DNA from: a virus | Length of the DNA: 62,597 bases | Strand: one strand, 5' to 3' | Virus record (IMG/VR): IMGVR_UViG_3300044636_000600 | Coordinates: 1-62,597 of that record | Shown: positions 1-62,597 of the stretch, one piece after another | Position numbering within the stretch: the stretch's first letter is position 1 | Layout: each line of letters begins with the position of its first letter | The notes under the pieces: model-generated | What the model was told of the DNA's origin: nothing | The model's database searches: none | Seen by the model: the letters and a program-made list of their open reading frames with translations, nothing else | Made by a program: the position numbers and the translations under genes

Positions 1-2
1 GC

Positions 3-164
3 TTCTTTATGGCGACAAAAGCGCAGGGCATTGTCGAGGACTTGAGCGGCGAAAATGAGACAGATAAGCGCGTCTACTGCGGCCAAAACGAGGCTGTATT
101 CGTCAACCTGCTCAATCCGCTGGCGATGAACTACGATATTGATTACTATGTGGACGGGGTATAG
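3..164 (+). CDS. C-terminal fragment of an unidentified protein
   Basis: The frame is open from the left window edge to a TAG at 162-164, giving about 53 residues that end in NYDIDYYVDGV. The true start probably lies outside the window, although an in-frame ATG at 9 would give 51 residues. The C-terminus is acidic and aromatic and I recognise no domain. The next gene starts 3 bp downstream on the same strand, so this is probably the last visible member of an upstream rightward operon. Function unknown. Confidence 0.55.
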   Translation, partial: FFMATKAQGIVEDLSGENETDKRVYCGQNEAVFVNLLNPLAMNYDIDYYVDGV

Positions 165-167
165 GCC

Positions 168-581
168 GTGATCATCTACATCGCATCGCCCTACAGCGGC
201 TACGCCGATAAACAAGCTGCCGTCAATGTGCAGATTGACGCCTTCGCTGCGTTGCGTGACGCCGGCCACCAGCCGATTGCGCCGTTGCTGTCACATTACG
301 TTGACGAGCGCCACCCGGCCAGCTATGAGCGTTGGATGGAATGGTGCAAGGTAATGGTGAGCGTGTGCGATCTGCTGGTGCGCTTGCCAGGGAAGAGCGA
401 CGGCGCCGATGACGAGGTGGCGGAGGCAAGGCGGCTAGGTAAGCCGGTGGTGTATAGCATTGACGAGATTGTGCCGTACAAGTTCATTTATAGTGGATCG
501 CCTTACACCCGGGCCGAACACCAAGCCGCCAACCAGGCGACGTTGGACGAGATGGCCGCCGCCGTTGGCGTGAAACGATGA
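168..581 (+). CDS. Nucleoside 2-deoxyribosyltransferase-like (DUF4406-type) protein
   Basis: The 137-residue protein starts at GTG. It opens with MIIYIASPYSG, the beta-strand and loop typical of the deoxyribosyltransferase-like fold of DUF4406 phage proteins. An acidic helix follows (DGADDEVAEARRLGKPV, residues about 78-94), matching the family's second signature. Family members bind nucleotides or are proposed to act in nucleotide metabolism; the substrate here is unknown. A C-terminal tail of about 40 residues (after PYKFIYSGSPYTR) repeats a SPY element and is unusual. The next small gene overlaps by ATGA, so the two are translationally coupled. Confidence 0.65.
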   Translation: MIIYIASPYSGYADKQAAVNVQIDAFAALRDAGHQPIAPLLSHYVDERHPASYERWMEWCKVMVSVCDLLVRLPGKSDGADDEVAEARRLGKPVVYSIDEIVPYKFIYSGSPYTRAEHQAANQATLDEMAAAVGVKR

Positions 582-655
582 ACCTGGAAACCGTCGCAGC
601 GTTGCTACTGTTGACGCTGCTGGCGGTGTTGATTGCGTATGAGATGAGACGGTGA
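578..655 (+). CDS. 25-residue single-span membrane peptide
   Basis: ATG at 578 overlaps the stop of the preceding gene (ATGA), and the TGA at 653-655 overlaps the GTG start of the following gene. The product has a short polar N-terminus, about 16 hydrophobic residues (AALLLLTLLAVLIAY) and a charged end (EMRR), as expected for a one-pass inner-membrane peptide. Tight overlaps on both sides support real translation. Function unknown; small phage membrane peptides include holin-like and exclusion proteins, but nothing here decides between them. Confidence 0.5.
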   Translation: MNLETVAALLLLTLLAVLIAYEMRR

Positions 656-1341
656 GCATGGGCGTTAGAACAGCAAAATCGTCGGTGCGACCAGGGCAAA
701 GGGCGGCAAAACTCAGCGCGGCCCCGTCCGGTAGCGCCTATGATGCCGTGGGCGTACTGACGCCGGGGTGTCGTGTTGTCGGTATCAATCGCGGTCAGTT
801 CTCGTTGCTAGATATTATCGATGCCGTACTCCCCCAGGTGGGTGTGGCCGATTTAACGGTTAGCACATGGACGCCGGGGAAACGTGAAATAGATAGCGTG
901 GCGGAGCTTATCCGCCACCACCGGTTATCAAAATTTCGGCTGCTGGTTGACCGATCCTTTGTCACTCGTCACCCGCAATACGTTGACGAATTGCGGGCGT
1001 TGGGCGCTGATTCAATTCGCCAAACCAAGACACACGCCAAGTTCGCTTTAATTGCTGCGGGTGACTGGCGGATTACAATTCGTACTAGCATGAACTTTAA
1101 TCGTAATCCGCGCTTGGAACAATTCGATTTGGATGACGATCGGCTGATTTATGATTTTTTTAATGCTGTTGTCGATGACCTTTATCAGCGTGTTCCGGCG
1201 GGCTTGTCCGTGTCGCACAAAAAAATTACAGAGGCATTCAACGCCCTGACGCTGGGTGATGATGTTGACAATGACTTCTCGCTTGACGGTGATTTTGACG
1301 GTGATTTTTCATTCAATTTTGACATGTGGGCGGTAGAATAA
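652..1341 (+). CDS. PLD-like (HxK) domain protein
   Basis: The 229-residue protein starts at GTG 652 (ATG at 658 is an alternative). It contains one HxK-type motif, THAKFALI, followed about 15 residues later by RTSMNFNRN. That is the H-x-K ... S-x-N-x-x-N pattern of phospholipase D/HKD phosphodiesterases. Only one motif is present, so an active enzyme would need to dimerise, as single-HKD nucleases do. The C-terminus is very acidic, with Asp/Phe repeats (DGDFDGDFSFNFD). It lies immediately upstream of a ParB/methyltransferase gene with a 1-bp overlap. A role in DNA processing is inference. Confidence 0.5.
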   Translation: MSMGVRTAKSSVRPGQRAAKLSAAPSGSAYDAVGVLTPGCRVVGINRGQFSLLDIIDAVLPQVGVADLTVSTWTPGKREIDSVAELIRHHRLSKFRLLVDRSFVTRHPQYVDELRALGADSIRQTKTHAKFALIAAGDWRITIRTSMNFNRNPRLEQFDLDDDRLIYDFFNAVVDDLYQRVPAGLSVSHKKITEAFNALTLGDDVDNDFSLDGDFDGDFSFNFDMWAVE

Positions 1342-2402
1342 TGGCGAAGAAGAAGACACAATCCATCACCTGGACAAACGAGCGGCGCAAGCTTGCCGAC
1401 CTTATCCCGTGGGAACACAACCCGCGCACGATCAAGCAGAAGCAAGCCGAGCGGCTGGTCGATAGCGTGGAAACGTTCGGGCAAGTGGAGACGCTGGCGA
1501 TTGGGCCACAAAATGAGATATACAATGGGCATCAAAGATTGTCCGTGCTTGCCGGTCAATATGGCATGGATTACGAAGTTGACGTGCGGGTTGCCAGCCG
1601 GGAATTGACCGAACGCGAGCGGCAACAGTTGACGGTTTATCTACACAAAGGCGCGGCTGGTGAATTTGATTTTTCAGAATTAGCCAATTGGGGAATCGAA
1701 GACGATTTGTTGGCGTGGGGTTTTGAGCCGGAAGAGCTTGGTTTTGACTTTGACGAAGATGATACCGAAGCGAACGATAAAATATCACGATCTGGTAGAT
1801 TGTACAATGCTGGCGATGGTCATGATGTTGAGCCTTTTAAGCTGGCGTATCGTATTGAGGCCGCATGGAAAGCGCACGGGCATAAGGCTCTAGACTTGTT
1901 TAGTGGCGCAGGTCAGTTGGCAGCCTGGTATCGCCGTCGCTTTTCCACGGTAATCACAGTTGACAAGGCTTATCAGCATGGTGACGTAGATTACTCTATG
2001 AGTGCCAGTGATTTTATTGAGAAACACCTGAATGAACATTTAGATTTTGACTACGTAGATTTTGATGACGAAGGTTGTCCAGGTCGTGAAATTCAGATGT
2101 TTTTTCATGCCATTGCAGGGAAAAAGAGTACGCCATTCGTTCTATCGCTAACCGATGGGAACGGAATGAACATGAAGTTTCGCGGCAAGGGCAACCTTGC
2201 CGAAATGTATATGGTTGATGGCGAATCAATGCGGCAGTTGACTAGAAGTGATTACGATGCGCTTGAGCAAACGGTGACTGATTTTATGCAAAAGGTGGCA
2301 GCGCTTTCAGGTTTCTCTGCCACGGCTTTATCCAGCTACCGTGGCAGAGAAGGGAATGTCCTATTTCAAACGTGGTCAATTATGCCCCATGATGCTGGTT
2401 GA
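1341..2402 (+). CDS. ParB-domain protein with C-terminal methyltransferase-like domain
   Basis: Translation from ATG 1341 (TAATG overlap with the previous stop) gives 353 residues. The N-terminal 100 residues are a ParB/Srx-type domain with the IYNGHQRLSVL motif in place of the usual GxxR box. An acidic linker follows. The C-terminal half has a SAM-binding-like motif I (ALDLFSGAGQLA) and later VDFDDEGCPGREIQ and PFVLSLTDG, which resemble the motif IV region of guanine-N2 tRNA methyltransferases more than DPPY DNA methylases. Target nucleic acid unknown. The last 23 bp overlap the end of the convergent radical SAM gene. Confidence 0.6.
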   Translation: MAKKKTQSITWTNERRKLADLIPWEHNPRTIKQKQAERLVDSVETFGQVETLAIGPQNEIYNGHQRLSVLAGQYGMDYEVDVRVASRELTERERQQLTVYLHKGAAGEFDFSELANWGIEDDLLAWGFEPEELGFDFDEDDTEANDKISRSGRLYNAGDGHDVEPFKLAYRIEAAWKAHGHKALDLFSGAGQLAAWYRRRFSTVITVDKAYQHGDVDYSMSASDFIEKHLNEHLDFDYVDFDDEGCPGREIQMFFHAIAGKKSTPFVLSLTDGNGMNMKFRGKGNLAEMYMVDGESMRQLTRSDYDALEQTVTDFMQKVAALSGFSATALSSYRGREGNVLFQTWSIMPHDAG

Positions 2403-3210
2403 TATATTTCGGGTTGTAGTAACCAGCGGGTAAAAAGGGCTGAAGATCCTTTTTAATGTAATGCTTGACGCCAAGCCGGTTGACCATTTCCAAAATGCGA
2501 TGGGTGTATGATTCCCAATCGGTTGTGTTGGTCATGGGCAGGTAGTTGGCCCGACCGATTTTGTACAGGTCAACAAACTCGTGCGTGTGTTCGATGATGG
2601 CAAGCGACGATTCGGTATTCAGCGTCGGCTCCAGGCTGACCCACGTGAATATCCCGGCGTCATGAAACGCCTTGAGTGTCGCAATGCGGTCGCCGGGAAG
2701 TTGGGCGCCCCGCTCCCACTTGCGGCTAAAATCGTCGTCAAGTGTGGTCAAGGTGCTGGCAAAGGCGTCGCGGTCAGGGCGAAAGATGTCAATGTCGCGA
2801 ATCGCCCGACTGCCACCCTTTGTCAGCGTACAGACGCCAAGTCCGTAGCTCTGCAACGTGGTCAACACGTCACGGGTAAGCGAGTTGTCGCCGGGGTTAT
2901 AGGGGTCAGTGGTGAAACTGAGCATAACCTGTTCATTAATGCCAAGCGCCTGATATTTGCGGGCGTCCTTGCGCAAGGCATCGAGAAAGCCATCGCGGGG
3001 GAAAGCGCCAGCGTCGAAGGTCGGGCGATCCATTTTGAGAACCTTCGGAACATAACAATAAGCGCAGGCATGGCCGCATCCGCGGTAAGGGTTCGTCGCA
3101 AGCTTGGCATATTCGCCAGCTTGACCGCGAGGGGCGTAGACAATAGAGCAGCCTTTGACGCTCCAACCGTTGTCTTCGAGTTCATAGGTTCGAGTCTTGA
3201 GATTGGTCAT
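2380..3210 (-). CDS. Radical SAM protein of the spore-photoproduct-lyase-like family
   Basis: The ATG at 3210 has a good Shine-Dalgarno (GAAAGGA) and gives 276 residues. The motif CGHACAYC (C-x3-C-x2-C) binds the 4Fe-4S cluster that cleaves SAM. The following MLSFTTDPYNP and CTLTKGG segments match the SPL-like radical SAM family found next to mobile elements. The reaction is unknown: DNA repair or nucleotide modification are possibilities. The gene is the second of a leftward two-gene cassette inside an otherwise rightward region, overlaps its partner, and collides with the end of the ParB gene. This looks like an inserted accessory (moron) cassette. Confidence 0.75.
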   Translation of the reverse strand: MTNLKTRTYELEDNGWSVKGCSIVYAPRGQAGEYAKLATNPYRGCGHACAYCYVPKVLKMDRPTFDAGAFPRDGFLDALRKDARKYQALGINEQVMLSFTTDPYNPGDNSLTRDVLTTLQSYGLGVCTLTKGGSRAIRDIDIFRPDRDAFASTLTTLDDDFSRKWERGAQLPGDRIATLKAFHDAGIFTWVSLEPTLNTESSLAIIEHTHEFVDLYKIGRANYLPMTNTTDWESYTHRILEMVNRLGVKHYIKKDLQPFLPAGYYNPKYINQHHGA

Positions 3211-3388
3211 GAGTTTGTTCCTTTCGTGTAACAATAAGATTGCCTTTTGCAATCTCGCTAAACAGTGAGCGCCAAGACGGCTGTCCGGTTCCCTGTCCAG
3301 GTGGCGCAATGGCCTGGACATCGGCGGCGATGGCTTCAAGCTTTCGCCAAAGGTCGGCGGATAACTTGATTGATTTACGAACTTGCAT
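3182..3388 (-). CDS. Small ribbon-helix-helix-like DNA-binding protein
   Basis: The 68-residue protein begins MQVRKSIKLSADLWRKLEAI, a basic strand followed by a helix as in CopG/MetJ-type ribbon-helix-helix repressors. A strong Shine-Dalgarno (AGGAGGT) precedes the start. It is the first gene of the leftward cassette and overlaps the radical SAM gene by 29 bp. An inverted repeat sits directly in its promoter, so autorepression is a reasonable inference. The C-terminal half (PSWRSLFSEIAKGNLIV) is not recognised. Confidence 0.55.
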   Translation of the reverse strand: MQVRKSIKLSADLWRKLEAIAADVQAIAPPGQGTGQPSWRSLFSEIAKGNLIVTRKEQTHDQSQDSNL

Positions 3389-3399
3389 CTGTGTACCTC

Positions 3400-3439
3400 C
3401 TGTAGATAGTATATCACAAGGGAGCGCCCTTGTCTACAG
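3400..3439 (-). promoter_or_regulatory. Leftward promoter with nested inverted-repeat operator
   Basis: On the minus strand TAGACA (3436-3431) and TATACT (3413-3408) are separated by 17 bp. Between and over them lies ACAAGGG-AGCG-CCCTTGT (3416-3433), flanked by a second pair of arms, CTGTAGA (3400-3406) and TCTACAG (3433-3439). The arrangement predicts a repressor site occluding RNA polymerase upstream of the small DNA-binding protein and radical SAM genes. Confidence 0.6.
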
Positions 3440-3484
3440 TTTGGGGCAAAACTCGTGAGAAAAGTCGATTTCTTTAAGGTTGAT

Positions 3485-4039
3485 ATGGCAGCACGAAAAC
3501 GAACACCATTCCAGCGCGAGGAAGACCTTGTCCAGATCACGCGCTTATACCTGCAAGGCCGCACGCAGCGCGACATTGCTGAGGTGGTTGGCGTGTCGCA
3601 GGGGCAAGTCAATCACGATCTCAAGCTGATTCAGCAGCGTTGGCGCGAATCGTCCATCATGGACATGAACGAGGCGAAGCAACGGGAGTTGGAGCGCCTG
3701 GACATTTTAGAGCGGGAATATTGGGCTGCATGGGAGCAGTCGAAAAATGAACGCACCAGGGCGCGCCAGGAGAGCGACGGCAAGAGCAAGGACGGCAAGC
3801 CCAACGTTGTCAGGGCGACAATGGAGAGAGAGCAGCGCGACGGCAACCCCGCCTTTCTCGCTGGCGTGATGTCGTGCATCGAGCGCCGGTGCAAGCTGCT
3901 GGGGTTGGATGCGCCAGCAAAAGCGGAGTTGACCGGCAAGGATGGGGGAGCGCTAACCGTGCGGATTATTTATGATGACACAGACATTGACACTAACGCT
4001 ACCCAAGCGCTTACCCTGGCAGCAACAGGTAGTGCGTGA
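3485..4039 (+). CDS. terS: Terminase small subunit
   Basis: ATG at 3485 is preceded by AAGG and gives 184 residues; GTG 3455 is an in-frame alternative. Residues about 15-60 form a helix-turn-helix (RTQRDIAEVVGVSQGQVNHD) of the kind that recognises pac or cos DNA. A charged coiled segment follows. The gene sits directly upstream of, and overlaps by 68 bp, a clear large terminase gene. The protein would oligomerise and load the large subunit on the phage DNA. Confidence 0.8.
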   Translation: MAARKRTPFQREEDLVQITRLYLQGRTQRDIAEVVGVSQGQVNHDLKLIQQRWRESSIMDMNEAKQRELERLDILEREYWAAWEQSKNERTRARQESDGKSKDGKPNVVRATMEREQRDGNPAFLAGVMSCIERRCKLLGLDAPAKAELTGKDGGALTVRIIYDDTDIDTNATQALTLAATGSA

Positions 4040-5204
4040 GTCTAAACGCTTCAATACGGTGTGCATCGGGCGACGTGCGGGTAAGACAACGTTGGGCATT
4101 GATCGCTGCGCTACCAAAGAGACGTTAGGTTATCCGGTGGCGTGGCTTTCACCAACTTATCGCATGTTGACAGAGATATGGCGCGAAGCTAACCGCATCT
4201 TCGCGCCCATCACCGTTAGGCGTAGCGCTCAAGATCATCGGCTGGAATTCGTGACCGGTGGCGTGTTGGAATTTTGGAGCCTAGATAATCCCGATGTAGC
4301 CCGTGGGCGCAAGTACAGGCGCGTCGTAGTCGATGAAGCGGCCATGATTCCCACACTAATGGATACGTGGAATTATGTATTGCGCCCAACATTGACAGAT
4401 TACGGCGGCGATGCTTATTTTCTCAGTACACCGAAGGGGCGCAACGGCTTTTGGCAGATGTGGCAATGGGGCGTAGACCCACTACAAAGCGAATGGTCGG
4501 CGTGGCAGATGTCTAGCTATGTCAACGACAAGATTGACAGTGGTGAGTTTGACGCCATGAAAGAGGCATTGCCCGAAATGGCATATAGACAGGAGATTCT
4601 TGCGCAGTTCCTAGAGGGACAAGGCGCTGTCTTCCGCAATATCAAAGCCTGCATGAATGCGCCAGCCACCACACCGGAAGCGCACCAGGGGCACGCGTTG
4701 ATCGCCGGCATTGATTGGGGCAAGCAGAACGACTTTACCTGTATCTCTATTGGTTGCCGTGAGTGCCGGGTGGAAGTGGCAAGAGATCGGTTTAATCAGA
4801 TTGACTACGTTTTTCAGCGTGACCGGCTGAAAGCGATTCATGAGAAGTGGAAACCGGCGGCTATCCTTTGCGAGTTGAACAGCATCGGGCAGCCTAACTT
4901 TGAGATGCTGCAACGCGATGGGTTGCCAGTACATGGCTTTACCACTACCGCGGCAACCAAGCCGCCACTTATCGAAAACATGGCGCTGGCGTTCGAGCGT
5001 GCGGAATGGCAGTTCCAGCAGGATAACGTGTGGACAATGGAACTAGAGGCATTTGAACGCACGGTATCATCGACAACCGGCAGAAGTAGTTACAGCGCAC
5101 CGGACGGTGCGCATGATGATACGGTGATTGCCAGGGCGTTGATGCTGTGGCAGGCAAATAACATGTTTACCGCCGGCACATGGGGAACCAGGAAAAACAA
5201 ATGA
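3972..5204 (+). CDS. terL: Terminase large subunit (packaging ATPase and nuclease)
   Basis: The 410-residue protein has Walker A GRRAGKTT (residues 33-40), Walker B VVVDE (118-122) and the coupling motif LSTPKG (151-156). The C-terminal RNase H-like nuclease carries acidic residues at AGIDWGKQND (D248), CELNSIG (E301) and DGAHDD (D378, D382-383). These are all elements of an active DNA-packaging motor. It overlaps the small subunit upstream, and the portal start overlaps its stop (ATGA), the normal packaging operon order. Length is near the short end of the family. Confidence 0.95.
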   Translation: MMTQTLTLTLPKRLPWQQQVVRESKRFNTVCIGRRAGKTTLGIDRCATKETLGYPVAWLSPTYRMLTEIWREANRIFAPITVRRSAQDHRLEFVTGGVLEFWSLDNPDVARGRKYRRVVVDEAAMIPTLMDTWNYVLRPTLTDYGGDAYFLSTPKGRNGFWQMWQWGVDPLQSEWSAWQMSSYVNDKIDSGEFDAMKEALPEMAYRQEILAQFLEGQGAVFRNIKACMNAPATTPEAHQGHALIAGIDWGKQNDFTCISIGCRECRVEVARDRFNQIDYVFQRDRLKAIHEKWKPAAILCELNSIGQPNFEMLQRDGLPVHGFTTTAATKPPLIENMALAFERAEWQFQQDNVWTMELEAFERTVSSTTGRSSYSAPDGAHDDTVIARALMLWQANNMFTAGTWGTRKNK

Positions 5205-6646
5205 GCAAACGCAACAACCGACACAATCACCGCCAACCGACAGCGCCGCTAACCAACAACGTGCGCAGTATCCGCGCACAGCGCTCCATGCTTGACAACA
5301 GCATGGCCGCCGGTTATCTTGGCAAACAATTTGAAGGGGATCGGGATTACTACGAAAAGCTGGGCTATCCCAAAGATTTGCTCTTTGAACACTTCCTTGC
5401 CAAGTACATGCGCGAGGACATCGCTGCCCGCATTATCGACTTCCCAGCAGAGGAAACTTGGGGCGATGGCGTCACCATCATTGACGGCAGCGAAGATGAA
5501 GCGGTTGATGATTCGCCATTTTCGGTAGAGTTTGCGGCGCTATCTGAACGTCTACGCCTAGCGCATTACTGCGAACGGGTTGATAAGATTACCGGCGTTG
5601 GGCGCTACGGTGCATTGCTTATCGGTGTGGCAGGCGATGCGCCGTTGTCGGCTCCGGTGGAACGGCTGAATAGCGCCGCTGATGTGCTATATTTGCGGCC
5701 ATTCGCTGAGATTAACGCCGACATTCACTCGTTTGTCAATGACGCCACCGACGCCCGTTATGGGCTACCGGCGCTTTACAATGTCACCATGATGGCCGGG
5801 ACGACGGGGGCTGGCACAACCACCATGCAAGTGCATTGGAGTCGGATTATCCACGTTGCCGAAAACCTGCTCGACAATGAGGTGTACGGCATTCCACGCT
5901 TGCAACGTGTCTACAACCGGCTTGACGACATTATGAAGAGCGTCGGCGGTAGCGCTGAGGCAACGTGGAAGCTCATGCGTAAAGGTGGCATTTTCAGGCT
6001 TGCACCTGACGCACGCCTGTCACCAGAGGAAGAAACGGCGTTTGAGGAACAGATCGATGAAATGGATCACGGTCTACGGCGCTACCTGCAATTGCGTGGC
6101 ATCGACTACCAGGATCTGGGCAGCGAAGTCGTAGACCCAACCGGCAACGTGGATTTGATTCTCTCGCTTATTAGCGGTGCAACCGGCATTCCCAAGCGCA
6201 TTCTGATTGGCAGCGAACGGGGCGAACTTGCAAGCAGTCAGGACGAACGCAACTGGGCCAAACGGGTTGCCAAGCGCCAGCGCAACTGGGCTGATCCGAC
6301 CGTCTTGCGCCCACTGGTTGATCGGCTCATTCGTTGGGGCGCCTTGCCCGCGCCATCCACCGGACGCTATCACGCCAAATGGTGGCCGTTGGCCGAAACC
6401 ACGGCACTGGAACAGATGGAACTGGCACAAGGCTATTCACAGGTCATCGAACGCATGGCCCAGCCGGGAATCGAACAAGTGGTCGATGTGCCAAAGTTCG
6501 TCAAATTCTACGTGCCGGATTTGCCGAGTGATGCTGTGGTTGATGAGGTGGAATTGCTGGACGAGGAACTTGGCAAAACCGACGACGATGATACCGAAAG
6601 CGTGACCGCCAACATGCTATGGAGTGTTGCCCATGCCCACCGCTAA
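5201..6646 (+). CDS. Portal protein (DUF1073-type)
   Basis: The ATGA overlap with the terminase stop sets the start at 5201, giving 481 residues. Features of the DUF1073/anti-CBASS-associated portal group include the early LAKYMREDIAARIIDFPAEE helix, the central RIIHVAENLL segment and ATGIPKRILIGSERGELASS, the conserved portal wing signature. It would form the dodecameric ring through which DNA enters the head. The acidic C-terminus (GKTDDDDTESV) overlaps the minor head protein gene, supporting co-translation. Confidence 0.9.
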   Translation: MSKRNNRHNHRQPTAPLTNNVRSIRAQRSMLDNSMAAGYLGKQFEGDRDYYEKLGYPKDLLFEHFLAKYMREDIAARIIDFPAEETWGDGVTIIDGSEDEAVDDSPFSVEFAALSERLRLAHYCERVDKITGVGRYGALLIGVAGDAPLSAPVERLNSAADVLYLRPFAEINADIHSFVNDATDARYGLPALYNVTMMAGTTGAGTTTMQVHWSRIIHVAENLLDNEVYGIPRLQRVYNRLDDIMKSVGGSAEATWKLMRKGGIFRLAPDARLSPEEETAFEEQIDEMDHGLRRYLQLRGIDYQDLGSEVVDPTGNVDLILSLISGATGIPKRILIGSERGELASSQDERNWAKRVAKRQRNWADPTVLRPLVDRLIRWGALPAPSTGRYHAKWWPLAETTALEQMELAQGYSQVIERMAQPGIEQVVDVPKFVKFYVPDLPSDAVVDEVELLDEELGKTDDDDTESVTANMLWSVAHAHR

Positions 6647-7550
6647 CGAGCCACGGAGCGTTGACCCGACCCGCACGTCGGTGCTACGCAAACGTTACCG
6701 CCAGCACTACCGGCGCATGTGGCAGCGCGTCAATGCTGCCATCAATGAGTACATCGACACTGTGGATTTTAGCCGTCCATTGGCACAACGCACGGTGGAA
6801 TTTAACCGTTTTGTTGACGCCTTGCTACAGCAGGAGTTTGGCCGAACGGAGAGAGACCGAGAGCGCGGTGTCCGTGCAATGGCAACAGTGGCGTACATGC
6901 GGGGCGTAGCTCAGGCTAACACCGAAGTGGAAGAAGCCATGCCGACGCCACAGCAGGCGGTGATGCGGGCGGATCACAATGATGCTATTGCGGCGCTTAT
7001 CCTGCTCCTGTCCACACAGTTGATGACGGTGCGGTTGGGGCTGACGGGGCAACTGCTCGACCGCTACCAACGCGCCAACAATGCCGCCGAAGCTAAGGCC
7101 ACCATTCGTGACCGCATTCAAAAGGCAGGCCGCACGCCAACGGATGGTATCGCCGCCGACGGCGTGGTGCGTGGCTACAATGAAGCGCTACTGAATGTGT
7201 ATGAAAATGCTGGCGATCAATTCGTTGGTGTGATTGACGAGAAGACTTTTTGGCAGACCGCAGAGGATAACGGTGTATGTTTCCATTGCCACCGGATGTC
7301 GCAGGAGCGAGACAACGGCTATGGCCCCGGCATTTACACGCTCGCGCAGGCGCGCGGCCTGATCCCCGCTCACCCGCGTTGCCGTTGCCGCTGGCGGCGA
7401 TTGCCAGCGAACACAGAACGCAGTCAGGGCCGCACGGTGTCTGCCACATCGTCAAGGTACGGACAATGGGACGTTCCGCAAGAGATTGGCCCAGATCCAC
7501 ATTTGCGCCGGTATACTGGTGGCGGACGGAAGTCAGTTGGGAGCGCATAG
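6633..7550 (+). CDS. Minor head protein, SPP1 gp7/Mu F-like
   Basis: ATG 6633 lies behind GGAG; an upstream in-frame GTG at 6624 is possible. The 305-residue protein ends in the Mu-F-type metal-binding pattern CFHCHRMSQ ... IPAHPRCRCRW. That pattern is diagnostic of head morphogenesis proteins that sit with the portal. The N-terminal 200 residues are helical with many Arg/Gln/Ala. It overlaps the portal gene by 14 bp. The role is internal head assembly or ejection. Confidence 0.85.
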   Translation: MPTANEPRSVDPTRTSVLRKRYRQHYRRMWQRVNAAINEYIDTVDFSRPLAQRTVEFNRFVDALLQQEFGRTERDRERGVRAMATVAYMRGVAQANTEVEEAMPTPQQAVMRADHNDAIAALILLLSTQLMTVRLGLTGQLLDRYQRANNAAEAKATIRDRIQKAGRTPTDGIAADGVVRGYNEALLNVYENAGDQFVGVIDEKTFWQTAEDNGVCFHCHRMSQERDNGYGPGIYTLAQARGLIPAHPRCRCRWRRLPANTERSQGRTVSATSSRYGQWDVPQEIGPDPHLRRYTGGGRKSVGSA

Positions 7551-7652
7551 ATAGGCGGGAAGATGCAAAACAAGCAAAATAGTGCGGCTAGCCGGCGCAA
7601 GCTTACATTCCGCATTGAATATTGTGATTGTTGGTACAAGACCAAGAGGTGT

Positions 7653-7853
7653 ATGGATATGTCGAAATTGACGCAGAGAGAAAAAGAGGTTGTCAATCTG
7701 CTGGCGCAAGGCAAGCCGCAACGCCAGATTGCCGATCAACTTGTCATCAGTCGATACACCGTTTATAACCACATCAAGAACATCAAAGCCAAAACGGGCG
7801 TAACTTCCACTTTTGAATTGGCGGTCAACACGCACCGTCAGCCATCTGGCTAA
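7653..7853 (+). CDS. LuxR-type helix-turn-helix regulator
   Basis: From ATG 7653 (AAGAGG upstream) the 66-residue protein is essentially one GerE/LuxR DNA-binding domain: LTQREKEVVNLLAQGKPQRQ, IADQLVISRYTVYNHIKNIK and a short C-terminal helix. An in-frame start at 7563 would add 30 residues without a recognisable domain. No sensor domain is present. It is the last gene before a strong terminator and precedes the capsid gene block. It could therefore set late-gene timing, although its target is not visible. Confidence 0.75.
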   Translation: MDMSKLTQREKEVVNLLAQGKPQRQIADQLVISRYTVYNHIKNIKAKTGVTSTFELAVNTHRQPSG

Positions 7854-7882
7854 AAATAGCCACTTTTAGGCATATACAGCAC

Positions 7883-7919
7883 AAAAAGACTCGCTACAAT
7901 AATCGTAGCGAGTCTTTTT
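7883..7919 (+). terminator. Strong intrinsic terminator before the capsid genes
   Basis: A perfect 15-bp stem, AAAAAGACTCGCTAC with GTAGCGAGTCTTTTT, and a 7-nt loop AATAATC are followed by GTTTTT. It separates the portal/minor head/LuxR group from the maturation protease gene that begins 19 bp later. Confidence 0.9.
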
Positions 7920-7937
7920 GTTTTTGGGATTAAATAC

Positions 7938-9995
7938 ATGCCGAGCTATACCTACAACGGGGTGACAGTCACAGCGACGGGGCGAAGAACCTCAACCCGT
8001 GACGACAAAAAGTATATGCGGACTGTCACGAAGGATGGCAAAGATTACCTCGTCCACTACGGCGATCCTGACATGGAAATGAAGCGAGACGATCCCGACC
8101 GACGCAAGGCATTTTTGGAGCGCCATAGCTGTAGCACGAAGAAAGACCCGTTAGCGCCTGGTTTCTGGGCGTGTCTCGATTGGCAGCGAACCGATGAGGG
8201 TGCAACCGTGAACGAACAAGACAACGAAGCACAACCCGCCAACAACGCCACCCTGTTTACCGTGCCAGAGGGCGCGCAGTTTAACGGCGCAATCGTGGCG
8301 CTGTTCCCCTCACCCGAATTGGCGCAACAAATTGCGGCCATGCCTGGTGTGCAGATGACCGCCGACGCCTTGCACGTTACCCTGGCCTATTTGGGTAAAG
8401 TGGACAGCTTGACCGATGCACAACTGGCAAACGCCATTGTGGCAGCGCAACAGATTGCGCGCGACTTCGGAAAGTTGACCGGCGCGATTAATGGCATGGG
8501 CCGCTTTAATGCAAGCCAATCTTCCGACGGCAAAGACGTGATCTACGCCGTGGTTGATGTGCCTGGACTTGAGCGGCTGCGCGAGGCGGTTGTGCAGCGT
8601 CTGCGTTACGCCGATGTGCCGGTGTCGATGAACCACGGATTTACGCCACACATGACACTCAGTGAGGTTGAGCCGGGGACTGAATCGCCTATCAGCATGA
8701 TCCCCACTATGCCGCTTGAATTTGGTTCTATCAGCGTGTCGGTCGCCACCAGACAGGTTGATTTTCCACTAGCTGGCGACGGCTACATGCGCGCTAACGC
8801 CGCCCCGCCGTGGCCTGGCGACCGCACAGCCATCGCAGCTAATGCCGATTGTGGGTGCAACACCGTGCAGTTGACCACCAACGCCACGGCGGGGACAGTC
8901 AAGGAGGTCACGCGCAAAGGCACGCGTTATCTGGTAGCGCCGACGGTGGCCCTTCGCTCTGGCGTGCTAAATGGTGAGTTTGTGCCGGCTGACGAGGTGG
9001 CAAAATACGCCGACGCCTGGAACGGGCGCCCTGTGCCGTTGGGCCACCCAAAGCAGGACGGGCAAGCGATCAGCGCCAACAGCATGGATCTGTGGGATAA
9101 AACCCCGGCTATGTTCTGGGGCGCAACGGTGGACGGCGACGCGCTCAAAGGTGAATTTTGGGTTGACATTGCTAAGGCCGAAAAACTTGGCGGAGAAGCG
9201 ACGCTACTATTGCAGCGCCTGCGCAACAACGAAGCCATCGACGTGTCAACCGGCTATTTCCGCGACTTTATCGAATCGCCTGGGACGCATGACGGCAAAG
9301 CATACACCGGCATTGCGCGTAACCTACGGCCCGATCATATCGCAATTCTCTTAAACGAAACCGGCGCGTGTAGCTGGGCGGATGGGTGCGGGGTTCCTCG
9401 CATCAACGAAGCCAAAGCCGCAGAGAACGCCAGTCAATCTTTTCTTAGCGCATTGGTGCGCAATGTTATCAATTCACTTGGAGGTAAAAAAGTGGATCGA
9501 ACCAAGATTATTGAAGGGCTTGCAGCCAATGCGCAATGCAAATGCAGCAAGCAGCAATTGGAAGCGATGGATGATGCAACGCTGACCGCGTTCGCCAGTT
9601 CATTGCAGCCAGTTGTCAATGAGGAAGCGCCCGCCGTTGAACCGGCGCCGGTGGAAGTGGTCAAAGAGGTTGTGCCGGCTGAACTGGCACAACTGGCGAA
9701 GGTCGTCGCTGACTTTGGCGGTATTGACAAGTTGACGGCGGCGCTGTCCGGCGTGGTTGCCAACGCCGACAAGGAGCGCGCCGATCTGGTTGCTGGTCTG
9801 GTTGCCAACGAACGCAACACACTCAGTGAGGCTGAACTGAAAGCCATGCCGGTGGAAACGTTGCGCAAGTTGACAAGCGCCTTCGCGGCCCGTTTCTATG
9901 TCGGTAGCGGCAATGTGGCGACCAACGCCACTGAGGAACCGCGCTACACCACGATGGCGATGCCGCTTGTCTTTCCGAAAAAGGAGGCCAAATAA
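7938..9995 (+). CDS. Fused 2H phosphoesterase, DUF2213 prohead protease and scaffold-like protein
   Basis: This 685-residue protein has several parts. Residues 1-85 hold YGDPDMEMKRDDPDRRKAFL and RHSC...FWACLDW, a motif seen at the N-terminus of several phage head proteins. Residues about 115-280 are a 2H phosphoesterase with both catalytic motifs, LHVTLAYLG (H146, T148) and TPHMTLSEV (H238, T240). Residues about 315-500 match DUF2213 (FVPADEVAKYADAWNGRPVP, LGHP, DVSTGYF, LRPDHIAILL), a prohead protease family. The Ala/Glu-rich C-terminus (about 540-685) resembles an internal scaffold. 2H enzymes of the Acb1 type cleave cyclic nucleotide signals of CBASS defence; that role here is inference. 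Confidence 0.8.
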   Translation: MPSYTYNGVTVTATGRRTSTRDDKKYMRTVTKDGKDYLVHYGDPDMEMKRDDPDRRKAFLERHSCSTKKDPLAPGFWACLDWQRTDEGATVNEQDNEAQPANNATLFTVPEGAQFNGAIVALFPSPELAQQIAAMPGVQMTADALHVTLAYLGKVDSLTDAQLANAIVAAQQIARDFGKLTGAINGMGRFNASQSSDGKDVIYAVVDVPGLERLREAVVQRLRYADVPVSMNHGFTPHMTLSEVEPGTESPISMIPTMPLEFGSISVSVATRQVDFPLAGDGYMRANAAPPWPGDRTAIAANADCGCNTVQLTTNATAGTVKEVTRKGTRYLVAPTVALRSGVLNGEFVPADEVAKYADAWNGRPVPLGHPKQDGQAISANSMDLWDKTPAMFWGATVDGDALKGEFWVDIAKAEKLGGEATLLLQRLRNNEAIDVSTGYFRDFIESPGTHDGKAYTGIARNLRPDHIAILLNETGACSWADGCGVPRINEAKAAENASQSFLSALVRNVINSLGGKKVDRTKIIEGLAANAQCKCSKQQLEAMDDATLTAFASSLQPVVNEEAPAVEPAPVEVVKEVVPAELAQLAKVVADFGGIDKLTAALSGVVANADKERADLVAGLVANERNTLSEAELKAMPVETLRKLTSAFAARFYVGSGNVATNATEEPRYTTMAMPLVFPKKEAK

Positions 9996-10471
9996 TGGCT
10001 AGTTCGACTTACAACACGATTGTCATTCGCTCCAACAATGCCGACAACATCGTGCAACGTGTGCGCGAAGCCAGAGCCGCCAGTGCGATTACGCCGGGGA
10101 TGCTCTGCGAGCTTACCACCAGTGGCACGATTCAGGCGCATAGCACCGAAGGCGGGGTCGCCAAGGGACGCCTGGTTGCGCTCGAAAACGAGTTCAGCGA
10201 CCACGGCACAGGCCGCGCCATCGACCACGCCTATGCTACTGGCGAAACCGTGCGCTATATCCACGCCATCCCTGGCGATCAACTGAACATGATCGTTGAG
10301 GATGCCGCCACCATCACCATCGGTGACGCGCTAGAGAGCAACGGTGCTGGCCTCCTGCAAGAGGAATCGCCCGGCACCAGCACTTTGTCGGACGGGATCA
10401 TCGGCTACGCGGCTAACGCTGTCACCACCAGTGGCGGTACGGCTCGCGTCCTCGTGGATATTGCATCATAA
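9995..10471 (+). CDS. Probable capsid decoration or head protein
   Basis: The start overlaps the previous stop (TAATG) and AAGGAGG lies upstream. The 158-residue, Gly/Ala/Thr-rich, beta-strand-rich protein sits between the protease/scaffold and the major capsid gene, the usual place for decoration or DUF2190-like proteins. Patterns such as GMLCELTTSGTIQAHSTEGG and LVDIAS at the end fit a small beta-barrel. Assignment rests mainly on position and size. Confidence 0.6.
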   Translation: MASSTYNTIVIRSNNADNIVQRVREARAASAITPGMLCELTTSGTIQAHSTEGGVAKGRLVALENEFSDHGTGRAIDHAYATGETVRYIHAIPGDQLNMIVEDAATITIGDALESNGAGLLQEESPGTSTLSDGIIGYAANAVTTSGGTARVLVDIAS

Positions 10472-10485
10472 AGGAGCTTGTAACA

Positions 10486-11541
10486 ATGTCGGAATTACAG
10501 ATCGTTAGCGCCTCGTCTGGCGAGGCTGCCAAGATCCTCGGCAATGGGGCGCGGCCTATTATCAACGAGAAGACCGGCCAACCGCTGTTCGACCAGCGCA
10601 CCGGCCAGTTGCAGATCATGACCAGCCGCGGCTTGGTAGTCAACAGCGCGTTGCGCAAAGACGAATGGGAAGAACTCGACGGGGCCATCGTGCAGGCCGC
10701 GGTTGCCCCGCTCAACATGACCCAGCGCATGATTACCGCTGGCTTGACCCGTCCGTTGGGTGGACTTGGCACGCTGATTGCGCAGTACAACCAGATCAGC
10801 GAAATGACTGCTGCAAACGTGAGCCTTTCCGGGAACGCCAGCGGCCAAAAGGATCGGGTTGATTACGACCTGGTCGGCGTGCCTGTGCCGGTCATCTTCA
10901 AGGAGTTTGAGTTGAACCAGCGCTACCTGGAAGCTTCCCGCCGGTTGGGTGACAGCATCGACACCGCCAACGGTGCGGCTGCTGCCCGCGTGGTTGGCGA
11001 AAAGGTCGAGGATCTGCTGATCAATGGTGACACGAGTGTCAACCTGAACGGTAACACCATTCATGGATTGACTAGTCACCCCGACCGCAATACCAACACC
11101 GCCACGGCGCTTGGCGGTGGCGACTTCGCTACCATCAGCAACATCATGCCGACATTCAGCGGCATCTTGTCCGAACTCAAGGCCGACAACTACCGTGGCC
11201 CTTACGGCGTATTCGTGGCCGATACCCAATACGATCAAATGGCGTTCAATGTCTACTCTGACGGCAGTGGGCAAAGTGCGCTGAATCGCGTACTGCAAAT
11301 CCCGTCGATTCAGTTCATCGACTCGTCCGCTTGGTTGGATGCCGGTGAAATTGTTGTTGTCAATCTGAGCCGCGACGTGGTGGAACTGGCCTACGTCCAA
11401 CAGTATTGGCCGATCACCAATCTGGAATGGACAAGTGGCGACGGAATGCAAAGCAATTTTAAGGTGATGACCGTGTTCGCGCCGATGGTCAAAAGCGACT
11501 ACAGCGGTCGATCCGGCGTGTTCCACTGCACCGGCGCTTAA
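10486..11541 (+). CDS. Major capsid protein, HK97 fold of the encapsulin-like type
   Basis: 351 residues follow a clear Shine-Dalgarno (AAGGAGC). The central region (VPVPVIFKEFELNQRYLEAS, then GAAAARVVGEKVEDLLINGD and the HGLTSHPDRN loop) and the C-terminal segment (GRSGVFH) match the encapsulin-like or linocin-like HK97-fold coat proteins used by some siphoviruses. Position after the decoration protein and before head-tail connectors supports this. Expected to be the most abundant virion protein. No N-terminal delta domain is evident. Confidence 0.85.
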   Translation: MSELQIVSASSGEAAKILGNGARPIINEKTGQPLFDQRTGQLQIMTSRGLVVNSALRKDEWEELDGAIVQAAVAPLNMTQRMITAGLTRPLGGLGTLIAQYNQISEMTAANVSLSGNASGQKDRVDYDLVGVPVPVIFKEFELNQRYLEASRRLGDSIDTANGAAAARVVGEKVEDLLINGDTSVNLNGNTIHGLTSHPDRNTNTATALGGGDFATISNIMPTFSGILSELKADNYRGPYGVFVADTQYDQMAFNVYSDGSGQSALNRVLQIPSIQFIDSSAWLDAGEIVVVNLSRDVVELAYVQQYWPITNLEWTSGDGMQSNFKVMTVFAPMVKSDYSGRSGVFHCTGA

Positions 11542-11553
11542 TAGGAGGCTGAC

Positions 11554-11886
11554 ATGGCAGTACGAACAACGGCTGTGCTGAAAAGCCAGTTTCTAGGCAG
11601 AGATCCGGTGGATCATAACACCGATGTAGTGGATACTTTGTCGGCGTTGCTCAGTGGTTTGAAGTTTATCACGGTTGATGGGCGCAGCGGCCCTGGTGCC
11701 ATCACGGCGACCGGTGCCGCTGTGGGCGATACGGTGGTTGGCGTTGCCGGCCTGACCGCTGGTGCGTTGGGCGCGGCTGACGCTTCGTTCGAGGGCACAA
11801 TTACGGTGCTGAACCAGATTCAGCAGTCGAGCGCCAGCAATCTAAGCGCCAACGATTACCTGGTGGTTTTGGCTAGTTTGGCATAG
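11554..11886 (+). CDS. Head or connector-associated protein of unknown function
   Basis: ATG 11554 has a perfect AGGAGG upstream. The 110-residue product is rich in Gly, Ala, Thr and Val and alternates small hydrophobic strands (AAVGDTVVGVAGLTAGALGA), typical of phage beta-sandwich structural proteins. It lies directly after the major capsid gene. No family assignment is possible by eye. Confidence 0.6.
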   Translation: MAVRTTAVLKSQFLGRDPVDHNTDVVDTLSALLSGLKFITVDGRSGPGAITATGAAVGDTVVGVAGLTAGALGAADASFEGTITVLNQIQQSSASNLSANDYLVVLASLA

Positions 11887-11893
11887 GTGGATT

Positions 11894-12250
11894 ATGGCAC
11901 TGTACCGAGTACGACCGGGTTTTGAGCATGGCACGCGTGGCTGCTACAAAGCCGGGGACATCGTTGAACACACACCGGAAGAGGCGGCAGGTTTTGCCGA
12001 CAAGTTGGAGTTGGTGGAAGTCGAACCGGCTCCAACTATCAAGCAACCGACTGACGCGCCGGTGGAAGTAGTGCCAGTTGTCGAGCAACCATTCGATGTG
12101 ACCGGCTCCACGGTGGCTGCGGTTCTGGCCGCCGTGGAAACAGGCGCAATCACAGCGACTGATGCGCTGGTAATTGAGACGGCCAACCGCAATCGAGCAA
12201 CGCTTGTTAAGGCTTTGCAGGAGTTGATCAGTGGCGCTGACGGCGAGTGA
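11894..12250 (+). CDS. Hypothetical structural-region protein
   Basis: The 118-residue protein begins MALYRVRPGFEHGTRGCYKA, continues with a Pro/Val-rich linker and ends in a short helical domain (TATDALVIETANRNRATLVK). The N-terminal segment resembles the small beta-rich head proteins often found behind the capsid gene. It overlaps the next gene by 20 bp. Exact role unknown. Confidence 0.6.
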   Translation: MALYRVRPGFEHGTRGCYKAGDIVEHTPEEAAGFADKLELVEVEPAPTIKQPTDAPVEVVPVVEQPFDVTGSTVAAVLAAVETGAITATDALVIETANRNRATLVKALQELISGADGE

Positions 12251-12587
12251 TTTGATCTATCCCAATGGCGATCTACTGCCTTCCATGTTCCCCGATGGTG
12301 ACATTAACACCGCCGTCGGGGTATGGTTGGCAGATGCCGTTGGCAAGACTGCCAGCGAATCGGCGCAACGCCACTGGATATATCATCGCGCCTATACCGT
12401 GATTGCCAACCGCATCGCATCCACGCCGTCAAACGAAAGCTCATTCGACAATCACACTGTCGCTTGGTCTGATAATCGTGTGTCGGCTTTTGAAGAAAAG
12501 GCGACAAAGCATCTAGCCGAGTATGGCCGTATCAGCGGTGACGACACCATGAGCAGCACACGACCGGCATCACTGAGGGTGTATTGA
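12231..12587 (+). CDS. Head-tail connector (adaptor-like) protein
   Basis: 118 residues start at GTG inside the end of the previous gene. The all-helical pattern (WLADAVGKTASESAQRHWIY, YTVIANRIAS) and position as the first gene after the capsid cluster fit head completion adaptors of the gp6/gp15 type. The stop overlaps the next start (TGATG). Assigned by position, size and helical character only. Confidence 0.55.
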   Translation: MALTASDLIYPNGDLLPSMFPDGDINTAVGVWLADAVGKTASESAQRHWIYHRAYTVIANRIASTPSNESSFDNHTVAWSDNRVSAFEEKATKHLAEYGRISGDDTMSSTRPASLRVY

Positions 12588-13099
12588 TGGAATCGCTTTG
12601 GAACGCACTTGACGATTACCTGGCGACGCAGTTGCTTGCGGCGCTGGGCAGCGCTGGCAGCTATGCAACGCTGAGGATTACACAGGTTGACAAGCTGGCT
12701 CAGGTTGACGTGCAGGACTGGACAAAGAGTTACGTAGCGCCTTTTCAGATTGTAATGTCGTTTCAGTCGCGCGCCGTGGCCGCCGGTCATGATGGCAGCA
12801 GCACGATAAAGCGTGATGTTGAATATTCGGTTGTTGTGATCAGCGTCTGTGAAGGCACGCCAGCAGACGCCACCAGGGATGCCAAGATTTTAGTGCATCG
12901 CACCGAGAAGTTATTGGCTACACTCAACTTTGCCGGGGTTGCGGCGACCGATGGATCGCTGTTGCGGGGGCGTCCACGAGGTAACAACAGTATGTTTGCC
13001 AGCGTTGTCGAGCTATTCCCGCACCCTAGTCAGAATCGGGCAAACCTGCGGTATGGCGTTGGCACAACAGCATTTTCCATACAGGGATTAACAGTATGA
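12587..13099 (+). CDS. Tail terminator or minor tail protein
   Basis: The 170-residue product (ATG 12587, TGATG overlap) has an alpha/beta pattern. It contains VDVQDWTKSYVAPFQIVMSF, a STIKRDVEYSVVVISVCEGT strand pair and DAKILVHRTEKLLATL. These resemble tail terminator and tail-completion proteins that cap the tail tube under the connector. The following gene overlaps by ATGA. Low sequence conservation in this class keeps confidence moderate. Confidence 0.55.
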   Translation: MESLWNALDDYLATQLLAALGSAGSYATLRITQVDKLAQVDVQDWTKSYVAPFQIVMSFQSRAVAAGHDGSSTIKRDVEYSVVVISVCEGTPADATRDAKILVHRTEKLLATLNFAGVAATDGSLLRGRPRGNNSMFASVVELFPHPSQNRANLRYGVGTTAFSIQGLTV

Positions 13100-13305
13100 C
13101 CAGACAGCAAGCTTTGGATTATATCACTACCACGCATGGCGAGGCATTGCAGGATGCGGGCGTTGAATTGACCGATACGCCGCAGAACCTGTTTTACGTG
13201 CTGTGGGACGTCATGATCTACGAAAGCGCCGGCGATGAAGCGCAAGAGGCTGAGGCGGATCGCAAAGTGGCGCGGTTGATTGCCGATAAAACGGCGGGGA
13301 GTTAA
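13096..13305 (+). CDS. Small acidic protein between connector and tail tube genes
   Basis: 69 residues, starting in an ATGA overlap. The sequence is helical and acidic (YESAGDEAQEAEADRKVARL) with an aromatic segment NLFYVLWDVMIYE. It is located between tail terminator and tail tube genes. It could be a chaperone or small connector part; no family recognised. Confidence 0.6.
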   Translation: MTRQQALDYITTTHGEALQDAGVELTDTPQNLFYVLWDVMIYESAGDEAQEAEADRKVARLIADKTAGS

Positions 13306-13308
13306 TAA

Positions 13309-14352
13309 ATGTCGGCAACATCGGAAGCCAATAGTTTAGGGTCATTTTTTGCCGTTGGCGTGCAGAGCGCTAAAGGCACGGCGGCTACAACGCTGTATCG
13401 GTTGATTGCAACCGAGAGCAGTCTCGCGCCAGAATTTGAATACCGTGACACGCGGCTAGAACATCCTAGCGCCGGCGGGACAACCTCGTGGGCGCGGGCG
13501 CACGCTGACCAGGTAACAGGCTACATCGGGCGTGCAACGGTCACGTTCCCATTGCGGCCAAAAGGGATCGTGCCGGTATTGCAGGCCACTGGCTACCAAG
13601 TGGCGACCGCGGGGAGCGCCACGCTAGGCTACACGCACACGTTGACGCAGGGGACAGACACCGCTCACAAGTGGGTGACGGCCATGTGGGAGGTTGAGGA
13701 CAGCGACGGCGCCTATTACGTCCGTGCTGTCGATGGCCGCTGTACATCGTTGTCCATCAGCGTTAGCACTGACGAAATCATGTGTACCGCCGAGTTTGGC
13801 TTTTTGACATTGGCGGCATTTTCCGGCACACAACCAACGTATGTGACCGAACAAGCTGACGAGATCGTACCTTGGATTGGCGCACGTACTGATATTGACA
13901 TTGGCGGCTACACCGTAATCGAGGTCATCCGCGCCGCCGAATTCACATTCACCAACGCGTTACGTGAGGATGACAAAGCGCTTTGGTCGCAAGCCCGCGT
14001 CAATATGCAACGCCAGTCGATTGACATTCAGGCGTCATTCAGCGAAATCAACGCCAGTGATTCCATTTACGAATCATTGTATTACGGCGCTGACGCGGGG
14101 ACGACCGTGGCGACGGGGCCGATACGGGGCAATATCGACGTTGAATGGCGTAGCGCCGACAACATCAGTGGCACATCGCCGTTGATCCCGTTTGAGTTCC
14201 AGTTCATTGCGCCGTCCGTCCAGTGGCAGCCGGGGGACGCACCGAGCGCCAGCGGTGACGATCTGATCACCATGAGCGCGGATGGCTACGTGCTGGGTGA
14301 CGTGGCGACGCCATCCACCATTAAAGTTATCAACAATGTGGCGACCTACTAA
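13309..14352 (+). CDS. Major tail (tube) protein
   Basis: 347 residues. The beta-rich sequence with repeated Thr/Gly/Ser strands (SLAPEFEYRDTRLEHPSAGG, GRATVTFPLRPKGIVPVLQA, and near the end WQPGDAPSASGDDLITMSAD) is typical of siphovirus tail tube proteins. Gene order agrees: terminator, small gene, this gene, tail assembly chaperones, tape measure. Length slightly above average suggests an extra surface domain. It would polymerise into hexamer rings along the tape measure. Confidence 0.8.
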   Translation: MSATSEANSLGSFFAVGVQSAKGTAATTLYRLIATESSLAPEFEYRDTRLEHPSAGGTTSWARAHADQVTGYIGRATVTFPLRPKGIVPVLQATGYQVATAGSATLGYTHTLTQGTDTAHKWVTAMWEVEDSDGAYYVRAVDGRCTSLSISVSTDEIMCTAEFGFLTLAAFSGTQPTYVTEQADEIVPWIGARTDIDIGGYTVIEVIRAAEFTFTNALREDDKALWSQARVNMQRQSIDIQASFSEINASDSIYESLYYGADAGTTVATGPIRGNIDVEWRSADNISGTSPLIPFEFQFIAPSVQWQPGDAPSASGDDLITMSADGYVLGDVATPSTIKVINNVATY

Positions 14353-14354
14353 TC

Positions 14355-14825
14355 ATGAATCTCAATAACTGGCAACGCACTGAGCCGGTAAGCCTGTTTG
14401 TCTCCGATGGCGAGATGGAGCAGGAATACCGGTTGACCTTTGGCACTTGCAGTAACTTTGATATTGGCCTATTCAATCGTCGCCGCGGGCGTGTGTTTGA
14501 GTCCATGCGCACCACCTACGGCGACGACTGGATCAAAAACGACGAAGCCATTGTCATGCAAGGCGTGATGATTGCTCATGCGATGGTGATGGCGGCGCTC
14601 AAGCGGGTGGAAGTCAAGGATGGCGACGCCTGGACGGAAACCAAGCTGCCCGACGCCTGGTATGATGCTGAACGCTTTGCGCGTGAGGTTCCCGCCGGCA
14701 TGATGGACGTGCTGACCGATGCCGTGATCGATGCTGGCAATCCTGCACGCCTGTTCTCGTTTATCCCCAGCGGAGACGAGGAAAAAAAAGTGCTGCGGCT
14801 GACCGTGCAGCCGTCAAAGAACTAG
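14355..14825 (+). CDS. Tail assembly chaperone, short form (G-like)
   Basis: 156 residues, acidic and helical, start 2 bp after the tail tube stop. Position between tube and tape measure genes and the end on a slippery A-run mark it as the G-type chaperone of siphovirus tails. The zero-frame product ends LRLTVQPSKN at the TAG 14823-14825. Confidence 0.8.
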   Translation: MNLNNWQRTEPVSLFVSDGEMEQEYRLTFGTCSNFDIGLFNRRRGRVFESMRTTYGDDWIKNDEAIVMQGVMIAHAMVMAALKRVEVKDGDAWTETKLPDAWYDAERFAREVPAGMMDVLTDAVIDAGNPARLFSFIPSGDEEKKVLRLTVQPSKN

Positions 14826-15133
14826 CGAAGGCTATTGTCGCGGCGGAAGCGGCGGCGAAGGAAGATAAGCCGAAGCGCCCACCGTCGCCGGCAGAGTTAC
14901 GGGCAAAGGCGAAAGAGGAAGAGTTTGACGGCTTATGCGATCCAGACTTTATCGAAACCGTTTATGTACCCTGGTATGTTCTCGGCGGTGAGCAGCGAGG
15001 ATTCTCGTACACTGAAATCGTGTCTATGCCACCCGCGCACAGACACGATTTTCTGTATGTCAATCGGGTAATCGGTGACGAGCGAGACAAGGCGAAGAAG
15101 GCCAAACCGGTGAAACCGAAGGGGCGGCGGTAG
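14355..15133 (+). CDS. Tail assembly chaperone, frameshifted long form (GT-like)
   Basis: A -1 shift on the run of A residues at 14782-14789 moves ribosomes from the zero frame (codons EEKK|V) into an open frame. That frame continues ...AAVKELAKAIVAAEAAAKED to a TAG at 15131-15133. The fusion would be about 259 residues. The added part is Lys/Ala/Pro-rich, then contains a compact segment (DPDFIETVYVPWYVLGGEQR), similar in layout to lambda T. This frame has no start codon or ribosome site of its own, so frameshifting is the natural way to express it. Known family behaviour: both forms coat the tape measure during assembly. Confidence 0.75.
14782..14789 (+). other. Programmed -1 ribosomal frameshift site
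   Basis: Eight consecutive A residues fall so that the heptamer A AAA AAA (14783-14789) is in the zero frame. The following bases (GTGCTGCGGC, then GACCGTGCAGCC) are GC-rich and could form a stimulatory structure. Confidence 0.75.
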
Positions 15134-15135
15134 AC

Positions 15136-15678
15136 ATGTTCACCTTAACCACAAACGCAAAATTTGACGAGCTTGAACGCCTGATCGGCAAAATCGCCCG
15201 TCCCGGCGCCGGTGAGACACGGAAAATCGCTGATGGTATCCGGCAAGAGTTTCAGCGGAATTTTAGCACCGAAGGGCGCGCGTCCGGCGACCCGTGGAAG
15301 CAGTTACACCCCGTAACCGTTGCTACTCGCACAAAATTAGGCTGGCCCAGTCGTCGCCCAATCTTGGTGCGCACCGGCAAATATCGCGCCAGCTTCGTGC
15401 AGCGTGGCGGCCAGCACATCGAGTCAATCACCACAGGCGGCGCGGGATTACAAATTGACGTTGGTAGCCAGTTAGCGAACCGTATCCACGAGCGCGGCGG
15501 CGTGACAAGCATTCCGAGTTTACAGGAGGGGCGTAGCGGATGGATGCACGTTGGCGGCGCTCGCAGTGTGTTTGTACCGCAACGCTCTGTCTTGAATCTG
15601 GGCGACGAACAGGAAGCGCGATTGGCGCGCATGGTTGACTTTGTAATTGAGCAAATCGAACGCCGGGAATGGCGGTAA
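15136..15678 (+). CDS. Phage virion morphogenesis (gpG/gp10-like) protein
   Basis: The 180-residue basic protein has RQEFQRNFSTEGRASGDPWK and later RPILVRTGKYRASF near the middle, the signature of the Mu gpG/phage virion morphogenesis family involved in tail completion. It begins 2 bp after the long chaperone stop. In many genomes this gene precedes the tube gene, so its place after the chaperones is a small rearrangement. Confidence 0.7.
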   Translation: MFTLTTNAKFDELERLIGKIARPGAGETRKIADGIRQEFQRNFSTEGRASGDPWKQLHPVTVATRTKLGWPSRRPILVRTGKYRASFVQRGGQHIESITTGGAGLQIDVGSQLANRIHERGGVTSIPSLQEGRSGWMHVGGARSVFVPQRSVLNLGDEQEARLARMVDFVIEQIERREWR

Positions 15679-15930
15679 CTATTTCCTGGTTAGCGGATTA
15701 GGGCGCGGTGCTGGTGGCTCTGTTGACTCGACCTTGGCGATGATGGCTTTTGGCGCATCGCTGGTGCGTTCGGCAGCAATGGCCTGGAGTAGTTCAGTTT
15801 GGCGCTTGAGCAAGTCAACGATTTCGCCAATGCGAAAATACCAGAGAACTATTTCACGCAGGACGACAAAGGCGAATCCGGCCAAAAGCAGTACGACGCC
15901 TGTAATAATCAGGCCACTAGATGAATCCAT
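15679..15930 (-). CDS. Small membrane protein encoded against the late operon
   Basis: ATG at 15930 has an excellent Shine-Dalgarno (AAAGGA) on the minus strand. The 83-residue product has a transmembrane segment (LIITGVVLLLAGFAFVVL), a second hydrophobic patch (IVLWYF), a helix (LLKRQTELLQAIAAERT) and a Pro-rich cytosolic-type tail. Its stop abuts the stop of the convergent upstream gene. An opposite-strand gene with its own ribosome site inside the tail operon looks like a moron, perhaps expressed in the lysogen. Confidence 0.7.
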   Translation of the reverse strand: MDSSSGLIITGVVLLLAGFAFVVLREIVLWYFRIGEIVDLLKRQTELLQAIAAERTSDAPKAIIAKVESTEPPAPRPNPLTRK

Positions 15931-16009
15931 AGCGGTTTCCTTTCGTTTTTATTGATTACGCTAATTTTAGTTTGCCACCCCATTAGTTTTTTGTCAACTG
16001 AGATCAACT

Positions 16010-19000
16010 ATGCCTAGCAGAGAGCTAATATATCGCGTTTCGGTTCAGACGAGTGACGCGAAGCGTCAAGCGCAAAACATGCGGTCTGTGTTTGAGGCCG
16101 AACTGCGCCAAATCAATGTCGGCAAACTCGACACCTCTGGACTAAAGGCGGCACAGGGGCAAGCCAAGTTGTTTGCGGCGGAAATGGAACGTGCCGTCAA
16201 GGCTGGCGATCTGGGACAACTCGATACCTCCGGCATTCAGCGGGCGGTTAGCGAAGCGCAAGCGTTGCGCACGGCATTTGAGCAGGCGGGCAACGCCGCG
16301 GCAAACGTTCGGCCACCATCAGTTGGCGGTGGCGGCATCCCTAGCGGGTTAGCTGGCGGCTTACTAGGCGGCTTTGCTGGTGGCATCGCTATCAATGAAT
16401 TAAAGGAATTAGGGCAACAGTTATCCGAAACGGCGCGGCGCGGCGCTGTCTTTCAGCAGTTAGGTGACGTGCTAGACGATTATACGCGCAGTGTTGGCAC
16501 CAACGCCAGCGCCATGATTGACGCAGCGAAGAAGGCCGCGCAAGGGACGATCTCCGAGTACGAATTGATCTTAAATGCGAATCGCGCGATTCAATTCGAG
16601 GTCGCCAAAACCCCCGAAGCTTTCGCAAAACTAATTGAGCTTTCCACGGCGCTTGGGCGAGCGCAGGGCATAGCCGATACGCAGGCGTTGGAGTTCTTGA
16701 CGACCGGTCTAGCGCGTGAGAGCCGGCTGATTTTGGATAACTTGGGCCTGATCATTGACCTGGAAGCCGCCACGAAACGGTACGCCGAAACGATAGGCAA
16801 AAGCGCCGATCAGCTAACGACCGCCGAGCGGAAACAGGCATTGTTGGAAGAAGCTTTTCGCCAGGGTGCAACTGCTATTGAAGCGAACCGGGATGCCGCC
16901 GATAGCGCTGCCACACAGTTCGAGCGGCTCGATGCCAACTCACAAAACTTACGCGATCAGCTAGGCGAATTGATCGCCCAAGGCAGCGCCGCTTATATCG
17001 CAAGTTTGGCCGATGCGCTAGAACACGCAAGCAATGTGTTAGATGGGCGCGCTGAGCTTCCCGGCTGGTTGGAGGGCATGGGGCAAGCAGCGCTGGATGC
17101 GGCCAACGGCATGGAGGCCCGCACGATTCAGACGGAGGTGCTACGCCAGGCGATGGCCGTTCTTGGTGCGTCAGTGGTTGGATTTAACGAAACCGTTCGC
17201 GCCGGAGCAGCAAAGGAGCTTACTGACGCCTTCGATCAAATGGAAGGCGTCGTGACCAATGCCGGTGTCGCCATTGACATGACCGGCCAAAAGGCCAAAG
17301 CGGTTAGTGCCGAGATTCTCACGTTGTACGGGGATCAGGAATCATCAATCAATAAGGCTCTGATGGGCCGCGCCGAGAAATCAGTCGATACTATCGGGCC
17401 GGATCAGGCGCTGGCACAATACCGGCAGGCAAAAGCAGACGCTGAAGCCGCCTTGCAATCGTTGATGGATGCCGGCGTCACCGATGCCACAGAACTACAA
17501 TTCCGCAGTGCTGAAATCCTAACAAGCCTGCTTGTGCCTTTCGATGAACTAGAGGCGCGCGCCAATCAAATCGACTTTTCCGCAATGAGTGGCGCTATAT
17601 CCAGTCTCAACGCTGGCTTTGTCGATTTTCTTCCCGGCGTATCATCGGCGCGGGAAGAATTGGCGTCTCTGTCACAGGAGATGATGTTTTCCTCAACCGT
17701 CACGGCGGAACAACTTGCTCAGTTTAAATACCTCTCCGCCGTCGCCTACAGCGTGGCCGATGGTGGCAGTCAACTAAGCGCGGTCATCAACGATTTGGGC
17801 AATGACTTTTTGGCGTCCAACGCGTATGCCGCCGAACTTGTCAATCAACTGGTTTTGACCGAAGCTGCTTACCGCAACGGGGCAATCACTGGCGACATTT
17901 ACGCCGGGGTGACGGCCACACTAACGGGAAAACTGCTGACACTGGCGCAAGGCGCTGGCATTGCCACCGGTGCGATTTACGCACTCAATAGTGCGCAGGC
18001 TGACATGGCATCACCGGCGGGGCGCGCTATCGGTGGCAGCATCGCCAACCGCATCCAGTCGCAGCAGCAGGCCAGCGGGCGCGAACAGAACCGGCGCGAA
18101 ATGGAGCGCTATAACAGAGATTTGGCACGGTCGCAGGAACGGTCAGCGGGCCGTGCTGGCAAACTGTTGGAAGACGGCGCCAAAAAAGCCAGCCAGGAAT
18201 TAAGGTCAGCACTTGACAAAGTGCCGGGGCTGTTTAGCGCGTCGCAGGTCACTGAGCAGGATATGAAGGACACCGAGTTGGGTGTCTATCAGGAAAAAGC
18301 CGATGAGTACCTGCGGCGCCTGCGGGATGAGGTGCAAAACGGCAACGACTGGGAAGATGTGAGCCTGGAAGAAGCGCGGGCAGGGTTGGAACGCGCTGGA
18401 CTGGAAGTGGGCAGTACGGCGGAGCAAACGGTGGCGCTCTTGGAAAAGGCGATCAATGACAGTTCGCTTTATTCCGCCGTCGAGAACATCCCCATCTTTA
18501 TCAACGAAGAAGCGGTCAAATTCACGCAAGAGCTACAGAGCAAAAGCGAGCAGGGCCGCAAAAATATTTACGAGTATTTCGGTATCCAAGTTGACGAGGC
18601 GGTTGGCGCAGCGACGGGTGGCGGTGGCGGTGGTGTTGCGGTCAGGCCACCGGAGCTAATCGACATTGATCCGTTTACTGATGGCGTACAGACCGGGCTA
18701 GATGAATACGTGGCCGCCAGCGGTGAATCTGTTCGTGAGCAGATAGCAAACGCGACCCGTCCCTTTTTCAATCCTGACGAGTTATTCTTACCCGGTACTA
18801 TGGGGGCGGCAACTAAGCCGGGGGGGGCTGGTGCTACTGACGCCATTGCGCAGGCACTAGCACCGCTTGTGTCGGCAGTCACCGGCATACAGGGTGCAAA
18901 ACCTCAGCCGGCAATTACCCCAACTGTGGATGGCGCGGCACTACAGGCAGAGCTTGACAAGTTGCAAATTACCATTGCGCCCACGTTGGCGGCTGACGCT

Positions 19001-21106
19001 GGGCAAAAAATCGCGATGGCGCTTGGCGATCAGTTGGGGCAACAGTCTGCTGTCCTCATCTCGCATGGAGCCGTCATCGGTAAAGCGTTCCTGGCAGGCA
19101 TACAACAAACGCTATCGACGGATAGCGAAGGTAACGCCACCATCGACATCGCCGGCTTTATTGCCAACAACCTGGGCACGCAGGCGCAAACCTTCATAGC
19201 GCAGGGCAAGGGGATCGCTAGCCTGCTGCAACAGGGTTTGTCCGAGGGCATGGCACCGGCGGAGGGTGAAGCGGCAACCGGCGGCATGGCTATGCAGATT
19301 TCCAGCATCACCCTGGCCGAAGGCGTGCGGGCACCGGATGTGTCGGTGATGGCGAAAATTGACAAATTCGCCATTGACCAAACAGCGTTGCTTGACGCTG
19401 ATCTATCCATTGCGCCAACCATCGATTTGCAGGCGGTCAGCGAAGAACGGGAAAAAGCGAAGCGGGCGCTAACCTTCCTCATTGAACCAGGATTGGCATT
19501 GGCGGAGGCGGATCGGGCCGGCTTTATCTCCAACGTAGAGGCCATTCGTCCCGTCGTGTCGGTGCAACTCGCTTTGCCCGAACAGCAAACCAACGCCGCG
19601 GTGGACTTTTTCGCCTTCGATGGCTCCATTCCCGTGGAAACGGTCAACCGCGCCGACCTGGTGACGTTCACCAATGTGCTACCGGTGGAACAGGTCAACC
19701 GCGCCAAGCTGGTGGTCTTCCTCAGCGAGTTGCCCACCGAGCAGATTGACCGGTCAGCGCTGGTGGCGTTTGTCAGCGAAGTCAGCAAAGAAGAGATCGA
19801 CCGCTCTGGGCTGGTGTCATTCCTTAGCGAACTGCCAACAGAGCAGGTAGACCGGTCAACGCTGATTGGATACATCAATAGTCCAGCCACGGAGACTGTT
19901 GATCGCTCAGAACTAATCTCCTTTGCTAACGCGCTACCAGTAGAAAACATTGACCGGTCGGCGCTGATTTCTTTCTTGGGTAGCGTACCGAGTGAAGCGG
20001 TGGATCGGCAGACGCTTGTCTCCTACCTCAACAGCGTACCAACTGAAACCATTGACCGTGCCAACGTAGTGGCGTTCCTGGGCAATGTGCCAAGCGAACA
20101 GGTAGACCGCACCGCGCTGGTTGCCTACATAGGCGCCGTACCAATTTTCACGGTTGATTTGTCGAAGGTAGTAGAGTTTGCTGGCGAAGCGGTCAAGGCA
20201 GCGCAAGACAAGCTGTATAGCTTTTTATATGGCCCGTCACCCGAAAGGCCAGATACCATGCCTGGGATTACCGATTCTGGGCCATACGCTATCGACATTC
20301 AGGCGCAACTTTCACCGGCGGCCTACCAGAGCTATCTAGACTATAAAGCGGAGGTTGAGGCCAACCCGCCGACGATTATGCCGATGCTCCAAGCGCCTGG
20401 TCAACGGCTGGGCGATGTGGAATCGTTAGGCACGGTTGATGTGACAGCCAACATTACCAAATTTGATGTTACGGCCCAAATAGACGAAGCGGCGCTTGCT
20501 TCGCTGACCGCGCCGATAGTCTACGCGCCGCAGAGTGATGCGCAGGCGGACTTCATCACGCCATTGGTTACTGGCCTGACAACCCAGATCGGCGCTAACC
20601 AAGATCAGATCGGTGCGCAGGGGGCCAGCGTTGCGCAGATTATCATTGCCGGGATGATTGCCGCGTTCCAGGGGACACAGCAAGGCGGCGAGACAACAAC
20701 CGCCATTTCAGACGCATTGTTCTTTGCGGTCAATACACAATTCACAACAGCACAAAGCTCTTTTTTCACAGTTGGGGGCATTCCCGCCGTCGCCGTTGAA
20801 AGCGGATTTAAGGGCTACGCCTATGACGGGTTGTCGTCGGGATTGCTGGACGCGCTCACAAACGGCATCCGCGCCGACGCTGACGCCTACATGCAGCGTG
20901 GCGCTACCATTGCGGGGTATGTGCAGAAGGGTATCGGTGACGGCTTTAGCAGCGACATTGGCATCCGTTCGGCGGTGACAGCCGGGGGCGTCTGGGGCAA
21001 TGCGTTTGTGCAAGGCGCGCTAAACGCCATCAACGCAGCGGGCTTTGTTGACCAGATCACAACGGCGGTTGTGGATGGCATTACCGATCAAGTGGAGCAG
21101 CCTTAG
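16010..21106 (+). CDS. Tape measure protein
   Basis: At 1698 residues this is the second longest gene and lies downstream of the tail chaperones. It contains a Gly-rich hydrophobic stretch (GLAGGLLGGFAGGIAI, residues about 118-133), long Ala/Gln/Glu helices, and a remarkable block of 17-residue tandem repeats near residues 1200-1388. Further Ala-rich helices and hydrophobic segments close the protein. It would determine tail length: at about 1.5 angstrom per helical residue, roughly 250 nm, a long non-contractile tail. No lytic transglycosylase or peptidase domain was recognised. Confidence 0.93.
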   Translation: MPSRELIYRVSVQTSDAKRQAQNMRSVFEAELRQINVGKLDTSGLKAAQGQAKLFAAEMERAVKAGDLGQLDTSGIQRAVSEAQALRTAFEQAGNAAANVRPPSVGGGGIPSGLAGGLLGGFAGGIAINELKELGQQLSETARRGAVFQQLGDVLDDYTRSVGTNASAMIDAAKKAAQGTISEYELILNANRAIQFEVAKTPEAFAKLIELSTALGRAQGIADTQALEFLTTGLARESRLILDNLGLIIDLEAATKRYAETIGKSADQLTTAERKQALLEEAFRQGATAIEANRDAADSAATQFERLDANSQNLRDQLGELIAQGSAAYIASLADALEHASNVLDGRAELPGWLEGMGQAALDAANGMEARTIQTEVLRQAMAVLGASVVGFNETVRAGAAKELTDAFDQMEGVVTNAGVAIDMTGQKAKAVSAEILTLYGDQESSINKALMGRAEKSVDTIGPDQALAQYRQAKADAEAALQSLMDAGVTDATELQFRSAEILTSLLVPFDELEARANQIDFSAMSGAISSLNAGFVDFLPGVSSAREELASLSQEMMFSSTVTAEQLAQFKYLSAVAYSVADGGSQLSAVINDLGNDFLASNAYAAELVNQLVLTEAAYRNGAITGDIYAGVTATLTGKLLTLAQGAGIATGAIYALNSAQADMASPAGRAIGGSIANRIQSQQQASGREQNRREMERYNRDLARSQERSAGRAGKLLEDGAKKASQELRSALDKVPGLFSASQVTEQDMKDTELGVYQEKADEYLRRLRDEVQNGNDWEDVSLEEARAGLERAGLEVGSTAEQTVALLEKAINDSSLYSAVENIPIFINEEAVKFTQELQSKSEQGRKNIYEYFGIQVDEAVGAATGGGGGGVAVRPPELIDIDPFTDGVQTGLDEYVAASGESVREQIANATRPFFNPDELFLPGTMGAATKPGGAGATDAIAQALAPLVSAVTGIQGAKPQPAITPTVDGAALQAELDKLQITIAPTLAADAGQKIAMALGDQLGQQSAVLISHGAVIGKAFLAGIQQTLSTDSEGNATIDIAGFIANNLGTQAQTFIAQGKGIASLLQQGLSEGMAPAEGEAATGGMAMQISSITLAEGVRAPDVSVMAKIDKFAIDQTALLDADLSIAPTIDLQAVSEEREKAKRALTFLIEPGLALAEADRAGFISNVEAIRPVVSVQLALPEQQTNAAVDFFAFDGSIPVETVNRADLVTFTNVLPVEQVNRAKLVVFLSELPTEQIDRSALVAFVSEVSKEEIDRSGLVSFLSELPTEQVDRSTLIGYINSPATETVDRSELISFANALPVENIDRSALISFLGSVPSEAVDRQTLVSYLNSVPTETIDRANVVAFLGNVPSEQVDRTALVAYIGAVPIFTVDLSKVVEFAGEAVKAAQDKLYSFLYGPSPERPDTMPGITDSGPYAIDIQAQLSPAAYQSYLDYKAEVEANPPTIMPMLQAPGQRLGDVESLGTVDVTANITKFDVTAQIDEAALASLTAPIVYAPQSDAQADFITPLVTGLTTQIGANQDQIGAQGASVAQIIIAGMIAAFQGTQQGGETTTAISDALFFAVNTQFTTAQSSFFTVGGIPAVAVESGFKGYAYDGLSSGLLDALTNGIRADADAYMQRGATIAGYVQKGIGDGFSSDIGIRSAVTAGGVWGNAFVQGALNAINAAGFVDQITTAVVDGITDQVEQP
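19612..20172 (+). repeat. Eleven 51-bp tandem repeats inside the tape measure gene
   Basis: The encoded units are 17 residues, for example VVFLSELPTEQIDRSAL and VSFLSELPTEQVDRSTL. The core P-x-E-x-[VI]-[DN]-R is followed by a small-hydrophobic pair. Units are conserved at protein level but diverged at DNA level, so the array is old or selected. Confidence 0.85.
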
Positions 21107-21470
21107 CATGGATAAGGTAATCAGTGACATCGGGCGCATCATCGTGGAGAGCCAACTGTAACGGGTCTCCCCACACGGCAAGGAGCCGCCACTGGTTTAG
21201 CGACCCCCTATGAAGCCAAATGGCACCAGCGGCGGGAGAAATAGCAGGGAAATTATCGAGAGAGCAGACTGATTCGCCGTCCATGCCAATCGAAATACCA
21301 AAGGTGTAAATGTCCGTCGCATCGCACAGGATAACATCGCAATCAACGGGATAGGGCTGGAAGTAGAAGCGCCGAGAATCGCTATCATAGCGAAAATCAA
21401 TGCTTCGCAATTCGGGCATGAATCGCTGGGGGATGCTGTCAGGATCAATTAGATCAAGAGAGTCGCTCAT
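21081..21470 (-). CDS. Hypothetical protein encoded against the tail operon
   Basis: ATG 21470 is preceded by AAAAGGAG at proper spacing. The 129-residue acidic protein (MSDSLDLIDPDSIPQRFMPE, then FYFQPYPVDCDVILCDATDI) has no recognised domain. Its 3' end overlaps the tape measure gene by 26 bp in antisense. The good ribosome site and coding-like composition argue for a real gene, the second opposite-strand insertion in the tail region. Confidence 0.65.
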   Translation of the reverse strand: MSDSLDLIDPDSIPQRFMPELRSIDFRYDSDSRRFYFQPYPVDCDVILCDATDIYTFGISIGMDGESVCSLDNFPAISPAAGAIWLHRGSLNQWRLLAVWGDPLQLALHDDAPDVTDYLIHAKAAPLDR

Positions 21471-21515
21471 GTGTCTCCTTTTGCAAATATGAATCTAGAT
21501 TAGGGCAATTATACC

Positions 21516-21860
21516 ATGCACTTGGGTGGAACAGATATTCCAGCATCAATCGAAAACGGCGGCGGCGCTTACCTTATCGACCGCGCGCTCCTGGGCAAAA
21601 ATGGCGACGGGGAGGCCATCGTTGGTGGTTACTACACCGTTACCTGGACATTCCCGCAAATGTCGCTGGCTGATTTTACGTGGATTTGTTCGACGCTGCT
21701 AGGTGGCGCGGCCAGTGTAACGTATACCAGCGCGCAGCTATTCAACAAGCTTGGCGTGCTGACCACCTACACCAACGCCGTAGCGCACGAACCAACGTGG
21801 GGCAAGGCGCGGGGTGGGCTGGTTGAGGATGTGACGTGGATTATTGATCGGATACGTTAA
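21516..21860 (+). CDS. Small tail protein
   Basis: 114 residues with aromatic/Thr-rich strands (YYTVTWTFPQMSLADFTWIC) and a Trp-rich end, starting 409 bp after the tape measure stop. The position suggests a distal-tail component. Only a weak TAGGG lies upstream. The stop overlaps the next start (TAATG), indicating coupling. Confidence 0.65.
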   Translation: MHLGGTDIPASIENGGGAYLIDRALLGKNGDGEAIVGGYYTVTWTFPQMSLADFTWICSTLLGGAASVTYTSAQLFNKLGVLTTYTNAVAHEPTWGKARGGLVEDVTWIIDRIR

Positions 21861-24565
21861 TGCCAGCCATCATCAAGCCAGAAAACGATTTTCGCATCTA
21901 CATCGGCCCGCATCATCTGCACTACAATTGGAGCGGCTTAAACCTGGGCGCGACCTTTGCGGCTGGGCTTTTCGCGCAACGCACCACCACGGCTACGCAA
22001 TCGAGTGGCGCTACGACGCTGACCGTCAACGCGGTGGCAAGCTGGCCCACGGCTGGCGGTGTGTGGGTAGGGCCAAATGGCAGCGGTGAATCGTGGGAGT
22101 ATGAGCGCTTCCCATCACGCGCCACCACCACATTGACGGTAGAGCGCGAATCGTCCACCGACCGTGAGCATAATGGCGTCCACACCAGCGGGGCAAAAGT
22201 CTTTTGCTTCTACCCCGTCACCACCAACGATGGCACGCTGAATATTACCGACGAATGCGACGACACCGTAAGCGCTATCACCTGGCGCGCAACAGCCAGC
22301 GGCGTACTGGCTCCACAACATGTGCTACGCAACGGCCATGTAGTTGTCGTCACGCTGTCCGAGAACGGTGGCGCTTATACAATCTTCTTGGTGGGCTTTG
22401 TCCAGAATCCGCAGATCACCGACGACTATGGCAGCAATGCACGGTGGACATTCGACATTGTGTCATCGGCGGCGCTGGTAGCAGAGGAGGAGGCCAGTGG
22501 CGTGCGGGTTGGCAATGCTGACCTAGCCGACGCCGGTAGCGCTTCATCATCGCCAGAGTTGGTGTTACCGTTTGACGAACGGTTCAGCGGCGACTTTACT
22601 GCTGCGGCGCCTGACCTCAGTGCGGCATCGGCTATCGATGATGACCTATCCACAATTTGGATTGCTGAACATTTCACCGGCACCGACATTTGGTACACGG
22701 CCAGCAATAGCGATCCGGAGAACAATTACACGCTGCGGTTTGAGCATTTATACCTGAATCCGCCACCAGCGGCGGGGCCGGGGGCGCGCTTCATCGGAAT
22801 GTCGGTAATGTCAAACGCCAGCATTCGCGGCATGGCGCTCAATAGTGCAAACGGCGGTGTTGGGCCAAATGGCTGTGAGATTTGGATCTTCAACGGGCCG
22901 GGGGACGTGTCACCGGGCCACCGGATTTTCCTTGTGGAAGATGAGGAAGTATTCAACCGGCTGAATCCCTTAGTGGGCGACGCCACAATCTATGAATGGC
23001 GTGAGTTTTTCGCTCACATTCTGCCCATCGGTGGCGAGTTCTGGCTGCGGCTGGGCGAGTTGAACATGTGGCAAGCGCGTGTCCGCTGGGGGACTGGTAA
23101 CGGTAACGTGCAGCACCCCGATGCACCGTCACGCACCTGGACGGGGGCCACGGTCACGGCGCCGGCGCTGGGGCAAACCATGCGCTACCGGCACAACATA
23201 ACATCCGGCACCGCCGCGGCGCGCTGGCAGACCGGCTACATCCGGCACACCGGCTACAACATTGACGACGATGATCCGATCTGGATCATGGTGGCATTGC
23301 CGGGGCTTGGGCTGACGCTGGCACAAAGCATGACTAGCACCGTACCAGGCAATGGGGAATTTTTGTACATCAATGGCCCAGACGATAAATGGTCAACGGA
23401 CGGATTGCCCGCATCTGGCACGCTCTTTGTTGGCGACGAAAAGATTGCCTACAGCAGCAAAACCGAATCCTATGTCGTGCTGGCGGCCAGTAGCGCGCGC
23501 GGCTCTGGTGGCACCACTGCCACGGCGCATAACGCCAAAGACGAAGTTTATGTCATGGACGGCAGTACGCCGACCGACGCCTACTTAATCAAATCAGTCG
23601 GCTGGAATGGTGGGGCGAGTACGATTTACCCGAAGTGGTTCAAGATTTACACATCCAACTTGATTGACAACGTTCGCACGCCGGATGACACCGATTATGT
23701 CAACGACTGGACGCTGCGCGTCAATGTCACCAACAACACCGCCAGCAGCTACACACACGCGCTGAGTAATATCCGTGTCAAGCATGTGCTAATCGAAATT
23801 ATGTCGATGACCACTGATCCAGCACGGCCACGGCTGACAGAGATCAACGCCCTGGTAGATTCGTCGTTGCATAATGCCGCGCAGTGGTTGGCGGCTGACA
23901 CAAGCGCCGGCGCGCTCATCTCGCAAATTCTACAAACGGCGGGTATTTGGTCGGGCGCTATCTCGCACAGTGGCACGGCTACATTGTCGGAGACGACTAC
24001 GGCCACGGATAACGCATGGACAGTGGTCACGGACATTGCCGAGTATAGCGGCAGCTTGGTTAGTGTGGCGCGTGATAGCAAATTTGTCATTAGTGCCAAC
24101 CCGTTTTGGACGGGGACGCCAACCGTTGTGACTACCTGGAACCGCACGAGTGCATCTACAGTGCAAAAGAGCTTTCGGCGCAATAGTCCAGTATCGCAAG
24201 TGATTTTACCGTGGAAGACACCCAGCGGATCGTCTAGCGGGAAAATCTACTATCCACAGCTACCAGGACGTGGCACGCGGTTAGAGAAAACCGAAACCCT
24301 GTACGCCAGTAGTTCAGCAGCGGAGGGAGCGGCGCGGCGGCTGTATTTCATGCGCCTGTACCCATTTGAGGCAAACGTTACAGCGGCGGGTCAGGTGGTG
24401 GACAAGCGCGCCGGGGAAGCACACCAAATGGTGTGGCAGTTCACTGGCGACATGCAGCCATTAGAGCGCCTCTACCTGTGCTTGTCGGCGGATCACCGGT
24501 TAGAGGATGGCTTTTGGTCATCGTCGTTTCGGCTTATGCAATACGGTCACGAGAGTAATTTCTAA
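21860..24565 (+). CDS. Tail tip/baseplate-type protein with carbohydrate-binding-like segments
   Basis: The 901-residue protein follows the tape measure and the small tail gene, the usual place for Dit/Tal-type proteins. It has repeated Thr/Val strands (GATTLTVNAVASWPTAGGVW, TTTLTVERESSTDREHNG). A segment near residues 250-275 (SAASAIDDDLSTIWIAEHF) resembles the start of a discoidin (F5/8C) sugar-binding domain. The C-terminal region resembles tail hub proteins. It probably contacts the cell surface or organises the tail tip. Subdomain calls are by eye. Confidence 0.65.
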   Translation: MPAIIKPENDFRIYIGPHHLHYNWSGLNLGATFAAGLFAQRTTTATQSSGATTLTVNAVASWPTAGGVWVGPNGSGESWEYERFPSRATTTLTVERESSTDREHNGVHTSGAKVFCFYPVTTNDGTLNITDECDDTVSAITWRATASGVLAPQHVLRNGHVVVVTLSENGGAYTIFLVGFVQNPQITDDYGSNARWTFDIVSSAALVAEEEASGVRVGNADLADAGSASSSPELVLPFDERFSGDFTAAAPDLSAASAIDDDLSTIWIAEHFTGTDIWYTASNSDPENNYTLRFEHLYLNPPPAAGPGARFIGMSVMSNASIRGMALNSANGGVGPNGCEIWIFNGPGDVSPGHRIFLVEDEEVFNRLNPLVGDATIYEWREFFAHILPIGGEFWLRLGELNMWQARVRWGTGNGNVQHPDAPSRTWTGATVTAPALGQTMRYRHNITSGTAAARWQTGYIRHTGYNIDDDDPIWIMVALPGLGLTLAQSMTSTVPGNGEFLYINGPDDKWSTDGLPASGTLFVGDEKIAYSSKTESYVVLAASSARGSGGTTATAHNAKDEVYVMDGSTPTDAYLIKSVGWNGGASTIYPKWFKIYTSNLIDNVRTPDDTDYVNDWTLRVNVTNNTASSYTHALSNIRVKHVLIEIMSMTTDPARPRLTEINALVDSSLHNAAQWLAADTSAGALISQILQTAGIWSGAISHSGTATLSETTTATDNAWTVVTDIAEYSGSLVSVARDSKFVISANPFWTGTPTVVTTWNRTSASTVQKSFRRNSPVSQVILPWKTPSGSSSGKIYYPQLPGRGTRLEKTETLYASSSAAEGAARRLYFMRLYPFEANVTAAGQVVDKRAGEAHQMVWQFTGDMQPLERLYLCLSADHRLEDGFWSSSFRLMQYGHESNF

Positions 24566-27500
24566 ATGGCAAATGCAAAGACGGCAATCAAGCGGCTGAA
24601 AAATGCACTTGATAAAAAGTATGAGGTTAGCCAACCCGCTCCGGTTGCGGGGGCTGTGGGTGATGGCAGGCTTTTTATCGACGGCCAGTTATACAACGGC
24701 GCTATTGCCGGCGTGACACAGGTTGTCAACGTGGGACGCCCCGCCGCGGCACAATATGCTGCGAAGACTGGCGGTGGCGTCATCGTGCAGTCAGGCGGCG
24801 GTAGTGCGGTCAGCGCTGGCAGCGGCTCTGGGCCAGATGTTACGGCGCTATCACTATTGACGGTTGTTGGCGAGGCGGCGCTGACCAATGACCGCTACCT
24901 GGACGTATCAACTGCTCTGACCAAGACAGACGGCGGTGCGGGCGGGGCGCTCACCATCGGTATGGCGACACCTGGCGGCCTGAGCGTCTCATCTACCAAC
25001 GTGGCGACCGGCAACCACACGCACGCCATCGCATCGTCATCGGCACCGGGGGCGGCTGCGTCCATTCTGGCGTCATCGGCGGCGGGGCTGCTGACGCTGC
25101 CGAACTTTACCGCCACGACAGGGGTACGTACCCCGCTAATCGACACGGCTAGCGGCGGGCTGACAATTTCACCAGCAAACAACACGACGACCATCAATGG
25201 CAGCGTTACGATGCAACGTAGTGGGACGCTTGTTTCTGCAAGTCTTTTCGCCGTTGGTGACACAGGGAGCATTTACCCGCGCCTTGCCATGCACCGAGCG
25301 CGCAATGTGTTAGGCAGTGAAACGGGCGTTGTATCAGGCGACATTCTGGGCGCTGTCTCATTTCGCGGGCATGACGGCACAGCTTATCCGACCGCCAGTA
25401 ATGCCGAGATTCGGGCGGTAGCGTCGGAGAATTTTACCACCACGGCAGAAGGGACGAATCTTCGATTTTTTACCACCGCAAGCGGTACGGTCACACTATC
25501 GGAGCGCCTGCGCATCCATAACAGTGGCAACGTGAGCATCCTCAACACGACCGATAATGGTTTTGCCCTAGACGTGACCGGCACGGCGCGAGCATCCACG
25601 AGTTTGACGACGCCACTACTGACGACGGCGACCAACGTTGATTTGGTCATCAATCCTGCTGGAACGGGGGCGGTGCAATTTCCGAATAACCAAACGTTGC
25701 GCACGTCCACTTTTGACGGCTGGGCTATTCCCTATACAACCGGATTCCAAATTAACGAGTTTGCTCCTGTCCCCGGCGGAAGCGCCAGTGTCCTCACCAT
25801 CGGACGCATTCAGGCTGACGAACTCAACGTGCGCGTATTCGTCGCTAATGAAACCCGCGTTGACCGTGGTGACGAATTTTGGACAAAGAGCTTTGGTATT
25901 GTGGCCCTGGGATTCACTACGCCCGCATCTATTGGTGGCACCGTTTCAGTCAAATTCGAGAATAGCCCGGCGCTGGCTGGCGCGATCTTTGCTAATAATG
26001 ACTGGTTGCTAATCCGCAAGTTAGAAATCGATAGCGGCTTATCATTGTTTAACGTGTGGGGCCAAGTGGCAACCTACGTCAATAATGGCGACGGGACGCA
26101 AAACTGGACATTCACCCTGCGCGGCGGGCCAACCAGCAAGCTGATCGAAAAGGGGAGCCTGGGTATCGACTTTGGACAGGCGGGCGCGGGCTTGATTCAT
26201 TTGTCGGTTGTGGACGCCAGCGGATCACCTTATATCAAGCTGCGCAAATGGGTATCCGGTAGCGACCCGATGACCATCAACGGTCCAAACTTCAAAACCT
26301 ATGTGCAGATCGGAAACTTAGACAGCGTTAGTAACAGTTATTACACGCCATCCGGCTATGGACTGTATGTGCAATCTGCAAATGACGATAGCCGGTTCAT
26401 TGTGGCTGACGACAACGGGTTGCAGATTCGTGGCGCGTCGTTCAAGATGTACAATTCGACGCTGCAAACTGTGGACATTAGCGCCACCAACGGCAGCATA
26501 AAGCTTGGCACTGACATCAGCAGCGCCGCAACCACCTCGTTTGACTTCAACGGCTCAACGGGCGATCTGGCGATTACCGGCGATTTGTACACGGGTAAAG
26601 TTTATTTGCTTCGGGCTAGTGGACTTAACACCGAACAGGATGTATGGGGTAGCTGGGACAATCGGCGCGCCTTGCAATGGTGGCCGAATCTAACCAACAT
26701 GACTGGCGATCCGTCGCTATCCATGTACACGGGCAAGCACAGCGGTGGGTCATTCCCCAATCAAAATTGGGCATACATTGACAGCAACCCAACCGGCGGC
26801 GTATTAGCCAGTCTATCCGTGACCGCTCACGGACAGGGAACAGGGACGGACGCTACCATTTATCTCGAAGGTGGCAGTCAGTCGCTAGCGAGTACGTCAG
26901 CGGTGACAATTATAGCAACCGACATTGATCTGGTGGCCGCCGTCGCTGTAACCGGTTCGCTGTCCGTTGGCGGCACTGCTGTCAGCCTTGACGGCCACAC
27001 GCATAGCTATTTGCCACTATCCGGTGGCACGCTCACCGGCACGCTGACCAGCCGCGCCATTACCCCTAACGCCGATAACACTCACGATCTAGGCGCATCG
27101 GGCGCACGCTGGCAGGACGTGTACGCCGTCAACCTGCATGTTGGCACCATCGTTGGCACGCCGTCCTACAGTCACAGTCACGCCGCCAGTGACATTACCA
27201 GCGGCACGTTGGACTTTGCCCGCATCCCCACCACCTGGACGGGGGCGCTCACGCTAGACGCCGACAGCGCCGGTACATCCAACTATGTGCGCTGGCTGAC
27301 GCAAACCAGCACCGGCAAAGCCTGGGATCTAATCGGGCGCGCTCATGATTTTGCAACGGCGGCGCAGCAGAATGATATGCTGCTGACCTATTATGATGGG
27401 ACAACAACCCATATTGCGTTTCAGGCGGATTCAGCCACGCGGGTGATTGATTTCGGGCAAACGCCAACCGTGAGCGGAACGGCGGTTGTCCTGACGAGTC

Positions 27501-30500
27501 GCACGGTAAGCGCCGGCTCTGGGCTGACCGGCGGCGGTGCGCTCAGTGGCAACATTACCATTAGCCACGATGACACGAGTAGTCAAGCCAGTGTGAACAA
27601 TTCCGGCATGACCTTTATCCAGGACGTGACATTGGACACCTACGGCCACGTTACGGCGCTGACATCGACCGATGTGTCTACGGTGCTAACCGGCTACCTA
27701 AAGGCAGATGGCACGGTAGACGGCGCCACGAGCCAGGCGCAGACATTTACCAATGGCGTGCGCACTGGCAACGGCACGGCGCTAGTGCCAGCGTTTTCGT
27801 TTTCAGCCAGTGATAGCACCGGCATTTACCGACAGGCGGTGGATAGCCTGAGTATTGCAACCGTTGGGACAGAGCGGCTTCGTGTCAACGCCAGCGGTCA
27901 AATGAGCATCAACGGCGCGCCGATCACCGGGTATGTGGTGACAGCACGACCGGCGACCGGCCAAACGGGGGGCATGACGCTGGAAGGCACCTACGCCAGC
28001 GCCGGGTTTTTGTTCAATACCTCGGCCATTTTGCGCCACGCCGCTGACACGACCATTCAGGCGATGCGCTGGGTTCCGACCGAGGAGCCGCAGGGCGCTA
28101 TCACCACCTTTGTCAACATGAACAATAACCTACGGCTTGACAACAGCGCATTCAACGTGACCAATGTCCGCCTGGTTCAAGGTCAACTGTTGAGCCAAGC
28201 GGGATACACCGGCGCCATTACGTCGCTGTCGATGTTTCACGCGCTGAACGCCAGTTTGGGCGGGGCAACGCTAACCAACCAATATGGCTACTATTGCGCC
28301 GCGTTATCGGGAGCAACGAACAACTTTGCGTTCTATAGCCTCGGCTCAACGCCGTCGTCATTCGGCGGCACGGTGTACATCGGCGGCGACGCAGAAGTAA
28401 CGGGCGACGTACTGGTCGGGTCCGGGTCGGCATCGCTCCCTAGCATTGCGGCGCTGAGTGACACCAACACAGGGCTATACTGGTCAGCAGCGGATACGTT
28501 GGCGGTGACGACCGGTGGCGCACAGCGGGCCACGTTCAGCAGCGGCGGGGTCACGGTTGCCGGCGCGCTGACTGTGCCAACCATCAACACGGCCAGCGGC
28601 AATTTGACGCTGACACCCGCTGGCGGCACGGTAGCCGTATCGGCGGCGCTTACAGTCGGTACTACTGCCACCATTACCGGCGTGACCAGCATCGCCAGCG
28701 GCAGTGTGGGCGCGCCGGGGCTAACATTTACCGGCGACACCAACACCGGGCTTTACCGCAGCGGAGTAGACGCCTACAGCTTGGTAGCTGGTGGCGCGGC
28801 GATTATCAATGTCGGCGCGACGGGGGCCGGTGTTAATGCCGCCTACGACAACACGGCAGCACTCAAAGTGCAGTCAGTCGCCAACGATGACATCACGCTT
28901 TTCCTCAAACAGAAGAGCGGGCAGACGGCGCGCATGTGGCGGGTGGAAGACAGCGCCGGTCAAGAGTTGATCGTGCTGGACAGTGCCGGCAACTTGCAAA
29001 GCGGCAATCCGGGATTCTACCCTGGGCTGAAGGGATGGCAAATCGCGCCAATCGGTAACGCCGAATTTAATAACATTACCGCTCGTGGTGAATTGCACGC
29101 CAGTATTTTTGTTATGGATGAGTTTCATGCCAGCGGCGGCACGCTCTACATTGCGCCGGCAGGCAAGTTGGAACTTGACGCCACGGTGTACACGACCACG
29201 GGCATTGAAGCTGTTTTTGATATTCGCACCACCAGCGTTAGTGGTAGCGGTAGCCAGTTCGACATTCGTACAACCAGTGGTAGCGGTAGCGGTAGCCAAT
29301 TTACATGGCGCACCATCGAGAACTATTTCGAGATCACTGATCCGCCATCGGGCCATGCAATGATTTTGTCTCCCGGTGACATTGTCCGCTGCAAGGCGCT
29401 GGGTTTGTCTGTGGGTATCGATTTGTGGGATGTGTGGGGCGTTGTTGGTCGTGTCGAAGATATGACCGATTATTACCGCTACTACTACGAGCGCAAATCG
29501 GGTGGGGCGGATGGCTTGGTTATTCCAGCGGGGACGGCCATTATCAGCTATGGTGCGCCAGGGGACGGGCGCATTTACCTAACCGCCGATCAAAACTATG
29601 CGCCGTACATGCAGGTGTTTTTGTCGGGTGCGGAACCGTGGAACGGCCAGATCACGCCAACGGTACGGATCGGGCGGCTAGACGGTGTTGGATTGCCGGG
29701 GGTAAGCGGGATTGAGCAGCATGGGATTGTGCTGAGTTCCGATCTCAGCAACGCCAGCGCGCCTTACCTGGTGGCGTCCAATCTACAAATGTTTCAGTAT
29801 AAGATTGACAGCGAGTGGAACAACGGCAACCCCACGGCGCGAATTACTGCCGATGGAGCGATGAAGTTAGGGACAGACATTGACAGCGCAAGCACCACAG
29901 GCTTTGACTTCAATCCAGCGACCGGCGCGCTAACCATCGGGAGCGCATCCTATCCCGGCACGGTCACGGTCTATGGCAGCATCACTGTCACCGGTGGCAG
30001 TGGCTACGGCAATTTTAGTGACAAACCAACGTCACTATCGGGCATTAACACAACCGAGGGAACCAAACTTAACGCTGGGCTAGACACGAACGGTAGTCTG
30101 ATCACCAAAGTGTTGCCTGGATCAACCATTGGCACGCCCGCGGGGGCTGGCCTGTTTCTCGGTAGCGACCGCATGGGCTACTACAACGGAAGCCGCTGGT
30201 TGACACACATGGACAACACCGGCGCTTTTACGTTTTCGTCGGCCACGGCGGCAAAGATCGCCTGGGACGGAACCGACCTATACGGAACAGATGGCACCAA
30301 TGTTCAATGGTACGCGAGGGCCAGCACGGGCAAACTTTATGCCGGCAGTGGTACAGTGGTACTGGATCGCACCGGCATCCTGGTCGCCAACAGTGGCACA
30401 TCAGCGGGGATTACACTACACCGCAACGATACGTTTAGCAGTAGCACCAAGAGCGGGCGTCTGTGGGCGTTGTCGGACTTGTCGCCCGCGCGCGTCTATT

Positions 30501-30718
30501 TTTCAGCGGGGAGAAGCATTAGCGAAGACGGCGATGCCAGCAACGCGACTGGCATCATGGATATCGTAGCGTACAACAGCAGCGGTGTCGCTGCTGCCAT
30601 GCTATCCCTGAGAGGTGACAGTGGCGCTACCACCGTCACCGGCGATCTGGATATGAACGGTAACGACATCATCGATGCTAACAATTGTTGGGCAATGCGA
30701 AGCACCGCTGCCCTATAA
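24566..30718 (+). CDS. Very long tail fibre/receptor-binding protein
   Basis: 2050 residues, starting immediately after the previous stop. The composition is very rich in Thr, Gly, Ser, Ala and Asn. Hallmark fibre phrases recur: HTHSYLPLSGGTLTGTL, NTHDLGASGARWQDVYAVNL, and repeated GLYWS/GLYRS motifs (SDTNTGLYWSAADTLAVTTG and GDTNTGLYRSGVDAYSLVAG). These internal repeats suggest duplication of shaft modules. The next gene encodes a separate protein with an intramolecular-chaperone-like C-terminus, so the fibre may be assembled from both. Expected to bind the host surface. Confidence 0.85.
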   Translation: MANAKTAIKRLKNALDKKYEVSQPAPVAGAVGDGRLFIDGQLYNGAIAGVTQVVNVGRPAAAQYAAKTGGGVIVQSGGGSAVSAGSGSGPDVTALSLLTVVGEAALTNDRYLDVSTALTKTDGGAGGALTIGMATPGGLSVSSTNVATGNHTHAIASSSAPGAAASILASSAAGLLTLPNFTATTGVRTPLIDTASGGLTISPANNTTTINGSVTMQRSGTLVSASLFAVGDTGSIYPRLAMHRARNVLGSETGVVSGDILGAVSFRGHDGTAYPTASNAEIRAVASENFTTTAEGTNLRFFTTASGTVTLSERLRIHNSGNVSILNTTDNGFALDVTGTARASTSLTTPLLTTATNVDLVINPAGTGAVQFPNNQTLRTSTFDGWAIPYTTGFQINEFAPVPGGSASVLTIGRIQADELNVRVFVANETRVDRGDEFWTKSFGIVALGFTTPASIGGTVSVKFENSPALAGAIFANNDWLLIRKLEIDSGLSLFNVWGQVATYVNNGDGTQNWTFTLRGGPTSKLIEKGSLGIDFGQAGAGLIHLSVVDASGSPYIKLRKWVSGSDPMTINGPNFKTYVQIGNLDSVSNSYYTPSGYGLYVQSANDDSRFIVADDNGLQIRGASFKMYNSTLQTVDISATNGSIKLGTDISSAATTSFDFNGSTGDLAITGDLYTGKVYLLRASGLNTEQDVWGSWDNRRALQWWPNLTNMTGDPSLSMYTGKHSGGSFPNQNWAYIDSNPTGGVLASLSVTAHGQGTGTDATIYLEGGSQSLASTSAVTIIATDIDLVAAVAVTGSLSVGGTAVSLDGHTHSYLPLSGGTLTGTLTSRAITPNADNTHDLGASGARWQDVYAVNLHVGTIVGTPSYSHSHAASDITSGTLDFARIPTTWTGALTLDADSAGTSNYVRWLTQTSTGKAWDLIGRAHDFATAAQQNDMLLTYYDGTTTHIAFQADSATRVIDFGQTPTVSGTAVVLTSRTVSAGSGLTGGGALSGNITISHDDTSSQASVNNSGMTFIQDVTLDTYGHVTALTSTDVSTVLTGYLKADGTVDGATSQAQTFTNGVRTGNGTALVPAFSFSASDSTGIYRQAVDSLSIATVGTERLRVNASGQMSINGAPITGYVVTARPATGQTGGMTLEGTYASAGFLFNTSAILRHAADTTIQAMRWVPTEEPQGAITTFVNMNNNLRLDNSAFNVTNVRLVQGQLLSQAGYTGAITSLSMFHALNASLGGATLTNQYGYYCAALSGATNNFAFYSLGSTPSSFGGTVYIGGDAEVTGDVLVGSGSASLPSIAALSDTNTGLYWSAADTLAVTTGGAQRATFSSGGVTVAGALTVPTINTASGNLTLTPAGGTVAVSAALTVGTTATITGVTSIASGSVGAPGLTFTGDTNTGLYRSGVDAYSLVAGGAAIINVGATGAGVNAAYDNTAALKVQSVANDDITLFLKQKSGQTARMWRVEDSAGQELIVLDSAGNLQSGNPGFYPGLKGWQIAPIGNAEFNNITARGELHASIFVMDEFHASGGTLYIAPAGKLELDATVYTTTGIEAVFDIRTTSVSGSGSQFDIRTTSGSGSGSQFTWRTIENYFEITDPPSGHAMILSPGDIVRCKALGLSVGIDLWDVWGVVGRVEDMTDYYRYYYERKSGGADGLVIPAGTAIISYGAPGDGRIYLTADQNYAPYMQVFLSGAEPWNGQITPTVRIGRLDGVGLPGVSGIEQHGIVLSSDLSNASAPYLVASNLQMFQYKIDSEWNNGNPTARITADGAMKLGTDIDSASTTGFDFNPATGALTIGSASYPGTVTVYGSITVTGGSGYGNFSDKPTSLSGINTTEGTKLNAGLDTNGSLITKVLPGSTIGTPAGAGLFLGSDRMGYYNGSRWLTHMDNTGAFTFSSATAAKIAWDGTDLYGTDGTNVQWYARASTGKLYAGSGTVVLDRTGILVANSGTSAGITLHRNDTFSSSTKSGRLWALSDLSPARVYFSAGRSISEDGDASNATGIMDIVAYNSSGVAAAMLSLRGDSGATTVTGDLDMNGNDIIDANNCWAMRSTAAL

Positions 30719-30729
30719 GGAGGATGAAC

Positions 30730-31539
30730 ATGCCACGATATTTAGAGCAAGCAAACGAATGCACCGATCCGACAACCGGCGATTTCTTGTGGGTATACGA
30801 CGCAAGCGCCGGGGCGACGGACAAAGACCGAAAGGTGAATATTAGCCGGTTTGCAATTCTGGCGAATGCACAGAGCTTTACGACAACGCAGACGGTGGCT
30901 CCGGCCACGAACGCCAACGGACTGAATATCAATATGCCCGTATCCAATACGGCCAGCGGGTTGCAAATTCTATACAATAGCACATTAGCCTTCAATTTTC
31001 TTGCCCAGCCCGCGGCCAGGGCGCTTCAGGTCAGCGCGTTCGATAACGGTAGCAGCGTTGGCGCCAATGTCCAGATCGGGCACAATAGCAATGCCAGTAC
31101 ACCGGCGGCGGGGCATTTGCTGATCTACAACAGAAATGCCTCCTATTATTCCATCTGGCCGGATGCGTCCGGCAACCTGCGGATCGTCAACAGCGCACAG
31201 CCAACCAATGCTACGGACACGAGCGGGACAGTGGTTGGCGCACAGACGAGCCATGCAGCACTTAAAGAGGACATTACACCGTGGAATGGAGATGGTGCGC
31301 TTGACGCCGTGCTGGCGTGCAGGCTGTTTGGCTATCGGTTCAAGGGCGATGAGAGCCAGCGTCAATATCATGGCATCGTCATCAATGACGACGACCGGGG
31401 CGCGTGGTTCAGCGAGAATGACGCGGGCAACCAAACACCAGCACTAAACGAACGCAACTTGTTTGGCTATCTGATTGCCGCCATCAAAGAGCAGCAAGCA
31501 CAGATTGATGAATTAAAGGAGAAGTTGAATGCTAACTAG
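30730..31539 (+). CDS. Tail fibre protein with C-terminal S74-type chaperone domain
   Basis: A perfect AAGGAGG places the start at 30730 (269 residues). The N-terminal half is a Thr/Asn-rich fibre-like segment. The C-terminal 100 residues carry SHAALKEDITPWNG, a variant of the SDxRLKxNI signature of the peptidase S74/endosialidase chaperone family, followed by LFGYLIAAIKEQQAQIDELK, the usual terminal coiled coil. Such domains trimerise fibres and cleave themselves off. The substituted signature leaves autocleavage uncertain. Confidence 0.8.
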   Translation: MPRYLEQANECTDPTTGDFLWVYDASAGATDKDRKVNISRFAILANAQSFTTTQTVAPATNANGLNINMPVSNTASGLQILYNSTLAFNFLAQPAARALQVSAFDNGSSVGANVQIGHNSNASTPAAGHLLIYNRNASYYSIWPDASGNLRIVNSAQPTNATDTSGTVVGAQTSHAALKEDITPWNGDGALDAVLACRLFGYRFKGDESQRQYHGIVINDDDRGAWFSENDAGNQTPALNERNLFGYLIAAIKEQQAQIDELKEKLNAN

Positions 31540-31915
31540 ACAAATGTCTGAACAAATCCAACGATATTGGGAGCAGTCCCAAGATCCTACCGTCTCGCCA
31601 GTCCTACAGTTTGAGGCCATGCTACGCGCTGGACTGCTGTTGGCACGTGCTACGATCAACATCGTGGACGCAGCGCAGAACCATTGGGACAATAGCGGGG
31701 CCGGGGCGGCAATCCTGGCCGCTACGAATGGGGAGACGGCGGGTGATGGACAATATGATGTGGAGTACATTAAGGAGATCCAATTCATGTACCTGTCATA
31801 CAAAGAATGGTTGATTGCTGATGTAGAGGCAACCTACCTGGGTAATCTCGTCACGGTTGACAAGACACCGCGCAAATTGATTATGCAGGCGCCGGTTGCA
31901 ATTGCAGCGGAATAG
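31529..31915 (+). CDS. Hypothetical protein after the tail fibre
   Basis: 128 residues, mostly helical, overlapping the fibre gene by 11 bp. The first half resembles a small coiled-coil structural protein (EAMLRAGLLLARATINIVDA). Position at the end of the tail genes could mean a fibre assembly factor or lysis protein, but there is no clear motif. Confidence 0.6.
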   Translation: MLTRQMSEQIQRYWEQSQDPTVSPVLQFEAMLRAGLLLARATINIVDAAQNHWDNSGAGAAILAATNGETAGDGQYDVEYIKEIQFMYLSYKEWLIADVEATYLGNLVTVDKTPRKLIMQAPVAIAAE

Positions 31916-31924
31916 TGCTATAAT
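31896..31924 (+). promoter_or_regulatory. Rightward sigma70-type promoter
   Basis: TTGCAA (31896-31901), a 17-bp spacer and TATAAT (31919-31924). The ATG of the next small gene is only 7 bp beyond the -10 box, so its transcript would be leaderless or nearly so. It may also serve the coiled-coil gene at 32044. Confidence 0.6.
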
Positions 31925-31930
31925 TGCAGC

Positions 31931-32020
31931 ATGATTAGGCAAACCACAATCGCACTGATTATTGTTTTCATGCTGGCCGCGTTGGCTAACATCGTGGTTG
32001 TCCGGTGTCACGAAGAATAG
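31931..32020 (+). CDS. 29-residue membrane peptide
   Basis: The peptide is MIRQTTIALIIVFMLAALAN followed by IVVVRCHEE: one hydrophobic helix with a positive N-terminus and an acidic end. No Shine-Dalgarno is present, and the ATG sits at the expected transcription start of the promoter just upstream. It lies between the tail genes and a short coiled-coil gene, a common place for lysis genes, so a holin or spanin-like part is possible but unproven. Confidence 0.45.
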   Translation: MIRQTTIALIIVFMLAALANIVVVRCHEE

Positions 32021-32043
32021 GGTCAAAAAAGGACGTGGAAACG

Positions 32044-32229
32044 ATGATAAACTTTCAGGAACGAAAGAAAACTTTGTCGCAGGACATCAACGCCCAGCAG
32101 GCGGAGATTAGACGAATTGAAACCGCGCTAAAAGAGGCGGAAGTGCTGCTGGCACGCCTAGAGGGTGCGGCGCTACTGTGCGACGAATTTACAGCACAGC
32201 AGGCTAAGGAGCAGCAGGCGACGCAATAA
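32044..32229 (+). CDS. Short coiled-coil protein
   Basis: ATG 32044 has AAGGA upstream; an in-frame ATG at 32005 is weaker. The 61-residue product is a single amphipathic coiled coil (QDINAQQAEIRRIETALKEA, then EVLLARLEG). It is the last gene of the late block, ending at a strong terminator. Function unknown; perhaps a partner of the upstream membrane peptide. Confidence 0.6.
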   Translation: MINFQERKKTLSQDINAQQAEIRRIETALKEAEVLLARLEGAALLCDEFTAQQAKEQQATQ

Positions 32230-32230
32230 A

Positions 32231-32274
32231 ACGAACACAGCGCCAACCGGGGTAATGGTTGGCGCTGTGTTCGT
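32231..32274. terminator. Bidirectional terminator between late genes and CRISPR locus
   Basis: A perfect 18-bp stem, ACGAACACAGCGCCAACC with GGTTGGCGCTGTGTTCGT, and an 8-nt loop. It lies between convergent units: the late operon ending at 32229 and the leftward ParB gene ending at 32286. T-rich tails are weak on both sides. Confidence 0.8.
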
Positions 32275-32285
32275 GTGGTACTCCC

Positions 32286-33419
32286 CTATCGTTCCTGGCG
32301 CGAGATTTCCAGGGATGACCAAGCCAGTACGCTGGATGAGATTTCGGTATTTTTCCCAGTGGCACGCTCAAGCGACGCCACCTTGATACGCAACTCGCTG
32401 TTCTCTCGGTAGAGCCTGGCGTTGTCGGCCAGCACTTTTTCGATAGCGTCGGCATGATCGTCAATAATGCCTTGCGCATAGGAGCGCACTCTTTCCAAGT
32501 GTGTCGCCAGCATAGCGGCTGATTCTGGCACCTGGGGGAAAAGAGCGGCTACGCGTGCCACTTCCTCCCCGGCGCGGTTGATGGCATCGCGCACAGTGGC
32601 GAAGTGACGGCGGTGCAATTGCTCTTGTCCGATGGGCGTAGCGGCTTTTTGCTCCTCTCTTGCCCGATCTCGCTTCTTGCGTTCAACCTTCTGTGCTTTT
32701 TCCTTTTTGGCAAATTCCAGCAGCGTGTCGGGCATCCCAGCATCAACCCACTTTTTTACGTAGGTTGGCTTTGCCGGTGTTCGGCGCGCTTCATCCTGCA
32801 ATCGATTGCGCTCCGGTAGTGTTAGCGCATATTCACCCGCCAGTTGGTCAAGCTCCGGTCTGGGTGGCACGACATTCCAGAAGGACAGGATGCGGTCAGC
32901 CAGCGATTCAACAGGGATATTCCACACAACTGACTTGGCGGCAAACCAGTCGTATAGTTCCGCCTGTTCGCCAACCAGCTGGCTGCGGTCTAACTTGGCA
33001 TAGAGGCTTTGCGACTGGCGGTAATTTTCCCCACGAAACATTTGCCACAAATGGGCGGCAATTTCCTCTTTCGCGTTTGTGCGGTGTCCCCAATCGGTTT
33101 CCCAACTCTTTTCCATCCATTCATAAAGACGGCTATTCTCAATGCTGTGATGTGGTTTGGCGGCCATGATCCGTAGATCCCAGAAGCGGCTCTCCGCAAG
33201 GTCAACCAGGACAATACGGATTTTGCCAAGCCCTGCCCGATGCGCGGCCACTACGCGATGTAGACCGTCGATAATTTTGCGATTGTGCAGGCAGACATAA
33301 GGCGGGAAAACAATTTGACCTTTGTGCGCCGGGAGAGAATTGATAATCTCCTGGACGTGCGCTTCATTGACCGTCCAATCAACGAGAAGTTCACCGGGAT
33401 CAACTTCGACAATCGTCAT
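32286..33419 (-). CDS. ParB/Srx-domain protein downstream of the Cas12-like gene
   Basis: ATG 33419 with GGGAAAG upstream gives 377 residues, starting 28 bp after the Cas12-like stop. A longer reading from 33527 would overlap that gene. Residues 1-75 are a ParB N-terminal-type domain: IVEVDPGELLVDW, HVQEIINSLPAHKGQI, then IIDGLHRVVAAHRAG, matching the G-x-H-R nucleotide-binding box. The middle is unrecognised. The C-terminal 100 residues form a long coiled coil (ADNARLYRENSELRIKVASL). It shares the transcript of the CRISPR locus. ParB proteins bind DNA and CTP or act as nucleases; its link to the guide system is inferred from synteny only. Confidence 0.75.
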   Translation of the reverse strand: MTIVEVDPGELLVDWTVNEAHVQEIINSLPAHKGQIVFPPYVCLHNRKIIDGLHRVVAAHRAGLGKIRIVLVDLAESRFWDLRIMAAKPHHSIENSRLYEWMEKSWETDWGHRTNAKEEIAAHLWQMFRGENYRQSQSLYAKLDRSQLVGEQAELYDWFAAKSVVWNIPVESLADRILSFWNVVPPRPELDQLAGEYALTLPERNRLQDEARRTPAKPTYVKKWVDAGMPDTLLEFAKKEKAQKVERKKRDRAREEQKAATPIGQEQLHRRHFATVRDAINRAGEEVARVAALFPQVPESAAMLATHLERVRSYAQGIIDDHADAIEKVLADNARLYRENSELRIKVASLERATGKNTEISSSVLAWSSLEISRQER

Positions 33420-33447
33420 GCTTTCCCGTTCGTTGGCAGTAAAAACA

Positions 33448-34962
33448 TTATCTAAAACTTTGGTGGAATCCACGGTAGCCTCCCTTAGTTCCCCATTCGC
33501 TCTTGCGATACATAACCCGCCGCGCAATATTGACGGCTTTCGTAATTCCTAGCGGAACAGACGCCCCACATTGCGCACAAACAGCATTGCTTTCTTGGCG
33601 CGAGCAGTCGCCGCCACACCGGATGCAAATGCCCATCGCTTTCGCCGGAAACACACCGGTGCGGTACGGAATGCCCATCATCTTACATTTGTAGGCAATG
33701 ATGAACTCCGCTTTTGTCCATAGGCGTTTCAGCTTCTTCTCATTGCGCTTGCTGTAAATGCCGTTGGTATCCATCATTGCAATGCCAGCGCCGTGCGTCT
33801 TTGCCGTTTGCAGCATTTGGTTGATCAGCAGGTGCAAAAGTTCATCCTGCGCTGATGTGCGATAATCTAGGTAGGAGACCGCCTTGCCCTGCTGCTGCTT
33901 GCGACGGATCTGCTTCTGCGCGTCCATCTTCAAATCGAGAATACCTGTTTCGCTCTGGTGCGTTTGCATCAACTCACCTGTTTTGCCTACAATGGCATAG
34001 GTTAAGTTGTAAAGCACGTTGTCGGTAATCCCCATGTACCCCTTTGGCTCATAGGGCGCGGGCGCTGGGAAAGCTACCGACACATTGATGTAATAATGAC
34101 CACGGCGCTTGATAACTTTGGCCGATTTGGGAACGCCATTGCCGTCAAGCATGGCGAGTAGAAACTTACGAAACTGCCAGTGGAATTGACCGCCACGCTT
34201 GCCAAGTTCCAACGGCAGCAGCAGCCCGTTGCGCTTCTTGCCCGCCTGGATCGGGGTGACGCCATCCGGGTCATTGCTCCACAGGGTCAGCATGTTCTTT
34301 TGCCCAAAGTCGGTAATGCCGGTGCGCTTGTCATCGTTGGGCAGCAGGGGCAAATAAATATAGGGATGCTTGAGGTCGGAGGTAATCAGTAAGTCAAAGT
34401 CACGGCCACGCGTGTAGGTCAATGGACGCTCCTTGACGAAGGCTTTGCGACGCATATCGGCGGCTAGGTCACTTTCCCGGCGACGGTCAAGCAGCAGCGC
34501 CACCTCGTCTGCAACCTCCGCAATATCAGCGCCGGAACGCAGCGCGCCAGCACGCCCTACTGTATCCAACGTGCCAAATGCGGACAAGGCGCGGGCGCGG
34601 GGTTCGTCGGTGACAACGGTTTCCGCCGTCGGCCAGTTATTGAGCAAGTCAGTGCTTTCCAGTTCCAAGTAGCTGGCAATCATGCCGCACACGTCCGAGA
34701 AGATGCCGTCTTTTAGTGATGAGGATAGCGGGACGCGCCACTCCGTACCAGTGGGCAAGCAGGGCCGGATGCTATCGGCGTTGTACACGCCTTTACTCGT
34801 GCGCCCGTTAGTACGAATGTTGTCCAGGTGTTCATGCGCCCAATCGAGCAAGCGCTGCACCTGGCTTGTGTATTCCTGCATGGCGAAATCGAGTAATTCT
34901 TGCTTACGCCGTGTCGGGGTTCGCAGGCGAAACGACACGGTGATGAATGCTTGTTTTTGCAT
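33448..34962 (-). CDS. Compact Cas12/TnpB-family effector, probably nuclease-dead
   Basis: ATG 34962 follows TAGGTG; GTG 34968 would add two residues. The 504-residue protein starts with a Cas12/TnpB-type strand and helix (ITVSFRLRTPTRRKQELLDF). The wedge-like segment VIKRRGHYYINVSVAF precedes RuvC. RuvC-I reads YMGITDNVLYNLTYAIV, with Thr at the usual Asp or Asp one residue late (D314). RuvC-II reads GIAMMDTNGI, with Met397 at the Glu position. The zinc ribbon CIRC...CAQC (C446, C449, C462, C465) is intact. After it, CGASVPLGITKAVNI aligns without gaps to the canonical CG-x4-AD-x-NAA-x-NI, so RuvC-III Asp is Gly472. It lies beside a CRISPR array and tracrRNA candidate without TnpA, Cas1 or Cas2. 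Expected role: guide-directed DNA binding without cutting. Subtype undetermined. Confidence 0.88.
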   Translation of the reverse strand: MQKQAFITVSFRLRTPTRRKQELLDFAMQEYTSQVQRLLDWAHEHLDNIRTNGRTSKGVYNADSIRPCLPTGTEWRVPLSSSLKDGIFSDVCGMIASYLELESTDLLNNWPTAETVVTDEPRARALSAFGTLDTVGRAGALRSGADIAEVADEVALLLDRRRESDLAADMRRKAFVKERPLTYTRGRDFDLLITSDLKHPYIYLPLLPNDDKRTGITDFGQKNMLTLWSNDPDGVTPIQAGKKRNGLLLPLELGKRGGQFHWQFRKFLLAMLDGNGVPKSAKVIKRRGHYYINVSVAFPAPAPYEPKGYMGITDNVLYNLTYAIVGKTGELMQTHQSETGILDLKMDAQKQIRRKQQQGKAVSYLDYRTSAQDELLHLLINQMLQTAKTHGAGIAMMDTNGIYSKRNEKKLKRLWTKAEFIIAYKCKMMGIPYRTGVFPAKAMGICIRCGGDCSRQESNAVCAQCGASVPLGITKAVNIARRVMYRKSEWGTKGGYRGFHQSFR

Positions 34963-34976
34963 AGACACACCTATAT

Positions 34977-35821
34977 ATCACACTTACCTAAATCCTACTT
35001 CGCGTACTGCAACTCTGAACCATCCGCGCCACTGCTGACCATACCGTGATGTCACACTTATCTAAATCCTACTTTGCGTATTGCAACTCCACAAACAAGG
35101 AAGAATCAACCAGGTCAAGGTAACGTCACACTTATCTAAATCCTACTTTGCGTATTGCAACCTGCTGGCTGGCGCAAGCAACGACACGTCAAGGCGCAGT
35201 CACACTTACCTAAATCCTGTTTCGCTTACTGCAACAACAACAACTTTTGGATCGACGTGTCGCTATTCAAGGTCACACTTACCTAAATCCTGTTTCGCTT
35301 ACTGCAACACCGAATTGCGCAAGGTGTCGCCAAAGGAATGGCATGTCACACTTATCTAAATCCTACTTCGCTTACTGCAACCCGGCACCGTGGGGAAAAG
35401 CTGGGTGGCGTAAGTGGTCACACTTATCTAAATCCTACTTCGCTTACTGCAACCGTTCGGTGGCAAAGCTGGCCTGGTGATGGCAACGGGTCACACTTAT
35501 CTAAATCCTACTTCGCTTACTGCAACTGGCTAAGAATATGCGGATGCCAAAAAATCGACTGATGTCACACTTATCTAAATCCTACTTCGCTTACTGCAAC
35601 GGCGCTACCTGGACGAAATCGACATTAACCAACTATGTCACACTTATCTAAATCCTACTTCGCTTACTGCAACTGAAGCGCCAGAAGCTCTTTGCATCGC
35701 TCACGGTAGCGTCACACTTATCTAAATCCTGTTTCGCGTACTGCAACGAATTGCTGATAGTACGCCAACTGGTCAGGCTGTAGCGTCACACTTATCTAAA
35801 TCCTGTTTCGCGTACTGCAAC
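34977..35821 (-). CRISPR. CRISPR array: 12 repeats of 37 nt, 11 spacers of 35-37 nt
   Basis: Repeats start at 34977, 35051, 35125, 35199, 35272, 35345, 35417, 35490, 35564, 35637, 35711 and 35785. Read on the minus strand, the inferred direction, each begins GTTGCAGTA and ends AAGTGTGAC, with AGGATTTAG in the middle. Direction is supported by the promoter and anti-repeat at the right and by the most divergent repeat (34977) at the left, distal end. Variants fall in adjacent blocks (1; 2-3; 4-5; 6-10; 11-12). Spacers are all different and look like protein-coding DNA. I saw no full-length match in the window by eye. Confidence 0.98.
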
Positions 35822-35984
35822 CGCACATTCGCAAGACGAAATTTTCGACCCGCATGTATCCGGCACGCCCAATCTCGCAATCTGGGCGGTTCTGTGCGGT
35901 CAATTCTCGTTACCATTGACAGATTCTCCGCTCATCATCATCGCCGGTTCTCAACTCACTTTTTGCACAAAAACGGGGGTGGTT

Positions 35985-36158
35985 TGCGAAAAGGTCAGGG
36001 AGTAGGTTTCCCTACTCCCCCAAAACAGGATTTAGCCGCTACACAGTAGCTATTGCCCCCGACCTTTCGGCTCCCTGCGTATCGTCCGCCGCAAATGCAA
36101 GCACCAGGGCAGATCGTCCGCGCAAGGCACGGGGCGCGCAGTGTGTGACTACTACGCG
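35985..36158 (-). ncRNA. Candidate tracrRNA / CRISPR leader RNA
   Basis: Downstream of the promoter at 36193-36165 the minus-strand transcript would contain hairpin GCTAC-TGT-GTAGC (36050-36038). Two nt later comes the anti-repeat CTAAATCCTGTTT (36035-36023). Three nt later is a perfect 9-bp hairpin GGGAGTAGG-GAAA-CCTACTCCC (36019-35998) closed by a GNRA tetraloop; the GAAA loop exists only on this strand. The anti-repeat pairs 13/13 with one repeat class (AAACAGGATTTAG). With the other class (AAGTAGGATTTAG) it also pairs 13/13 if two G-U wobbles are allowed. Ends are estimated. Confidence 0.65.
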
Positions 36159-36164
36159 AGAAAT

Positions 36165-36193
36165 ATCATATCATGAAATATAAACGTTGTCAA
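36165..36193 (-). promoter_or_regulatory. Consensus sigma70 promoter of the CRISPR-Cas12 locus
   Basis: On the minus strand TTGACA (36193-36188), exactly 17 bp, then TATGAT (36170-36165); transcription would start near 36158. The -35 box is part of TTGACAACGT, shared with two other leftward promoters of this window (46337 and 61928). Confidence 0.75.
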
Positions 36194-36231
36194 GAATCCC
36201 TATATGGGGAATTCATACCGATTTTAGATAT

Positions 36232-36441
36232 TTAGTACCCCCTCTTCACTCTCATCACTCTTTTCGTCCGCCGCTCCGTGTGCCCGTGATGCCACTGGCC
36301 GCAGTGTGGGCAACGATACGCCCTGGTGCGTTCACCCGTGTGTCTGCGCAACGACAGTGACGCGCTGACCGCTTCCGCCTGCGTCGGGTGGCTACGTTTC
36401 CACTCGCAGGCTTTCTTTCGTTGGTGGCGTTTGCTCGCCAT
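36232..36441 (-). CDS. Small basic zinc-ribbon protein
   Basis: ATG 36441 follows a perfect AAAGGAG. The 69-residue product is very basic and has CPHCGQWHHGH, a C-x2-C plus two His that can bind one zinc ion. It is the last gene of the long leftward early operon and overlaps the gene before it by 50 bp. Likely a nucleic-acid-binding accessory protein; exact role unknown. Confidence 0.65.
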   Translation of the reverse strand: MASKRHQRKKACEWKRSHPTQAEAVSASLSLRRHTGERTRAYRCPHCGQWHHGHTERRTKRVMRVKRGY

Positions 36442-36619
36442 GCCCATCTCCTTTCGCATCCTCCCACCTCCCCGCAATCGACACAACCCAGCGTTGCCCG
36501 TCCCACCGCATGGCAACGGCTCCCCGCAATTTGGCAGCTTCCCACAAGTTGATGAGGGCGACGGCGGCGGCAACATCGTGGACGTGGCCTAGTTCGTTGG
36601 GGTCGGTTATACCTTGCAT
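36392..36619 (-). CDS. Hypothetical protein downstream of the sliding clamp
   Basis: 75 residues; the start lies immediately after the clamp stop (TAG then ATG) with AAGG upstream. The sequence (HVHDVAAAVALINLWEAAKL, then MRWDGQRWVVSIAGRWED) suggests a helix followed by a small beta hairpin. No family recognised. Tight spacing with the clamp gene suggests co-expression. Confidence 0.6.
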   Translation of the reverse strand: MQGITDPNELGHVHDVAAAVALINLWEAAKLRGAVAMRWDGQRWVVSIAGRWEDAKGDGHGEQTPPTKESLRVET

Positions 36620-37813
36620 CTATGCACCTTGCTTCGGGGGGTGCATCGGCATCAACAATTGATACCCATCGACACCATCACCCGCCATGATCATTACCGG
36701 TCTGGTCGGCTGCGTCGTTTGCAGGATAACCTTCGGTGTGTCGATGTGCGATAGCGCATCAATCAGAAATTTGGCATCAAGCGCCATTTCGATGGAGTCG
36801 CCTTCGATTGCGCACGGCAATTCGCTGGCGTTGTTGCCCATTTCCGCGCTGGCGGCGAACAGCCTCACCTTGCCTTGCCCGTGAATGCTGCCATCCGGTA
36901 TTACCTGACAGCGAATAATGTTGGCGTTATCGCGCGCAAACAGCAACGCCACCTTTGCTGCTTTGAGTAGGTCAGCCGTGGAAATAACGGTTGTAGTGTT
37001 GGCCGACTTTGGCACCTTAGCGCGATAGTTAGGGAATCGGGCGTCGATCAATTCGCTAACAACATCTACCCGCTGCCACTCACCGCCCCCAGTGGCACTG
37101 AATAGAATTTGATTGCGCTTTTCGCTGACAACCACATTGATCATGCCGACGCTGCCATCAGCAATGCGGGCCACTTCAGCAAGACTGCGTGCGGGAATGA
37201 CAACGGCGTTTTTCTCCGTCTCCATAGTGGCCTCACACGATCTCACGCTGAGGCGATAACCGTCCGTTGCGGCCATTGTCAATTTTCCATTGTCAAAGGT
37301 GGTTTCAATGCCGGTTAGCGTGGGCCGATTTTCATCCGCTGAGGCGGCAAACGCAACAGACTCAATGGTCTCCGTCATTTGCTTTGCATCCACCGCGTAA
37401 GCGTCGCCCGTCACCGTGGGCGAATCGGGGAGTGCTGATTCCGGTTGGTAGGTGGGCAACAGCGGAAATTCGACGGCGTCAATCCCCTTGATGTTGGCCT
37501 CAAAGCGGGCACAACTGAGGTGAAGCATCTGGGTGCGCACAGCCAGTTCCATGCCAATGCGCTCTGGCGGTAGGCTGTTGACGTATTCCGCCAACAATCG
37601 TGCCGGGATGGTGGTAGCGCCGTCCTCATGCACTTCAGCGGCAATCCAGCAGTTGATGCCGATTTCCCGGTTGGTTGCCGATAGCCGCAACCGGTCGCCG
37701 GTGGCGTCCAGAAGAATGTTGCTCAGTACCGGCATGGTGGTACGGCCCGACACGGCGCGCCCGACAATGGATAGAGCGGCGGATAGGTTCTTTTGTGATA
37801 CGGTTAGTTTCAT
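36620..37813 (-). CDS. dnaN: DNA polymerase III sliding clamp (beta subunit)
   Basis: 397 residues with the full three-domain beta clamp layout. Domain 1 starts MKLTVSQKNLSAALSIVGRA with TTMPVLSNILLDA. Domain 2 includes TGIETTFDNGKLTMAATDGY and RLSVR, the family's TDG(H/Y)RL signature. Domain 3 starts near TVISTADLLKAAKVALLFAR and ends YQLLMPM. The ring tethers polymerase to DNA. No polymerase gene is visible in the window, so the clamp may recruit the host enzyme or an unseen phage polymerase. Confidence 0.93.
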   Translation of the reverse strand: MKLTVSQKNLSAALSIVGRAVSGRTTMPVLSNILLDATGDRLRLSATNREIGINCWIAAEVHEDGATTIPARLLAEYVNSLPPERIGMELAVRTQMLHLSCARFEANIKGIDAVEFPLLPTYQPESALPDSPTVTGDAYAVDAKQMTETIESVAFAASADENRPTLTGIETTFDNGKLTMAATDGYRLSVRSCEATMETEKNAVVIPARSLAEVARIADGSVGMINVVVSEKRNQILFSATGGGEWQRVDVVSELIDARFPNYRAKVPKSANTTTVISTADLLKAAKVALLFARDNANIIRCQVIPDGSIHGQGKVRLFAASAEMGNNASELPCAIEGDSIEMALDAKFLIDALSHIDTPKVILQTTQPTRPVMIMAGDGVDGYQLLMPMHPPKQGA

Positions 37814-37822
37814 TTTTGCCTT

Positions 37823-38284
37823 TCACCGCACAATCATGCGGCCTGTTCGTAAATAGGTTTCTTCGCAGATGGGCAACCCGACGCGACTTGTTTGCGCCAG
37901 GTAAGTTTCAGGGCTTACTGTAAGAGGATGAATCGTTAGCGCAATGTCGTCTAACGCCTGATTGCTATCCGCTACACCAAGCACAGTTTCACCGCGCAGG
38001 GCCAGCGCCCCCTTGCCGCGGCTTGACACGCCTAGCCCCGCCGCTCGCTGTATCTCTGTCCACGGCGGCGCCCACTTTCGCAATCCCTCAAATGAGGGGA
38101 AGTCAGGACTGCGTAGCCGGTTCCATTCACGCTGTGAAATGGGGGCCGGCTGACCATAGGTTTCTATGGCGATCCTCTTCATTTCGCTATAGATGGATTG
38201 CCAGAATACGTTACATGTGCGACGATGTTGATTTAATGCTGCAACGTTTTTCGACTGTGAATCAATGCCGCACACGCACCGCAT
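37823..38284 (-). CDS. Hypothetical protein with N-terminal zinc-finger-like motif
   Basis: 153 residues; AGGAT precedes ATG 38284. The first 24 residues contain C-x-C ... H-x4-C (MRCVCGIDS ... LNQHRRTC), a possible zinc site. The centre (SQREWNRLRSPDFPSFEGLR, then KWAPPWTEIQRAAGLG) resembles the short DNA-binding repeats found in homing-endonuclease-associated domains. Function is probably nucleic-acid binding; not certain. Confidence 0.6.
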   Translation of the reverse strand: MRCVCGIDSQSKNVAALNQHRRTCNVFWQSIYSEMKRIAIETYGQPAPISQREWNRLRSPDFPSFEGLRKWAPPWTEIQRAAGLGVSSRGKGALALRGETVLGVADSNQALDDIALTIHPLTVSPETYLAQTSRVGLPICEETYLRTGRMIVR

Positions 38285-38776
38285 TTATAATCCTTTCTCT
38301 GCTCCTTGCTCCTGGTTCGCACGCTGCCACCTCTTCACATGCCCATCCACACCAACACAAGTAAACCACCGTGGGTTCTTTTGCAGGATGCCGCGAACAG
38401 CGCCTTCCGTTAATCCTGTCTTGTTGACAATCTCCCTAACTGTCAGGGGCGTTGGTGACTGCGAGACAGCGGTAATTACAATGCCGAGGCTGCCTTTCGT
38501 GCGGCTAACCACGCCTAGCCGCCGGGGGTCGGTGTGCTTTTCGTTTGCTTCATCTTCTGGCAATTCGTCTACCACATCGGCAGCGGTCTCCGGCATTTCC
38601 AGTAGGTTGATTTTGCCGGCGTTGTGAAGCGCCAGCAGTCGCATAAATTCTTCCGCGGGGCATTCGCCCCAGCCTAAAGCGTGGCGGCGCTCTTGCACCG
38701 TGCGAACCGGTAAAGTCGGTACAGGCCGGGATGCGTGACCGAGATTGCGATTTGTACCGTGGGCGTGATGGCTCAT
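38285..38776 (-). CDS. Winged-helix-like protein
   Basis: 163 residues. The C-terminal half has a helix-turn-helix and wing (PLTVREIVNKTGLTEGAVRG, ILQKNPRWFTCVGVDGHVKR), typical of replication or regulatory winged-helix proteins. The N-terminal half is polar and unrecognised. The start lies within the stop region of the upstream gene. It could control early genes or aid replication. Confidence 0.6.
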   Translation of the reverse strand: MSHHAHGTNRNLGHASRPVPTLPVRTVQERRHALGWGECPAEEFMRLLALHNAGKINLLEMPETAADVVDELPEDEANEKHTDPRRLGVVSRTKGSLGIVITAVSQSPTPLTVREIVNKTGLTEGAVRGILQKNPRWFTCVGVDGHVKRWQRANQEQGAEKGL

Positions 38777-39357
38777 GGTTCACGCACCCTCACCAAGTCA
38801 ACAATGTCGGCGGTGAAAGCGATGGCCTTAATTAGGGCGTAGCTAATAGCGAAGTCGTCGGGATCTTGCATAGACCACTTCGTCATGTACGCCAGCATGT
38901 CCAACATTTCATTAATGATTTCCGTCGGGGTATCTCGACCATCATCCGTCATAAGCGTTTGTCCATACTTGGCAATGCCGTAGGCTTCACGGGCGTTGAC
39001 TAGATCTAAAAGGCGGCTACGGTGATAATCCTGTAAGCGGCTACGCAGTTCAGGAAACACCGGTTCCCCCTCGTGGCGAATTTGGCCAGGGGGGATAGTG
39101 ATGGCGTGATGCGAATCTGTCGTGATTACGTCTTGCCCGACTCGCGCCGCAACGGTCAATGGTGGCGTGTAGTATTCCAGCGCATGTAGCGCCGTCAGCA
39201 CGGCTTCCACATCAGCTAGGCATAGTGTTGTTGGTTCGGATGGGGCCATAAAAAACGCCTTGCTAGACAGTGCGCGTTGGCGGGCCTCCTCTAATACCTT
39301 GTTAGCCAAGTTCGCCACCTGGATTACAAACGACTCGTTAATTGGTAGTCGCTTCAT
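38773..39357 (-). CDS. MazG-like all-alpha nucleotide pyrophosphohydrolase candidate
   Basis: ATG 39357 overlaps the upstream stop (ATGA), giving 194 residues. The C-terminal part, AREAYGIAKYGQTL followed by TEIINEMLDMLAYMTKW, has the E-x2-x-D helix spacing and partner helix of MazG/dUTPase-like NTP pyrophosphohydrolases used by phages to adjust nucleotide pools. The nearby dCTP deaminase gene fits this. The N-terminal half is not recognised. Confidence 0.5.
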   Translation of the reverse strand: MKRLPINESFVIQVANLANKVLEEARQRALSSKAFFMAPSEPTTLCLADVEAVLTALHALEYYTPPLTVAARVGQDVITTDSHHAITIPPGQIRHEGEPVFPELRSRLQDYHRSRLLDLVNAREAYGIAKYGQTLMTDDGRDTPTEIINEMLDMLAYMTKWSMQDPDDFAISYALIKAIAFTADIVDLVRVREP

Positions 39358-39749
39358 ACTTGCACCTTCTCCAAATATTCCGCCAACCCATCGGCATTCA
39401 CCAAGCCCATATCTTCGTCTAGCCATTCGGCGGCAGCGGCTACATGCACCATGCAAATCGTCATGTTGTCGGCTGGTAGCACCAACCCCCACTCGCCGTC
39501 GATCATCGGGACAATGGCTTCTATGCCATCGTCGTCAATAACATGAGCGACGAACATCACCGGTTGCCACTGCCAGGGCGAAACCTTGTCACCCTTATCG
39601 GTGTAGTGAAACACCAGCCAGTTTTGTGGCGCTGGCATAGTGGTTTTGATAGCGGGTTGCCGGTAAATGCTCGTTGCCGGGAACACATTCACCCTGTCAG
39701 CAGCGACGGTGAACGGGCTCGCTTTTGTTGTGTCTGTCACAGTTGACAT
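39354..39749 (-). CDS. Hypothetical protein
   Basis: ATG 39749 with GGAGAG upstream yields 131 residues. The sequence alternates strands (NWLVFHYTDKGDKVSPWQWQ, PVMFVAHVIDDDGIEAIVPM) and ends in an acidic helix (EWLDEDMGLVNADGLAEYLE). No family recognised. It is joined by ATGA to the MazG-like gene. Confidence 0.6.
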   Translation of the reverse strand: MSTVTDTTKASPFTVAADRVNVFPATSIYRQPAIKTTMPAPQNWLVFHYTDKGDKVSPWQWQPVMFVAHVIDDDGIEAIVPMIDGEWGLVLPADNMTICMVHVAAAAEWLDEDMGLVNADGLAEYLEKVQV

Positions 39750-39946
39750 TCGTGTCTCTCCATTTCCTGCGGAAAATAGAAGCGATGGCATTGCTTGCAT
39801 CGCTTTTGGCGCAAGCCGCCTTTGTGCTGCGCTGCTGCCCATTCGTGCCAGTCGTTGTAACCGTTCCCCGGTGGTGGCGGATCACCGGGCTTGAAGACCG
39901 GCACGAAGTCGATATGGATGCCGGTGGTGTATGGTGCTTCGGTCAC
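39737..39946 (-). CDS. Small zinc-binding protein
   Basis: GTG 39946 (overlapping the previous TGA as GTGA) has AAGGAG at good spacing and is preferred over an in-frame ATG at 39973. The 69-residue product ends with RCKQCHRFYFPQEMERHEC, a C-x2-C ... H-x-C zinc motif. The Pro-rich N-terminus (FKPGDPPPPGNGYNDW) is flexible. Function unknown. Confidence 0.6.
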   Translation of the reverse strand: MTEAPYTTGIHIDFVPVFKPGDPPPPGNGYNDWHEWAAAQHKGGLRQKRCKQCHRFYFPQEMERHECQL

Positions 39947-40263
39947 GGTTTCGGCTCCTTCGTTCCGTTCCACGGCGCAATTTTGCCATTCGCCAGGATG
40001 TCAAACGCCTGCGTGCAGTATGGCTCTGGCAACGTTCGCGCCAGCTTGTCAAACTCGCGATAGCGCTGTCTATACCAAGAGATTGAACCTGCCATTTTAT
40101 ACAGACGCATTGCCACCGCCCCCGGTAGATTATCAGTGAGATTGCCATCCGCGTCGTTGGTCTGCGCTGGCATATTGCGCCGTAAACACCGAAAGATAAC
40201 GGTCAGGTTAATGGCGTCGTCATCGGTCTTGGATAGTTCGTGGATAACATCTTGGTCGGTCAT
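39943..40263 (-). CDS. Hypothetical helical protein
   Basis: 106 residues starting MTDQDVIHELSKTDDDAINL; largely helical with a charged middle. Start spacing and the GTGA overlap at its end place it in the leftward operon. No recognised domain. Confidence 0.6.
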   Translation of the reverse strand: MTDQDVIHELSKTDDDAINLTVIFRCLRRNMPAQTNDADGNLTDNLPGAVAMRLYKMAGSISWYRQRYREFDKLARTLPEPYCTQAFDILANGKIAPWNGTKEPKP

Positions 40264-40272
40264 GGTTACACC

Positions 40273-40839
40273 TCACTTCTGACAAATGTGCATGGTCATA
40301 TCATTCCACGGTTGCACCTGATCACGGTACTTTTTCGGCACCATGCAGGCGGGCCAGTCGTTGGCGGAGTATTGTCCGGTGTAGCTTTCATCCGCTTCTG
40401 TGCTGGCGTGAAAGACGATTTGCCCAAACTGTTGCCCAACCGTCATGTAGGTACAGCCCAGCAAATGCGACGAAAATTCGCTAGTCCAGAAATTTTTGTA
40501 GCCACAATCCCCCAGGCCGGCGTCCTGACACACCGTCCAAAACTCGCGCCCTGTGGTGGATCTGGCGCGCAGTTGGGCCACAATGTCGCCATGCGTTGCA
40601 ATGTACTCGGCGGTCATGCCCAGGACGCCCACACCGAAGGGCAACGGCACCCGTTCGCCCATGTCGAACCACTTAGGGCCGTAGTACACCCGTTCGCCAT
40701 CCACTAACTTGACATAGTAGAACCAGTTGCCTAACGTGACGTTGTAACTGTTCGGGTTCAACTGGCTAATATCAAACGGCTCGATTGCAATCTGGCCGCT
40801 GTCCAAGCATTCAAGAATTTTCTTTTTCGTATAAATCAT
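40273..40839 (-). CDS. dcd: dCTP deaminase / dUTPase family protein
   Basis: 188 residues. Family motifs are visible: an N-terminal DISQLNPNSYNVTLG (substrate loop), RARSTTGREFWTVCQDAGLG (catalytic R-S-S/T region), DCGYKNFWTSEF and VGQQFGQIVF. dCTP deaminase converts dCTP to dUTP as the first step toward dTTP. In phages it supports dTTP supply or modified-base metabolism. Start and stop overlap neighbours by ATGA. The loop between DCGYKNFW and the last strand is slightly different from the housekeeping enzyme. Confidence 0.85.
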   Translation of the reverse strand: MIYTKKKILECLDSGQIAIEPFDISQLNPNSYNVTLGNWFYYVKLVDGERVYYGPKWFDMGERVPLPFGVGVLGMTAEYIATHGDIVAQLRARSTTGREFWTVCQDAGLGDCGYKNFWTSEFSSHLLGCTYMTVGQQFGQIVFHASTEADESYTGQYSANDWPACMVPKKYRDQVQPWNDMTMHICQK

Positions 40840-41081
40840 TCCTGTTCCTCTTTCTTCTTCAACTCTTCAATCTCTCTTGGTGACAGCATCTCTCTTTGAT
40901 GCCCGCTACAATCCAACACAATGAACGTACTGCCGGATATACCTTTGGTTGCCGTCACACCCTCGCAGGTTGTCAGCAGGTATATGCACGTCCTGCAAAC
41001 GCACTTCTCGTCATAGGTGGCCCGCAATGCTGTTCGTGCGCCCACGCGCAAGCCAGGGTGAATCGGGCGCTTTGGTGTCAT
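40836..41081 (-). CDS. Small Cys-rich hypothetical protein
   Basis: ATG 41081 has GGAGGTG upstream. The 81-residue product contains KCVCRTCIYLLTTC and a later LDCSGHQRE, a set of Cys that could bind zinc, and a strongly acidic/basic C-terminal helix (REIEELKKKEEQE). Unknown function; a nucleic-acid-binding adaptor is possible. Confidence 0.6.
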   Translation of the reverse strand: MTPKRPIHPGLRVGARTALRATYDEKCVCRTCIYLLTTCEGVTATKGISGSTFIVLDCSGHQREMLSPREIEELKKKEEQE

Positions 41082-41593
41082 TCCGTCACCTCCTCTAACC
41101 GATACCCCGCGTTGCGCACCGTGTAAACCCAGAACGGCGACTTCCACTTATCCAGCTTCCAGCGTAGCCGGTTGATATGAACATGCAGTGACTTGCGCGC
41201 CGCGTCCATATTGTCAGCGCATCCAATCCCGGCGGCGTGGATCACTGCTTCGGTGGCAACTGTTTTATCCAAGTGCCGGTGCAGGTAGAGCAGTATTTCT
41301 CTCTCTGTTTCAGTCAGGTGATTCTTCATCGCTTCCAGCGCCGGTGGCAGAGTTGCCACCCCACACTGGCACGGTGGCGCCAGGATGGCGGCTACCTCTC
41401 GCCACTGCGGACAGCCAAGCTGCAACGACTCGGCAATGTCGCTGGGGCTTAGGTCGGTGGATTGCAGCTTAATGTTGATGGCGGTCAGGGTGGCATTGCG
41501 TTGGCGTAGCGCCTGTACCTCGGCAGCTAGTTGCTCGATACGGTTGGATTGAGATGCGATGTATTCGGCGGCGGTAAAATGTTGTATGGTCAT
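41078..41593 (-). CDS. Coiled-coil protein with OmpR/PhoB-type winged-helix domain
   Basis: 171 residues. The N-terminal 45 residues are a coiled coil (NRIEQLAAEVQALRQRNATL). Residues about 85-170 form a Trans_reg_C winged helix: LTETEREILLYLHRHLDKTV, ARKSLHVHINRLRWKLDKWK, VYTVRNAGYRL. Bacterial OmpR-type regulators have a phosphorylated receiver; here a coiled coil replaces it, so control would be by oligomerisation. It may regulate early or late phage promoters. Confidence 0.75.
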   Translation of the reverse strand: MTIQHFTAAEYIASQSNRIEQLAAEVQALRQRNATLTAINIKLQSTDLSPSDIAESLQLGCPQWREVAAILAPPCQCGVATLPPALEAMKNHLTETEREILLYLHRHLDKTVATEAVIHAAGIGCADNMDAARKSLHVHINRLRWKLDKWKSPFWVYTVRNAGYRLEEVTE

Positions 41594-41904
41594 GGTTGAT
41601 ACTCCTGAAACGTTTTATCGCCAGCTTCTATCCAAGCGGAATGCTCAGAGAAAAATCGCCAATTTGCCATATCGCCCAGGTTGATAATTTCCCGATTCGT
41701 TGAATCTCCACTGAGCCAGCTAAATAGTTGAACTAAGTATCTATCCCCTGGTAATTCGGCAACAACCTTCCCTTGCCATTTCACTTTTCCATCCTCTATG
41801 AAGTGAAAGTATTTCCCCACCAGTGGCGGTCGGTTCATTTCTTTTTCGGCGGCGGCCTTCCCGGCTCCCCATGCGCCACGCAATTGGCTCAGTGAATAAC
41901 TCAT
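41590..41904 (-). CDS. Hypothetical protein with SH3-like core
   Basis: ATG 41904 follows AAAGGA. 104 residues. The central strands (GKYFHFIEDGKVKWQGKVVA, ELPGDRYLVQLFSW) look like a small SH3 or Tudor-like barrel, with a C-terminal aromatic segment. It overlaps the winged-helix gene by ATGA. Function unknown. Confidence 0.6.
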   Translation of the reverse strand: MSYSLSQLRGAWGAGKAAAEKEMNRPPLVGKYFHFIEDGKVKWQGKVVAELPGDRYLVQLFSWLSGDSTNREIINLGDMANWRFFSEHSAWIEAGDKTFQEYQP

Positions 41905-42024
41905 AATATCCTTTCTTTCATAGCCACCGCTGCCCGCTTTCACGGTGGCCTCTATGGTCGAGCATTGCGCCTGCGTGGTGCGATGGTTCACAGCGAGGCA
42001 GTGGCGGCGACCGTTTATTACAGG

Positions 42025-42435
42025 TTACTGGTTCACCACTTCAATGCGGATGTTGCTCATCTTTTCCCGCATCAACTCTTTGGCAACTTCGCGCAAGAGC
42101 TTATCGATCAGTTCGTCGGCGCGGCGGATAACTCGCATCCGCATCGTCTCCTCAAAATGATTCATCATCATTTTGTCCAAACGCTCCACGTCAAAAAGTT
42201 TGGTGGCAGTGCTGCCCACCGCCTTGCTAACCATGCTTTCGATCGTCGCTCTATTGACACCCATTTCGGCCATGTGTTGGCGAAACAGGCCATACAAGCG
42301 GCCTTCGTTTACGTGCAGGATGGGCCGGCGTTCGGCGCGTTCGGCAATCAAACCGCTGATAAGCGCCTTCGTCTCTTCGTCAGAAAAGCCATCGGCTCTT
42401 TCGTTGTAGCGGCTGATCATATCTTCGGTGTTCAT
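42025..42435 (-). CDS. Hypothetical helical protein
   Basis: 136 residues with a very strong AAGGAGGTGA ribosome site. Long charged helices (ETKALISGLIAERAERRP, REVAKELMREKMSNIRIEVV) dominate. No family recognised. The strong ribosome site implies high expression early in infection. Confidence 0.65.
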   Translation of the reverse strand: MNTEDMISRYNERADGFSDEETKALISGLIAERAERRPILHVNEGRLYGLFRQHMAEMGVNRATIESMVSKAVGSTATKLFDVERLDKMMMNHFEETMRMRVIRRADELIDKLLREVAKELMREKMSNIRIEVVNQ

Positions 42436-42461
42436 CTAACTCACCTCCTTAATTTCTCTAT

Positions 42462-42569
42462 CTACCCAACATACACCAGCCCGAGCGCCCAGCCTGCATA
42501 TCCGTTGCAAGCAAACCAACGAATGAACGGCACCAAACATAGTTGCAGTTCGGCTAATTTTTCAATCAC
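42462..42569 (-). CDS. 35-residue hydrophobic peptide
   Basis: GTG 42569 is preceded by GGAGGTAATC. The peptide starts VIEKLAELQLCLVPFIRWFA and continues CNGYAGWALGLVYVG, hydrophobic with two Cys. It lies in the gap between two genes of the leftward operon. The good ribosome site is the main support. Confidence 0.45.
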   Translation of the reverse strand: MIEKLAELQLCLVPFIRWFACNGYAGWALGLVYVG

Positions 42570-42571
42570 GA

Positions 42572-42877
42572 TTACCTCCAAATAATCGGCATGTGGGCAT
42601 TGCTGCCACTGCGCGCCGGCGTCATCTCGAACGTGGGCCGGGGGCGCTGCGTGTTGGTCGGCATTGGCATCGGCGAGATTGCAATCTCCGTTAGCGTCGC
42701 CGTTGGCTGCGGTGTGGCCGTTGCCGTCCCCGTTGGCGTCAATGTCGGCTCAAAGAGTTGCACCGTTGGTGTCGGTGACTGTGCGCCAGCCGTGTTCAAA
42801 CTGACGTAGAAGTACGCCAGCAGTGCCAACAGAATGCAAATGGCAAATTGCAGATTTTGTCGTGTGCTAGGTCGCAT
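42572..42877 (-). CDS. Membrane-anchored or secreted Thr/Pro-rich protein
   Basis: ATG 42877 has GGAGAAG. The 101-residue product has a signal-anchor (LQFAICILLALLAYFYVSL) followed by a low-complexity extracellular-type tail rich in Pro and Thr (TLTPTGTATATPQPTATLTE). Such tails are common in secreted proteins of Chloroflexota. Part of the coding DNA is nearly identical to a segment of the gene at 44912-45187. Confidence 0.65.
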   Translation of the reverse strand: MRPSTRQNLQFAICILLALLAYFYVSLNTAGAQSPTPTVQLFEPTLTPTGTATATPQPTATLTEIAISPMPMPTNTQRPRPTFEMTPARSGSNAHMPIIWR

Positions 42878-42954
42878 GTATACTTCTCCTGTCCTTTCTT
42901 CACCGTTTGGATAACGGGCGCTGAATGCGGTACAGGCATCAGCGCCCAACCCGA

Positions 42955-43149
42955 TTAACTCCGCAAATACTTCTCAATATCATTAGTCGACTTCACAAGC
43001 TGCTCAAAGTCCTCCTGGCTGTTGATCATGTAACCACCATTGGGGTGTTTGGGATCAGGAACCCATTGCGCCCCCCCTTGCCGTGCCGGGGCGTTTGCAT
43101 CACTCAGAATCTTGTCCAGAATATCGAAATTCTTGTTCTTGTTGCTCAT
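42955..43149 (-). CDS. Hypothetical protein
   Basis: ATG 43149 with a nearby AGGA. 64 residues, polar, with a short Pro/Gly segment (WVPDPKHPNGGYMINS) and an acidic helical end. No family recognised. Confidence 0.55.
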   Translation of the reverse strand: MSNKNKNFDILDKILSDANAPARQGGAQWVPDPKHPNGGYMINSQEDFEQLVKSTNDIEKYLRS

Positions 43150-43220
43150 TGTCCTACTCCATTCTTGAATGTGGTGCATTAGTTGATAGAATAGGGTAAT
43201 CCTATCTCTTGGGGTGTCAA

Positions 43221-43508
43221 TTAGCAGACAATCCCGCCGGCGTCTTCACCAGTCACCGCAACGTCCTTTACGTTCGTGACGTAGAAGCGCCGGTTCAGCC
43301 GGTAGATCGTCGTCTTGTATTCCTTGCCTGTCACCGGCTCATTGACATAAGCGCTAATCGTGCCGACCTTGCCCGCCGTCTGCGTAATGTACGTTCCGCG
43401 GGCAAGGTATTCAACCGTGCAGGCGTTGCCGTTCAGCGCTTTGGCCGGCGTAGTGCCGGTGGCGATGATGGCGACGATGATGAGTGCGATTGATAAAGCT
43501 TGTTGCAT
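43221..43508 (-). CDS. Small secreted protein
   Basis: ATG 43508 has AAAGGA; ATG 43538 would add ten basic residues. The 95-residue product has a signal peptide (ALSIALIIVAIIATGTTPAKA) and a mature beta-rich part with two Cys (ACTVEYLARGTYITQ ... GGIVC). Exported phage proteins of this kind often modify the lysogen surface; no specific function seen. Confidence 0.6.
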   Translation of the reverse strand: MQQALSIALIIVAIIATGTTPAKALNGNACTVEYLARGTYITQTAGKVGTISAYVNEPVTGKEYKTTIYRLNRRFYVTNVKDVAVTGEDAGGIVC

Positions 43509-43794
43509 AGTGTCCTTTCGTTTTGACTTAGGGGCCATGCCGCCACCCTAGCGACGACACAGCCCCAGATGATGCCCGTTTTCCAAGACGTGGATGGGCG
43601 GCCACGAACTTTCATGCTTACAGCGTTAACTCTGTCAGGAATCCCCTTTCTGTTGTTAGATTGACACGACAATTGATTACGCCACCCCGCCCACGTTGAT
43701 TGCACCGTAGGCAGTTGTCGCCGCCACCGTCGGCTGATTGCGCTGGTGGTCGTGGGGCGGGGTAGCGATTAATGCTATAGTTATTCCCTCACCT

Positions 43795-43940
43795 GGTCAG
43801 CCAGTCTGCGTTGTCGTCTGCAACGTCGGCACTGTCTACCCTGGCTGACCGTGGCGCTTAGGAGCGGCTGGTCAAACCGTTCACCGTTCACGTTCAGTAT
43901 GACCGGCATGGCCCTATGATTCGTTGACCGCCATGCCGGT
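43795..43940 (-). ncRNA. Structured intergenic region, candidate non-coding RNA
   Basis: The 443-bp gap at 43541-43983 has no convincing gene. It contains GGTCAGCCAG / CTGGCTGACC (10 bp, arms 43795-43804 and 43843-43852) enclosing CGTTG / CAACG. A second hairpin, ACCGGCATGGC / GCCATGCCGGT (11 bp, 43902-43912 and 43930-43940), competes with a GCTGGTCA / TGACCGGC pairing. Strand is assumed from neighbours; the structure is nearly symmetric. Confidence 0.4.
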
Positions 43941-43983
43941 GGTCGATGCGATAAAGCGCTGGTGAGGCGTGGTGATGACATTG

Positions 43984-44151
43984 TTATGCGGCGTGGTTGT
44001 CTTCCCACCACATGCCGCTGCTGAGGCAGACATTGCACCCCCGCACCTTACGCAACAACTCGGTCAACTCGTCGGCGGTGCATAGCAGGTTGCACCACAG
44101 CCACAGGTCGCCCCAGCGTTGGGGTGGCGGGCGGATGGGGATGTATTTCAT
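43984..44151 (-). CDS. Small Trp/Cys-rich protein
   Basis: ATG 44151 overlaps the stop of the methyltransferase gene (ATGA). The 55 residues include RWGDLWLWCNLLCTADELTE and RGCNVCLSSGMWWED, with four Cys in two C-x-x(-x)-C-like pairs, so a small zinc fold is possible. Translational coupling supports a real gene. Confidence 0.55.
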   Translation of the reverse strand: MKYIPIRPPPQRWGDLWLWCNLLCTADELTELLRKVRGCNVCLSSGMWWEDNHAA

Positions 44152-44813
44152 GGCGTCACCTTCTCAAATTTGATTACCGATTCATACTCGATTCTTGCGT
44201 CGCCATTTGCCCCAAAGCGGTTGCCGGGACAATCGATGTCCTCTTGCGTCAGCTTCCTGAATCCGTTGGCCCGCAATGTGTCAATATGCCAGTCAGTTAC
44301 CCGTACCCGTTTGCCCTTGCGGATGTGATCCTTAACATTGAGGATGAACACACCGCCTGGTTGCAACACACGGTAGACCTCAAACCATGCGGCAATATGA
44401 AACCGCATGTAGTCTTCACCCCACTGCATAGCGCCACTGTTGTCGGGGTGTAGCGCCCTGCCTAACGCGTGGCGGTAGGTGTTGCGCCGACTGCTGTCTT
44501 TCGCCTCATGGTGATCGGCCATGCGATTGGCGTAGGTTGGCGAAACGATTACGCAATCAAAGTAACCGTCACTGAACGGTAGCGCTAGGGCGTTGCCAAC
44601 CTGCGTTTCGGGATGGTGCGCCGCCCATTCCGGTTCCAGTTCTATGGCTCGAATCTCGGCATCCGCAAAGCCCCATGTGCGCAGGGAGAATATTTTTCCC
44701 GTCCCAGCCATCGGGTCGAGAATGCGTTTGCAGCCATCGGCCATGCGGGCAAAGACGGGTAGTAGCACATCAGTGTAGCGGGCGGGATGGCGCGGGCGGG
44801 TTACTGTTGTCAT
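44148..44813 (-). CDS. DNA methyltransferase, N4-cytosine/N6-adenine type
   Basis: 221 residues; CAGGAG precedes the start. Motif I is RILDPMAGTGKIFSLRTWG, and motif IV is VIVSPTYANR, an S-P-T-Y variant of SPPY. RVLQPGGVFILNVKDHIRKG forms the next strand and loop. The order I then IV is that of gamma or zeta-like class I enzymes. It would methylate phage or host DNA, most simply to resist restriction. The Pro to Thr change in the catalytic loop may alter activity. Confidence 0.75.
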   Translation of the reverse strand: MTTVTRPRHPARYTDVLLPVFARMADGCKRILDPMAGTGKIFSLRTWGFADAEIRAIELEPEWAAHHPETQVGNALALPFSDGYFDCVIVSPTYANRMADHHEAKDSSRRNTYRHALGRALHPDNSGAMQWGEDYMRFHIAAWFEVYRVLQPGGVFILNVKDHIRKGKRVRVTDWHIDTLRANGFRKLTQEDIDCPGNRFGANGDARIEYESVIKFEKVTP

Positions 44814-44817
44814 ATTG

Positions 44818-44904
44818 CTACTCCTGAAACAAAAACACCTGATTCGGGTTCTGCTTTTCTGCCAGCGTTCGCGAATAACCGTTTGTCTTTATCTCCGAAC
44901 GCAC
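44818..44904 (-). CDS. Possible 28-residue peptide
   Basis: GTG 44904 opens a frame of 28 residues (RSEIKTNGYSRTLAEKQNPN, QVFLFQE) that ends just before the methyltransferase ribosome site. No strong Shine-Dalgarno. It would fill the only gap in this part of the operon. Low certainty. Confidence 0.25.
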   Translation of the reverse strand: MRSEIKTNGYSRTLAEKQNPNQVFLFQE

Positions 44905-44911
44905 CCGCTCA

Positions 44912-45187
44912 TTACCATTTCCACGGCTGGGCGGCAATCTCCGCGCCAACCCGCTCATTTTCAATGTCGTCATGCACCGCCGACGACCATGCTTGCGTCG
45001 GCTTGCTGTCCACTTCTGCTACAGCCTCGGCAAAGTCGGCAGGCGCTTGCGTTGTGGCCGTTGCCGTCCCCGTTGGCGTCAATGTCGGCTCAAAGGGTTG
45101 CACCGTTGGCGCTTGCACCAGTAGGCGGTCACTGGCGCTTAAGCGGTCAAGGGGTCTGCCGCCTTGTACCTTCGCCTTGCGCTTCAT
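44912..45187 (-). CDS. Hypothetical protein sharing a segment with the Thr/Pro-rich protein
   Basis: 91 residues with a perfect AGGAGGTGAGCG start region. The N-terminus is basic (MKRKAKVQGGRPLDRLSASD), then VQPFEPTLTPTGTATAT, encoded by the 57-bp sequence also present at 42713-42769. The acidic C-terminus ends in PWKW. No signal peptide here, unlike the other copy. Confidence 0.6.
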   Translation of the reverse strand: MKRKAKVQGGRPLDRLSASDRLLVQAPTVQPFEPTLTPTGTATATTQAPADFAEAVAEVDSKPTQAWSSAVHDDIENERVGAEIAAQPWKW

Positions 45188-45522
45188 TCGCTCACCTCCT
45201 GGAACAACGGACTGTCAGCGTAGTCTTTGGCGCTTGCACGCTTGGGCGGTAGGTTGTGGGCCACCGGTTGCGCAAAGGTTTCTTGCACCGCCTTGCACCA
45301 TGCTTGGTACGGGTGGTACTCCCGTTGTCCCCACGGGTAGGAGGCGCTTATCAGTTTGCGCAACTCCTTCTCATCTGTCACCGCTGCATTGTCGGCCAAC
45401 ACCTGTTGGATAATGCGGTGCGCCTGTTGCTTCCGCGGGGCCACTAATGAAAGCAGCGCCGTTTCCCCATCTGACTCATTTGCATCGCACAACCGTGCAA
45501 GCAAAGTGTTTCGCCTTGTCAT
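45184..45522 (-). CDS. Hypothetical protein
   Basis: ATG 45522 follows GGAGGTGACGG. 112 residues, helical, with a central basic/aromatic part (SYPWGQREYHPYQAWCKAVQ) and a Pro/Lys-rich segment NLPPKRASAKDY. Unknown function; both ends overlap neighbours by ATGA. Confidence 0.6.
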   Translation of the reverse strand: MTRRNTLLARLCDANESDGETALLSLVAPRKQQAHRIIQQVLADNAAVTDEKELRKLISASYPWGQREYHPYQAWCKAVQETFAQPVAHNLPPKRASAKDYADSPLFQEVSE

Positions 45523-45746
45523 GCCGTCACCTCCGCCAGCACTTCTTGCGCCTGCTGCTCTGCGTCCGCCGCCAACCGATAACCACGTAGCGGGTTGATG
45601 CGGATGGCAATGTGCTTTCCACCGTCGCGGGTGCGCTGCGTAACGTGGCAAATCTGCACGTTGTTGCGCCAGTCGGGGTTACGGCTGTGCATGGCTGCGC
45701 TGAACGCGGCGTGATTGATTCCTGGTTGCGCTACTAATGTGATCAT
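45519..45746 (-). CDS. Hypothetical protein
   Basis: 75 residues; GAAAGGAAG upstream. The sequence HAAFSAAMHSRNPDWRNNVQ followed by CHVTQRTRDGGKHIAIRINP suggests a small alpha/beta fold. No family recognised. Confidence 0.6.
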   Translation of the reverse strand: MITLVAQPGINHAAFSAAMHSRNPDWRNNVQICHVTQRTRDGGKHIAIRINPLRGYRLAADAEQQAQEVLAEVTA

Positions 45747-45821
45747 GTGCTATACTTCCTTTCGAGTTCCATACAGTTTCAGCAGCCGTTGCGGGCCGAA
45801 TCCGTGGCGGCTGCTGTGTTT

Positions 45822-46043
45822 TTAGCAGTTGTTGTTATAGACATTAAAAAGTTGACAATCGCCAGCAGCTTCAGTGCAAGCTGCCAATTTCTCCAGAGCC
45901 TTTGCAATCCGTTCCAGCGCTTCCGCCTGAGCTATAGCGGCATAGGCTTTGGCTACCTCTACATGAGGAGATACAACCATTTCATCATTGCTCCAAAACA
46001 ACTCAGTCATGGCGTGACTGGCCTTCTCTAGATTAGTTGGCAT
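45822..46043 (-). CDS. Small helical protein, first gene of the leftward operon
   Basis: ATG 46043 follows AAGGAGC, giving 73 residues (MPTNLEKASHAMTELFWSND; later AKAYAAIAQAEALERIAKAL). A longer frame extends upstream but would run through the tRNA gene, so it is rejected. A short helical phage protein of unknown role. Confidence 0.6.
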   Translation of the reverse strand: MPTNLEKASHAMTELFWSNDEMVVSPHVEVAKAYAAIAQAEALERIAKALEKLAACTEAAGDCQLFNVYNNNC

Positions 46044-46095
46044 GTGTTGCTCCTTATTTGCTATCGCCACAAAACGGTGCGGCACCGATTGACAA

Positions 46096-46168
46096 TGGAC
46101 TGAGCGGGAATCGAACCCGCAACCCTCGCTATGCAAAAGCGATGCTCTCCCAATTGAGCTATCAGCCC
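46096..46168 (-). tRNA. tRNA-Ala (anticodon UGC)
   Basis: 73 nt on the minus strand. The acceptor arms GGGCTGA / TCAGTCC pair with one G-U. The D arm is GCTC...GAGC, the anticodon stem TCGCT / GCGA encloses TTTGCATA, and the T arm is GCGGG-TTCGATT-CCCGC. The discriminator is A and CCA is not encoded. It lies between the operon promoter and the first gene, so it can be expressed early. Confidence 0.93.
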
Positions 46169-46308
46169 GTAATTCTTTACTACTATATAACCGCCACACT
46201 CTGCGCTTTCGCCACTTAGCGTTTCTCGTCTGTTTCCAGACTGCTTGTCAAGGCTCTGGCGCTTGTGTTTGGGTATTTGTTAATGTTCGCTTTATTGCTA
46301 TAAATGAA

Positions 46309-46337
46309 ATTTTACCCGAAAATCGAGACGTTGTCAA
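46309..46337 (-). promoter_or_regulatory. Leftward early promoter
   Basis: On the minus strand TTGACA (46337-46332), 17 bp, TAAAAT (46314-46309). It reads into tRNA-Ala and the operon that runs to 36232. The -35 box is part of TTGACAACGT, as at 36193 and 61928. Confidence 0.65.
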
Positions 46338-46410
46338 TAGGCAAATTTCACTTTTTGTTACACTTCTGCGAAAGTGCGGCCCAGATTATGAAATTCTGTG
46401 AAATTGGGGG

Positions 46411-46439
46411 TTGCAATATTCGGGATTATGCGCTATACT
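46411..46439 (+). promoter_or_regulatory. Rightward early promoter
   Basis: TTGCAA (46411-46416), 17 bp, TATACT (46434-46439); transcription would start near 46446, ahead of the gene at 46480. Together with the leftward promoter at 46309-46337 it forms a divergent control region of about 310 bp between 46169 and 46479. Confidence 0.65.
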
Positions 46440-46479
46440 GTAGCTATACAAGATTTTGAGCGAGAACGGAGGGAGAGGC

Positions 46480-46704
46480 ATGGAAGAGGAACTGACTATT
46501 AAGACGTTTCGGCTAGAACCGAGCGTCTGGGAGATGCTTGAGCAGCATCGCCAGCAACTAGGTGCAAAAAGCCGCACAGATGCGCTGCGCCTACTGATTA
46601 AAGGCGCAAAGGTCAAGCCGGCGCGAGTCAACATCGACACCGCCATTTTACAGCCACCGGTGCAAGCGCAGGTGGAAGAAAACGGCGACATCCTATGGGC
46701 ATAG
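46480..46704 (+). CDS. Ribbon-helix-helix-type regulator
   Basis: ATG 46480 follows GGAGGGAGAG. The 74-residue protein begins MEEELTIKTFRLEPSVWEML and continues EQHRQQLGAKSRTDALRLLI, a strand followed by two helices as in CopG/Arc-type repressors. As first gene of the rightward replication block it probably autoregulates the promoter 40 bp upstream. The C-terminal tail is Pro/Glu-rich. Confidence 0.65.
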   Translation: MEEELTIKTFRLEPSVWEMLEQHRQQLGAKSRTDALRLLIKGAKVKPARVNIDTAILQPPVQAQVEENGDILWA

Positions 46705-46883
46705 TCTACGACTACTACGCTGGCCCCACCTGGCTTGACAGTTGTGACAGCAGCCAGTTCTGCCCACGTCGCTTGCTGGCGATTCTGGCAAGCCGCTGGC
46801 CCGACGCGAGGATGGTGGAGCGGGGGCAAGTGGTGGAAGTGGCGGCGGCGGATGATTGGGCAACGTGGTTGGGGAAGATATAG
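46695..46883 (+). CDS. Hypothetical small protein
   Basis: 62 residues overlapping the previous gene by 10 bp. Aromatic start (MGIVYDYYAGPTWLD), then ARMVERGQVVEVAAADDWAT. Cys pair at SCDSSQFC. No recognised family. Confidence 0.55.
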   Translation: MGIVYDYYAGPTWLDSCDSSQFCPRRLLAILASRWPDARMVERGQVVEVAAADDWATWLGKI

Positions 46884-46892
46884 CGCCCGCCG

Positions 46893-47000
46893 GTGTGCGA
46901 GAGGCACCGCCCGATTCATGATCGGGCCGGCGGCATGGCTGCCAAGCGCAGCACAATTTATCCTGGCGAAGCCAACGCCGAAAAATGGCAGAAAGAGTAA
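46893..47000 (+). CDS. Possible 35-residue peptide
   Basis: A GTG-initiated frame of 35 residues (ending MAAKRSTIYPGEANAEKWQK plus E) fills the gap before the ERF gene and ends 6 bp before it. No clear ribosome site. Low certainty. Confidence 0.3.
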   Translation: MCERHRPIHDRAGGMAAKRSTIYPGEANAEKWQKE

Positions 47001-47006
47001 GTAGGT

Positions 47007-47921
47007 ATGAGCGAAGCAGTAAATAGCGGGAAGTTGTTTGCCCGCATTGCGCAGGTAATGGGCAAGGTGCGCAGCCTGCCCAAAGACGGCTACAATAAGC
47101 AGAACGGCTACAACTATGTCAGCAATGATACAGCGCTAGAGGCCATCGGCAAGCACATGGCCGAATTCGGCGTCGTTGTCATTCCGTCAATGGTGCATTA
47201 CGACACCGTTACTGATGGCAAAATGACACGCGCCAAAGCGGAGTTTGATATGCACGTCTGCGGCGCTGACGGCGATGTGTTCACCGCCCGTTGGACGGCT
47301 GAGGGTATCGACTACGGCAACCCCGACAAGGCACTGACGAAGGCGATCACCTACGCCACCAAGACGTTTCTGATCAAGCTATTTGTCGTTGGCGCTGGCG
47401 GTGAAGATCCCGACGCCGAAAGCGCACCCGACGACAAAGCGGCGCAACGCAATGCAACCCCACAGCGCCCCCAACCGACACCAACACCAAAGCCCGCACC
47501 AGCCGCCACCAACGGCGCGCAGCACCGCCAGCCGCCTGCGCAGGCGCCCAAGCCCGTTGACGCCGATGCCGCAGCCCTGGCCGCCAGCGTCAATGCCACG
47601 ATCACCAACGTTAGCGAGTTTGACGCCATCCCCGACGCCAAGGCGAGTGATGCGCTAGACAAGGCGCGCAAGGCTTTTCACGCCACCATTGCTGACACGT
47701 TCCCGAAAGGCGACACCGACAGCGCCCGTCACTGGTTTATCGAAAAATACACCACGGCTTACACGGCTGGCAATGTGCGCACGTCCACCATCGACCTAAC
47801 CGCTGCTGAACTGGACGCCATGACAGAAGCGCTCAAGAAGCGCGCCAAGCACTACCGTGATCAGTGGGTGGTGGTGAAAACCGCGCCGATTACGAATGGC
47901 AAACAGCCGGCAACGGCATAA
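47007..47921 (+). CDS. erf: ERF-family single-strand annealing recombinase
   Basis: 304 residues. The N-terminal 140 match ERF: MSEAVNSGKLFARIAQVMGK, NYVSNDTALEAIGKHMAEFG, ALTKAITYATKTFLIKLFVV (the conserved Ala-Lys-Thr helix). A Pro/Ala-rich linker and a helical C-terminus follow. ERF anneals complementary DNA for phage recombination and circularisation. The SSB gene 13 bp downstream is its usual partner. Confidence 0.88.
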   Translation: MSEAVNSGKLFARIAQVMGKVRSLPKDGYNKQNGYNYVSNDTALEAIGKHMAEFGVVVIPSMVHYDTVTDGKMTRAKAEFDMHVCGADGDVFTARWTAEGIDYGNPDKALTKAITYATKTFLIKLFVVGAGGEDPDAESAPDDKAAQRNATPQRPQPTPTPKPAPAATNGAQHRQPPAQAPKPVDADAAALAASVNATITNVSEFDAIPDAKASDALDKARKAFHATIADTFPKGDTDSARHWFIEKYTTAYTAGNVRTSTIDLTAAELDAMTEALKKRAKHYRDQWVVVKTAPITNGKQPATA

Positions 47922-47933
47922 GAAAGGATACCT

Positions 47934-48323
47934 ATGTTTCAGCAGATCATTTTGATTGGTAATCTTGGCAACGATCCGGAATTAAGGTTCACCCCCAGCG
48001 GTGTGGCCGTCGCCAGTTTTAGCCTTGCCGTCAACCGCAGTTGGACAGGGGCAGACGGTGAGCGCAAAGATAAGTCTACCTGGTTTCGCGTATCGGTTTG
48101 GAACAAGCAGGCCGAAACGGTAACACAGTACCTACACAAAGGCAGCAAGGTTATGGTGGTTGGTGAAGTGGAAGAAGCCCGCGTCTTTACGGGCAAGGAT
48201 GGCACCCCCCGCGCCAGCCTGGAAGTCAAGTCGCAAAGTGTCCGCTTCATGGACAGCAAGAAAGACAGCGGCGACCCCACCGACAATATCACCGTTGAAG
48301 GCGCGCCTGACATTCCGTTCTGA
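47934..48323 (+). CDS. ssb: Single-stranded DNA-binding protein
   Basis: 129 residues with a complete OB-fold: MFQQIILIGNLGNDPELRFT, VASFSLAVNRSW, STWFRVSVWNKQAETV, GSKVMVVGEVEEARVF. The C-terminus ends in acidic/hydrophobic residues GAPDIPF, resembling the DDDIPF tip that recruits partners. AAGGATACC lies upstream. Works with ERF and replication proteins. Confidence 0.95.
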   Translation: MFQQIILIGNLGNDPELRFTPSGVAVASFSLAVNRSWTGADGERKDKSTWFRVSVWNKQAETVTQYLHKGSKVMVVGEVEEARVFTGKDGTPRASLEVKSQSVRFMDSKKDSGDPTDNITVEGAPDIPF

Positions 48324-48342
48324 TCTAGCCTAACTATCGCCA

Positions 48343-48384
48343 GCCGCCGTAAGCCTGTTGTCGCAGCGCCTACGGCGGCTTTTT
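48343..48384 (+). terminator. Intrinsic terminator or attenuator after ssb
   Basis: GCCGCCGTA (48343-48351) pairs with TACGGCGGC (48371-48379), followed by TTTTT. The 19-nt loop contains GC/GC pairing that can extend the stem. Downstream genes would be expressed by read-through. Confidence 0.7.
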
Positions 48385-48426
48385 CACCGCTGCCCACATC
48401 GCACCCACAAAGCGAAGGTGCAAAAA

Positions 48427-49176
48427 ATGAATGCAACAACTATAGACAAATTTATCGACGTGTCGTCATGGCTTACCCACATCGGCACTTACTACAATGT
48501 GCATATTCAATCCGGCTGGGAATTCGTAGACGCCCTACGGCTGGGCATTGAGCAATTCGGTGGACAGAATCGCGCCGCCGTCTCTGAACTGTACGATCTC
48601 GCCAGTCAGCATGTTGGGCTGGCTGTTCGCACATTGCAGAACTATGTTAGCATATCCCGTTCATTCCCGCCGGGCCGCCGCCAACCCGAATTGGGCATCA
48701 ACCACTACATCGCCTTGCAGGGGCTACCAGAAGGACAGCAAGACGAAATGGCAGACATGGCTGTAGCTAATGGATTGAGTGTCGAAGCACTACGGCATGA
48801 GGTGCGCAAGACGCGCCCCGGTTACATTACTGACGACAGTAACCAACCTGGCCGCACGTTGTCGCCGCCGTCTGCCTATGCCACCCGCAACGGCTATCAC
48901 GCCACCGACGACATTGACGACCGCGCCGAGTACCTGGCCGCAGCGCCTGACGCCTACGACGACGTGCCATTCAGCCACCACAGCGACGATGAACACCCAG
49001 CCGCCGACTTGTGGCCCGACGAACGCATTGACGCTATGGTGGACAAATTCGCCGACGCCACCGACGACTATATTCGGGTTGACGGCGAGTTGTGCCGCGT
49101 CCAGGTTGTCAACGCCGACAACGTGCGCAAACTACTGCGCACCATGCGCGACGAGTATGAGGCATTAGCCAGATAG
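48427..49176 (+). CDS. Hypothetical DNA-interacting protein
   Basis: 249 residues; AAGGTG precedes ATG 48427. Residues 15-130 (HIQSGWEFVDALRLGIEQFG, SRSFPPGRRQPELGINHYIA, EALRHEVRKT) resemble the helical KorB/ParB-like region of phage replication-associated proteins. The C-terminal half is acidic and low complexity. It sits between ssb and primase genes; role in replication is inferred from position. Confidence 0.5.
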   Translation: MNATTIDKFIDVSSWLTHIGTYYNVHIQSGWEFVDALRLGIEQFGGQNRAAVSELYDLASQHVGLAVRTLQNYVSISRSFPPGRRQPELGINHYIALQGLPEGQQDEMADMAVANGLSVEALRHEVRKTRPGYITDDSNQPGRTLSPPSAYATRNGYHATDDIDDRAEYLAAAPDAYDDVPFSHHSDDEHPAADLWPDERIDAMVDKFADATDDYIRVDGELCRVQVVNADNVRKLLRTMRDEYEALAR

Positions 49177-49179
49177 TTT

Positions 49180-49344
49180 ATGCCCAAGCGCCAGCGATTC
49201 AACCGCACCCTATCCCGGCAAATTGACGCAACTCACCTCGCCATTGACACCCTGCGTCAACTGCCACCAACACCACGGCGACGGCTGCGGATCATGGCAC
49301 TTACTGCACGACTGAAATTTTTACAGGCGAGGATACCGTTATGA
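49180..49344 (+). CDS. 54-residue basic peptide
   Basis: ATG 49180 lies 3 bp after the previous stop, and the stop overlaps the primase start (ATGA). The Arg-rich sequence (MPKRQRFNRTLSRQIDATHL, RQLPPTPRRRLRIM) suggests nucleic-acid binding. Coupling on both sides supports translation. Confidence 0.5.
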   Translation: MPKRQRFNRTLSRQIDATHLAIDTLRQLPPTPRRRLRIMALTARLKFLQARIPL

Positions 49345-50360
49345 AAGCAACACCCAAACAGCGCGCCACGCTGGACAGTATGCAAATTCAATATGACGAC
49401 GAAATTACAGTCGAAAGTGCTTCGGAACTCATAGCCGCCTACATTGAAAAACGAAAACAAATGGTTGAAGACTTCAAGCGAAATAACCCCATTGACGCCA
49501 TTATCGAGCGCTATGGCAACCAACAGGTAGGACGTGATCACAAAATCTTTGCGCCCTGGCGTGCAGAAGCTACGCCGTCCGTCCACATTTACGAGGACGG
49601 ATCTTGGCATGACTTCGGCGCCGGGGTTGGCGGCGACGTGCTTGATTATTTGGGACATTTTTTCTTTGGTAGCAACTACAGCCGAGACACCCACTTCCCC
49701 GACGTGGTTGATCGTATCGGTTCGCTTGACATTAAACCACTCCCCGCCCAGATCAGCCGCCCGAAGCCAGTTAAGCCAAAGCTCACCATTGACCTGGAAC
49801 AGTGCTTGACCTGGCATGACACCATGCCGACGCACCGGCGTGCTTACTGGCATGGCCGCGGACTCACTGACACCACGATCAACCAGTTCTTTTTGGGCTG
49901 GGACGGCAAGCGCTACACGATTCCGTTACTCTATCGGCTGATCCCGTTTGGCGTCAAGCGCCGGCAAAGCGACGTAGACGACGGGATAGACGCCAAGTAC
50001 ATCATGACGACTGGTAGCCGTGCCGGGATCTACAACGCCGACGCGCTGGCCGCCGCCCAACAGTGCATTATCTGCGAAGGCGAGATCGACGCCATGATTT
50101 TGACACAACTAGGCTATAACGCCGTCACGTCAACCGCCGGGGCCGGTTCGTGGAAAGAGGACTGGGCGCGCTTCTTTACCCACGTCAAGGACATTCACCT
50201 ACTGTTCGACAATGACAAGGCTGGCAGGGAAGGCGCCGCCAAAGTTCACGCCACGTTGAGGCGGGCGCGCATTGTCACGCTGCCCGAAGGTGTCAAGGAC
50301 GTGGGCGAGTTGTGGCAAGCCGGGTATGCCGCCAGTTGGCTGAAAGAGAATGTGGGGTGA
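49341..50360 (+). CDS. DnaG-type primase without zinc ligands
   Basis: 339 residues. The N-terminal region corresponds to the primase zinc domain (APWRAEATPSVHIYEDGSWH, DFGAGVGGDVLDYL), but the Cys/His ligands of CHC2 are replaced. A TOPRIM domain follows: CIICEGEIDAMIL with the catalytic Glu, and LLFDNDKAGREGA with the D-x-D. It would make primers or act as a TOPRIM-type accessory of the DnaB helicase encoded nearby. The protein lacks a separate helicase-interaction domain. Confidence 0.8.
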   Translation: MKATPKQRATLDSMQIQYDDEITVESASELIAAYIEKRKQMVEDFKRNNPIDAIIERYGNQQVGRDHKIFAPWRAEATPSVHIYEDGSWHDFGAGVGGDVLDYLGHFFFGSNYSRDTHFPDVVDRIGSLDIKPLPAQISRPKPVKPKLTIDLEQCLTWHDTMPTHRRAYWHGRGLTDTTINQFFLGWDGKRYTIPLLYRLIPFGVKRRQSDVDDGIDAKYIMTTGSRAGIYNADALAAAQQCIICEGEIDAMILTQLGYNAVTSTAGAGSWKEDWARFFTHVKDIHLLFDNDKAGREGAAKVHATLRRARIVTLPEGVKDVGELWQAGYAASWLKENVG

Positions 50361-50606
50361 TTACTCGCCCGCGTCGGTGACGGTGAACAAGTCAGCCACC
50401 GTGATCGGCATACCTTCGGACGCAAAGAAGGCAAGAAGCTTTGACAACACAACAAGGTCAACGCGTTGCATATCGCCACGCATGGCAGCCGACATGGTGC
50501 GAATGTCAACGCCAACATGCTGCGCCAGTTCCGACACATTGACGCTACGTCCAAGCTTCTTTTCATAGTCCTTGACCTGAGCGAATACTGAAAATTTTAT
50601 TGACAT
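50361..50606 (-). CDS. XRE/Cro-family repressor
   Basis: 81 residues; AAGGAG precedes ATG 50606. SVNVSELAQHVGVDIRTMSA is a helix-turn-helix of the XRE type, followed by MRGDMQRVDLVVLSKLLAFF. It is transcribed against the replication genes and its stop abuts the primase stop. The intergenic region upstream has a promoter with two identical palindromes, likely its operator. Confidence 0.75.
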   Translation of the reverse strand: MSIKFSVFAQVKDYEKKLGRSVNVSELAQHVGVDIRTMSAAMRGDMQRVDLVVLSKLLAFFASEGMPITVADLFTVTDAGE

Positions 50607-50684
50607 ATATCTCCTTGTTGCAACGAATGTGAACCATTATGTATTTAGGATACACGACAATGATTAATTGACGCAAATTGACGC

Positions 50685-50721
50685 TTGACAAATACATGTA
50701 CATGCTTTACAATTACATGTA
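50685..50721 (+). promoter_or_regulatory. Rightward promoter with double TACATGTA operator
   Basis: TTGACA (50685-50690), 17-bp spacer, TACAAT (50708-50713). The palindrome TACATGTA occurs at 50693-50700 (inside the spacer) and 50714-50721 (next to the -10 box), 21 bp apart centre to centre, that is two DNA turns. A bound XRE repressor would block the promoter of the ParB-methyltransferase gene. Confidence 0.7.
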
Positions 50722-50806
50722 TGATTTTGACGTATATCTGTCAACGTGTGGCAACCGAGACAGATAGCAAGGTGTACAGCATGACAACCATATACGTAAC
50801 TTTTGA

Positions 50807-50912
50807 CCATTGTTTTTTGAATCGGACGGCTAACTAGGCATTTGCCACGATAGCCGACAGGCGCAGCGTACACCCTGCACCCGTTAGCCGTGCCCGATTC
50901 AGCAAACAATGG
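50807..50912 (+). repeat. Long imperfect inverted repeat in the 5' leader
   Basis: Arms of 28 and 30 nt (50807-50834 and 50883-50912), CCATTGTTTTTTGAATCGG... and the complement of ...CCGATTCAGCAAACAATGG, with a GGCTAAC/GTTAGCC top. A 48-nt loop holds further small hairpins. T-rich sequence follows the right arm. It lies between the repressed promoter and the ParB-methyltransferase start. Could be an RNA switch, an attenuator or a replication element. Confidence 0.55.
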
Positions 50913-50977
50913 TTTTGCTTTTTATCCGTTCATTGCCACCAACGTCGCACCAGCCATTTGTAAATGAGGTGTAATCA

Positions 50978-52681
50978 GTGAGTGAATTGCAACAAGTATC
51001 AGTAGACAAGCTACGACCGCACCCGCAAAACCCGCGCTTGGTACAGCGTGAGGATGTGATCGCCAGCATCGAAACACAGTTACGCGAAAAGGGAAGTTTT
51101 GACCCAGCCCATGCGTTGTTGGTTCGTCCGGTTGCCGATGGCTATCAGATTGTCATGGGCCACCATCGCCACGCCGCAGCCAAACGTGCAGGGCTGACCA
51201 CCGTGCCTTGCTGGGTGCGCACTATCAGCGACAGCGAAGCCTTTATGTTGCTTGCCACCAGCAACGAGCAGAGTGACATGACCCCGCTTGAATGGGGTAT
51301 GCACGCGCTGAACTATCAAGGCAAACTGAAAGAGTACGCTGCCATCGTGGGGAAGGCAGAGAGCAGCATGTACGAAAACCGCAAAGCGGCGGAAGTGTTG
51401 CGGCATTTTAATGAAAAAACTCGAACGTTCGAGATCTCTGCCGAAGGCAAAACTCGAACGTTCGAGTTTTTGGATAAGACGAGTCATTTGTATGCAATCA
51501 GCAAATCAGATCAGTCTATTTGGATGTTGCTTTGCAACTGGATGCTAAATGGCAATAAGGGTCAGCGCGAAGTTGTTGACATCGTTGATGAGGTCAAGCA
51601 ACTAAAGTCTGACCACGCCTTTTTGCAACCCTACGAAAAGGTTGTTAGCCGCTACCTGGAAAACCGCAGCATTGACGGGAAGTCGGTCAAGATGCTGGGC
51701 GATCTAGTGGATAGCACGGTCAAGGCTATCCACCAACGCAGAGACGATCACCCCGAAAGCACCATCGATTTCGATGGCTATATTGATGAGTTCTACCACT
51801 GGCTAATTGACAACAGCGGCGGCGATTCGTGGAACGTTGCCAAGGTTCGCACCCATCGTTCGGAGCTTATCAGAAAGCTTGACACCGAACTGTCTTTGGT
51901 CGGTCGAGTTGCGCTTTACGTTGCCGTTGCTGAATCGTTGCCGCTGCAAGACGAGTCGGTCAATGTCGTTATCACGTCACCGCCCTACAACCTGGGCGCC
52001 AAGAATTGGGACATGGGTGGGGGTGGGCGTGAAAAGCGCGACGGGATTGGCTATGACTCTACCGAGGATTCTATGGACTACGATCAGTACATTGAATGGC
52101 AGATCGCAGTTTTTAAGGAACTGTACCGGGTGGCCCGCCCTGGCGCGTCATTCTTCTACAACCACAAAGCGCGCACGCTTGACGGTCACTGCATTGATCC
52201 GGTGTCATGGGTGATTCGTTCTGATAACCCCTGGACGTATCGCCAGCGGCTAACCTGGGATCGCACGTCAACCCACAATCACGAACCACGCCTTTTCGAC
52301 CAAGTTGACGAAACAATCATTTGGATGACAAAGGGCAAGCCGGCACTTTCCGAGCGCGGTATCGTTGGTGTCAAGTCGGTTTGGTCAGAGTTTGGCCCTA
52401 TCCCGAACACTTGGCACCCCGCCCCATTCACTATCGAACTGCCAAGAATGTTGCTACGTGCCATTGGCGCCGACGTTTTATCTGGGCAAGACAAAGACTT
52501 CACTGTGCTTGACCCATTTGCGGGCAGTTGCACCACCATCGAAGCAGCGCTTGAATTTGGCTGCAAAGGGATCGGTATTGATAAGTCAGAAAGCTATCTG
52601 CGTAAGGCGATTGACGCCCGCCTGGGTAGCGGTTGGTCTTTTGAATTATTGCATGGAGAAAACACTGAAGATGCGGAATGA
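50978..52681 (+). CDS. ParB-domain and DNA methyltransferase fusion
   Basis: 567 residues; GTG start with GAGGTG. Residues 1-110 are a ParB domain (VDKLRPHPQNPRLVQREDVI, IVMGHHRHAAAKRAG). A helical middle follows. Residues about 320-560 form a permuted methyltransferase: the catalytic VVITSPPYNLG comes first and motif I (VLDPFAGSCTTIEAALEFGC) last, the beta-class order of N4/N6 enzymes. The phage probably protects its DNA or marks replication sites. Two copies of a 14-bp palindrome lie within the coding region. Confidence 0.85.
   Translation: MSELQQVSVDKLRPHPQNPRLVQREDVIASIETQLREKGSFDPAHALLVRPVADGYQIVMGHHRHAAAKRAGLTTVPCWVRTISDSEAFMLLATSNEQSDMTPLEWGMHALNYQGKLKEYAAIVGKAESSMYENRKAAEVLRHFNEKTRTFEISAEGKTRTFEFLDKTSHLYAISKSDQSIWMLLCNWMLNGNKGQREVVDIVDEVKQLKSDHAFLQPYEKVVSRYLENRSIDGKSVKMLGDLVDSTVKAIHQRRDDHPESTIDFDGYIDEFYHWLIDNSGGDSWNVAKVRTHRSELIRKLDTELSLVGRVALYVAVAESLPLQDESVNVVITSPPYNLGAKNWDMGGGGREKRDGIGYDSTEDSMDYDQYIEWQIAVFKELYRVARPGASFFYNHKARTLDGHCIDPVSWVIRSDNPWTYRQRLTWDRTSTHNHEPRLFDQVDETIIWMTKGKPALSERGIVGVKSVWSEFGPIPNTWHPAPFTIELPRMLLRAIGADVLSGQDKDFTVLDPFAGSCTTIEAALEFGCKGIGIDKSESYLRKAIDARLGSGWSFELLHGENTEDAE
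51420..51470 (+). repeat. Twin palindromes inside the ParB-methyltransferase gene
   Basis: CTCGAACGTTCGAG occurs at 51420-51433 and 51453-51466, and the second copy is part of a perfect 22-bp palindrome (51449-51470). Copies are 33 bp apart. In the protein they encode the duplicated KTRTFE segments. A DNA-binding site is suspected. Confidence 0.6.
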
Positions 52682-53210
52682 TTTTAAGGATAGAGAGGGC
52701 AGTAAGTCGGCTGATGCTTGGCGTTTTCTGCATAAGACTTACGTGCCTAATTCTTTTTACGGGCTTGACATTGACTTTGTTCTGGTAGCCAAAAAGCCGT
52801 TCCCGTTCATCGTGGCTGTACTCGACATTAAAGTAAAGGGTCATGAGTGGGTAGGCTTTTCGCACATCATTGCTTACAACACCTATAGCCTGGCCCCCGA
52901 ACCATACCGATCACCGGTTTATATCATTCAGATCAATTCCGGTTTTGAACGTATGGACAAGTCCGAACACCGAATGGACATTTATCGGTACATCATGGGT
53001 AACCCATACCCAAAAGAAGAGCCATACACGGTCAAGGAAGAAGCGACGCAGATCACGTGGGACGATTTTGTTAAGTGGGAGGAAAAACTCAGAGATGAGC
53101 GACAATCCGAAATTGAAGAATGGGAACGCCGACAAAGCAACCAGTATCGTGCTGGGCAGATGGCACAGCTACAGGTTGAGCAAACTATGCTCAATATTTG
53201 GCAGAACTAG
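52671..53210 (+). CDS. Hypothetical protein, possibly restriction-endonuclease-like
   Basis: ATG 52671 lies inside the end of the methyltransferase gene, behind GGAGAAAA. The 179-residue protein has NSFYGLDIDFVLVAKKPFPF followed by VAVLDIKVKGHEWVGF; the D ... D-I-K arrangement is reminiscent of PD-(D/E)xK nucleases. A coiled coil closes the protein (RDERQSEIEEWERRQSNQYR). Coupling to a methyltransferase would fit a nuclease partner, but this is uncertain. Confidence 0.5.
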   Translation: MRNDFKDREGSKSADAWRFLHKTYVPNSFYGLDIDFVLVAKKPFPFIVAVLDIKVKGHEWVGFSHIIAYNTYSLAPEPYRSPVYIIQINSGFERMDKSEHRMDIYRYIMGNPYPKEEPYTVKEEATQITWDDFVKWEEKLRDERQSEIEEWERRQSNQYRAGQMAQLQVEQTMLNIWQN

Positions 53211-53223
53211 CGAACAGGTTGTT

Positions 53224-53328
53224 ATGACTCTACTAAGTCAACCTTTCGTGATCAACCCCAAGCAGGCTATCGACGCGTACGAAAAGCTGATCAACAAAGG
53301 CGCCATTGATGTAAAGCGGATTGACTGA
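53224..53328 (+). CDS. 34-residue peptide
   Basis: ATG 53224 to TGA 53326-53328, peptide MTLLSQPFVINPKQAIDAYE then KLINKGAIDVKRID. Positioned between the nuclease-like gene and the initiator gene; a hairpin (53337-53362) follows. The regular helix pattern and spacing suggest a real small protein. Confidence 0.45.
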   Translation: MTLLSQPFVINPKQAIDAYEKLINKGAIDVKRID

Positions 53329-53405
53329 ATCAAGTCGGGCTGGTGGCAACCGCTGCCAGCCCAATCACCCACATTACGTATTCACGGTGAAAAGCAGGAC
53401 GCATT

Positions 53406-54500
53406 ATGAATAAGTTGTTAATCCACGAAGAACCGTTGCAAGTGCTACCATCGTTGGCTGCCAAGATAGGGCTGAACGAAGCAATCATGCTGCAACAGAT
53501 CCACTACTGGCTACGAAAAAGCAAGAACATTCGCGACGGCAAACCGTGGATTTACAACACTTACACCGAATGGGAGAAGCAATTCCCCTGGTGGTCAAAC
53601 CGCACGATCAAGCGAATTGTTGACAACCTGCGCGCCGCTGGACTTATCGAAACAACCAGCAAGTATAACAAACTCAACATCGACCAAACCCTTTGGTACA
53701 CCATCAACTATGGAAAGCTTGACATGGGAGAGTTGACCGAATCGCCTGCTGTTCCCGAAAGTGACAAAATGGCACAATCGGACAGCGCAACCAGTGCCGA
53801 GAGTGACAAAATGTCATTGCCCAAAGTGCCAACTTGTCACAATGGCGGTGACAAAATGGCACAATCGGCACCGGTGGCCGAAAGTGACAAGTTGGCACTA
53901 CCATTACCAAGAGATATACAAGAGAATACAACAAGAGAGAATAGCGCGTGCGCGCAGCCCGAAGCGCCGCAACCGGCGACACCTTCCCCCCTCCCTTTGT
54001 CGGCTCATTCTCAACCAGCAGCAGGCGGGCTTGAGAAGCTGCTGAATGCGGCGCGTGAGAATGCCAACGGCAACTATGGCAAGCGGCAAGCCCAAACCCA
54101 CATTGACGGCTTAAAGAAAAAGCTTAACACCTTTGGAATTGATCAGGCGCAATTTACGGCAATGGTTGATTCTCACTTGTCGATAAAGGGAACCAAGGAT
54201 CTGGCCGACGGCGACAGTGAAGCGGCGGATCGGGCATTGCGCAAAGCTCAACAGTTCGTGGTGGACTTGTGCGGTATCGGGCAGCGTTTTTGGACGGCTG
54301 ACGGCGTAAACCTTGTTTGGGATAGCTGGAAGAAAAACGATTGGCGTAGCGACCCGTCAGAACAGCAGCTACTGGAACATGCAAGCCAAATGGTGGCGGG
54401 CAAGGTTGGTAAAGGCAACAAGGGTGGCGCAACGTCTAGCGCCAACGGTAACGGCAAACCTGCTGGCGTCTATGTCGGTGTAGCGGAGAACCTGAAATGA
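53406..54500 (+). CDS. Replication initiator (winged-helix, lambda O-like)
   Basis: 364 residues. The N-terminal winged helix (NEAIMLQQIHYWLRKSKNIR, SNRTIKRIVDNLRAAGLIET) is typical of phage replisome organisers. A low-complexity middle contains direct repeats (ESDKMAQS) produced by iteron DNA. The C-terminal domain (residues about 230-350) probably contacts the helicase encoded next. The gene overlaps dnaB by 4 bp. This organisation is that of lambda O, with the origin inside the gene. Confidence 0.75.
   Translation: MNKLLIHEEPLQVLPSLAAKIGLNEAIMLQQIHYWLRKSKNIRDGKPWIYNTYTEWEKQFPWWSNRTIKRIVDNLRAAGLIETTSKYNKLNIDQTLWYTINYGKLDMGELTESPAVPESDKMAQSDSATSAESDKMSLPKVPTCHNGGDKMAQSAPVAESDKLALPLPRDIQENTTRENSACAQPEAPQPATPSPLPLSAHSQPAAGGLEKLLNAARENANGNYGKRQAQTHIDGLKKKLNTFGIDQAQFTAMVDSHLSIKGTKDLADGDSEAADRALRKAQQFVVDLCGIGQRFWTADGVNLVWDSWKKNDWRSDPSEQQLLEHASQMVAGKVGKGNKGGATSSANGNGKPAGVYVGVAENLK
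53761..53899 (+). other. Iterons, probable origin of replication
   Basis: GTGACAAAATGGCACAATCG occurs at 53761 and again at 53848. Related copies GTGACAAAATGTCATTG (53803) and GTGACAAGTTGGCACT (53884, and inverted at 53840-53825) complete five sites. An AT-rich stretch with GAGATATACAAGAGAATAC follows at 53911, suitable for unwinding. Confidence 0.7.
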
Positions 54501-55906
54501 CAGAACAAACAAACACGAACCAACTACTAAGCGAAGCGATCACGGCGGCTGATCACCTGGTGGGCAACCTGTATTTCAACCTGGGCGCTATCCCGGTCAT
54601 GGCGGGCAAGTTGCACCCCGACGATATGCCCGACTGCGACGCGCGGGTTGTCTACACAGAAATGTGTCGGCTGCATATCTCGCCAACACAGAAGTTAAGC
54701 GCGGGCGCGTTGGAAGCAGCGCTGAAAGGTGTCGGCTTTAACTTTAAGTACCTGGGTGGGCTACAAAGCCGTGTGGGCATTGACGGGCTTGACGTGCTGG
54801 AAGACTATGCACGGACGATCACCAACTGGGCGGACGTGCAGACGATTAAGCGCACGGCTATGCAGGTTGTCACCGAAGCGGACAAACCTGGTGCGAGTGC
54901 TGAACAGCTTTACCCACTAATGGCGCAATCGCCACAGTCACGGCAAACCGGTGGGCTGCGTGACATTAGCGAGTACGGCAATGAGTTGCTGGCAGACATT
55001 GACGGCTGGGAACGTGGCACGACGATAGAGGGATTTTCGACGGGCTTTGCCGCGCTGGAACGTTTCTTTCGGCTAGAGAAGCAACGCCTATACTTGATTG
55101 CGGCGCGCCCATCTATGGGCAAAACGTCACTCGCTATGGAAATTGGGCGCAAGGTGGCGAAGGAATTGCAGGACAATGACGAACGTGGCTGCGTGGCCGT
55201 GTTCAGCGCCGAAATGTCTGGTAAGAGTCTTGTCCTGCGCATGGCGGCGGCAACGGCGGGCGTCAACGCGCAACGGGTGAAAAATGGGATAGCCGAACCT
55301 GGTGAGTATGAAGGTATACGTCAAGCCATTCGGGATAACAACGATCTTGGTATCAAGATTGACGAAAGCGCCAGCCCGTCACCCGAAAGCATGTATTACA
55401 AGCTTGCCATGATTAACGCGGTTTGCCCGGTTAAGTTGGTGATTTTCGACTTCATTGAACTTGGCAACCCCGACAAGAAGACACAGAAACAGTCATTCAG
55501 CGAAGAACAACGGGTAAGCGCCATTGCGGTTGGGTTGAAGAACGTCGCCAAGCAACTGGACGCGCCAGTGATTGCGTTAAGCCAGTTGAGTCGTGAGGTA
55601 GACAAGCGCGCTGACAAGTTGCCTGTACTGGCTGACTTGCGCTATTCGGGCATGTTAGAACAGATCGCGGACGTGGTGGTTTTCGTCATGCGTCCAGAAT
55701 ACTACCTCAAGCGCAACATGACTTGCTACCTTGACGAAACCTATGGGCCAGCCGAAGAGGGGCTGAATCACCCACACGGGCAAGGCGTCGCTTACGTGAG
55801 TGTTGCCAAACAGCGTGACGGCAATGTTGGCATTGCGGCTATGCACTTTACTGAACGGTACACGCGCTTTGGCGATCTGGAAATGCAAAGAACGGAGTTA
55901 AACTAA
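54497..55906 (+). CDS. dnaB: Replicative DNA helicase (DnaB family)
   Basis: 469 residues. The N-terminal helical domain is followed by the RecA-like motor. Walker A is AARPSMGKTSLAME. Walker B region is LVIFDFIELGNPDKK, with VIALSQLSREVDKRADKLP (H3/sensor) and ADVVVFVMRPEYYL. It unwinds DNA ahead of the fork and works with the primase at 49341 and the initiator upstream. Confidence 0.93.
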   Translation: MTEQTNTNQLLSEAITAADHLVGNLYFNLGAIPVMAGKLHPDDMPDCDARVVYTEMCRLHISPTQKLSAGALEAALKGVGFNFKYLGGLQSRVGIDGLDVLEDYARTITNWADVQTIKRTAMQVVTEADKPGASAEQLYPLMAQSPQSRQTGGLRDISEYGNELLADIDGWERGTTIEGFSTGFAALERFFRLEKQRLYLIAARPSMGKTSLAMEIGRKVAKELQDNDERGCVAVFSAEMSGKSLVLRMAAATAGVNAQRVKNGIAEPGEYEGIRQAIRDNNDLGIKIDESASPSPESMYYKLAMINAVCPVKLVIFDFIELGNPDKKTQKQSFSEEQRVSAIAVGLKNVAKQLDAPVIALSQLSREVDKRADKLPVLADLRYSGMLEQIADVVVFVMRPEYYLKRNMTCYLDETYGPAEEGLNHPHGQGVAYVSVAKQRDGNVGIAAMHFTERYTRFGDLEMQRTELN

Positions 55907-56142
55907 TGCCAACCAAACCAACACCAACACCCGACGCCGCGACCCTGGCGCAATGCCGGCAACTTGGCGCAACCTGGCTGCGCTACCACGGGCCGCACTG
56001 GGCGCTGCGTGACACGACGATCTGGGAACTGTATCGGGACAATGCCGGGCGCCTGGAACGGCGCTTGCTGGGCTACCCCGGCGCCGACTGGCGAGGGTTC
56101 GGCGGGACGTTGCCGATGGATGTGCAGGTGATGACGGAATGA
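55906..56142 (+). CDS. Hypothetical small protein
   Basis: 78 residues, start in a TAATG overlap with dnaB and end in an ATGA overlap. Sequence rich in Arg and Trp (LGATWLRYHGPHWALRDTTI), with a Pro-rich N-terminus. No family recognised. Confidence 0.6.
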   Translation: MPTKPTPTPDAATLAQCRQLGATWLRYHGPHWALRDTTIWELYRDNAGRLERRLLGYPGADWRGFGGTLPMDVQVMTE

Positions 56143-56354
56143 CAACGTACATAATACAGGTATGGTGGCCCACCGCGCAGGAATGGCGTGACGATGTTGC
56201 CCCCTATCCTGCCGACGAATTGACGCAGGTAAAAGAGTGCCTTGCTATGATGCGCGAAATAAGGCCGCACCGCCAGTTTCGCCTGGCGCGGCGCGTAACG
56301 ACTATAGCTGATACCGTGATTGATCCGACGTCGGAGGAGGAGACGGATGATTAA
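56139..56354 (+). CDS. Hypothetical small protein
   Basis: 71 residues (MTTYIIQVWWPTAQEWRDDV ...), beta strand then helix, resembling small single-domain proteins of phage replication clusters. Ends in an acidic tail and overlaps the next gene by 8 bp. Confidence 0.6.
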   Translation: MTTYIIQVWWPTAQEWRDDVAPYPADELTQVKECLAMMREIRPHRQFRLARRVTTIADTVIDPTSEEETDD

Positions 56355-56559
56355 CGAGCTACATGTTATGTGGTATATCAGGAAATTGCATGGCGGGATT
56401 GTCTGTGGCCCTGGACATATCATGGATCAGGATACAGGGAAACCCAAGTGTAAGGCGCGATGTAGTGACAACATAGCTTGGCAGGACAACATACTTGCAC
56501 CCGACGCTGTGACATGCAAGCGTTGTCAGAGGCTGTTAGAGGGTGAGGCGGCAGAATGA
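56347..56559 (+). CDS. Small zinc-finger-like protein
   Basis: 70 residues from ATG 56347 (GGAGGAG upstream). Cys pairs at KCKARC and TCKRCQRLL can bind zinc. The rest is a short alpha/beta region (MINELHVMWYIRKLHGGIVC). Unknown function. Confidence 0.6.
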   Translation: MINELHVMWYIRKLHGGIVCGPGHIMDQDTGKPKCKARCSDNIAWQDNILAPDAVTCKRCQRLLEGEAAE

Positions 56560-56771
56560 CACCACCCAACCAACACCAAGAAGCCCTAGCCGTCGCCCTG
56601 CAATGGCTGCAATTGTTTCGTGGTTATGCGCCGGTTATCGCCCCAACCGCTGATCCGGCGCTACGCAAACGTAATCAGGTACAGCTTGCCAACGTGCTAG
56701 CGTCGGAGGAGTTGGCGGCGGCCGTTGTGATGATTGAGGGATTGGTGAACAAGGAAGAGGTGACGGAATGA
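56556..56771 (+). CDS. Hypothetical helical protein
   Basis: 71 residues overlapping both neighbours by ATGA. Helical (QEALAVALQWLQLFRGYAPV), no recognised motif. Confidence 0.6.
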   Translation: MTPPNQHQEALAVALQWLQLFRGYAPVIAPTADPALRKRNQVQLANVLASEELAAAVVMIEGLVNKEEVTE

Positions 56772-57202
56772 CCGAGCATCATGAGACACAGGTATTGGTA
56801 ACACAGTCAGTTAATCGCCTGACGGCCAGCGCCTACGCATTAGCATCGGATTACAAGTTTCGGCGCATGAACCGAAATTTGGCATGGGACAACTTCATCA
56901 TTGATCGCGCCCTAAAACCGGAGATGAGCGCCAGTGATTTTCATGACTTGTTTGACCGAGTTAGCGCCAGCCCGTTGCAAGGCGCGACGGAGTCCGTATC
57001 GTTCGAGCCGACGCACATCGATACGCTGGTGGAAGGCAAGCATACGCCGGTGCAGATTAAGCAGCAACAAAACGGTGTATTCGCCATGATCTGGGCGAAC
57101 GGTAGCACGGGCAGCCAGCCACCATGCTATCCGCCAGATCCAGCGCGATTTGTCCCCGTGGGTGATTATCAGATGAGTGAAGCGGACGAGGTGAACGCAT
57201 GA
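56768..57202 (+). CDS. Hypothetical protein
   Basis: 144 residues, ATGA overlaps at both ends. Helical start (ETQVLVTQSVNRLTASAYAL) and a Pro/Gly-rich end (NGSTGSQPPCYPPDPARFV). No family recognised; adjacent to a resolvase gene. Confidence 0.6.
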   Translation: MTEHHETQVLVTQSVNRLTASAYALASDYKFRRMNRNLAWDNFIIDRALKPEMSASDFHDLFDRVSASPLQGATESVSFEPTHIDTLVEGKHTPVQIKQQQNGVFAMIWANGSTGSQPPCYPPDPARFVPVGDYQMSEADEVNA

Positions 57203-57708
57203 AACTATCAGCGCAGGCACACCGGCGCCTAGTCGGCAACCTAACCGGCAACGGCGAACAGGCCGCACGTAACACCGCCAACCGGCAAGAGGGCGAGGCA
57301 TTCGAGAAGCGGCTCGACGGCTATCACGCCGAACTCATGGCAACCAACCAGGCGCAAGTCATGCGCACCAACCCGAAGATCCGCATGACGGGGCCAGGGC
57401 GCGCCGCCATCGTCGGCAAGGGGGAATGTGACTACGTGGCGTTGCTCAGTGATGGGCGCGTGGTTACATTCGACGCGAAGTCGAGGGCCAGCAACGCCTT
57501 TAGTATCGGAGCGGACTTTGAACACCAAATGACGTGGCTGCGCAAGGCATCTGACTACGGCCATGCCGCTGGGCTGCTTGTCTTCTGGAAAGAGTACGGC
57601 GCGTGCCGCTGGCACCCGGTGCAGACGTTCGACAAGCGCGTGCGCATGGCCGACGGTGTGTCGGTAAACGGTGTCGAGTGGCTGGCGCTGTTTGCCGCCG
57701 GGCGTTAA
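57199..57708 (+). CDS. RecU-like Holliday junction resolvase
   Basis: 169 residues. NTANRQEGEAFEKRLDGYHA is the RecU-type first helix. GKGECDYVALLSDGRVVTFD then AKSRA gives the D ... D-x-K metal-binding nuclease core, and FEHQMTWLRKASDYGHAAGL plus LVFWKEYG closes the fold. RecU-type enzymes resolve recombination junctions before packaging, consistent with ERF and SSB here. Confidence 0.75.
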   Translation: MKLSAQAHRRLVGNLTGNGEQAARNTANRQEGEAFEKRLDGYHAELMATNQAQVMRTNPKIRMTGPGRAAIVGKGECDYVALLSDGRVVTFDAKSRASNAFSIGADFEHQMTWLRKASDYGHAAGLLVFWKEYGACRWHPVQTFDKRVRMADGVSVNGVEWLALFAAGR

Positions 57709-57726
57709 TCGCGTAGCGTTAATTCC

Positions 57727-57749
57727 GGCACTACGAAAAACATAGTGCC
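57727..57749 (+). other. Hairpin upstream of the adenine methyltransferase gene
   Basis: GGCACTA (57727-57733) and TAGTGCC (57743-57749) with a 9-nt loop. No T-run, so an operator or mRNA structure rather than a terminator. Confidence 0.35.
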
Positions 57750-57778
57750 ACTACAACAGGTTCAGTGAGGACAGTAGC

Positions 57779-59212
57779 ATGAATTACGAATTACACCACG
57801 GTGATTGCCTGGACGTGATGCCCACTTTCCCCGACAACACGTTTACAGCCATTGTGACCGATCCGCCGTATGGCCTGGGAGAAACGCCTGACATTGCCGA
57901 ACTTATGCAGCAATGGATAACGGAAGGACACGCTGACATGGGTAAGGGCTTCATGGGGCGCAAATGGGACGTTGTGCCTGGCCCCGTCTACTGGCGTGAA
58001 ATGTACCGCATTGCCAAGCCAGGCGCGTACCTGCTGGCAATGTGCGGCACGCGCACTGTGGACTTGATGAGCATTGCGATCCGGTTTGGCGGCTGGGTAA
58101 AGTTTGACGAAATTAGCTATCACATGGGGCAAGGATTGCCGCCCATGTTGGATTGGGTAACGGGGATGGGCTTCCCGAAAAGCGCCGCCATTGATAAATT
58201 GATTGATGCGAAGTTGGGCGCTGCGGGCGCTTATGGGAACTATAAAAGTTCAGACCATGCTATCAAGCGAAAACCGGGCAATGAGCGAATGCACGAAGGC
58301 TATCAGCGCCCTTGGCGTGACAATCCAGAGATAGAAGACAGGAACGCTAGACAATATCTAGCGGCCACACCCGAAGCTGCTCAGTTTGCCGGCTACGGCA
58401 CAGCGCTAAAACCGAGCCATGAGATCATCCTGTGTTTTCGTAAGCCAGTAGACAAGGGTTACGCCAACAACGCCCTGACGCACGGGTGTGGCGGGTTGAA
58501 TATTGATGCGTGTCGAGTTGGAACGGCGGACGATCTAAACCCGAACGATTATGACGACACGAAGCGCACCGCGCCAAAGTTTAGCGGTATTTTGAACGGC
58601 GGTAGGGAGGGACAGTACCGCGCCAGGACTGGCGCGGTACCCAACGGCCGCTGGCCTGCGAATCTCATTTGGGACGGTTCGCCGGAAGTCAAAGCGGAGT
58701 TTGATAAGGCGGGGGTAAGGACAAGCGGCGGCGGGTGGAATGGTAAATACGCCGCTACCCCCAATCGAGCAATGAGCGGAGCAAACACGGCGCGAACGAT
58801 AGAAACACCATATGCGGGCGATACTGGTTCCGCCGCCCGTTTCTTTACCGTCTGCCCGCCCGATGTGCCGCGCTTCGTGTACATGGCAAAAGCCAGCAGT
58901 AGCGAGAGAAACGAGGGGATGGAATACGACAACGGACACCCCACGGTCAAGCCGGTTAGCCTTATGTCCTGGCTATGCCGCTTGGTTCGTCAACCCGCCA
59001 ACAACCTGATCCTCGACCCGTTCGGCGGCAGTGGCACAACCGGCGTAGGCGCATTGCGTGAGGGCTGCGACGTGGTTGTCATCGAGCGGGAAGCCGAATA
59101 CATCCCGATCATTCGCCAGCGGCTTGACCATTACGAAGCGGCGGTCAACATGGAACCGGTGAAAATAAAGGGCAAGGCCAACGACACCGCCGACTTGCCG
59201 CTATTCGCCTAG
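57779..59212 (+). CDS. DNA adenine/cytosine methyltransferase (DPPY type)
   Basis: 477 residues; GAGGACAG precedes the start. VTDPPYGLG near residue 26 is the catalytic motif IV and NLILDPFGGSGTTGVGALRE near the C-terminus is motif I, again the permuted beta-class order. The middle includes HPTVKPVSLMSWLCRLVRQP, the motif X region found in N6-adenine enzymes. Large internal insert suggests a built-in target-recognition region. Likely anti-restriction. Confidence 0.88.
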   Translation: MNYELHHGDCLDVMPTFPDNTFTAIVTDPPYGLGETPDIAELMQQWITEGHADMGKGFMGRKWDVVPGPVYWREMYRIAKPGAYLLAMCGTRTVDLMSIAIRFGGWVKFDEISYHMGQGLPPMLDWVTGMGFPKSAAIDKLIDAKLGAAGAYGNYKSSDHAIKRKPGNERMHEGYQRPWRDNPEIEDRNARQYLAATPEAAQFAGYGTALKPSHEIILCFRKPVDKGYANNALTHGCGGLNIDACRVGTADDLNPNDYDDTKRTAPKFSGILNGGREGQYRARTGAVPNGRWPANLIWDGSPEVKAEFDKAGVRTSGGGWNGKYAATPNRAMSGANTARTIETPYAGDTGSAARFFTVCPPDVPRFVYMAKASSSERNEGMEYDNGHPTVKPVSLMSWLCRLVRQPANNLILDPFGGSGTTGVGALREGCDVVVIEREAEYIPIIRQRLDHYEAAVNMEPVKIKGKANDTADLPLFA

Positions 59213-59244
59213 TCAATTTCATTTTGCGAAGAAAGGACAACACA

Positions 59245-59520
59245 ATGTCAACCAACTTTACCACCGGCCCCGCCGACGACATCGCCGTCACCGCTGCGTT
59301 GCGCGCCGTCATGGCGCTGGACGGGATGCAGCAAGCAGAGTTCGCCGCACGACTATCAGCGATAGACGCACGTTTTGCCGATGGGCTGGGCGTGATGGTG
59401 CTAGAGGCGGTTGGGCTGACGATGCCACCGCCACCACGGCGACGTGGGCCGAGCGCTGAGTTTCGCCAGCGCATTGCGGAATTGGCGCGAGAGGTGACGC
59501 AACAGGAGCCGCCAGAATGA
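59245..59520 (+). CDS. Hypothetical protein
   Basis: ATG 59245 with GAAAGGAC; 91 residues, Ala-rich helices (AVTAALRAVMALDGMQQAEF) then PPPPRRRGPSAEFRQRIAEL. No family recognised; last clear gene before the terminator region. Confidence 0.55.
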   Translation: MSTNFTTGPADDIAVTAALRAVMALDGMQQAEFAARLSAIDARFADGLGVMVLEAVGLTMPPPPRRRGPSAEFRQRIAELAREVTQQEPPE

Positions 59521-59576
59521 CGCGGAACGGCTTAGGGCGTGCGTGGCTGCGCAAACCGGCGCAACGTGCGTGCTGA
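59517..59576 (+). CDS. Possible 19-residue peptide
   Basis: ATG overlaps the previous stop (ATGA) and the TGA overlaps a following ATG (TGATG). Basic sequence MTRNGLGRAWLRKPAQRAC. It may serve only to couple translation to the next frame. Confidence 0.3.
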   Translation: MTRNGLGRAWLRKPAQRAC

Positions 59577-59725
59577 TGGCGTTTGCGTGGCTGTGGCGGC
59601 ATTCCGTGGCGTTGGCGGATGGCGCTACGATGCGCCGTGGGGCAATCAGCGGGGCAAGGCTGCATTTTGTGGCGTATCGCCTACTGTATCGCGTCCATCT
59701 TCGCTCGCCGCGTAACTCTAGATAA
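59576..59725 (+). CDS. Possible 49-residue basic peptide
   Basis: Starts in the TGATG overlap; sequence MAFAWLWRHSVALADGATMR then RGAISGARLHFVAYRLLYRV. Ends 22 bp before the terminator. Real only if coupled to the upstream peptide; low certainty. Confidence 0.35.
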   Translation: MAFAWLWRHSVALADGATMRRGAISGARLHFVAYRLLYRVHLRSPRNSR

Positions 59726-59746
59726 TCAATAGCCGTAACACCATCC

Positions 59747-59786
59747 ACAAAACAGCGCCGGGGCGTTGATCCCGGCGCTGTTTTGT
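59747..59786. terminator. Bidirectional terminator
   Basis: ACAAAACAGCGCCGGG (59747-59762) pairs perfectly over 16 bp with CCCGGCGCTGTTTTGT (59771-59786). It separates the rightward replication block from the convergent leftward genes, and overlaps the stop of the gene at 59787. Confidence 0.85.
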
Positions 59787-60137
59787 TTACTCGGTGGCGG
59801 CTATGTCCATATCAGGGTTTAGCGGGACGGCAACAACGCCATTGAGAAAACCGGTGCGCAGCGCAGCCTCGCTGCTCCATCCTGCGGCTAGTAGTAGCGG
59901 CTTCAGATCGCCGTAGCGCTTGCTCTGCCGCTTCGCCCCGGTCGTGTCGCCGTAGGGTGGCACAAGCACTTTCGTGCTGTGGCCGACCTTTGCCGACCGG
60001 CTACCGTCCACCGTTTGGGCATTGTAGCCGGCGCGGTGCGCAGTGGCTCTGACCGGTTCCACCTTCACCCATTCCACGGCGGGCTGGTGGTTGGCTTGAC
60101 GGAAGCGTGCGCCGATGGCTAATTCTTTGAATGTCAT
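59787..60137 (-). CDS. Hypothetical protein
   Basis: ATG 60137 follows AAGGAGGAACG. 116 residues (MTFKELAIGARFRQANHQPA), basic centre with HSTKVLVPPYGDTTGAKRQS, acidic end. No family recognised; last gene of a leftward three-gene unit. Confidence 0.6.
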   Translation of the reverse strand: MTFKELAIGARFRQANHQPAVEWVKVEPVRATAHRAGYNAQTVDGSRSAKVGHSTKVLVPPYGDTTGAKRQSKRYGDLKPLLLAAGWSSEAALRTGFLNGVVAVPLNPDMDIAATE

Positions 60138-60212
60138 CGTTCCTCCTTGTCTCAAATCACATTGCCTGCAAATAAAAGTACATGCGTCCAGCGGTCTCGC
60201 TTGTCGGTGCGG

Positions 60213-61199
60213 TCATGGTTGCACCGCCGCAACTTCGGCATTGTGCTTGGAGGCAATGACGCCGGCCCAATACTCGGCGTTTGGGCCACGGAACGCCTGG
60301 AAGCAACCGACCGGCGCCACGCTCTTGGACGGCGTAAACCGAAAGCCGTGGGCCTTGAGTTCGGCGTAAACCTCTTTGCTGGTGCGTTCAGGAAAATGCA
60401 ACTCAAGTCGGTCGTCTTCACAATTGTTGACCACACGGACGGCACCGATCATCTTTTCAGTCGTGACCTGATCCGCCAGCCGCTTGGCTTTCTCTAACTG
60501 TTCTTTTAATCGCCGGATGTTGGCGCCATTGTTGGTTAGCTCGAACTTGGCAAAGCCAACGATGCTGAAGCAATCCGGCACGGTCAAGATTTTGACCGCC
60601 GTTGCCTCTGTAATGTCGTCATCTAGTAACAAAAGCGCTTCGACCTTGCCGTCTTGGTCAAGCTTTTTGTCCTTGATGACCTTGTTGGCGGCTTTCATGA
60701 ATTCTTGGGTGGCTTCCAACTTGGCGATCTTCTCTTCTAGTTGAGCCACCGCGTTGGCACTGCCGGTTCGGATGGCTTCACGTCCACTGTATTTCGCCTG
60801 CATCTTGCGGTAGACGCGGGTCACGTAGTCCAGTAGTTCCCCGACACTGTTTTCGTAGCTATCCCGCTTCTTTTCCTGGCTGCGCACCGGGAAGTTGGCA
60901 GGGCCGGTGATCATCGTGGACATAACCTGACCGCGCCGGCGCAGGCTCATCAGCTTCCGATCACGGTAGCCGTCCCGAAAGCGTTCCAGGTCGGCCAGCG
61001 CTTCGTCGTGACGTTCCTTGCCGGCCATTGCCAAGATGTCAACGTAGATAGCTGCCACCTGTTCGGCGTAGGCGTTGCGCTCGTATGCGCCGCGGGACTC
61101 TGGTACATGGCTTGTCCCTTCGTGGGCGGCAATGGCAACGCCCAGGGGAATATCGGACAAGAAACTGGCGGCGGTGTAGATGGTTGATTCGGTTGTCAT
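60213..61199 (-). CDS. Hypothetical phage protein with conserved C-terminal GFRF motif
   Basis: ATG 61199 follows GAAAGGA. 328 residues. The middle is a coiled coil (AQLEEKIAKLEATQEFMKAA). The C-terminal 60 residues (ELHFPERTSKEVYAELKAHG, FRFTPSKSVAPVGCFQAF) match a small domain often found at the end of phage and plasmid proteins of unknown function, where the wording is usually LK..GFRWSP..W.R. Function unknown. Confidence 0.65.
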   Translation of the reverse strand: MTTESTIYTAASFLSDIPLGVAIAAHEGTSHVPESRGAYERNAYAEQVAAIYVDILAMAGKERHDEALADLERFRDGYRDRKLMSLRRRGQVMSTMITGPANFPVRSQEKKRDSYENSVGELLDYVTRVYRKMQAKYSGREAIRTGSANAVAQLEEKIAKLEATQEFMKAANKVIKDKKLDQDGKVEALLLLDDDITEATAVKILTVPDCFSIVGFAKFELTNNGANIRRLKEQLEKAKRLADQVTTEKMIGAVRVVNNCEDDRLELHFPERTSKEVYAELKAHGFRFTPSKSVAPVGCFQAFRGPNAEYWAGVIASKHNAEVAAVQP

Positions 61200-61293
61200 G
61201 GTAAAAATTCCTTTCAAATATAACAAATGGCGGTAAATCCTGTTTACTACAAAAGTGATGGGAAAGGGCCGGTCGAACGCCGGCCCGATTCGC

Positions 61294-61854
61294 CTAACCG
61301 TAATGGCTACTGTGTTTTGGCGTTCCATCCCAGCGGCTCACTCTGGTTGACTGGTCGATTTTTACATAGTTATCGATCACTTTGCGGCGTAGCGGTTCGC
61401 CTCGGAAGCTATCTACAGACGGCATATTGCGGCCAGTCATAAAGCCGTTTTCCGTAAACAGATTGGCAACCTTGCGTACAGTCACGTACTGAGCGCTTGG
61501 CACGTCCACGACCTGATAGAACTCGCAATTGGTTTGTTCGTAACCCCAACTACCGTGCAGGATGTCGCCAACCTTGTAATCGTGCGCCTGGTTCTGAGCC
61601 GCCCGCCGTTCCGACTTGGCAATCTTGACGCTGGCGGCCCGGTTCAGCAGACTGGTAACAGCCGCTTCGCGCTGCGCTTCAGTTCTATAGAATGAGTACA
61701 GCGCCGGTTTAATCTGGCGGTTGCCTGTCCAGACGACCGCGCAATATTGCGTCCGGCCCGCTACTTGGAGATCCCAAATATAGGCGTCAAACTGCAATTC
61801 TTTCTTGAAGATGTGAAGTTTGAAAGCGGTTGGTATATATTGCTTGCGGCTCAT
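61294..61854 (-). CDS. Hypothetical protein, first gene of a leftward unit
   Basis: 186 residues, AAGGAG upstream. Alpha/beta sequence (MSRKQYIPTAFKLHIFKKEL; QYCAVVWTGNRQIKPALYSF; YKVGDILHGSWGYEQTNCEF), resembling phage proteins that accompany the GFRF-motif protein. It lies 46 bp behind a consensus promoter, so it should be well expressed. Function unknown. Confidence 0.65.
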   Translation of the reverse strand: MSRKQYIPTAFKLHIFKKELQFDAYIWDLQVAGRTQYCAVVWTGNRQIKPALYSFYRTEAQREAAVTSLLNRAASVKIAKSERRAAQNQAHDYKVGDILHGSWGYEQTNCEFYQVVDVPSAQYVTVRKVANLFTENGFMTGRNMPSVDSFRGEPLRRKVIDNYVKIDQSTRVSRWDGTPKHSSHYG

Positions 61855-61899
61855 CTTGTATCTCCTTCATCTGTTCACCGTTTGTTCGTCTCTGTCCCT

Positions 61900-61928
61900 A
61901 TTATACACCGTTAGACTAACGTTGTCAA
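61900..61928 (-). promoter_or_regulatory. Consensus leftward promoter
   Basis: On the minus strand TTGACA (61928-61923), 17 bp, TATAAT (61905-61900), a perfect sigma70 consensus. The -35 box again begins TTGACAACGT. It drives the genes 61854 to 59787. Confidence 0.8.
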
Positions 61929-62117
61929 TAGGGTAAAGCAACGAGTTTCGTACTTTTTATACTGGAAATTCGCTGTTTCAGGGCTGACACCTTACGGCGC
62001 TGTAAGGCCGAGTTGGCAAAGGTTGAAGCACAGCGGGCAACGCAGGAAGCAGCCGCCCGCACCGGCGAACGTGCGGAGGGGGAGGGGCGTAGCAACCACT
62101 GACCAACCACCAACGCA
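61929..62117. other. Intergenic stretch without a supported gene
   Basis: No start codon with a ribosome site was found on either strand. A plus-strand frame encoding a charged helix (ELAKVEAQRATQEAAARTGE) ends at 62101 but has no plausible start, so it may be a remnant. Confidence 0.4.
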
Positions 62118-62152
62118 ACAAGGCCGACGATCACGCAAATCGTCGGCCTTGT
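62118..62152. terminator. Intrinsic terminator near the right end
   Basis: ACAAGGCCGACGAT (62118-62131) pairs over 14 bp with ATCGTCGGCCTTGT (62139-62152) around a 7-nt loop, followed by TTTATG on the plus strand. On the minus side it could terminate the recombinase transcript. Confidence 0.8.
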
Positions 62153-62250
62153 TTTATGTCATAGTCAGAGACTCGGTTCTATCACCGCCCCAACCCCGAC
62201 ATTTGGGTGCTATCCGGTGACATTATCGTGATAATCTATCCGCATACCAC

Positions 62251-62595
62251 CTAAATCAGCAACACGATACCAGTCACCTGACGCTTCTCCACGATCACCT
62301 GTAGAAACATGCGTAGGCGCGCATTAGCGGCGCGCACGTCCTCATCTGTCAACCATGACGACAAGTTGATGCGCAGATCGTCTAACCGCTGCTCACGCTG
62401 GCCCACTTGCGTCTGTTCGCTCAATGCGTCGTGCAGCCTTGTCAACTCGGCTTGAATCTCCACGATTTGCCGCTTCAGCGCGCTGACAATAGCCTGGTGG
62501 CGCTCCTCGTCAAGAATCTGGCGCATGTAGTGGTCGTTGTCAGCTTTGGCAATGCCGGCCCTATGCTTGCTCACCTGGGCGTCGCAGGCGTCGAT
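62251..62595 (-). CDS. C-terminal part of a probable large serine recombinase (integrase)
   Basis: The frame is open to the right window edge; the visible part is 114 residues. Its start IDACDAQVSKHRAG, the long coiled coil (EERHQAIVSALKRQIVEIQA; ELTRLHDALSEQTQV) and the final strand LQVIVEKRQVTGIVLLI resemble the C-terminal zinc/coiled-coil region of large serine recombinases. The catalytic domain is outside the window, so the call rests on pattern only. Such an enzyme would integrate the phage, with attP normally next to its gene. Confidence 0.45.
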   Translation of the reverse strand: MDACDAQVSKHRAGIAKADNDHYMRQILDEERHQAIVSALKRQIVEIQAELTRLHDALSEQTQVGQREQRLDDLRINLSSWLTDEDVRAANARLRMFLQVIVEKRQVTGIVLLI

Positions 62596-62597
62596 TT

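What the first reader, a model, noticed from the sequence alone, without database searches (positions are those of the whole stretch)
32286..36193. Self-contained phage CRISPR locus: promoter, tracr-like RNA, 12-repeat array, dead Cas12-like effector, ParB partner
All parts are on one strand in one putative transcript with no cas1, cas2 or transposase. The effector has lost RuvC catalytic positions. A phage carrying a complete, non-cleaving guide system suggests RNA-guided silencing, for example of competing phages, plasmids or host defence genes. The parts are seen in the sequence; the biological role is inferred.
Basis: partly seen in the sequence, partly recalled or inferred. Interest (0 to 1): 0.97.

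Follow-up and report, generated by a model that had tools for sequence, protein, structure and literature searches.

The report
Phage CRISPR silencer with dead Cas12f-like effector
A virus, probably of Chloroflexota bacteria, carries its own compact guide-RNA system whose Cas12f-like protein has lost its DNA-cutting residues but looks kept by selection, so it probably switches target genes off by binding rather than cutting; what it targets is not known.

Summary
The locus is real and beyond chance. On the minus strand, in order: a near-consensus promoter (36193-36165), a tracrRNA-like stretch with a 15-bp anti-repeat (36021-36035), 12 repeats of 37 nt with 11 spacers (35821-34977), a 504-506 aa Cas12f/TnpB-like protein, and an ORF with weak ParB resemblance. 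All three RuvC catalytic residues are replaced (T, M, G); a 35-36% identical Chloroflexota protein keeps D, E, D. A related phage contig carries the same locus: 0 of 181 nt differ in the tracr stretch and effector dN/dS is 0.08, yet no spacer is shared (11 versus 3). That is what a working, non-cleaving guide system with changing guides would show. Cas1, Cas2 and TnpA were not found. The host is probably a Caldilineaceae-like Chloroflexota. Distant relatives with arrays and intact RuvC sit in Salinibacter phages and in two plasmids. No spacer target was found, so silencing of rival phages is inference; the ParB label is weak and joint function untested. Dead type V effectors and phage-borne compact type V loci are known; a dead Cas12f-like effector with tracrRNA and a long array in a phage is a new variant of a known kind.

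The parts
36165..36193 (-). sigma-70-like promoter TTGACA-17-TATGAT with extended -10
   Evidence: 11 of 12; over 36166-36231, 1 of 66 nt differs in the G001 phage
35985..36165 (-). tracrRNA-like non-coding stretch (ends approximate)
   Evidence: 5 of 200 shuffles fold as well, z -2.39; 0 of 181 nt differ from G001
36021..36035 (-). anti-repeat, 15 bp with repeat positions 12-26
   Evidence: variable repeat positions 13, 16 and 17 keep pairing
35822..35984 (-). leader tail; the 24 nt next to the first repeat are identical in G001
   Evidence: 11 of 163 nt differ overall
34977..35821 (-). CRISPR array: 12 repeats of 37 nt, 11 spacers of 35-37 nt; last repeat ends 8 nt before the effector GTG
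33448..34968 (-). nuclease-dead Cas12f/TnpB-like effector (GTG start 34968, or ATG at 34962)
32286..33419 (-). ParB-like ORF, 377 aa from ATG 33419 (the upstream TTG extension has a stop in G001)
   Evidence: NCBIfam parB_part E 0.0078; dN 0.017, dS 0.177; stop in extension
32231..32274 (-). 18-bp hairpin, terminator-like end of the operon
   Evidence: 4 terminator-like sites in the scan against 5.4 in shuffles; this one has by far the longest stem

Best explanation
A phage-borne, tracrRNA-dependent type V (Cas12f-like) CRISPR silencer. The promoter drives tracrRNA and array, and possibly the two genes. The tracr pairs with repeats, host RNase III or another nuclease trims the guides, and the dead effector binds PAM-flanked DNA complementary to a spacer and blocks transcription or replication there without cutting. 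Spacers change between close phage relatives, presumably by integration with Cas1-Cas2 supplied by the host, or by recombination; the likeliest targets are competing phages or plasmids in the same host. Shown by sequence: all parts, the three residue losses, selection on effector and tracr, spacer difference. Inferred: transcription, guide processing, DNA binding, silencing, targets, source of spacers.
For: 12-repeat array; anti-repeat that holds for every repeat type in the array; tracr stretch 0 of 181 nt changed between two phages whose adjacent leader tail differs at 11 of 163 nt and whose effector dS is 0.088; effector 8 of 505 aa changed, dN 0.0069; RuvC D/E/D to T/M/G while the four zinc-ribbon cysteines stay; Chloroflexota sister L095 with intact D/E/D; spacers 11 versus 3, none shared; best solved relatives Cas12f by profile (9nzq, E 1.5e-28) and by Foldseek (E 9e-14); N-terminal part on AsCas12f 7wju_B, 180 residues, rmsd 2.8, Z 14.6. 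Dead Cas12m and Cas12c are reported to interfere by binding (PMC11013384, passages; PMC12669027, passages and section 9).
Against: No protospacer found. Selection rests on one pair of phages (37 of 1521 nt of the effector differ). The effector model is of low confidence (mean pLDDT 56.6) and its whole-length overlay on Cas12f is loose (TM 0.36, rmsd 12.8). The single sequence has no true match in the PDB and only sub-cut-off family hits. No adaptation genes in the record, which may be a fragment. No RNA data.
Confidence: 0.7

Rival explanations
1. RNA-guided regulator of the host or of the phage itself, like TldR: the dead effector silences chosen host genes (for example receptor or defence genes) during infection or lysogeny, not other mobile elements.
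For: Dead TnpB-like regulators in prophages are known (PMC13418256, passages). No phage or plasmid target was found.
Against: 11 and 3 fully different spacers in phages 86-96% alike over the matched half suit changing targets better than a fixed regulon; no hit beyond chance in 46 genomes of one Chloroflexota family or 396 of its class, though the true host is not known and few candidates per genome were scored.
Confidence: 0.17
2. Anti-CRISPR decoy: tracr, repeats and dead effector sequester host crRNAs or Cas1-Cas2, and the spacers are passengers.
For: A phage Cas9 with dead RuvC and its own tracrRNA is proposed to do this (PMC11656645, passages).
Against: An 11-spacer array is not needed for a decoy, and no array with this repeat was met in 46 and 396 genomes.
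Confidence: 0.06
3. Decaying former CRISPR nuclease locus without function.
For: All three catalytic residues lost; the last repeat ends in T instead of C.
Against: dN/dS 0.08, open frames in both phages, tracr stretch unchanged, different spacers.
Confidence: 0.04
4. The effector still cuts, with a rearranged active site.
For: A D stands one residue after the lost D of RuvC-I, and one after the lost E of RuvC-II.
Against: The RuvC-III acid is replaced by G with no acid beside it, and the D after RuvC-II is the ordinary non-catalytic D of the ED pair, present in the relatives too; L095 keeps D/E/D at the aligned places.
Confidence: 0.03

Closest known systems
Type V-F (Cas12f, including V-U3)
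   Same: Small effector, putative tracrRNA in the locus (PMC7229846, passages), closest solved structures by profile and Foldseek
   Different: RuvC triad lost; NCBIfam Cas12f2 score 30.7 against a cut-off of 450; in the second structural look Cas12f and CasX tie at Z 15.1
Type V-M (Cas12m)
   Same: Compact effector, binding instead of cutting, carried by plasmids and some prophages (PMC11656645 and PMC11013384, passages)
   Different: V-M has no tracrRNA and triads D-E-D, H-D-D or N-D-D (PMC11013384, passages); here there is an anti-repeat and T-M-G
TldR (TnpB-like nuclease-dead repressors)
   Same: Phage-borne TnpB-like protein with dead RuvC (PMC13418256, passages)
   Different: TldR sits in a TldR-gRNA cassette; here a 12-repeat array with tracrRNA
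Natural dCas12f (PDB 9n9c, 9n9m)
   Same: dCas12f-gRNA complexes by title, Foldseek E 6.8e-9 and 4.1e-8
   Different: Said to work with a sigma factor (recalled, paper not read); no sigma-factor match for the second ORF here
Type V-U2 locus of cyanophage vB_AphaS-CL131
   Same: Phage-borne compact TnpB-like effector next to an array with 10 spacers and no other cas genes (PMC6293099, passages)
   Different: No tracrRNA was found there; RuvC loss is not described in the passages read; its sequence was not compared here
Virally encoded compact type V effectors of landfills
   Same: Small type V-like proteins beside viral arrays, several without recognisable RuvC motifs (PMC12607003, passages)
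   Different: Selection and tracrRNA are not described for them in the passages read; sequences were not compared here

Membership tests
Type V-F / Cas12f | profile score above the curated cut-off | tested here: not met
   Cas12f2 NF049972 30.7 bits, cut-off 450; Pfam Cas12f1-like_TNB 16 bits, cut-off 26.3; PADLOC Cas12f best E 4.1e-7
Type V-F / Cas12f | intact RuvC D-E-D and dsDNA cleavage | tested here: not met
   T-M-G in both phages; cleavage not assayed
Type V-F / Cas12f | tracrRNA with anti-repeat | tested here: met
   as sequence; no RNA data
Type V-F / Cas12f | Cas12f fold | tested here: inconclusive
   first Foldseek rows are Cas12f, but model pLDDT is 56.6 and Cas12f ties with CasX
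Type V-M / Cas12m | no tracrRNA, single crRNA | tested here: not met
   anti-repeat present; feature from PMC11013384
Type V-M / Cas12m | D-E-D, H-D-D or N-D-D at the RuvC site | tested here: not met
   T-M-G; feature from PMC11013384
Type V-K | Tn7-like transposition genes beside the effector | not tested
   no profile search for TnsB, TnsC or TniQ was made
Type V-U2 | effector of the V-U2 group | tested here: inconclusive
   no Cas12u2 row for the window protein among 9 PADLOC rows at E up to 0.01; CL131 sequence not compared
IS605 TnpB | Y1 transposase TnpA partner | tested here: not met
   PF01797 absent, 8 of 14 controls ring; stand-alone TnpBs exist
IS605 TnpB | profile score above the curated cut-off | tested here: not met
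   NF040570 43.1 bits, cut-off 100
TldR | dead RuvC | tested here: met
TldR | guide RNA next to the gene instead of a CRISPR array | tested here: not met
   12-repeat array
Autonomous adaptive CRISPR system | own Cas1 and Cas2 | tested here: not met
   record may be a fragment
ParB/RepB partition proteins | ParB_N domain | tested here: inconclusive
   weak NCBIfam hit, none in Pfam, structure model unusable at pLDDT 40.9

The most novel reading that the evidence does not exclude
RNA-guided loading of a ParB-like protein: the dead effector finds the spacer-matched site and seeds the co-encoded ParB-like protein there, which spreads or bridges DNA to silence a larger stretch or to partition the phage. 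This would be an RNA-guided ParB, a kind of system not known to me.
Probability: 0.07. Interest if true: 0.95.

Novelty: new variant of a known kind. Interest (0 to 1): 0.66.

Why it matters
It adds an apparently independent case in which a phage kept a CRISPR guide system but gave up cutting, with a small tracr-dependent effector and an array that differs between close relatives. It gives a clean pair for testing: a dead phage protein and a 35-36% identical sister with an intact triad. Relatives in phages of Salinibacter ruber M8 (182 records) may make the wider family open to bench work.

Tried and rejected
Spacer targets. Window array (11 spacers with repeats) against 50,697 phage records: 2 weak hits, both records of one Erwinia phage, E about 3. 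Against 72,556 plasmid records: 8 weak hits, best E about 3. Against 7 named Chloroflexota genomes: none. Against 46 genomes of the family of G002 (which holds the Caldilineaceae MAG of L024): 2 hits, E 0.003 (15 nt of spacer W6 and 15 of a repeat) and E 0.007 (27 nt of spacer W5 and 6 of a repeat, 88% identity), both E-values per genome, so expected by chance over 46. Against 396 genomes of the class: 1 hit, E 1.3e-4 per genome, 13 nt of spacer W9 and 19 of a repeat, with no direct repeats near it: taken as chance. At most 11 and 2 candidates per genome were scored, so these two searches are shallow. All 14 spacers against the window and the related contig: only short words, the best 16 of 17 nt of a G001 spacer at window 47568-47584, E 0.03. 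Only 1 of 11 window spacers (W1) was sought in IMG/VR, in one reading frame with synonymous changes allowed: no match. The 3 G001 spacers were not searched in the phage or plasmid collections.

Relatives. No relative in genome contigs with the single protein. Repeat core in IMG/VR: only the G001 contig. IMG/VR with the window and L095 aligned: only that contig. 400 genomes of the phylum with L095: none at E 1e-20, but the search was not shown to ring anywhere. 46 genomes of the order: none at E 1e-12. No array on the 8.8-kb contig of L095. Salinibacter phage, Salinibacter plasmid and P. spongiae flanks gave no anti-repeat above shuffles (86, 27, and 123 and 51 of 200), so tracrRNA is not claimed for the whole family.

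Tree (15 rows). Of the six TnpB rows, L089, L091 and L013 read D/E/D, L090 reads D/E/H, and L092 and L094 have gaps at RuvC-II, RuvC-III and the zinc ribbon and sit on long branches. L093 (stops inside) and L022 (partial match) were left out. The tree does not settle whether the array-linked relatives form one family.

The dN/dS comparison with structural genes planned did not run. The ParB-like model (pLDDT 40.9) was not searched. Rfam at gathering thresholds found only a tRNA. My first notebook entry reads the lost RuvC-II residue as D; the later alignments with relatives show E replaced by M, with the D after it.
Full report
What is there. Read on the minus strand, the locus runs from a promoter with 11 of 12 consensus bases and an extended -10 at 36193-36165, through a non-coding stretch with an anti-repeat at 36021-36035, into 12 repeats of 37 nt separated by 11 spacers of 35-37 nt, and 8 nt later into an effector gene, 33448-34968. 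A second ORF follows after 28 nt (ATG 33419 to 32286), then an 18-bp hairpin at 32274-32231. Cas1, Cas2 and the Y1 transposase profile gave no match in the record, while 9, 7 and 8 of 14 control genomes rang. The record is a virus contig and may be incomplete.

The effector is a Cas12f/TnpB-like protein without a working RuvC triad. NCBIfam's TnpB and Cas12f2 models match its C-terminal half (E 3.4e-11 and 1.3e-7, both below cut-off). The single sequence has no true match in the PDB, but a profile of seven sequences, the window included, finds Cas12f first (9nzq, E 1.5e-28; CasX and TnpB follow from about 6e-22 and 9e-21). The AlphaFold2 model is poor (mean pLDDT 56.6). Foldseek ranks Cas12f complexes first (E 9e-14, but TM only 0.36). 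In the second look Cas12f and CasX tie at Z 15.1; the best-defined match is the N-terminal 8-301 on AsCas12f, 180 residues at 2.8 angstrom, Z 14.6; TnpB and Cas12m rows lie near 11. At the aligned catalytic places the window and L001 read T, M and G; L095, J2-1, L006, the P. spongiae plasmid, two Salinibacter phage sequences and the Salinibacter plasmid (7 of 7) read D, E and D. The four zinc-ribbon cysteines are kept.

Evidence that it works. IMG/VR contig 3300042543_000295 (L001, called G001, 37.5 kb) is a related phage, 86-96% identical to the window over matched stretches of its structural half; the window's replication half has no counterpart on that contig. The locus lies beyond the tail genes in both; on the other side the G001 contig ends about 0.6 kb past the zinc-finger-like stretch, so only one flank can be compared. 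The effectors differ at 8 of 505 residues; dN is 0.0069 and dS 0.088. The tracr stretch differs at 0 of 181 nt, the promoter stretch at 1 of 66, the leader tail at 11 of 163 and the upstream zinc-finger-like stretch 36232-36456 at 27 of 225. At the leader tail's rate, no change in 181 nt would have a chance of about 3 in a million (my arithmetic). The array, in contrast, has 3 spacers there and none of the window's 11. Of the seven variable repeat positions, three (13, 16, 17) lie in the anti-repeat segment, and each of the three segment types still pairs over 15 nt. All this rests on a single pair of phages.

Where it comes from. The phage sliding clamp at 36620-37813 finds 63 relatives among 115 candidates in named genomes, the closest at 55%; 8 of the 63 are titled Caldilineaceae, at 50-55%. 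The host is therefore probably a Chloroflexota of that group (inference). Among 396 genomes of the class, one carries a full-length relative (G207, L095, 36% identity, E 2.6e-70; 35% in the alignment) with an intact triad and no array on its 8.8-kb contig; three other genomes matched at E 1e-8 or better over the RuvC part only. More distant relatives on mobile elements have arrays: a P. spongiae plasmid (8 repeats) and S. ruber plasmid pSR16 (5 repeats), Salinibacter phages (effector relative in 182 records; the array of L018 in 182 records; residues checked in L018 and L021 only), and a viral contig with two repeats and an anti-repeat above 200 of 200 shuffles (L006). Phage J2-1 has a relative, but no array was seen in the 5.8 kb searched. 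In the tree, window and L001 group with L095 (support 1.0). Deeper order is open: the split of all array-linked relatives plus window and L095 from the sampled TnpBs has support 0.29, and a split joining window and L095 to the TnpBs has 0.86 in the unrooted tree. The simplest reading of the residues is loss of the triad on the branch to the two phages.

How it probably works. The tracr pairs with the repeats, the guides are trimmed, and the dead effector binds matching DNA and blocks transcription or replication. Such binding-based interference is reported for Cas12m and Cas12c (PMC11013384, passages; PMC12669027, passages and section 9). Different spacers in close relatives suggest changing targets, hence rival phages or plasmids, but no target was found in any search made, and several of those searches were shallow. 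Without Cas1-Cas2 in the record, new spacers would have to come through host enzymes or recombination; the 24 invariant nt at the leader-repeat junction fit integration there. This is inference.

The ParB-like ORF. It is kept (dN 0.017, dS 0.177) and sits directly downstream in both phages, but ParB similarity is weak and the model is unusable. In four relatives with annotated neighbours (L003, L008, L009, L018) no neighbour bears a ParB name; L008 has ParA genes, as plasmids do, and many neighbours are hypothetical.

Compared with what is known. It works like V-M and other dead Cas12 silencers, but V-M has no tracrRNA (PMC11013384, passages). It resembles Cas12f in size, tracr and probable fold, but fails the profile cut-off and the triad. 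It resembles TldR in being a dead phage TnpB-like protein, but has an array. Phage-borne compact type V loci are in print: cyanophage CL131 (PMC6293099, passages) and landfill viruses, some without RuvC motifs (PMC12607003, passages). The 2025 classification speaks of about 50 independent associations of TnpB with arrays or adaptation modules, and of repeated RuvC loss (PMC12669027, section 9). In the listings of eight full-text searches of the held library and the passages read I saw no description of this locus or of this combination; most subscription papers are not held, and the TnpB/Cas12 survey PMC10691335 was not available. I therefore call it a new variant of a known kind.

Noticed in passing
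L018:3842-6314, L021:4001-6397: Salinibacter phages carry a compact type V-like effector, listed as hypothetical protein, beside a CRISPR array (182 GenBank records). RuvC is intact in the two sequences checked, L018 and L021; L021, with a 97% identical effector, has a different array.
   Followed up: partly
L006:2574-2803: A short viral contig related to phage J2-1 has a two-repeat mini-array and a significant anti-repeat downstream of a TnpB-like gene with intact RuvC.
   Followed up: partly
L009:2253-4227: P. spongiae plasmid: TnpB-family gene preceded by 8 repeats with a 60-nt period, a 28/32 layout that looks like type I-F arrays (recalled).
   Followed up: no
window 50978-52681: A fusion of a ParB N-terminal domain and a DNA methylase (Pfam ParB_N E 4.6e-14, N6_N4_Mtase E 1.9e-27).
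   Followed up: no
window 36232-36456: Small zinc-finger-like ORF just upstream of the promoter (by eye), also present in the related phage.
   Followed up: no
L095:6063-6220: A small Arc-like ORF directly upstream of the Chloroflexota sister effector, by eye.
   Followed up: no

Follow-up and report, generated by a model that had tools for sequence, protein, structure and literature searches.

A predicted phage transcription unit pairs a CRISPR array and an apparently nuclease-dead Cas12f-like effector with a divergent ParB-like protein

On the minus strand of a phage genome a CRISPR array, a cas12 gene and a parB-like gene form one predicted transcription unit, in which the parB-like gene is last. 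Judged from its sequence, the Cas12f-like effector has lost all three catalytic acids of its RuvC region. The preferred reading, held with middling confidence, is that it binds target DNA under RNA guidance and blocks it without cleavage, and that the ParB-like protein is its co-effector.

The window, the whole stretch of DNA analysed, is IMG/VR record IMGVR_UViG_3300044636_000600 (62,597 bases). It contains genes for terminase, portal, Erf, primase, DnaB and DnaN, and is therefore a tailed phage. The host is likely to belong to the Chloroflexota; the terminase has 54% identity to that on a Chloroflexota MAG contig and 64% identity to that on a MAG contig labelled Saccharibacteria. Elsewhere in the window, the first half of a single ORF (7938-9995, plus strand) matches a 2'-5' RNA ligase family and the second half matches head-maturation-protease families, and 40273-40839 matches dCTP deaminase. 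The phage-encoded DNA polymerase III beta clamp (DnaN; 36620-37813, minus strand) lies just upstream of the CRISPR block. A sister phage (IMGVR_UViG_3300042543_000295) carries the same block. In order on the minus strand, the unit comprises a promoter, a tracrRNA-like RNA, the 12-repeat array, the effector, the parB-like gene and a terminator; these features and a neighbouring ORF are listed by position in the window.

36232..36441, minus strand: small basic zinc-ribbon-like ORF of 69 aa (5 nonsynonymous and 17 synonymous differences to the sister phage)
36165..36193, minus strand: sigma70-type promoter, TTGACA-17-TATGAT with extended -10 TG (11/12 matches; kept in the sister phage)
35989..36158, minus strand: putative tracrRNA with antirepeat, second short match and 3' hairpin (from sequence and pairing)
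34977..35821, minus strand: CRISPR array, 12 repeats of 37 nt and 11 unique spacers of 35-37 nt
33448..34962, minus strand: predicted nuclease-dead Cas12f-like effector of 504 aa (506 aa if GTG 34968 is the start), zinc ribbon kept, RuvC D/E/D replaced
32286..33473, minus strand: ParB-N-like protein of about 395 aa from GTG 33473, with the DGLHRVVAAHRAG motif, overlapping cas12 by 26 nt
32231..32274, minus strand: intrinsic terminator, 18-bp stem followed by TTTTATT, directly 3' of the parB stop

The promoter (36193-36165), upstream of the array, is the sole minus-strand promoter-like site in 32000-36600, and the same scan revealed none between cas12 and parB, as the first-pass annotation had stated. 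Its proposal that the two genes are co-transcribed is borne out, as a prediction, by this single promoter, the overlap of the genes and the terminator right after parB. The terminator stem is also present downstream of parB in the sister phage (L002 4166-4207). No cas1 or cas2 was seen adjoining the array. The 69-aa ORF lies upstream of the promoter and is probably not a member of the transcription unit, yet it falls within the block common to both phages.

The effector was assigned to Cas12 mainly by sequence profiles. The family profile searched against PDB gave Cas12f chains as best matches (E down to 1.8e-23) and the PADLOC Cas12f model matched the effector with E = 4e-7. Foldseek placed AsCas12f and OsCas12f on top, in support only, as the AlphaFold model is moderate (pLDDT 56) and the TM-scores are low, so that the profiles carry the weight of the assignment. 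Cas12m ranked far below Cas12f in both the family profile search and Foldseek. Type V features are present, namely an array adjoining the effector and a single Cas12 with a RuvC-like region and a zinc ribbon. Of the V-F features, Cas12f is the closest among known effectors and an antirepeat RNA is found, whereas the catalytic D/E/D is absent; the subtype is provisionally described as V-F-like.

The description of Cas12 as nuclease-dead in the first-pass annotation agrees with an alignment to the closest intact relative, a 36%-identical Chloroflexota protein, in which the RuvC motifs read GID / LED / SDD versus GIT / MMD / LGI in the phage. The catalytic acids D, E and D thus appear as T, M and a non-acidic residue, a loss common to both phages, while the zinc ribbon, the C-terminus and the flanking residues are kept. 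Since the dead Cas12 still has an array and a candidate tracrRNA, RNA-guided DNA binding without cutting is well supported by the anatomy of the locus as its probable activity.

The final repeat of the array stops 14 nt ahead of the cas12 ATG. The repeat has two forms, CGAAACAGG and CGAAGTAGG, and the antirepeat pairs with both, with the second via G-U wobble. This antirepeat (36035-36021, CTAAATCCTGTTTTG) gives a 15-nt pairing with the repeat, and CTAAATCCTGTTT has a single minus-strand occurrence in the window. The antirepeat forms 15 contiguous pairs, whereas the longest run among 1000 randomly chosen 170-nt stretches of the phage was 13. It was contiguous pairing that singled the antirepeat out; judged by duplex energy on its own, the match was not extreme. 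The putative tracrRNA also has a second short repeat match (GTCACAC, 36149-36143) and a 3' hairpin (36019-35998). A search of Rfam gave no match to a known RNA for the RNA of the unit. The promoter and tracr region is 241/242 identical to the sister phage, compared with 93% for the remaining leader. The leader RNA may function as a tracrRNA.

The targets were sought with the 14 spacers of the two phages. None matched any of 50,697 phages, and a comparison with 72,556 plasmids gave only one 24-nt match, which is at chance level (E = 7). Seeds of two spacers were searched against all viral contigs; one search gave nothing and the other only the sister array. Against their own and the sister contig the spacers gave just 10-17-nt chance matches, and as neither contig is matched by its own spacers, self-regulation is disfavoured. 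The unit more probably silences foreign or host DNA.

The parB-like gene had been drawn from ATG 33419 in the first-pass annotation, with a gap of 28 bp to cas12. A minus-strand frame ending at 32286 does lie directly downstream of cas12, but this start and the gap, which results from choosing the later ATG, are probably wrong. GTG 33473, in the same frame, is preceded by a GGGAGG ribosome-binding site inside cas12, shows no difference from the sister phage in its surrounding sequence, and is probably the best start. Translation of the two genes is likely to be coupled through the resulting overlap (33473-33448).

Assignment of the protein to ParB, also made in the first-pass annotation, holds above shuffled controls but is remote. 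Pfam gave no ParB match; TIGR00180 (E = 0.016) and PHROG gave weak ParB matches at residues 17-84 of the ATG-start protein. In hhalign, a small profile built from true ParB domains, most of them of solved structure, scored 29.6 versus a maximum of 23.7 in 150 shuffles, and with two Chloroflexota relatives added the comparison reached E = 2e-5. When the ORFs of all loci were searched with hmmsearch, the ParB-like protein came second, and only the true ParB_N-methyltransferase of the phage scored better. In that protein (50978-52681, plus strand), an N6/N4 DNA methyltransferase is fused to a ParB_N domain that Pfam recognises unambiguously (E = 4.6e-14). In the ParB-like protein, DGLHRVVAAHRAG occupies the place of the ParB motif GERRxRAA..AGL, with DGLHR for GERR and GLHR kept; a third CTP motif of the ENLQR type (ENxxR) was not recognisable. 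The C-terminal half is largely helical, and no known HTH or nuclease domain was found in the protein. An AlphaFold model (pLDDT 42) was not used. The protein is best regarded as divergent and ParB-N-like. An AAA_31 search of the window, which may be a fragment of the phage, revealed no ParA, and an ordinary partition operon was rejected as unlikely because ParA is missing from the window.

Comparison with the sister phage indicates that both genes are maintained. The shared block, which runs from the small ORF and ends shortly after parB, is 94-96% identical in its coding part. The two phages are 86-96% identical across most of the virion region, and the DNA adjoining the block does not align. 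The dN/dS values of cas12 (0.079) and parB (0.099) indicate purifying selection, and since the block also recurs in the second phage, parB is not a chance ORF. The array of the sister phage has 4 repeats and 3 spacers, and no spacer is common to both phages.

Relatives were sought among viral contigs (by protein, profile and repeat), genome contigs (by Cas12), plasmids, phages and the Chloroflexota class, phylum and orders. These searches yielded the one sister phage, the intact Chloroflexota protein with 36% identity, TnpBs and intact Cas12s that are distantly related. A ParB-like gene adjoined cas12 in none of the five nuclease-intact homologues, which are on a Salinibacter plasmid (L004, with array), phage J2-1 (L005), a Pseudoalteromonas plasmid (L006, with array), a 7-kb viral contig (L008) and a Chloroflexota contig (L020/L027). 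Homologous Cas12 loci regularly lacking parB had been named in advance as evidence against the pairing, and here the outcome is split: the five intact homologues are without it, and the sole other dead homologue has it. This is suggestive only of ParB having joined upon loss of the nuclease, with pairing tracking lost cleavage in one lineage. As the pair occurs in just two closely related phages, its co-occurrence amounts to one evolutionary event.

Several of the intact loci may be described in their own right. The Chloroflexota protein is a Cas12f/TnpB-like protein of 481 aa (L027:6220-7665); upstream of it lies a small ribbon-helix-helix-like ORF, and the 8.8-kb contig has no array. Miniature intact Cas12s with arrays are encoded on plasmids of Pseudoalteromonas spongiae (L006:2253-2709 and 2761-4227; annotated TnpB) and Salinibacter ruber (L004:4788-6185 and 6750-7059; annotated zinc ribbon protein). 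Pseudoalteromonas phage J2-1 has an unannotated intact Cas12/TnpB-like ORF of ~483 codons (L005:4611-6059), with no detectable array nearby.

If the preferred reading of a non-cleaving binder and its co-effector is right, guides from the array and the leader-encoded tracrRNA would direct the dead Cas12 to matching DNA, presumably that of competitors (other phages or plasmids) or of the host, where the bound protein would block transcription or replication. The ParB-like protein would be made from the cas12 message by overlapping translation and, most likely, would join Cas12 on the target, where it would bind DNA, associate with itself and stabilise or extend the block. Its role may be one of clamping or spreading. 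A bolder version, which is unlikely though worth stating, has the dead Cas12 and its guide replacing parS and nucleating a ParB-like clamp or spreading complex, giving the phage long-range, programmable silencing without cutting.

It is possible, if rather doubtful, that silencing needs only the dead Cas12, on the model of Cas12m, which works without a partner (PMC11013384), and that the parB-like gene shares the message but encodes an independent DNA-binding protein of the phage, such as an autoregulator or one involved in genome maintenance or replication. Phages commonly encode ParB-like domains, this phage has the second, methyltransferase-fused one, and the Chloroflexota relatives of the domain came from searches with the ParB-like protein and were not linked to Cas12. 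Independence is harder to reconcile with the overlapping translation, the terminator directly after parB, the end of the conserved block just past parB and the lack of ParA. The first-pass annotation had also suggested that ParB might provide the missing effector activity. That it is a nuclease restoring target destruction to the dead Cas12 is improbable, as the protein matches no nuclease family and the suggestion is left without sequence support, even though a nuclease annotation is attached to some members of the ParB/Srx fold (in PHROG, for instance, 'ParB-like partition nuclease') and two-component pairs of Cas12 and a nuclease exist (Cas12-Cas3, PMC10910872).

The phage tracrRNA and dead Cas12 could soak up host crRNAs as an anti-CRISPR decoy, as proposed for the phage Cas9 variant II-C2 (PMC10910872); in favour of this is the combination of an inactivated phage-encoded effector with a tracrRNA-like RNA. 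The phage Cas12 unit differs from II-C2 in carrying its own 11-spacer array, the spacers differ between the sister phages, and the repeat is absent from 396 genomes of the Chloroflexota class and from every other viral contig; a decoy for host arrays was rejected because of the array and the absence of the repeat from those genomes, and is very improbable. Least credible is a decaying remnant, with parB as a bystander to a relic cas12 that resembles a pseudogene. Loss of the catalytic residues would fit decay, but the strong purifying selection on both genes led to its rejection, and the near-identity of the promoter and tracr region and the turnover of spacers also speak against it.

Among known systems, Cas12f / V-U3-like (V-F) effectors share with the phage protein a similar size, the zinc ribbon, a tracrRNA and the best profile and fold matches. 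The phage unit differs from them in the replacement of all RuvC acids, the ParB-like gene and its location in a phage. Cas12m, the effector of V-M, uses crRNA alone. The phage effector is closer to Cas12f than to Cas12m, and the phage unit has a tracrRNA-like RNA in its leader and the extra ParB-like gene; what it has in common with V-M is a RuvC inactivated (in the phage, by sequence), an expected binding action and an association with mobile elements (PMC11656645). Blocking of transcription by non-cleaving type V systems is established for V-M and V-C (PMC12669027, PMC11013384). Dead or non-cutting Cas12 also occurs with extra proteins in the combinations of inactivated Cas12 with IscB and an HTH protein and of Cas12m with Cas3 (PMC10910872), where the partners are different and the main text reports no ParB. 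The ParB of ParABS systems appears to share the ParB-N-like domain, by a remote match, and the GxxR helix motif, whereas the phage unit is without ParA, its protein has no recognised HTH and a diverged third CTP motif, and the gene forms part of a CRISPR unit.

The literature searched yielded no Cas12-ParB pair, and the main texts of a 2023 survey of rare CRISPR systems, a 2024 review of mobile elements and a 2025 classification make no mention of ParB. Even if the two proteins do not cooperate, the phage still carries a dead Cas12f-like system equipped with an array of its own, a tracrRNA candidate and changing spacers. If they do cooperate, the choice of guide RNA would determine where on DNA a ParB-like protein is placed, a cut-free mode of CRISPR action not met in the literature searched, and ParB spreading would become programmable. 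The nearest published parallel is TIGR-TasA, found in phages and parasitic bacteria, in which a ParB-like gene (tasParB) is in an operon with an RNA-guided DNA-binding system (PMC12045711). The likeness, one of arrangement, is an RNA-guided DNA-targeting protein encoded with a ParB-like gene; the guide arrays and effectors are unrelated, TIGR having dual short repeats and a Tas protein, whereas the phage has 37-nt repeats, 35-37-nt spacers and Cas12. RNA-guided loading of ParB in the phage would make this a second, independent pairing of an RNA-guided binder with ParB, and, together with TIGR-TasA and tasParB, cooperation would suggest that RNA-guided binders have recruited ParB repeatedly.
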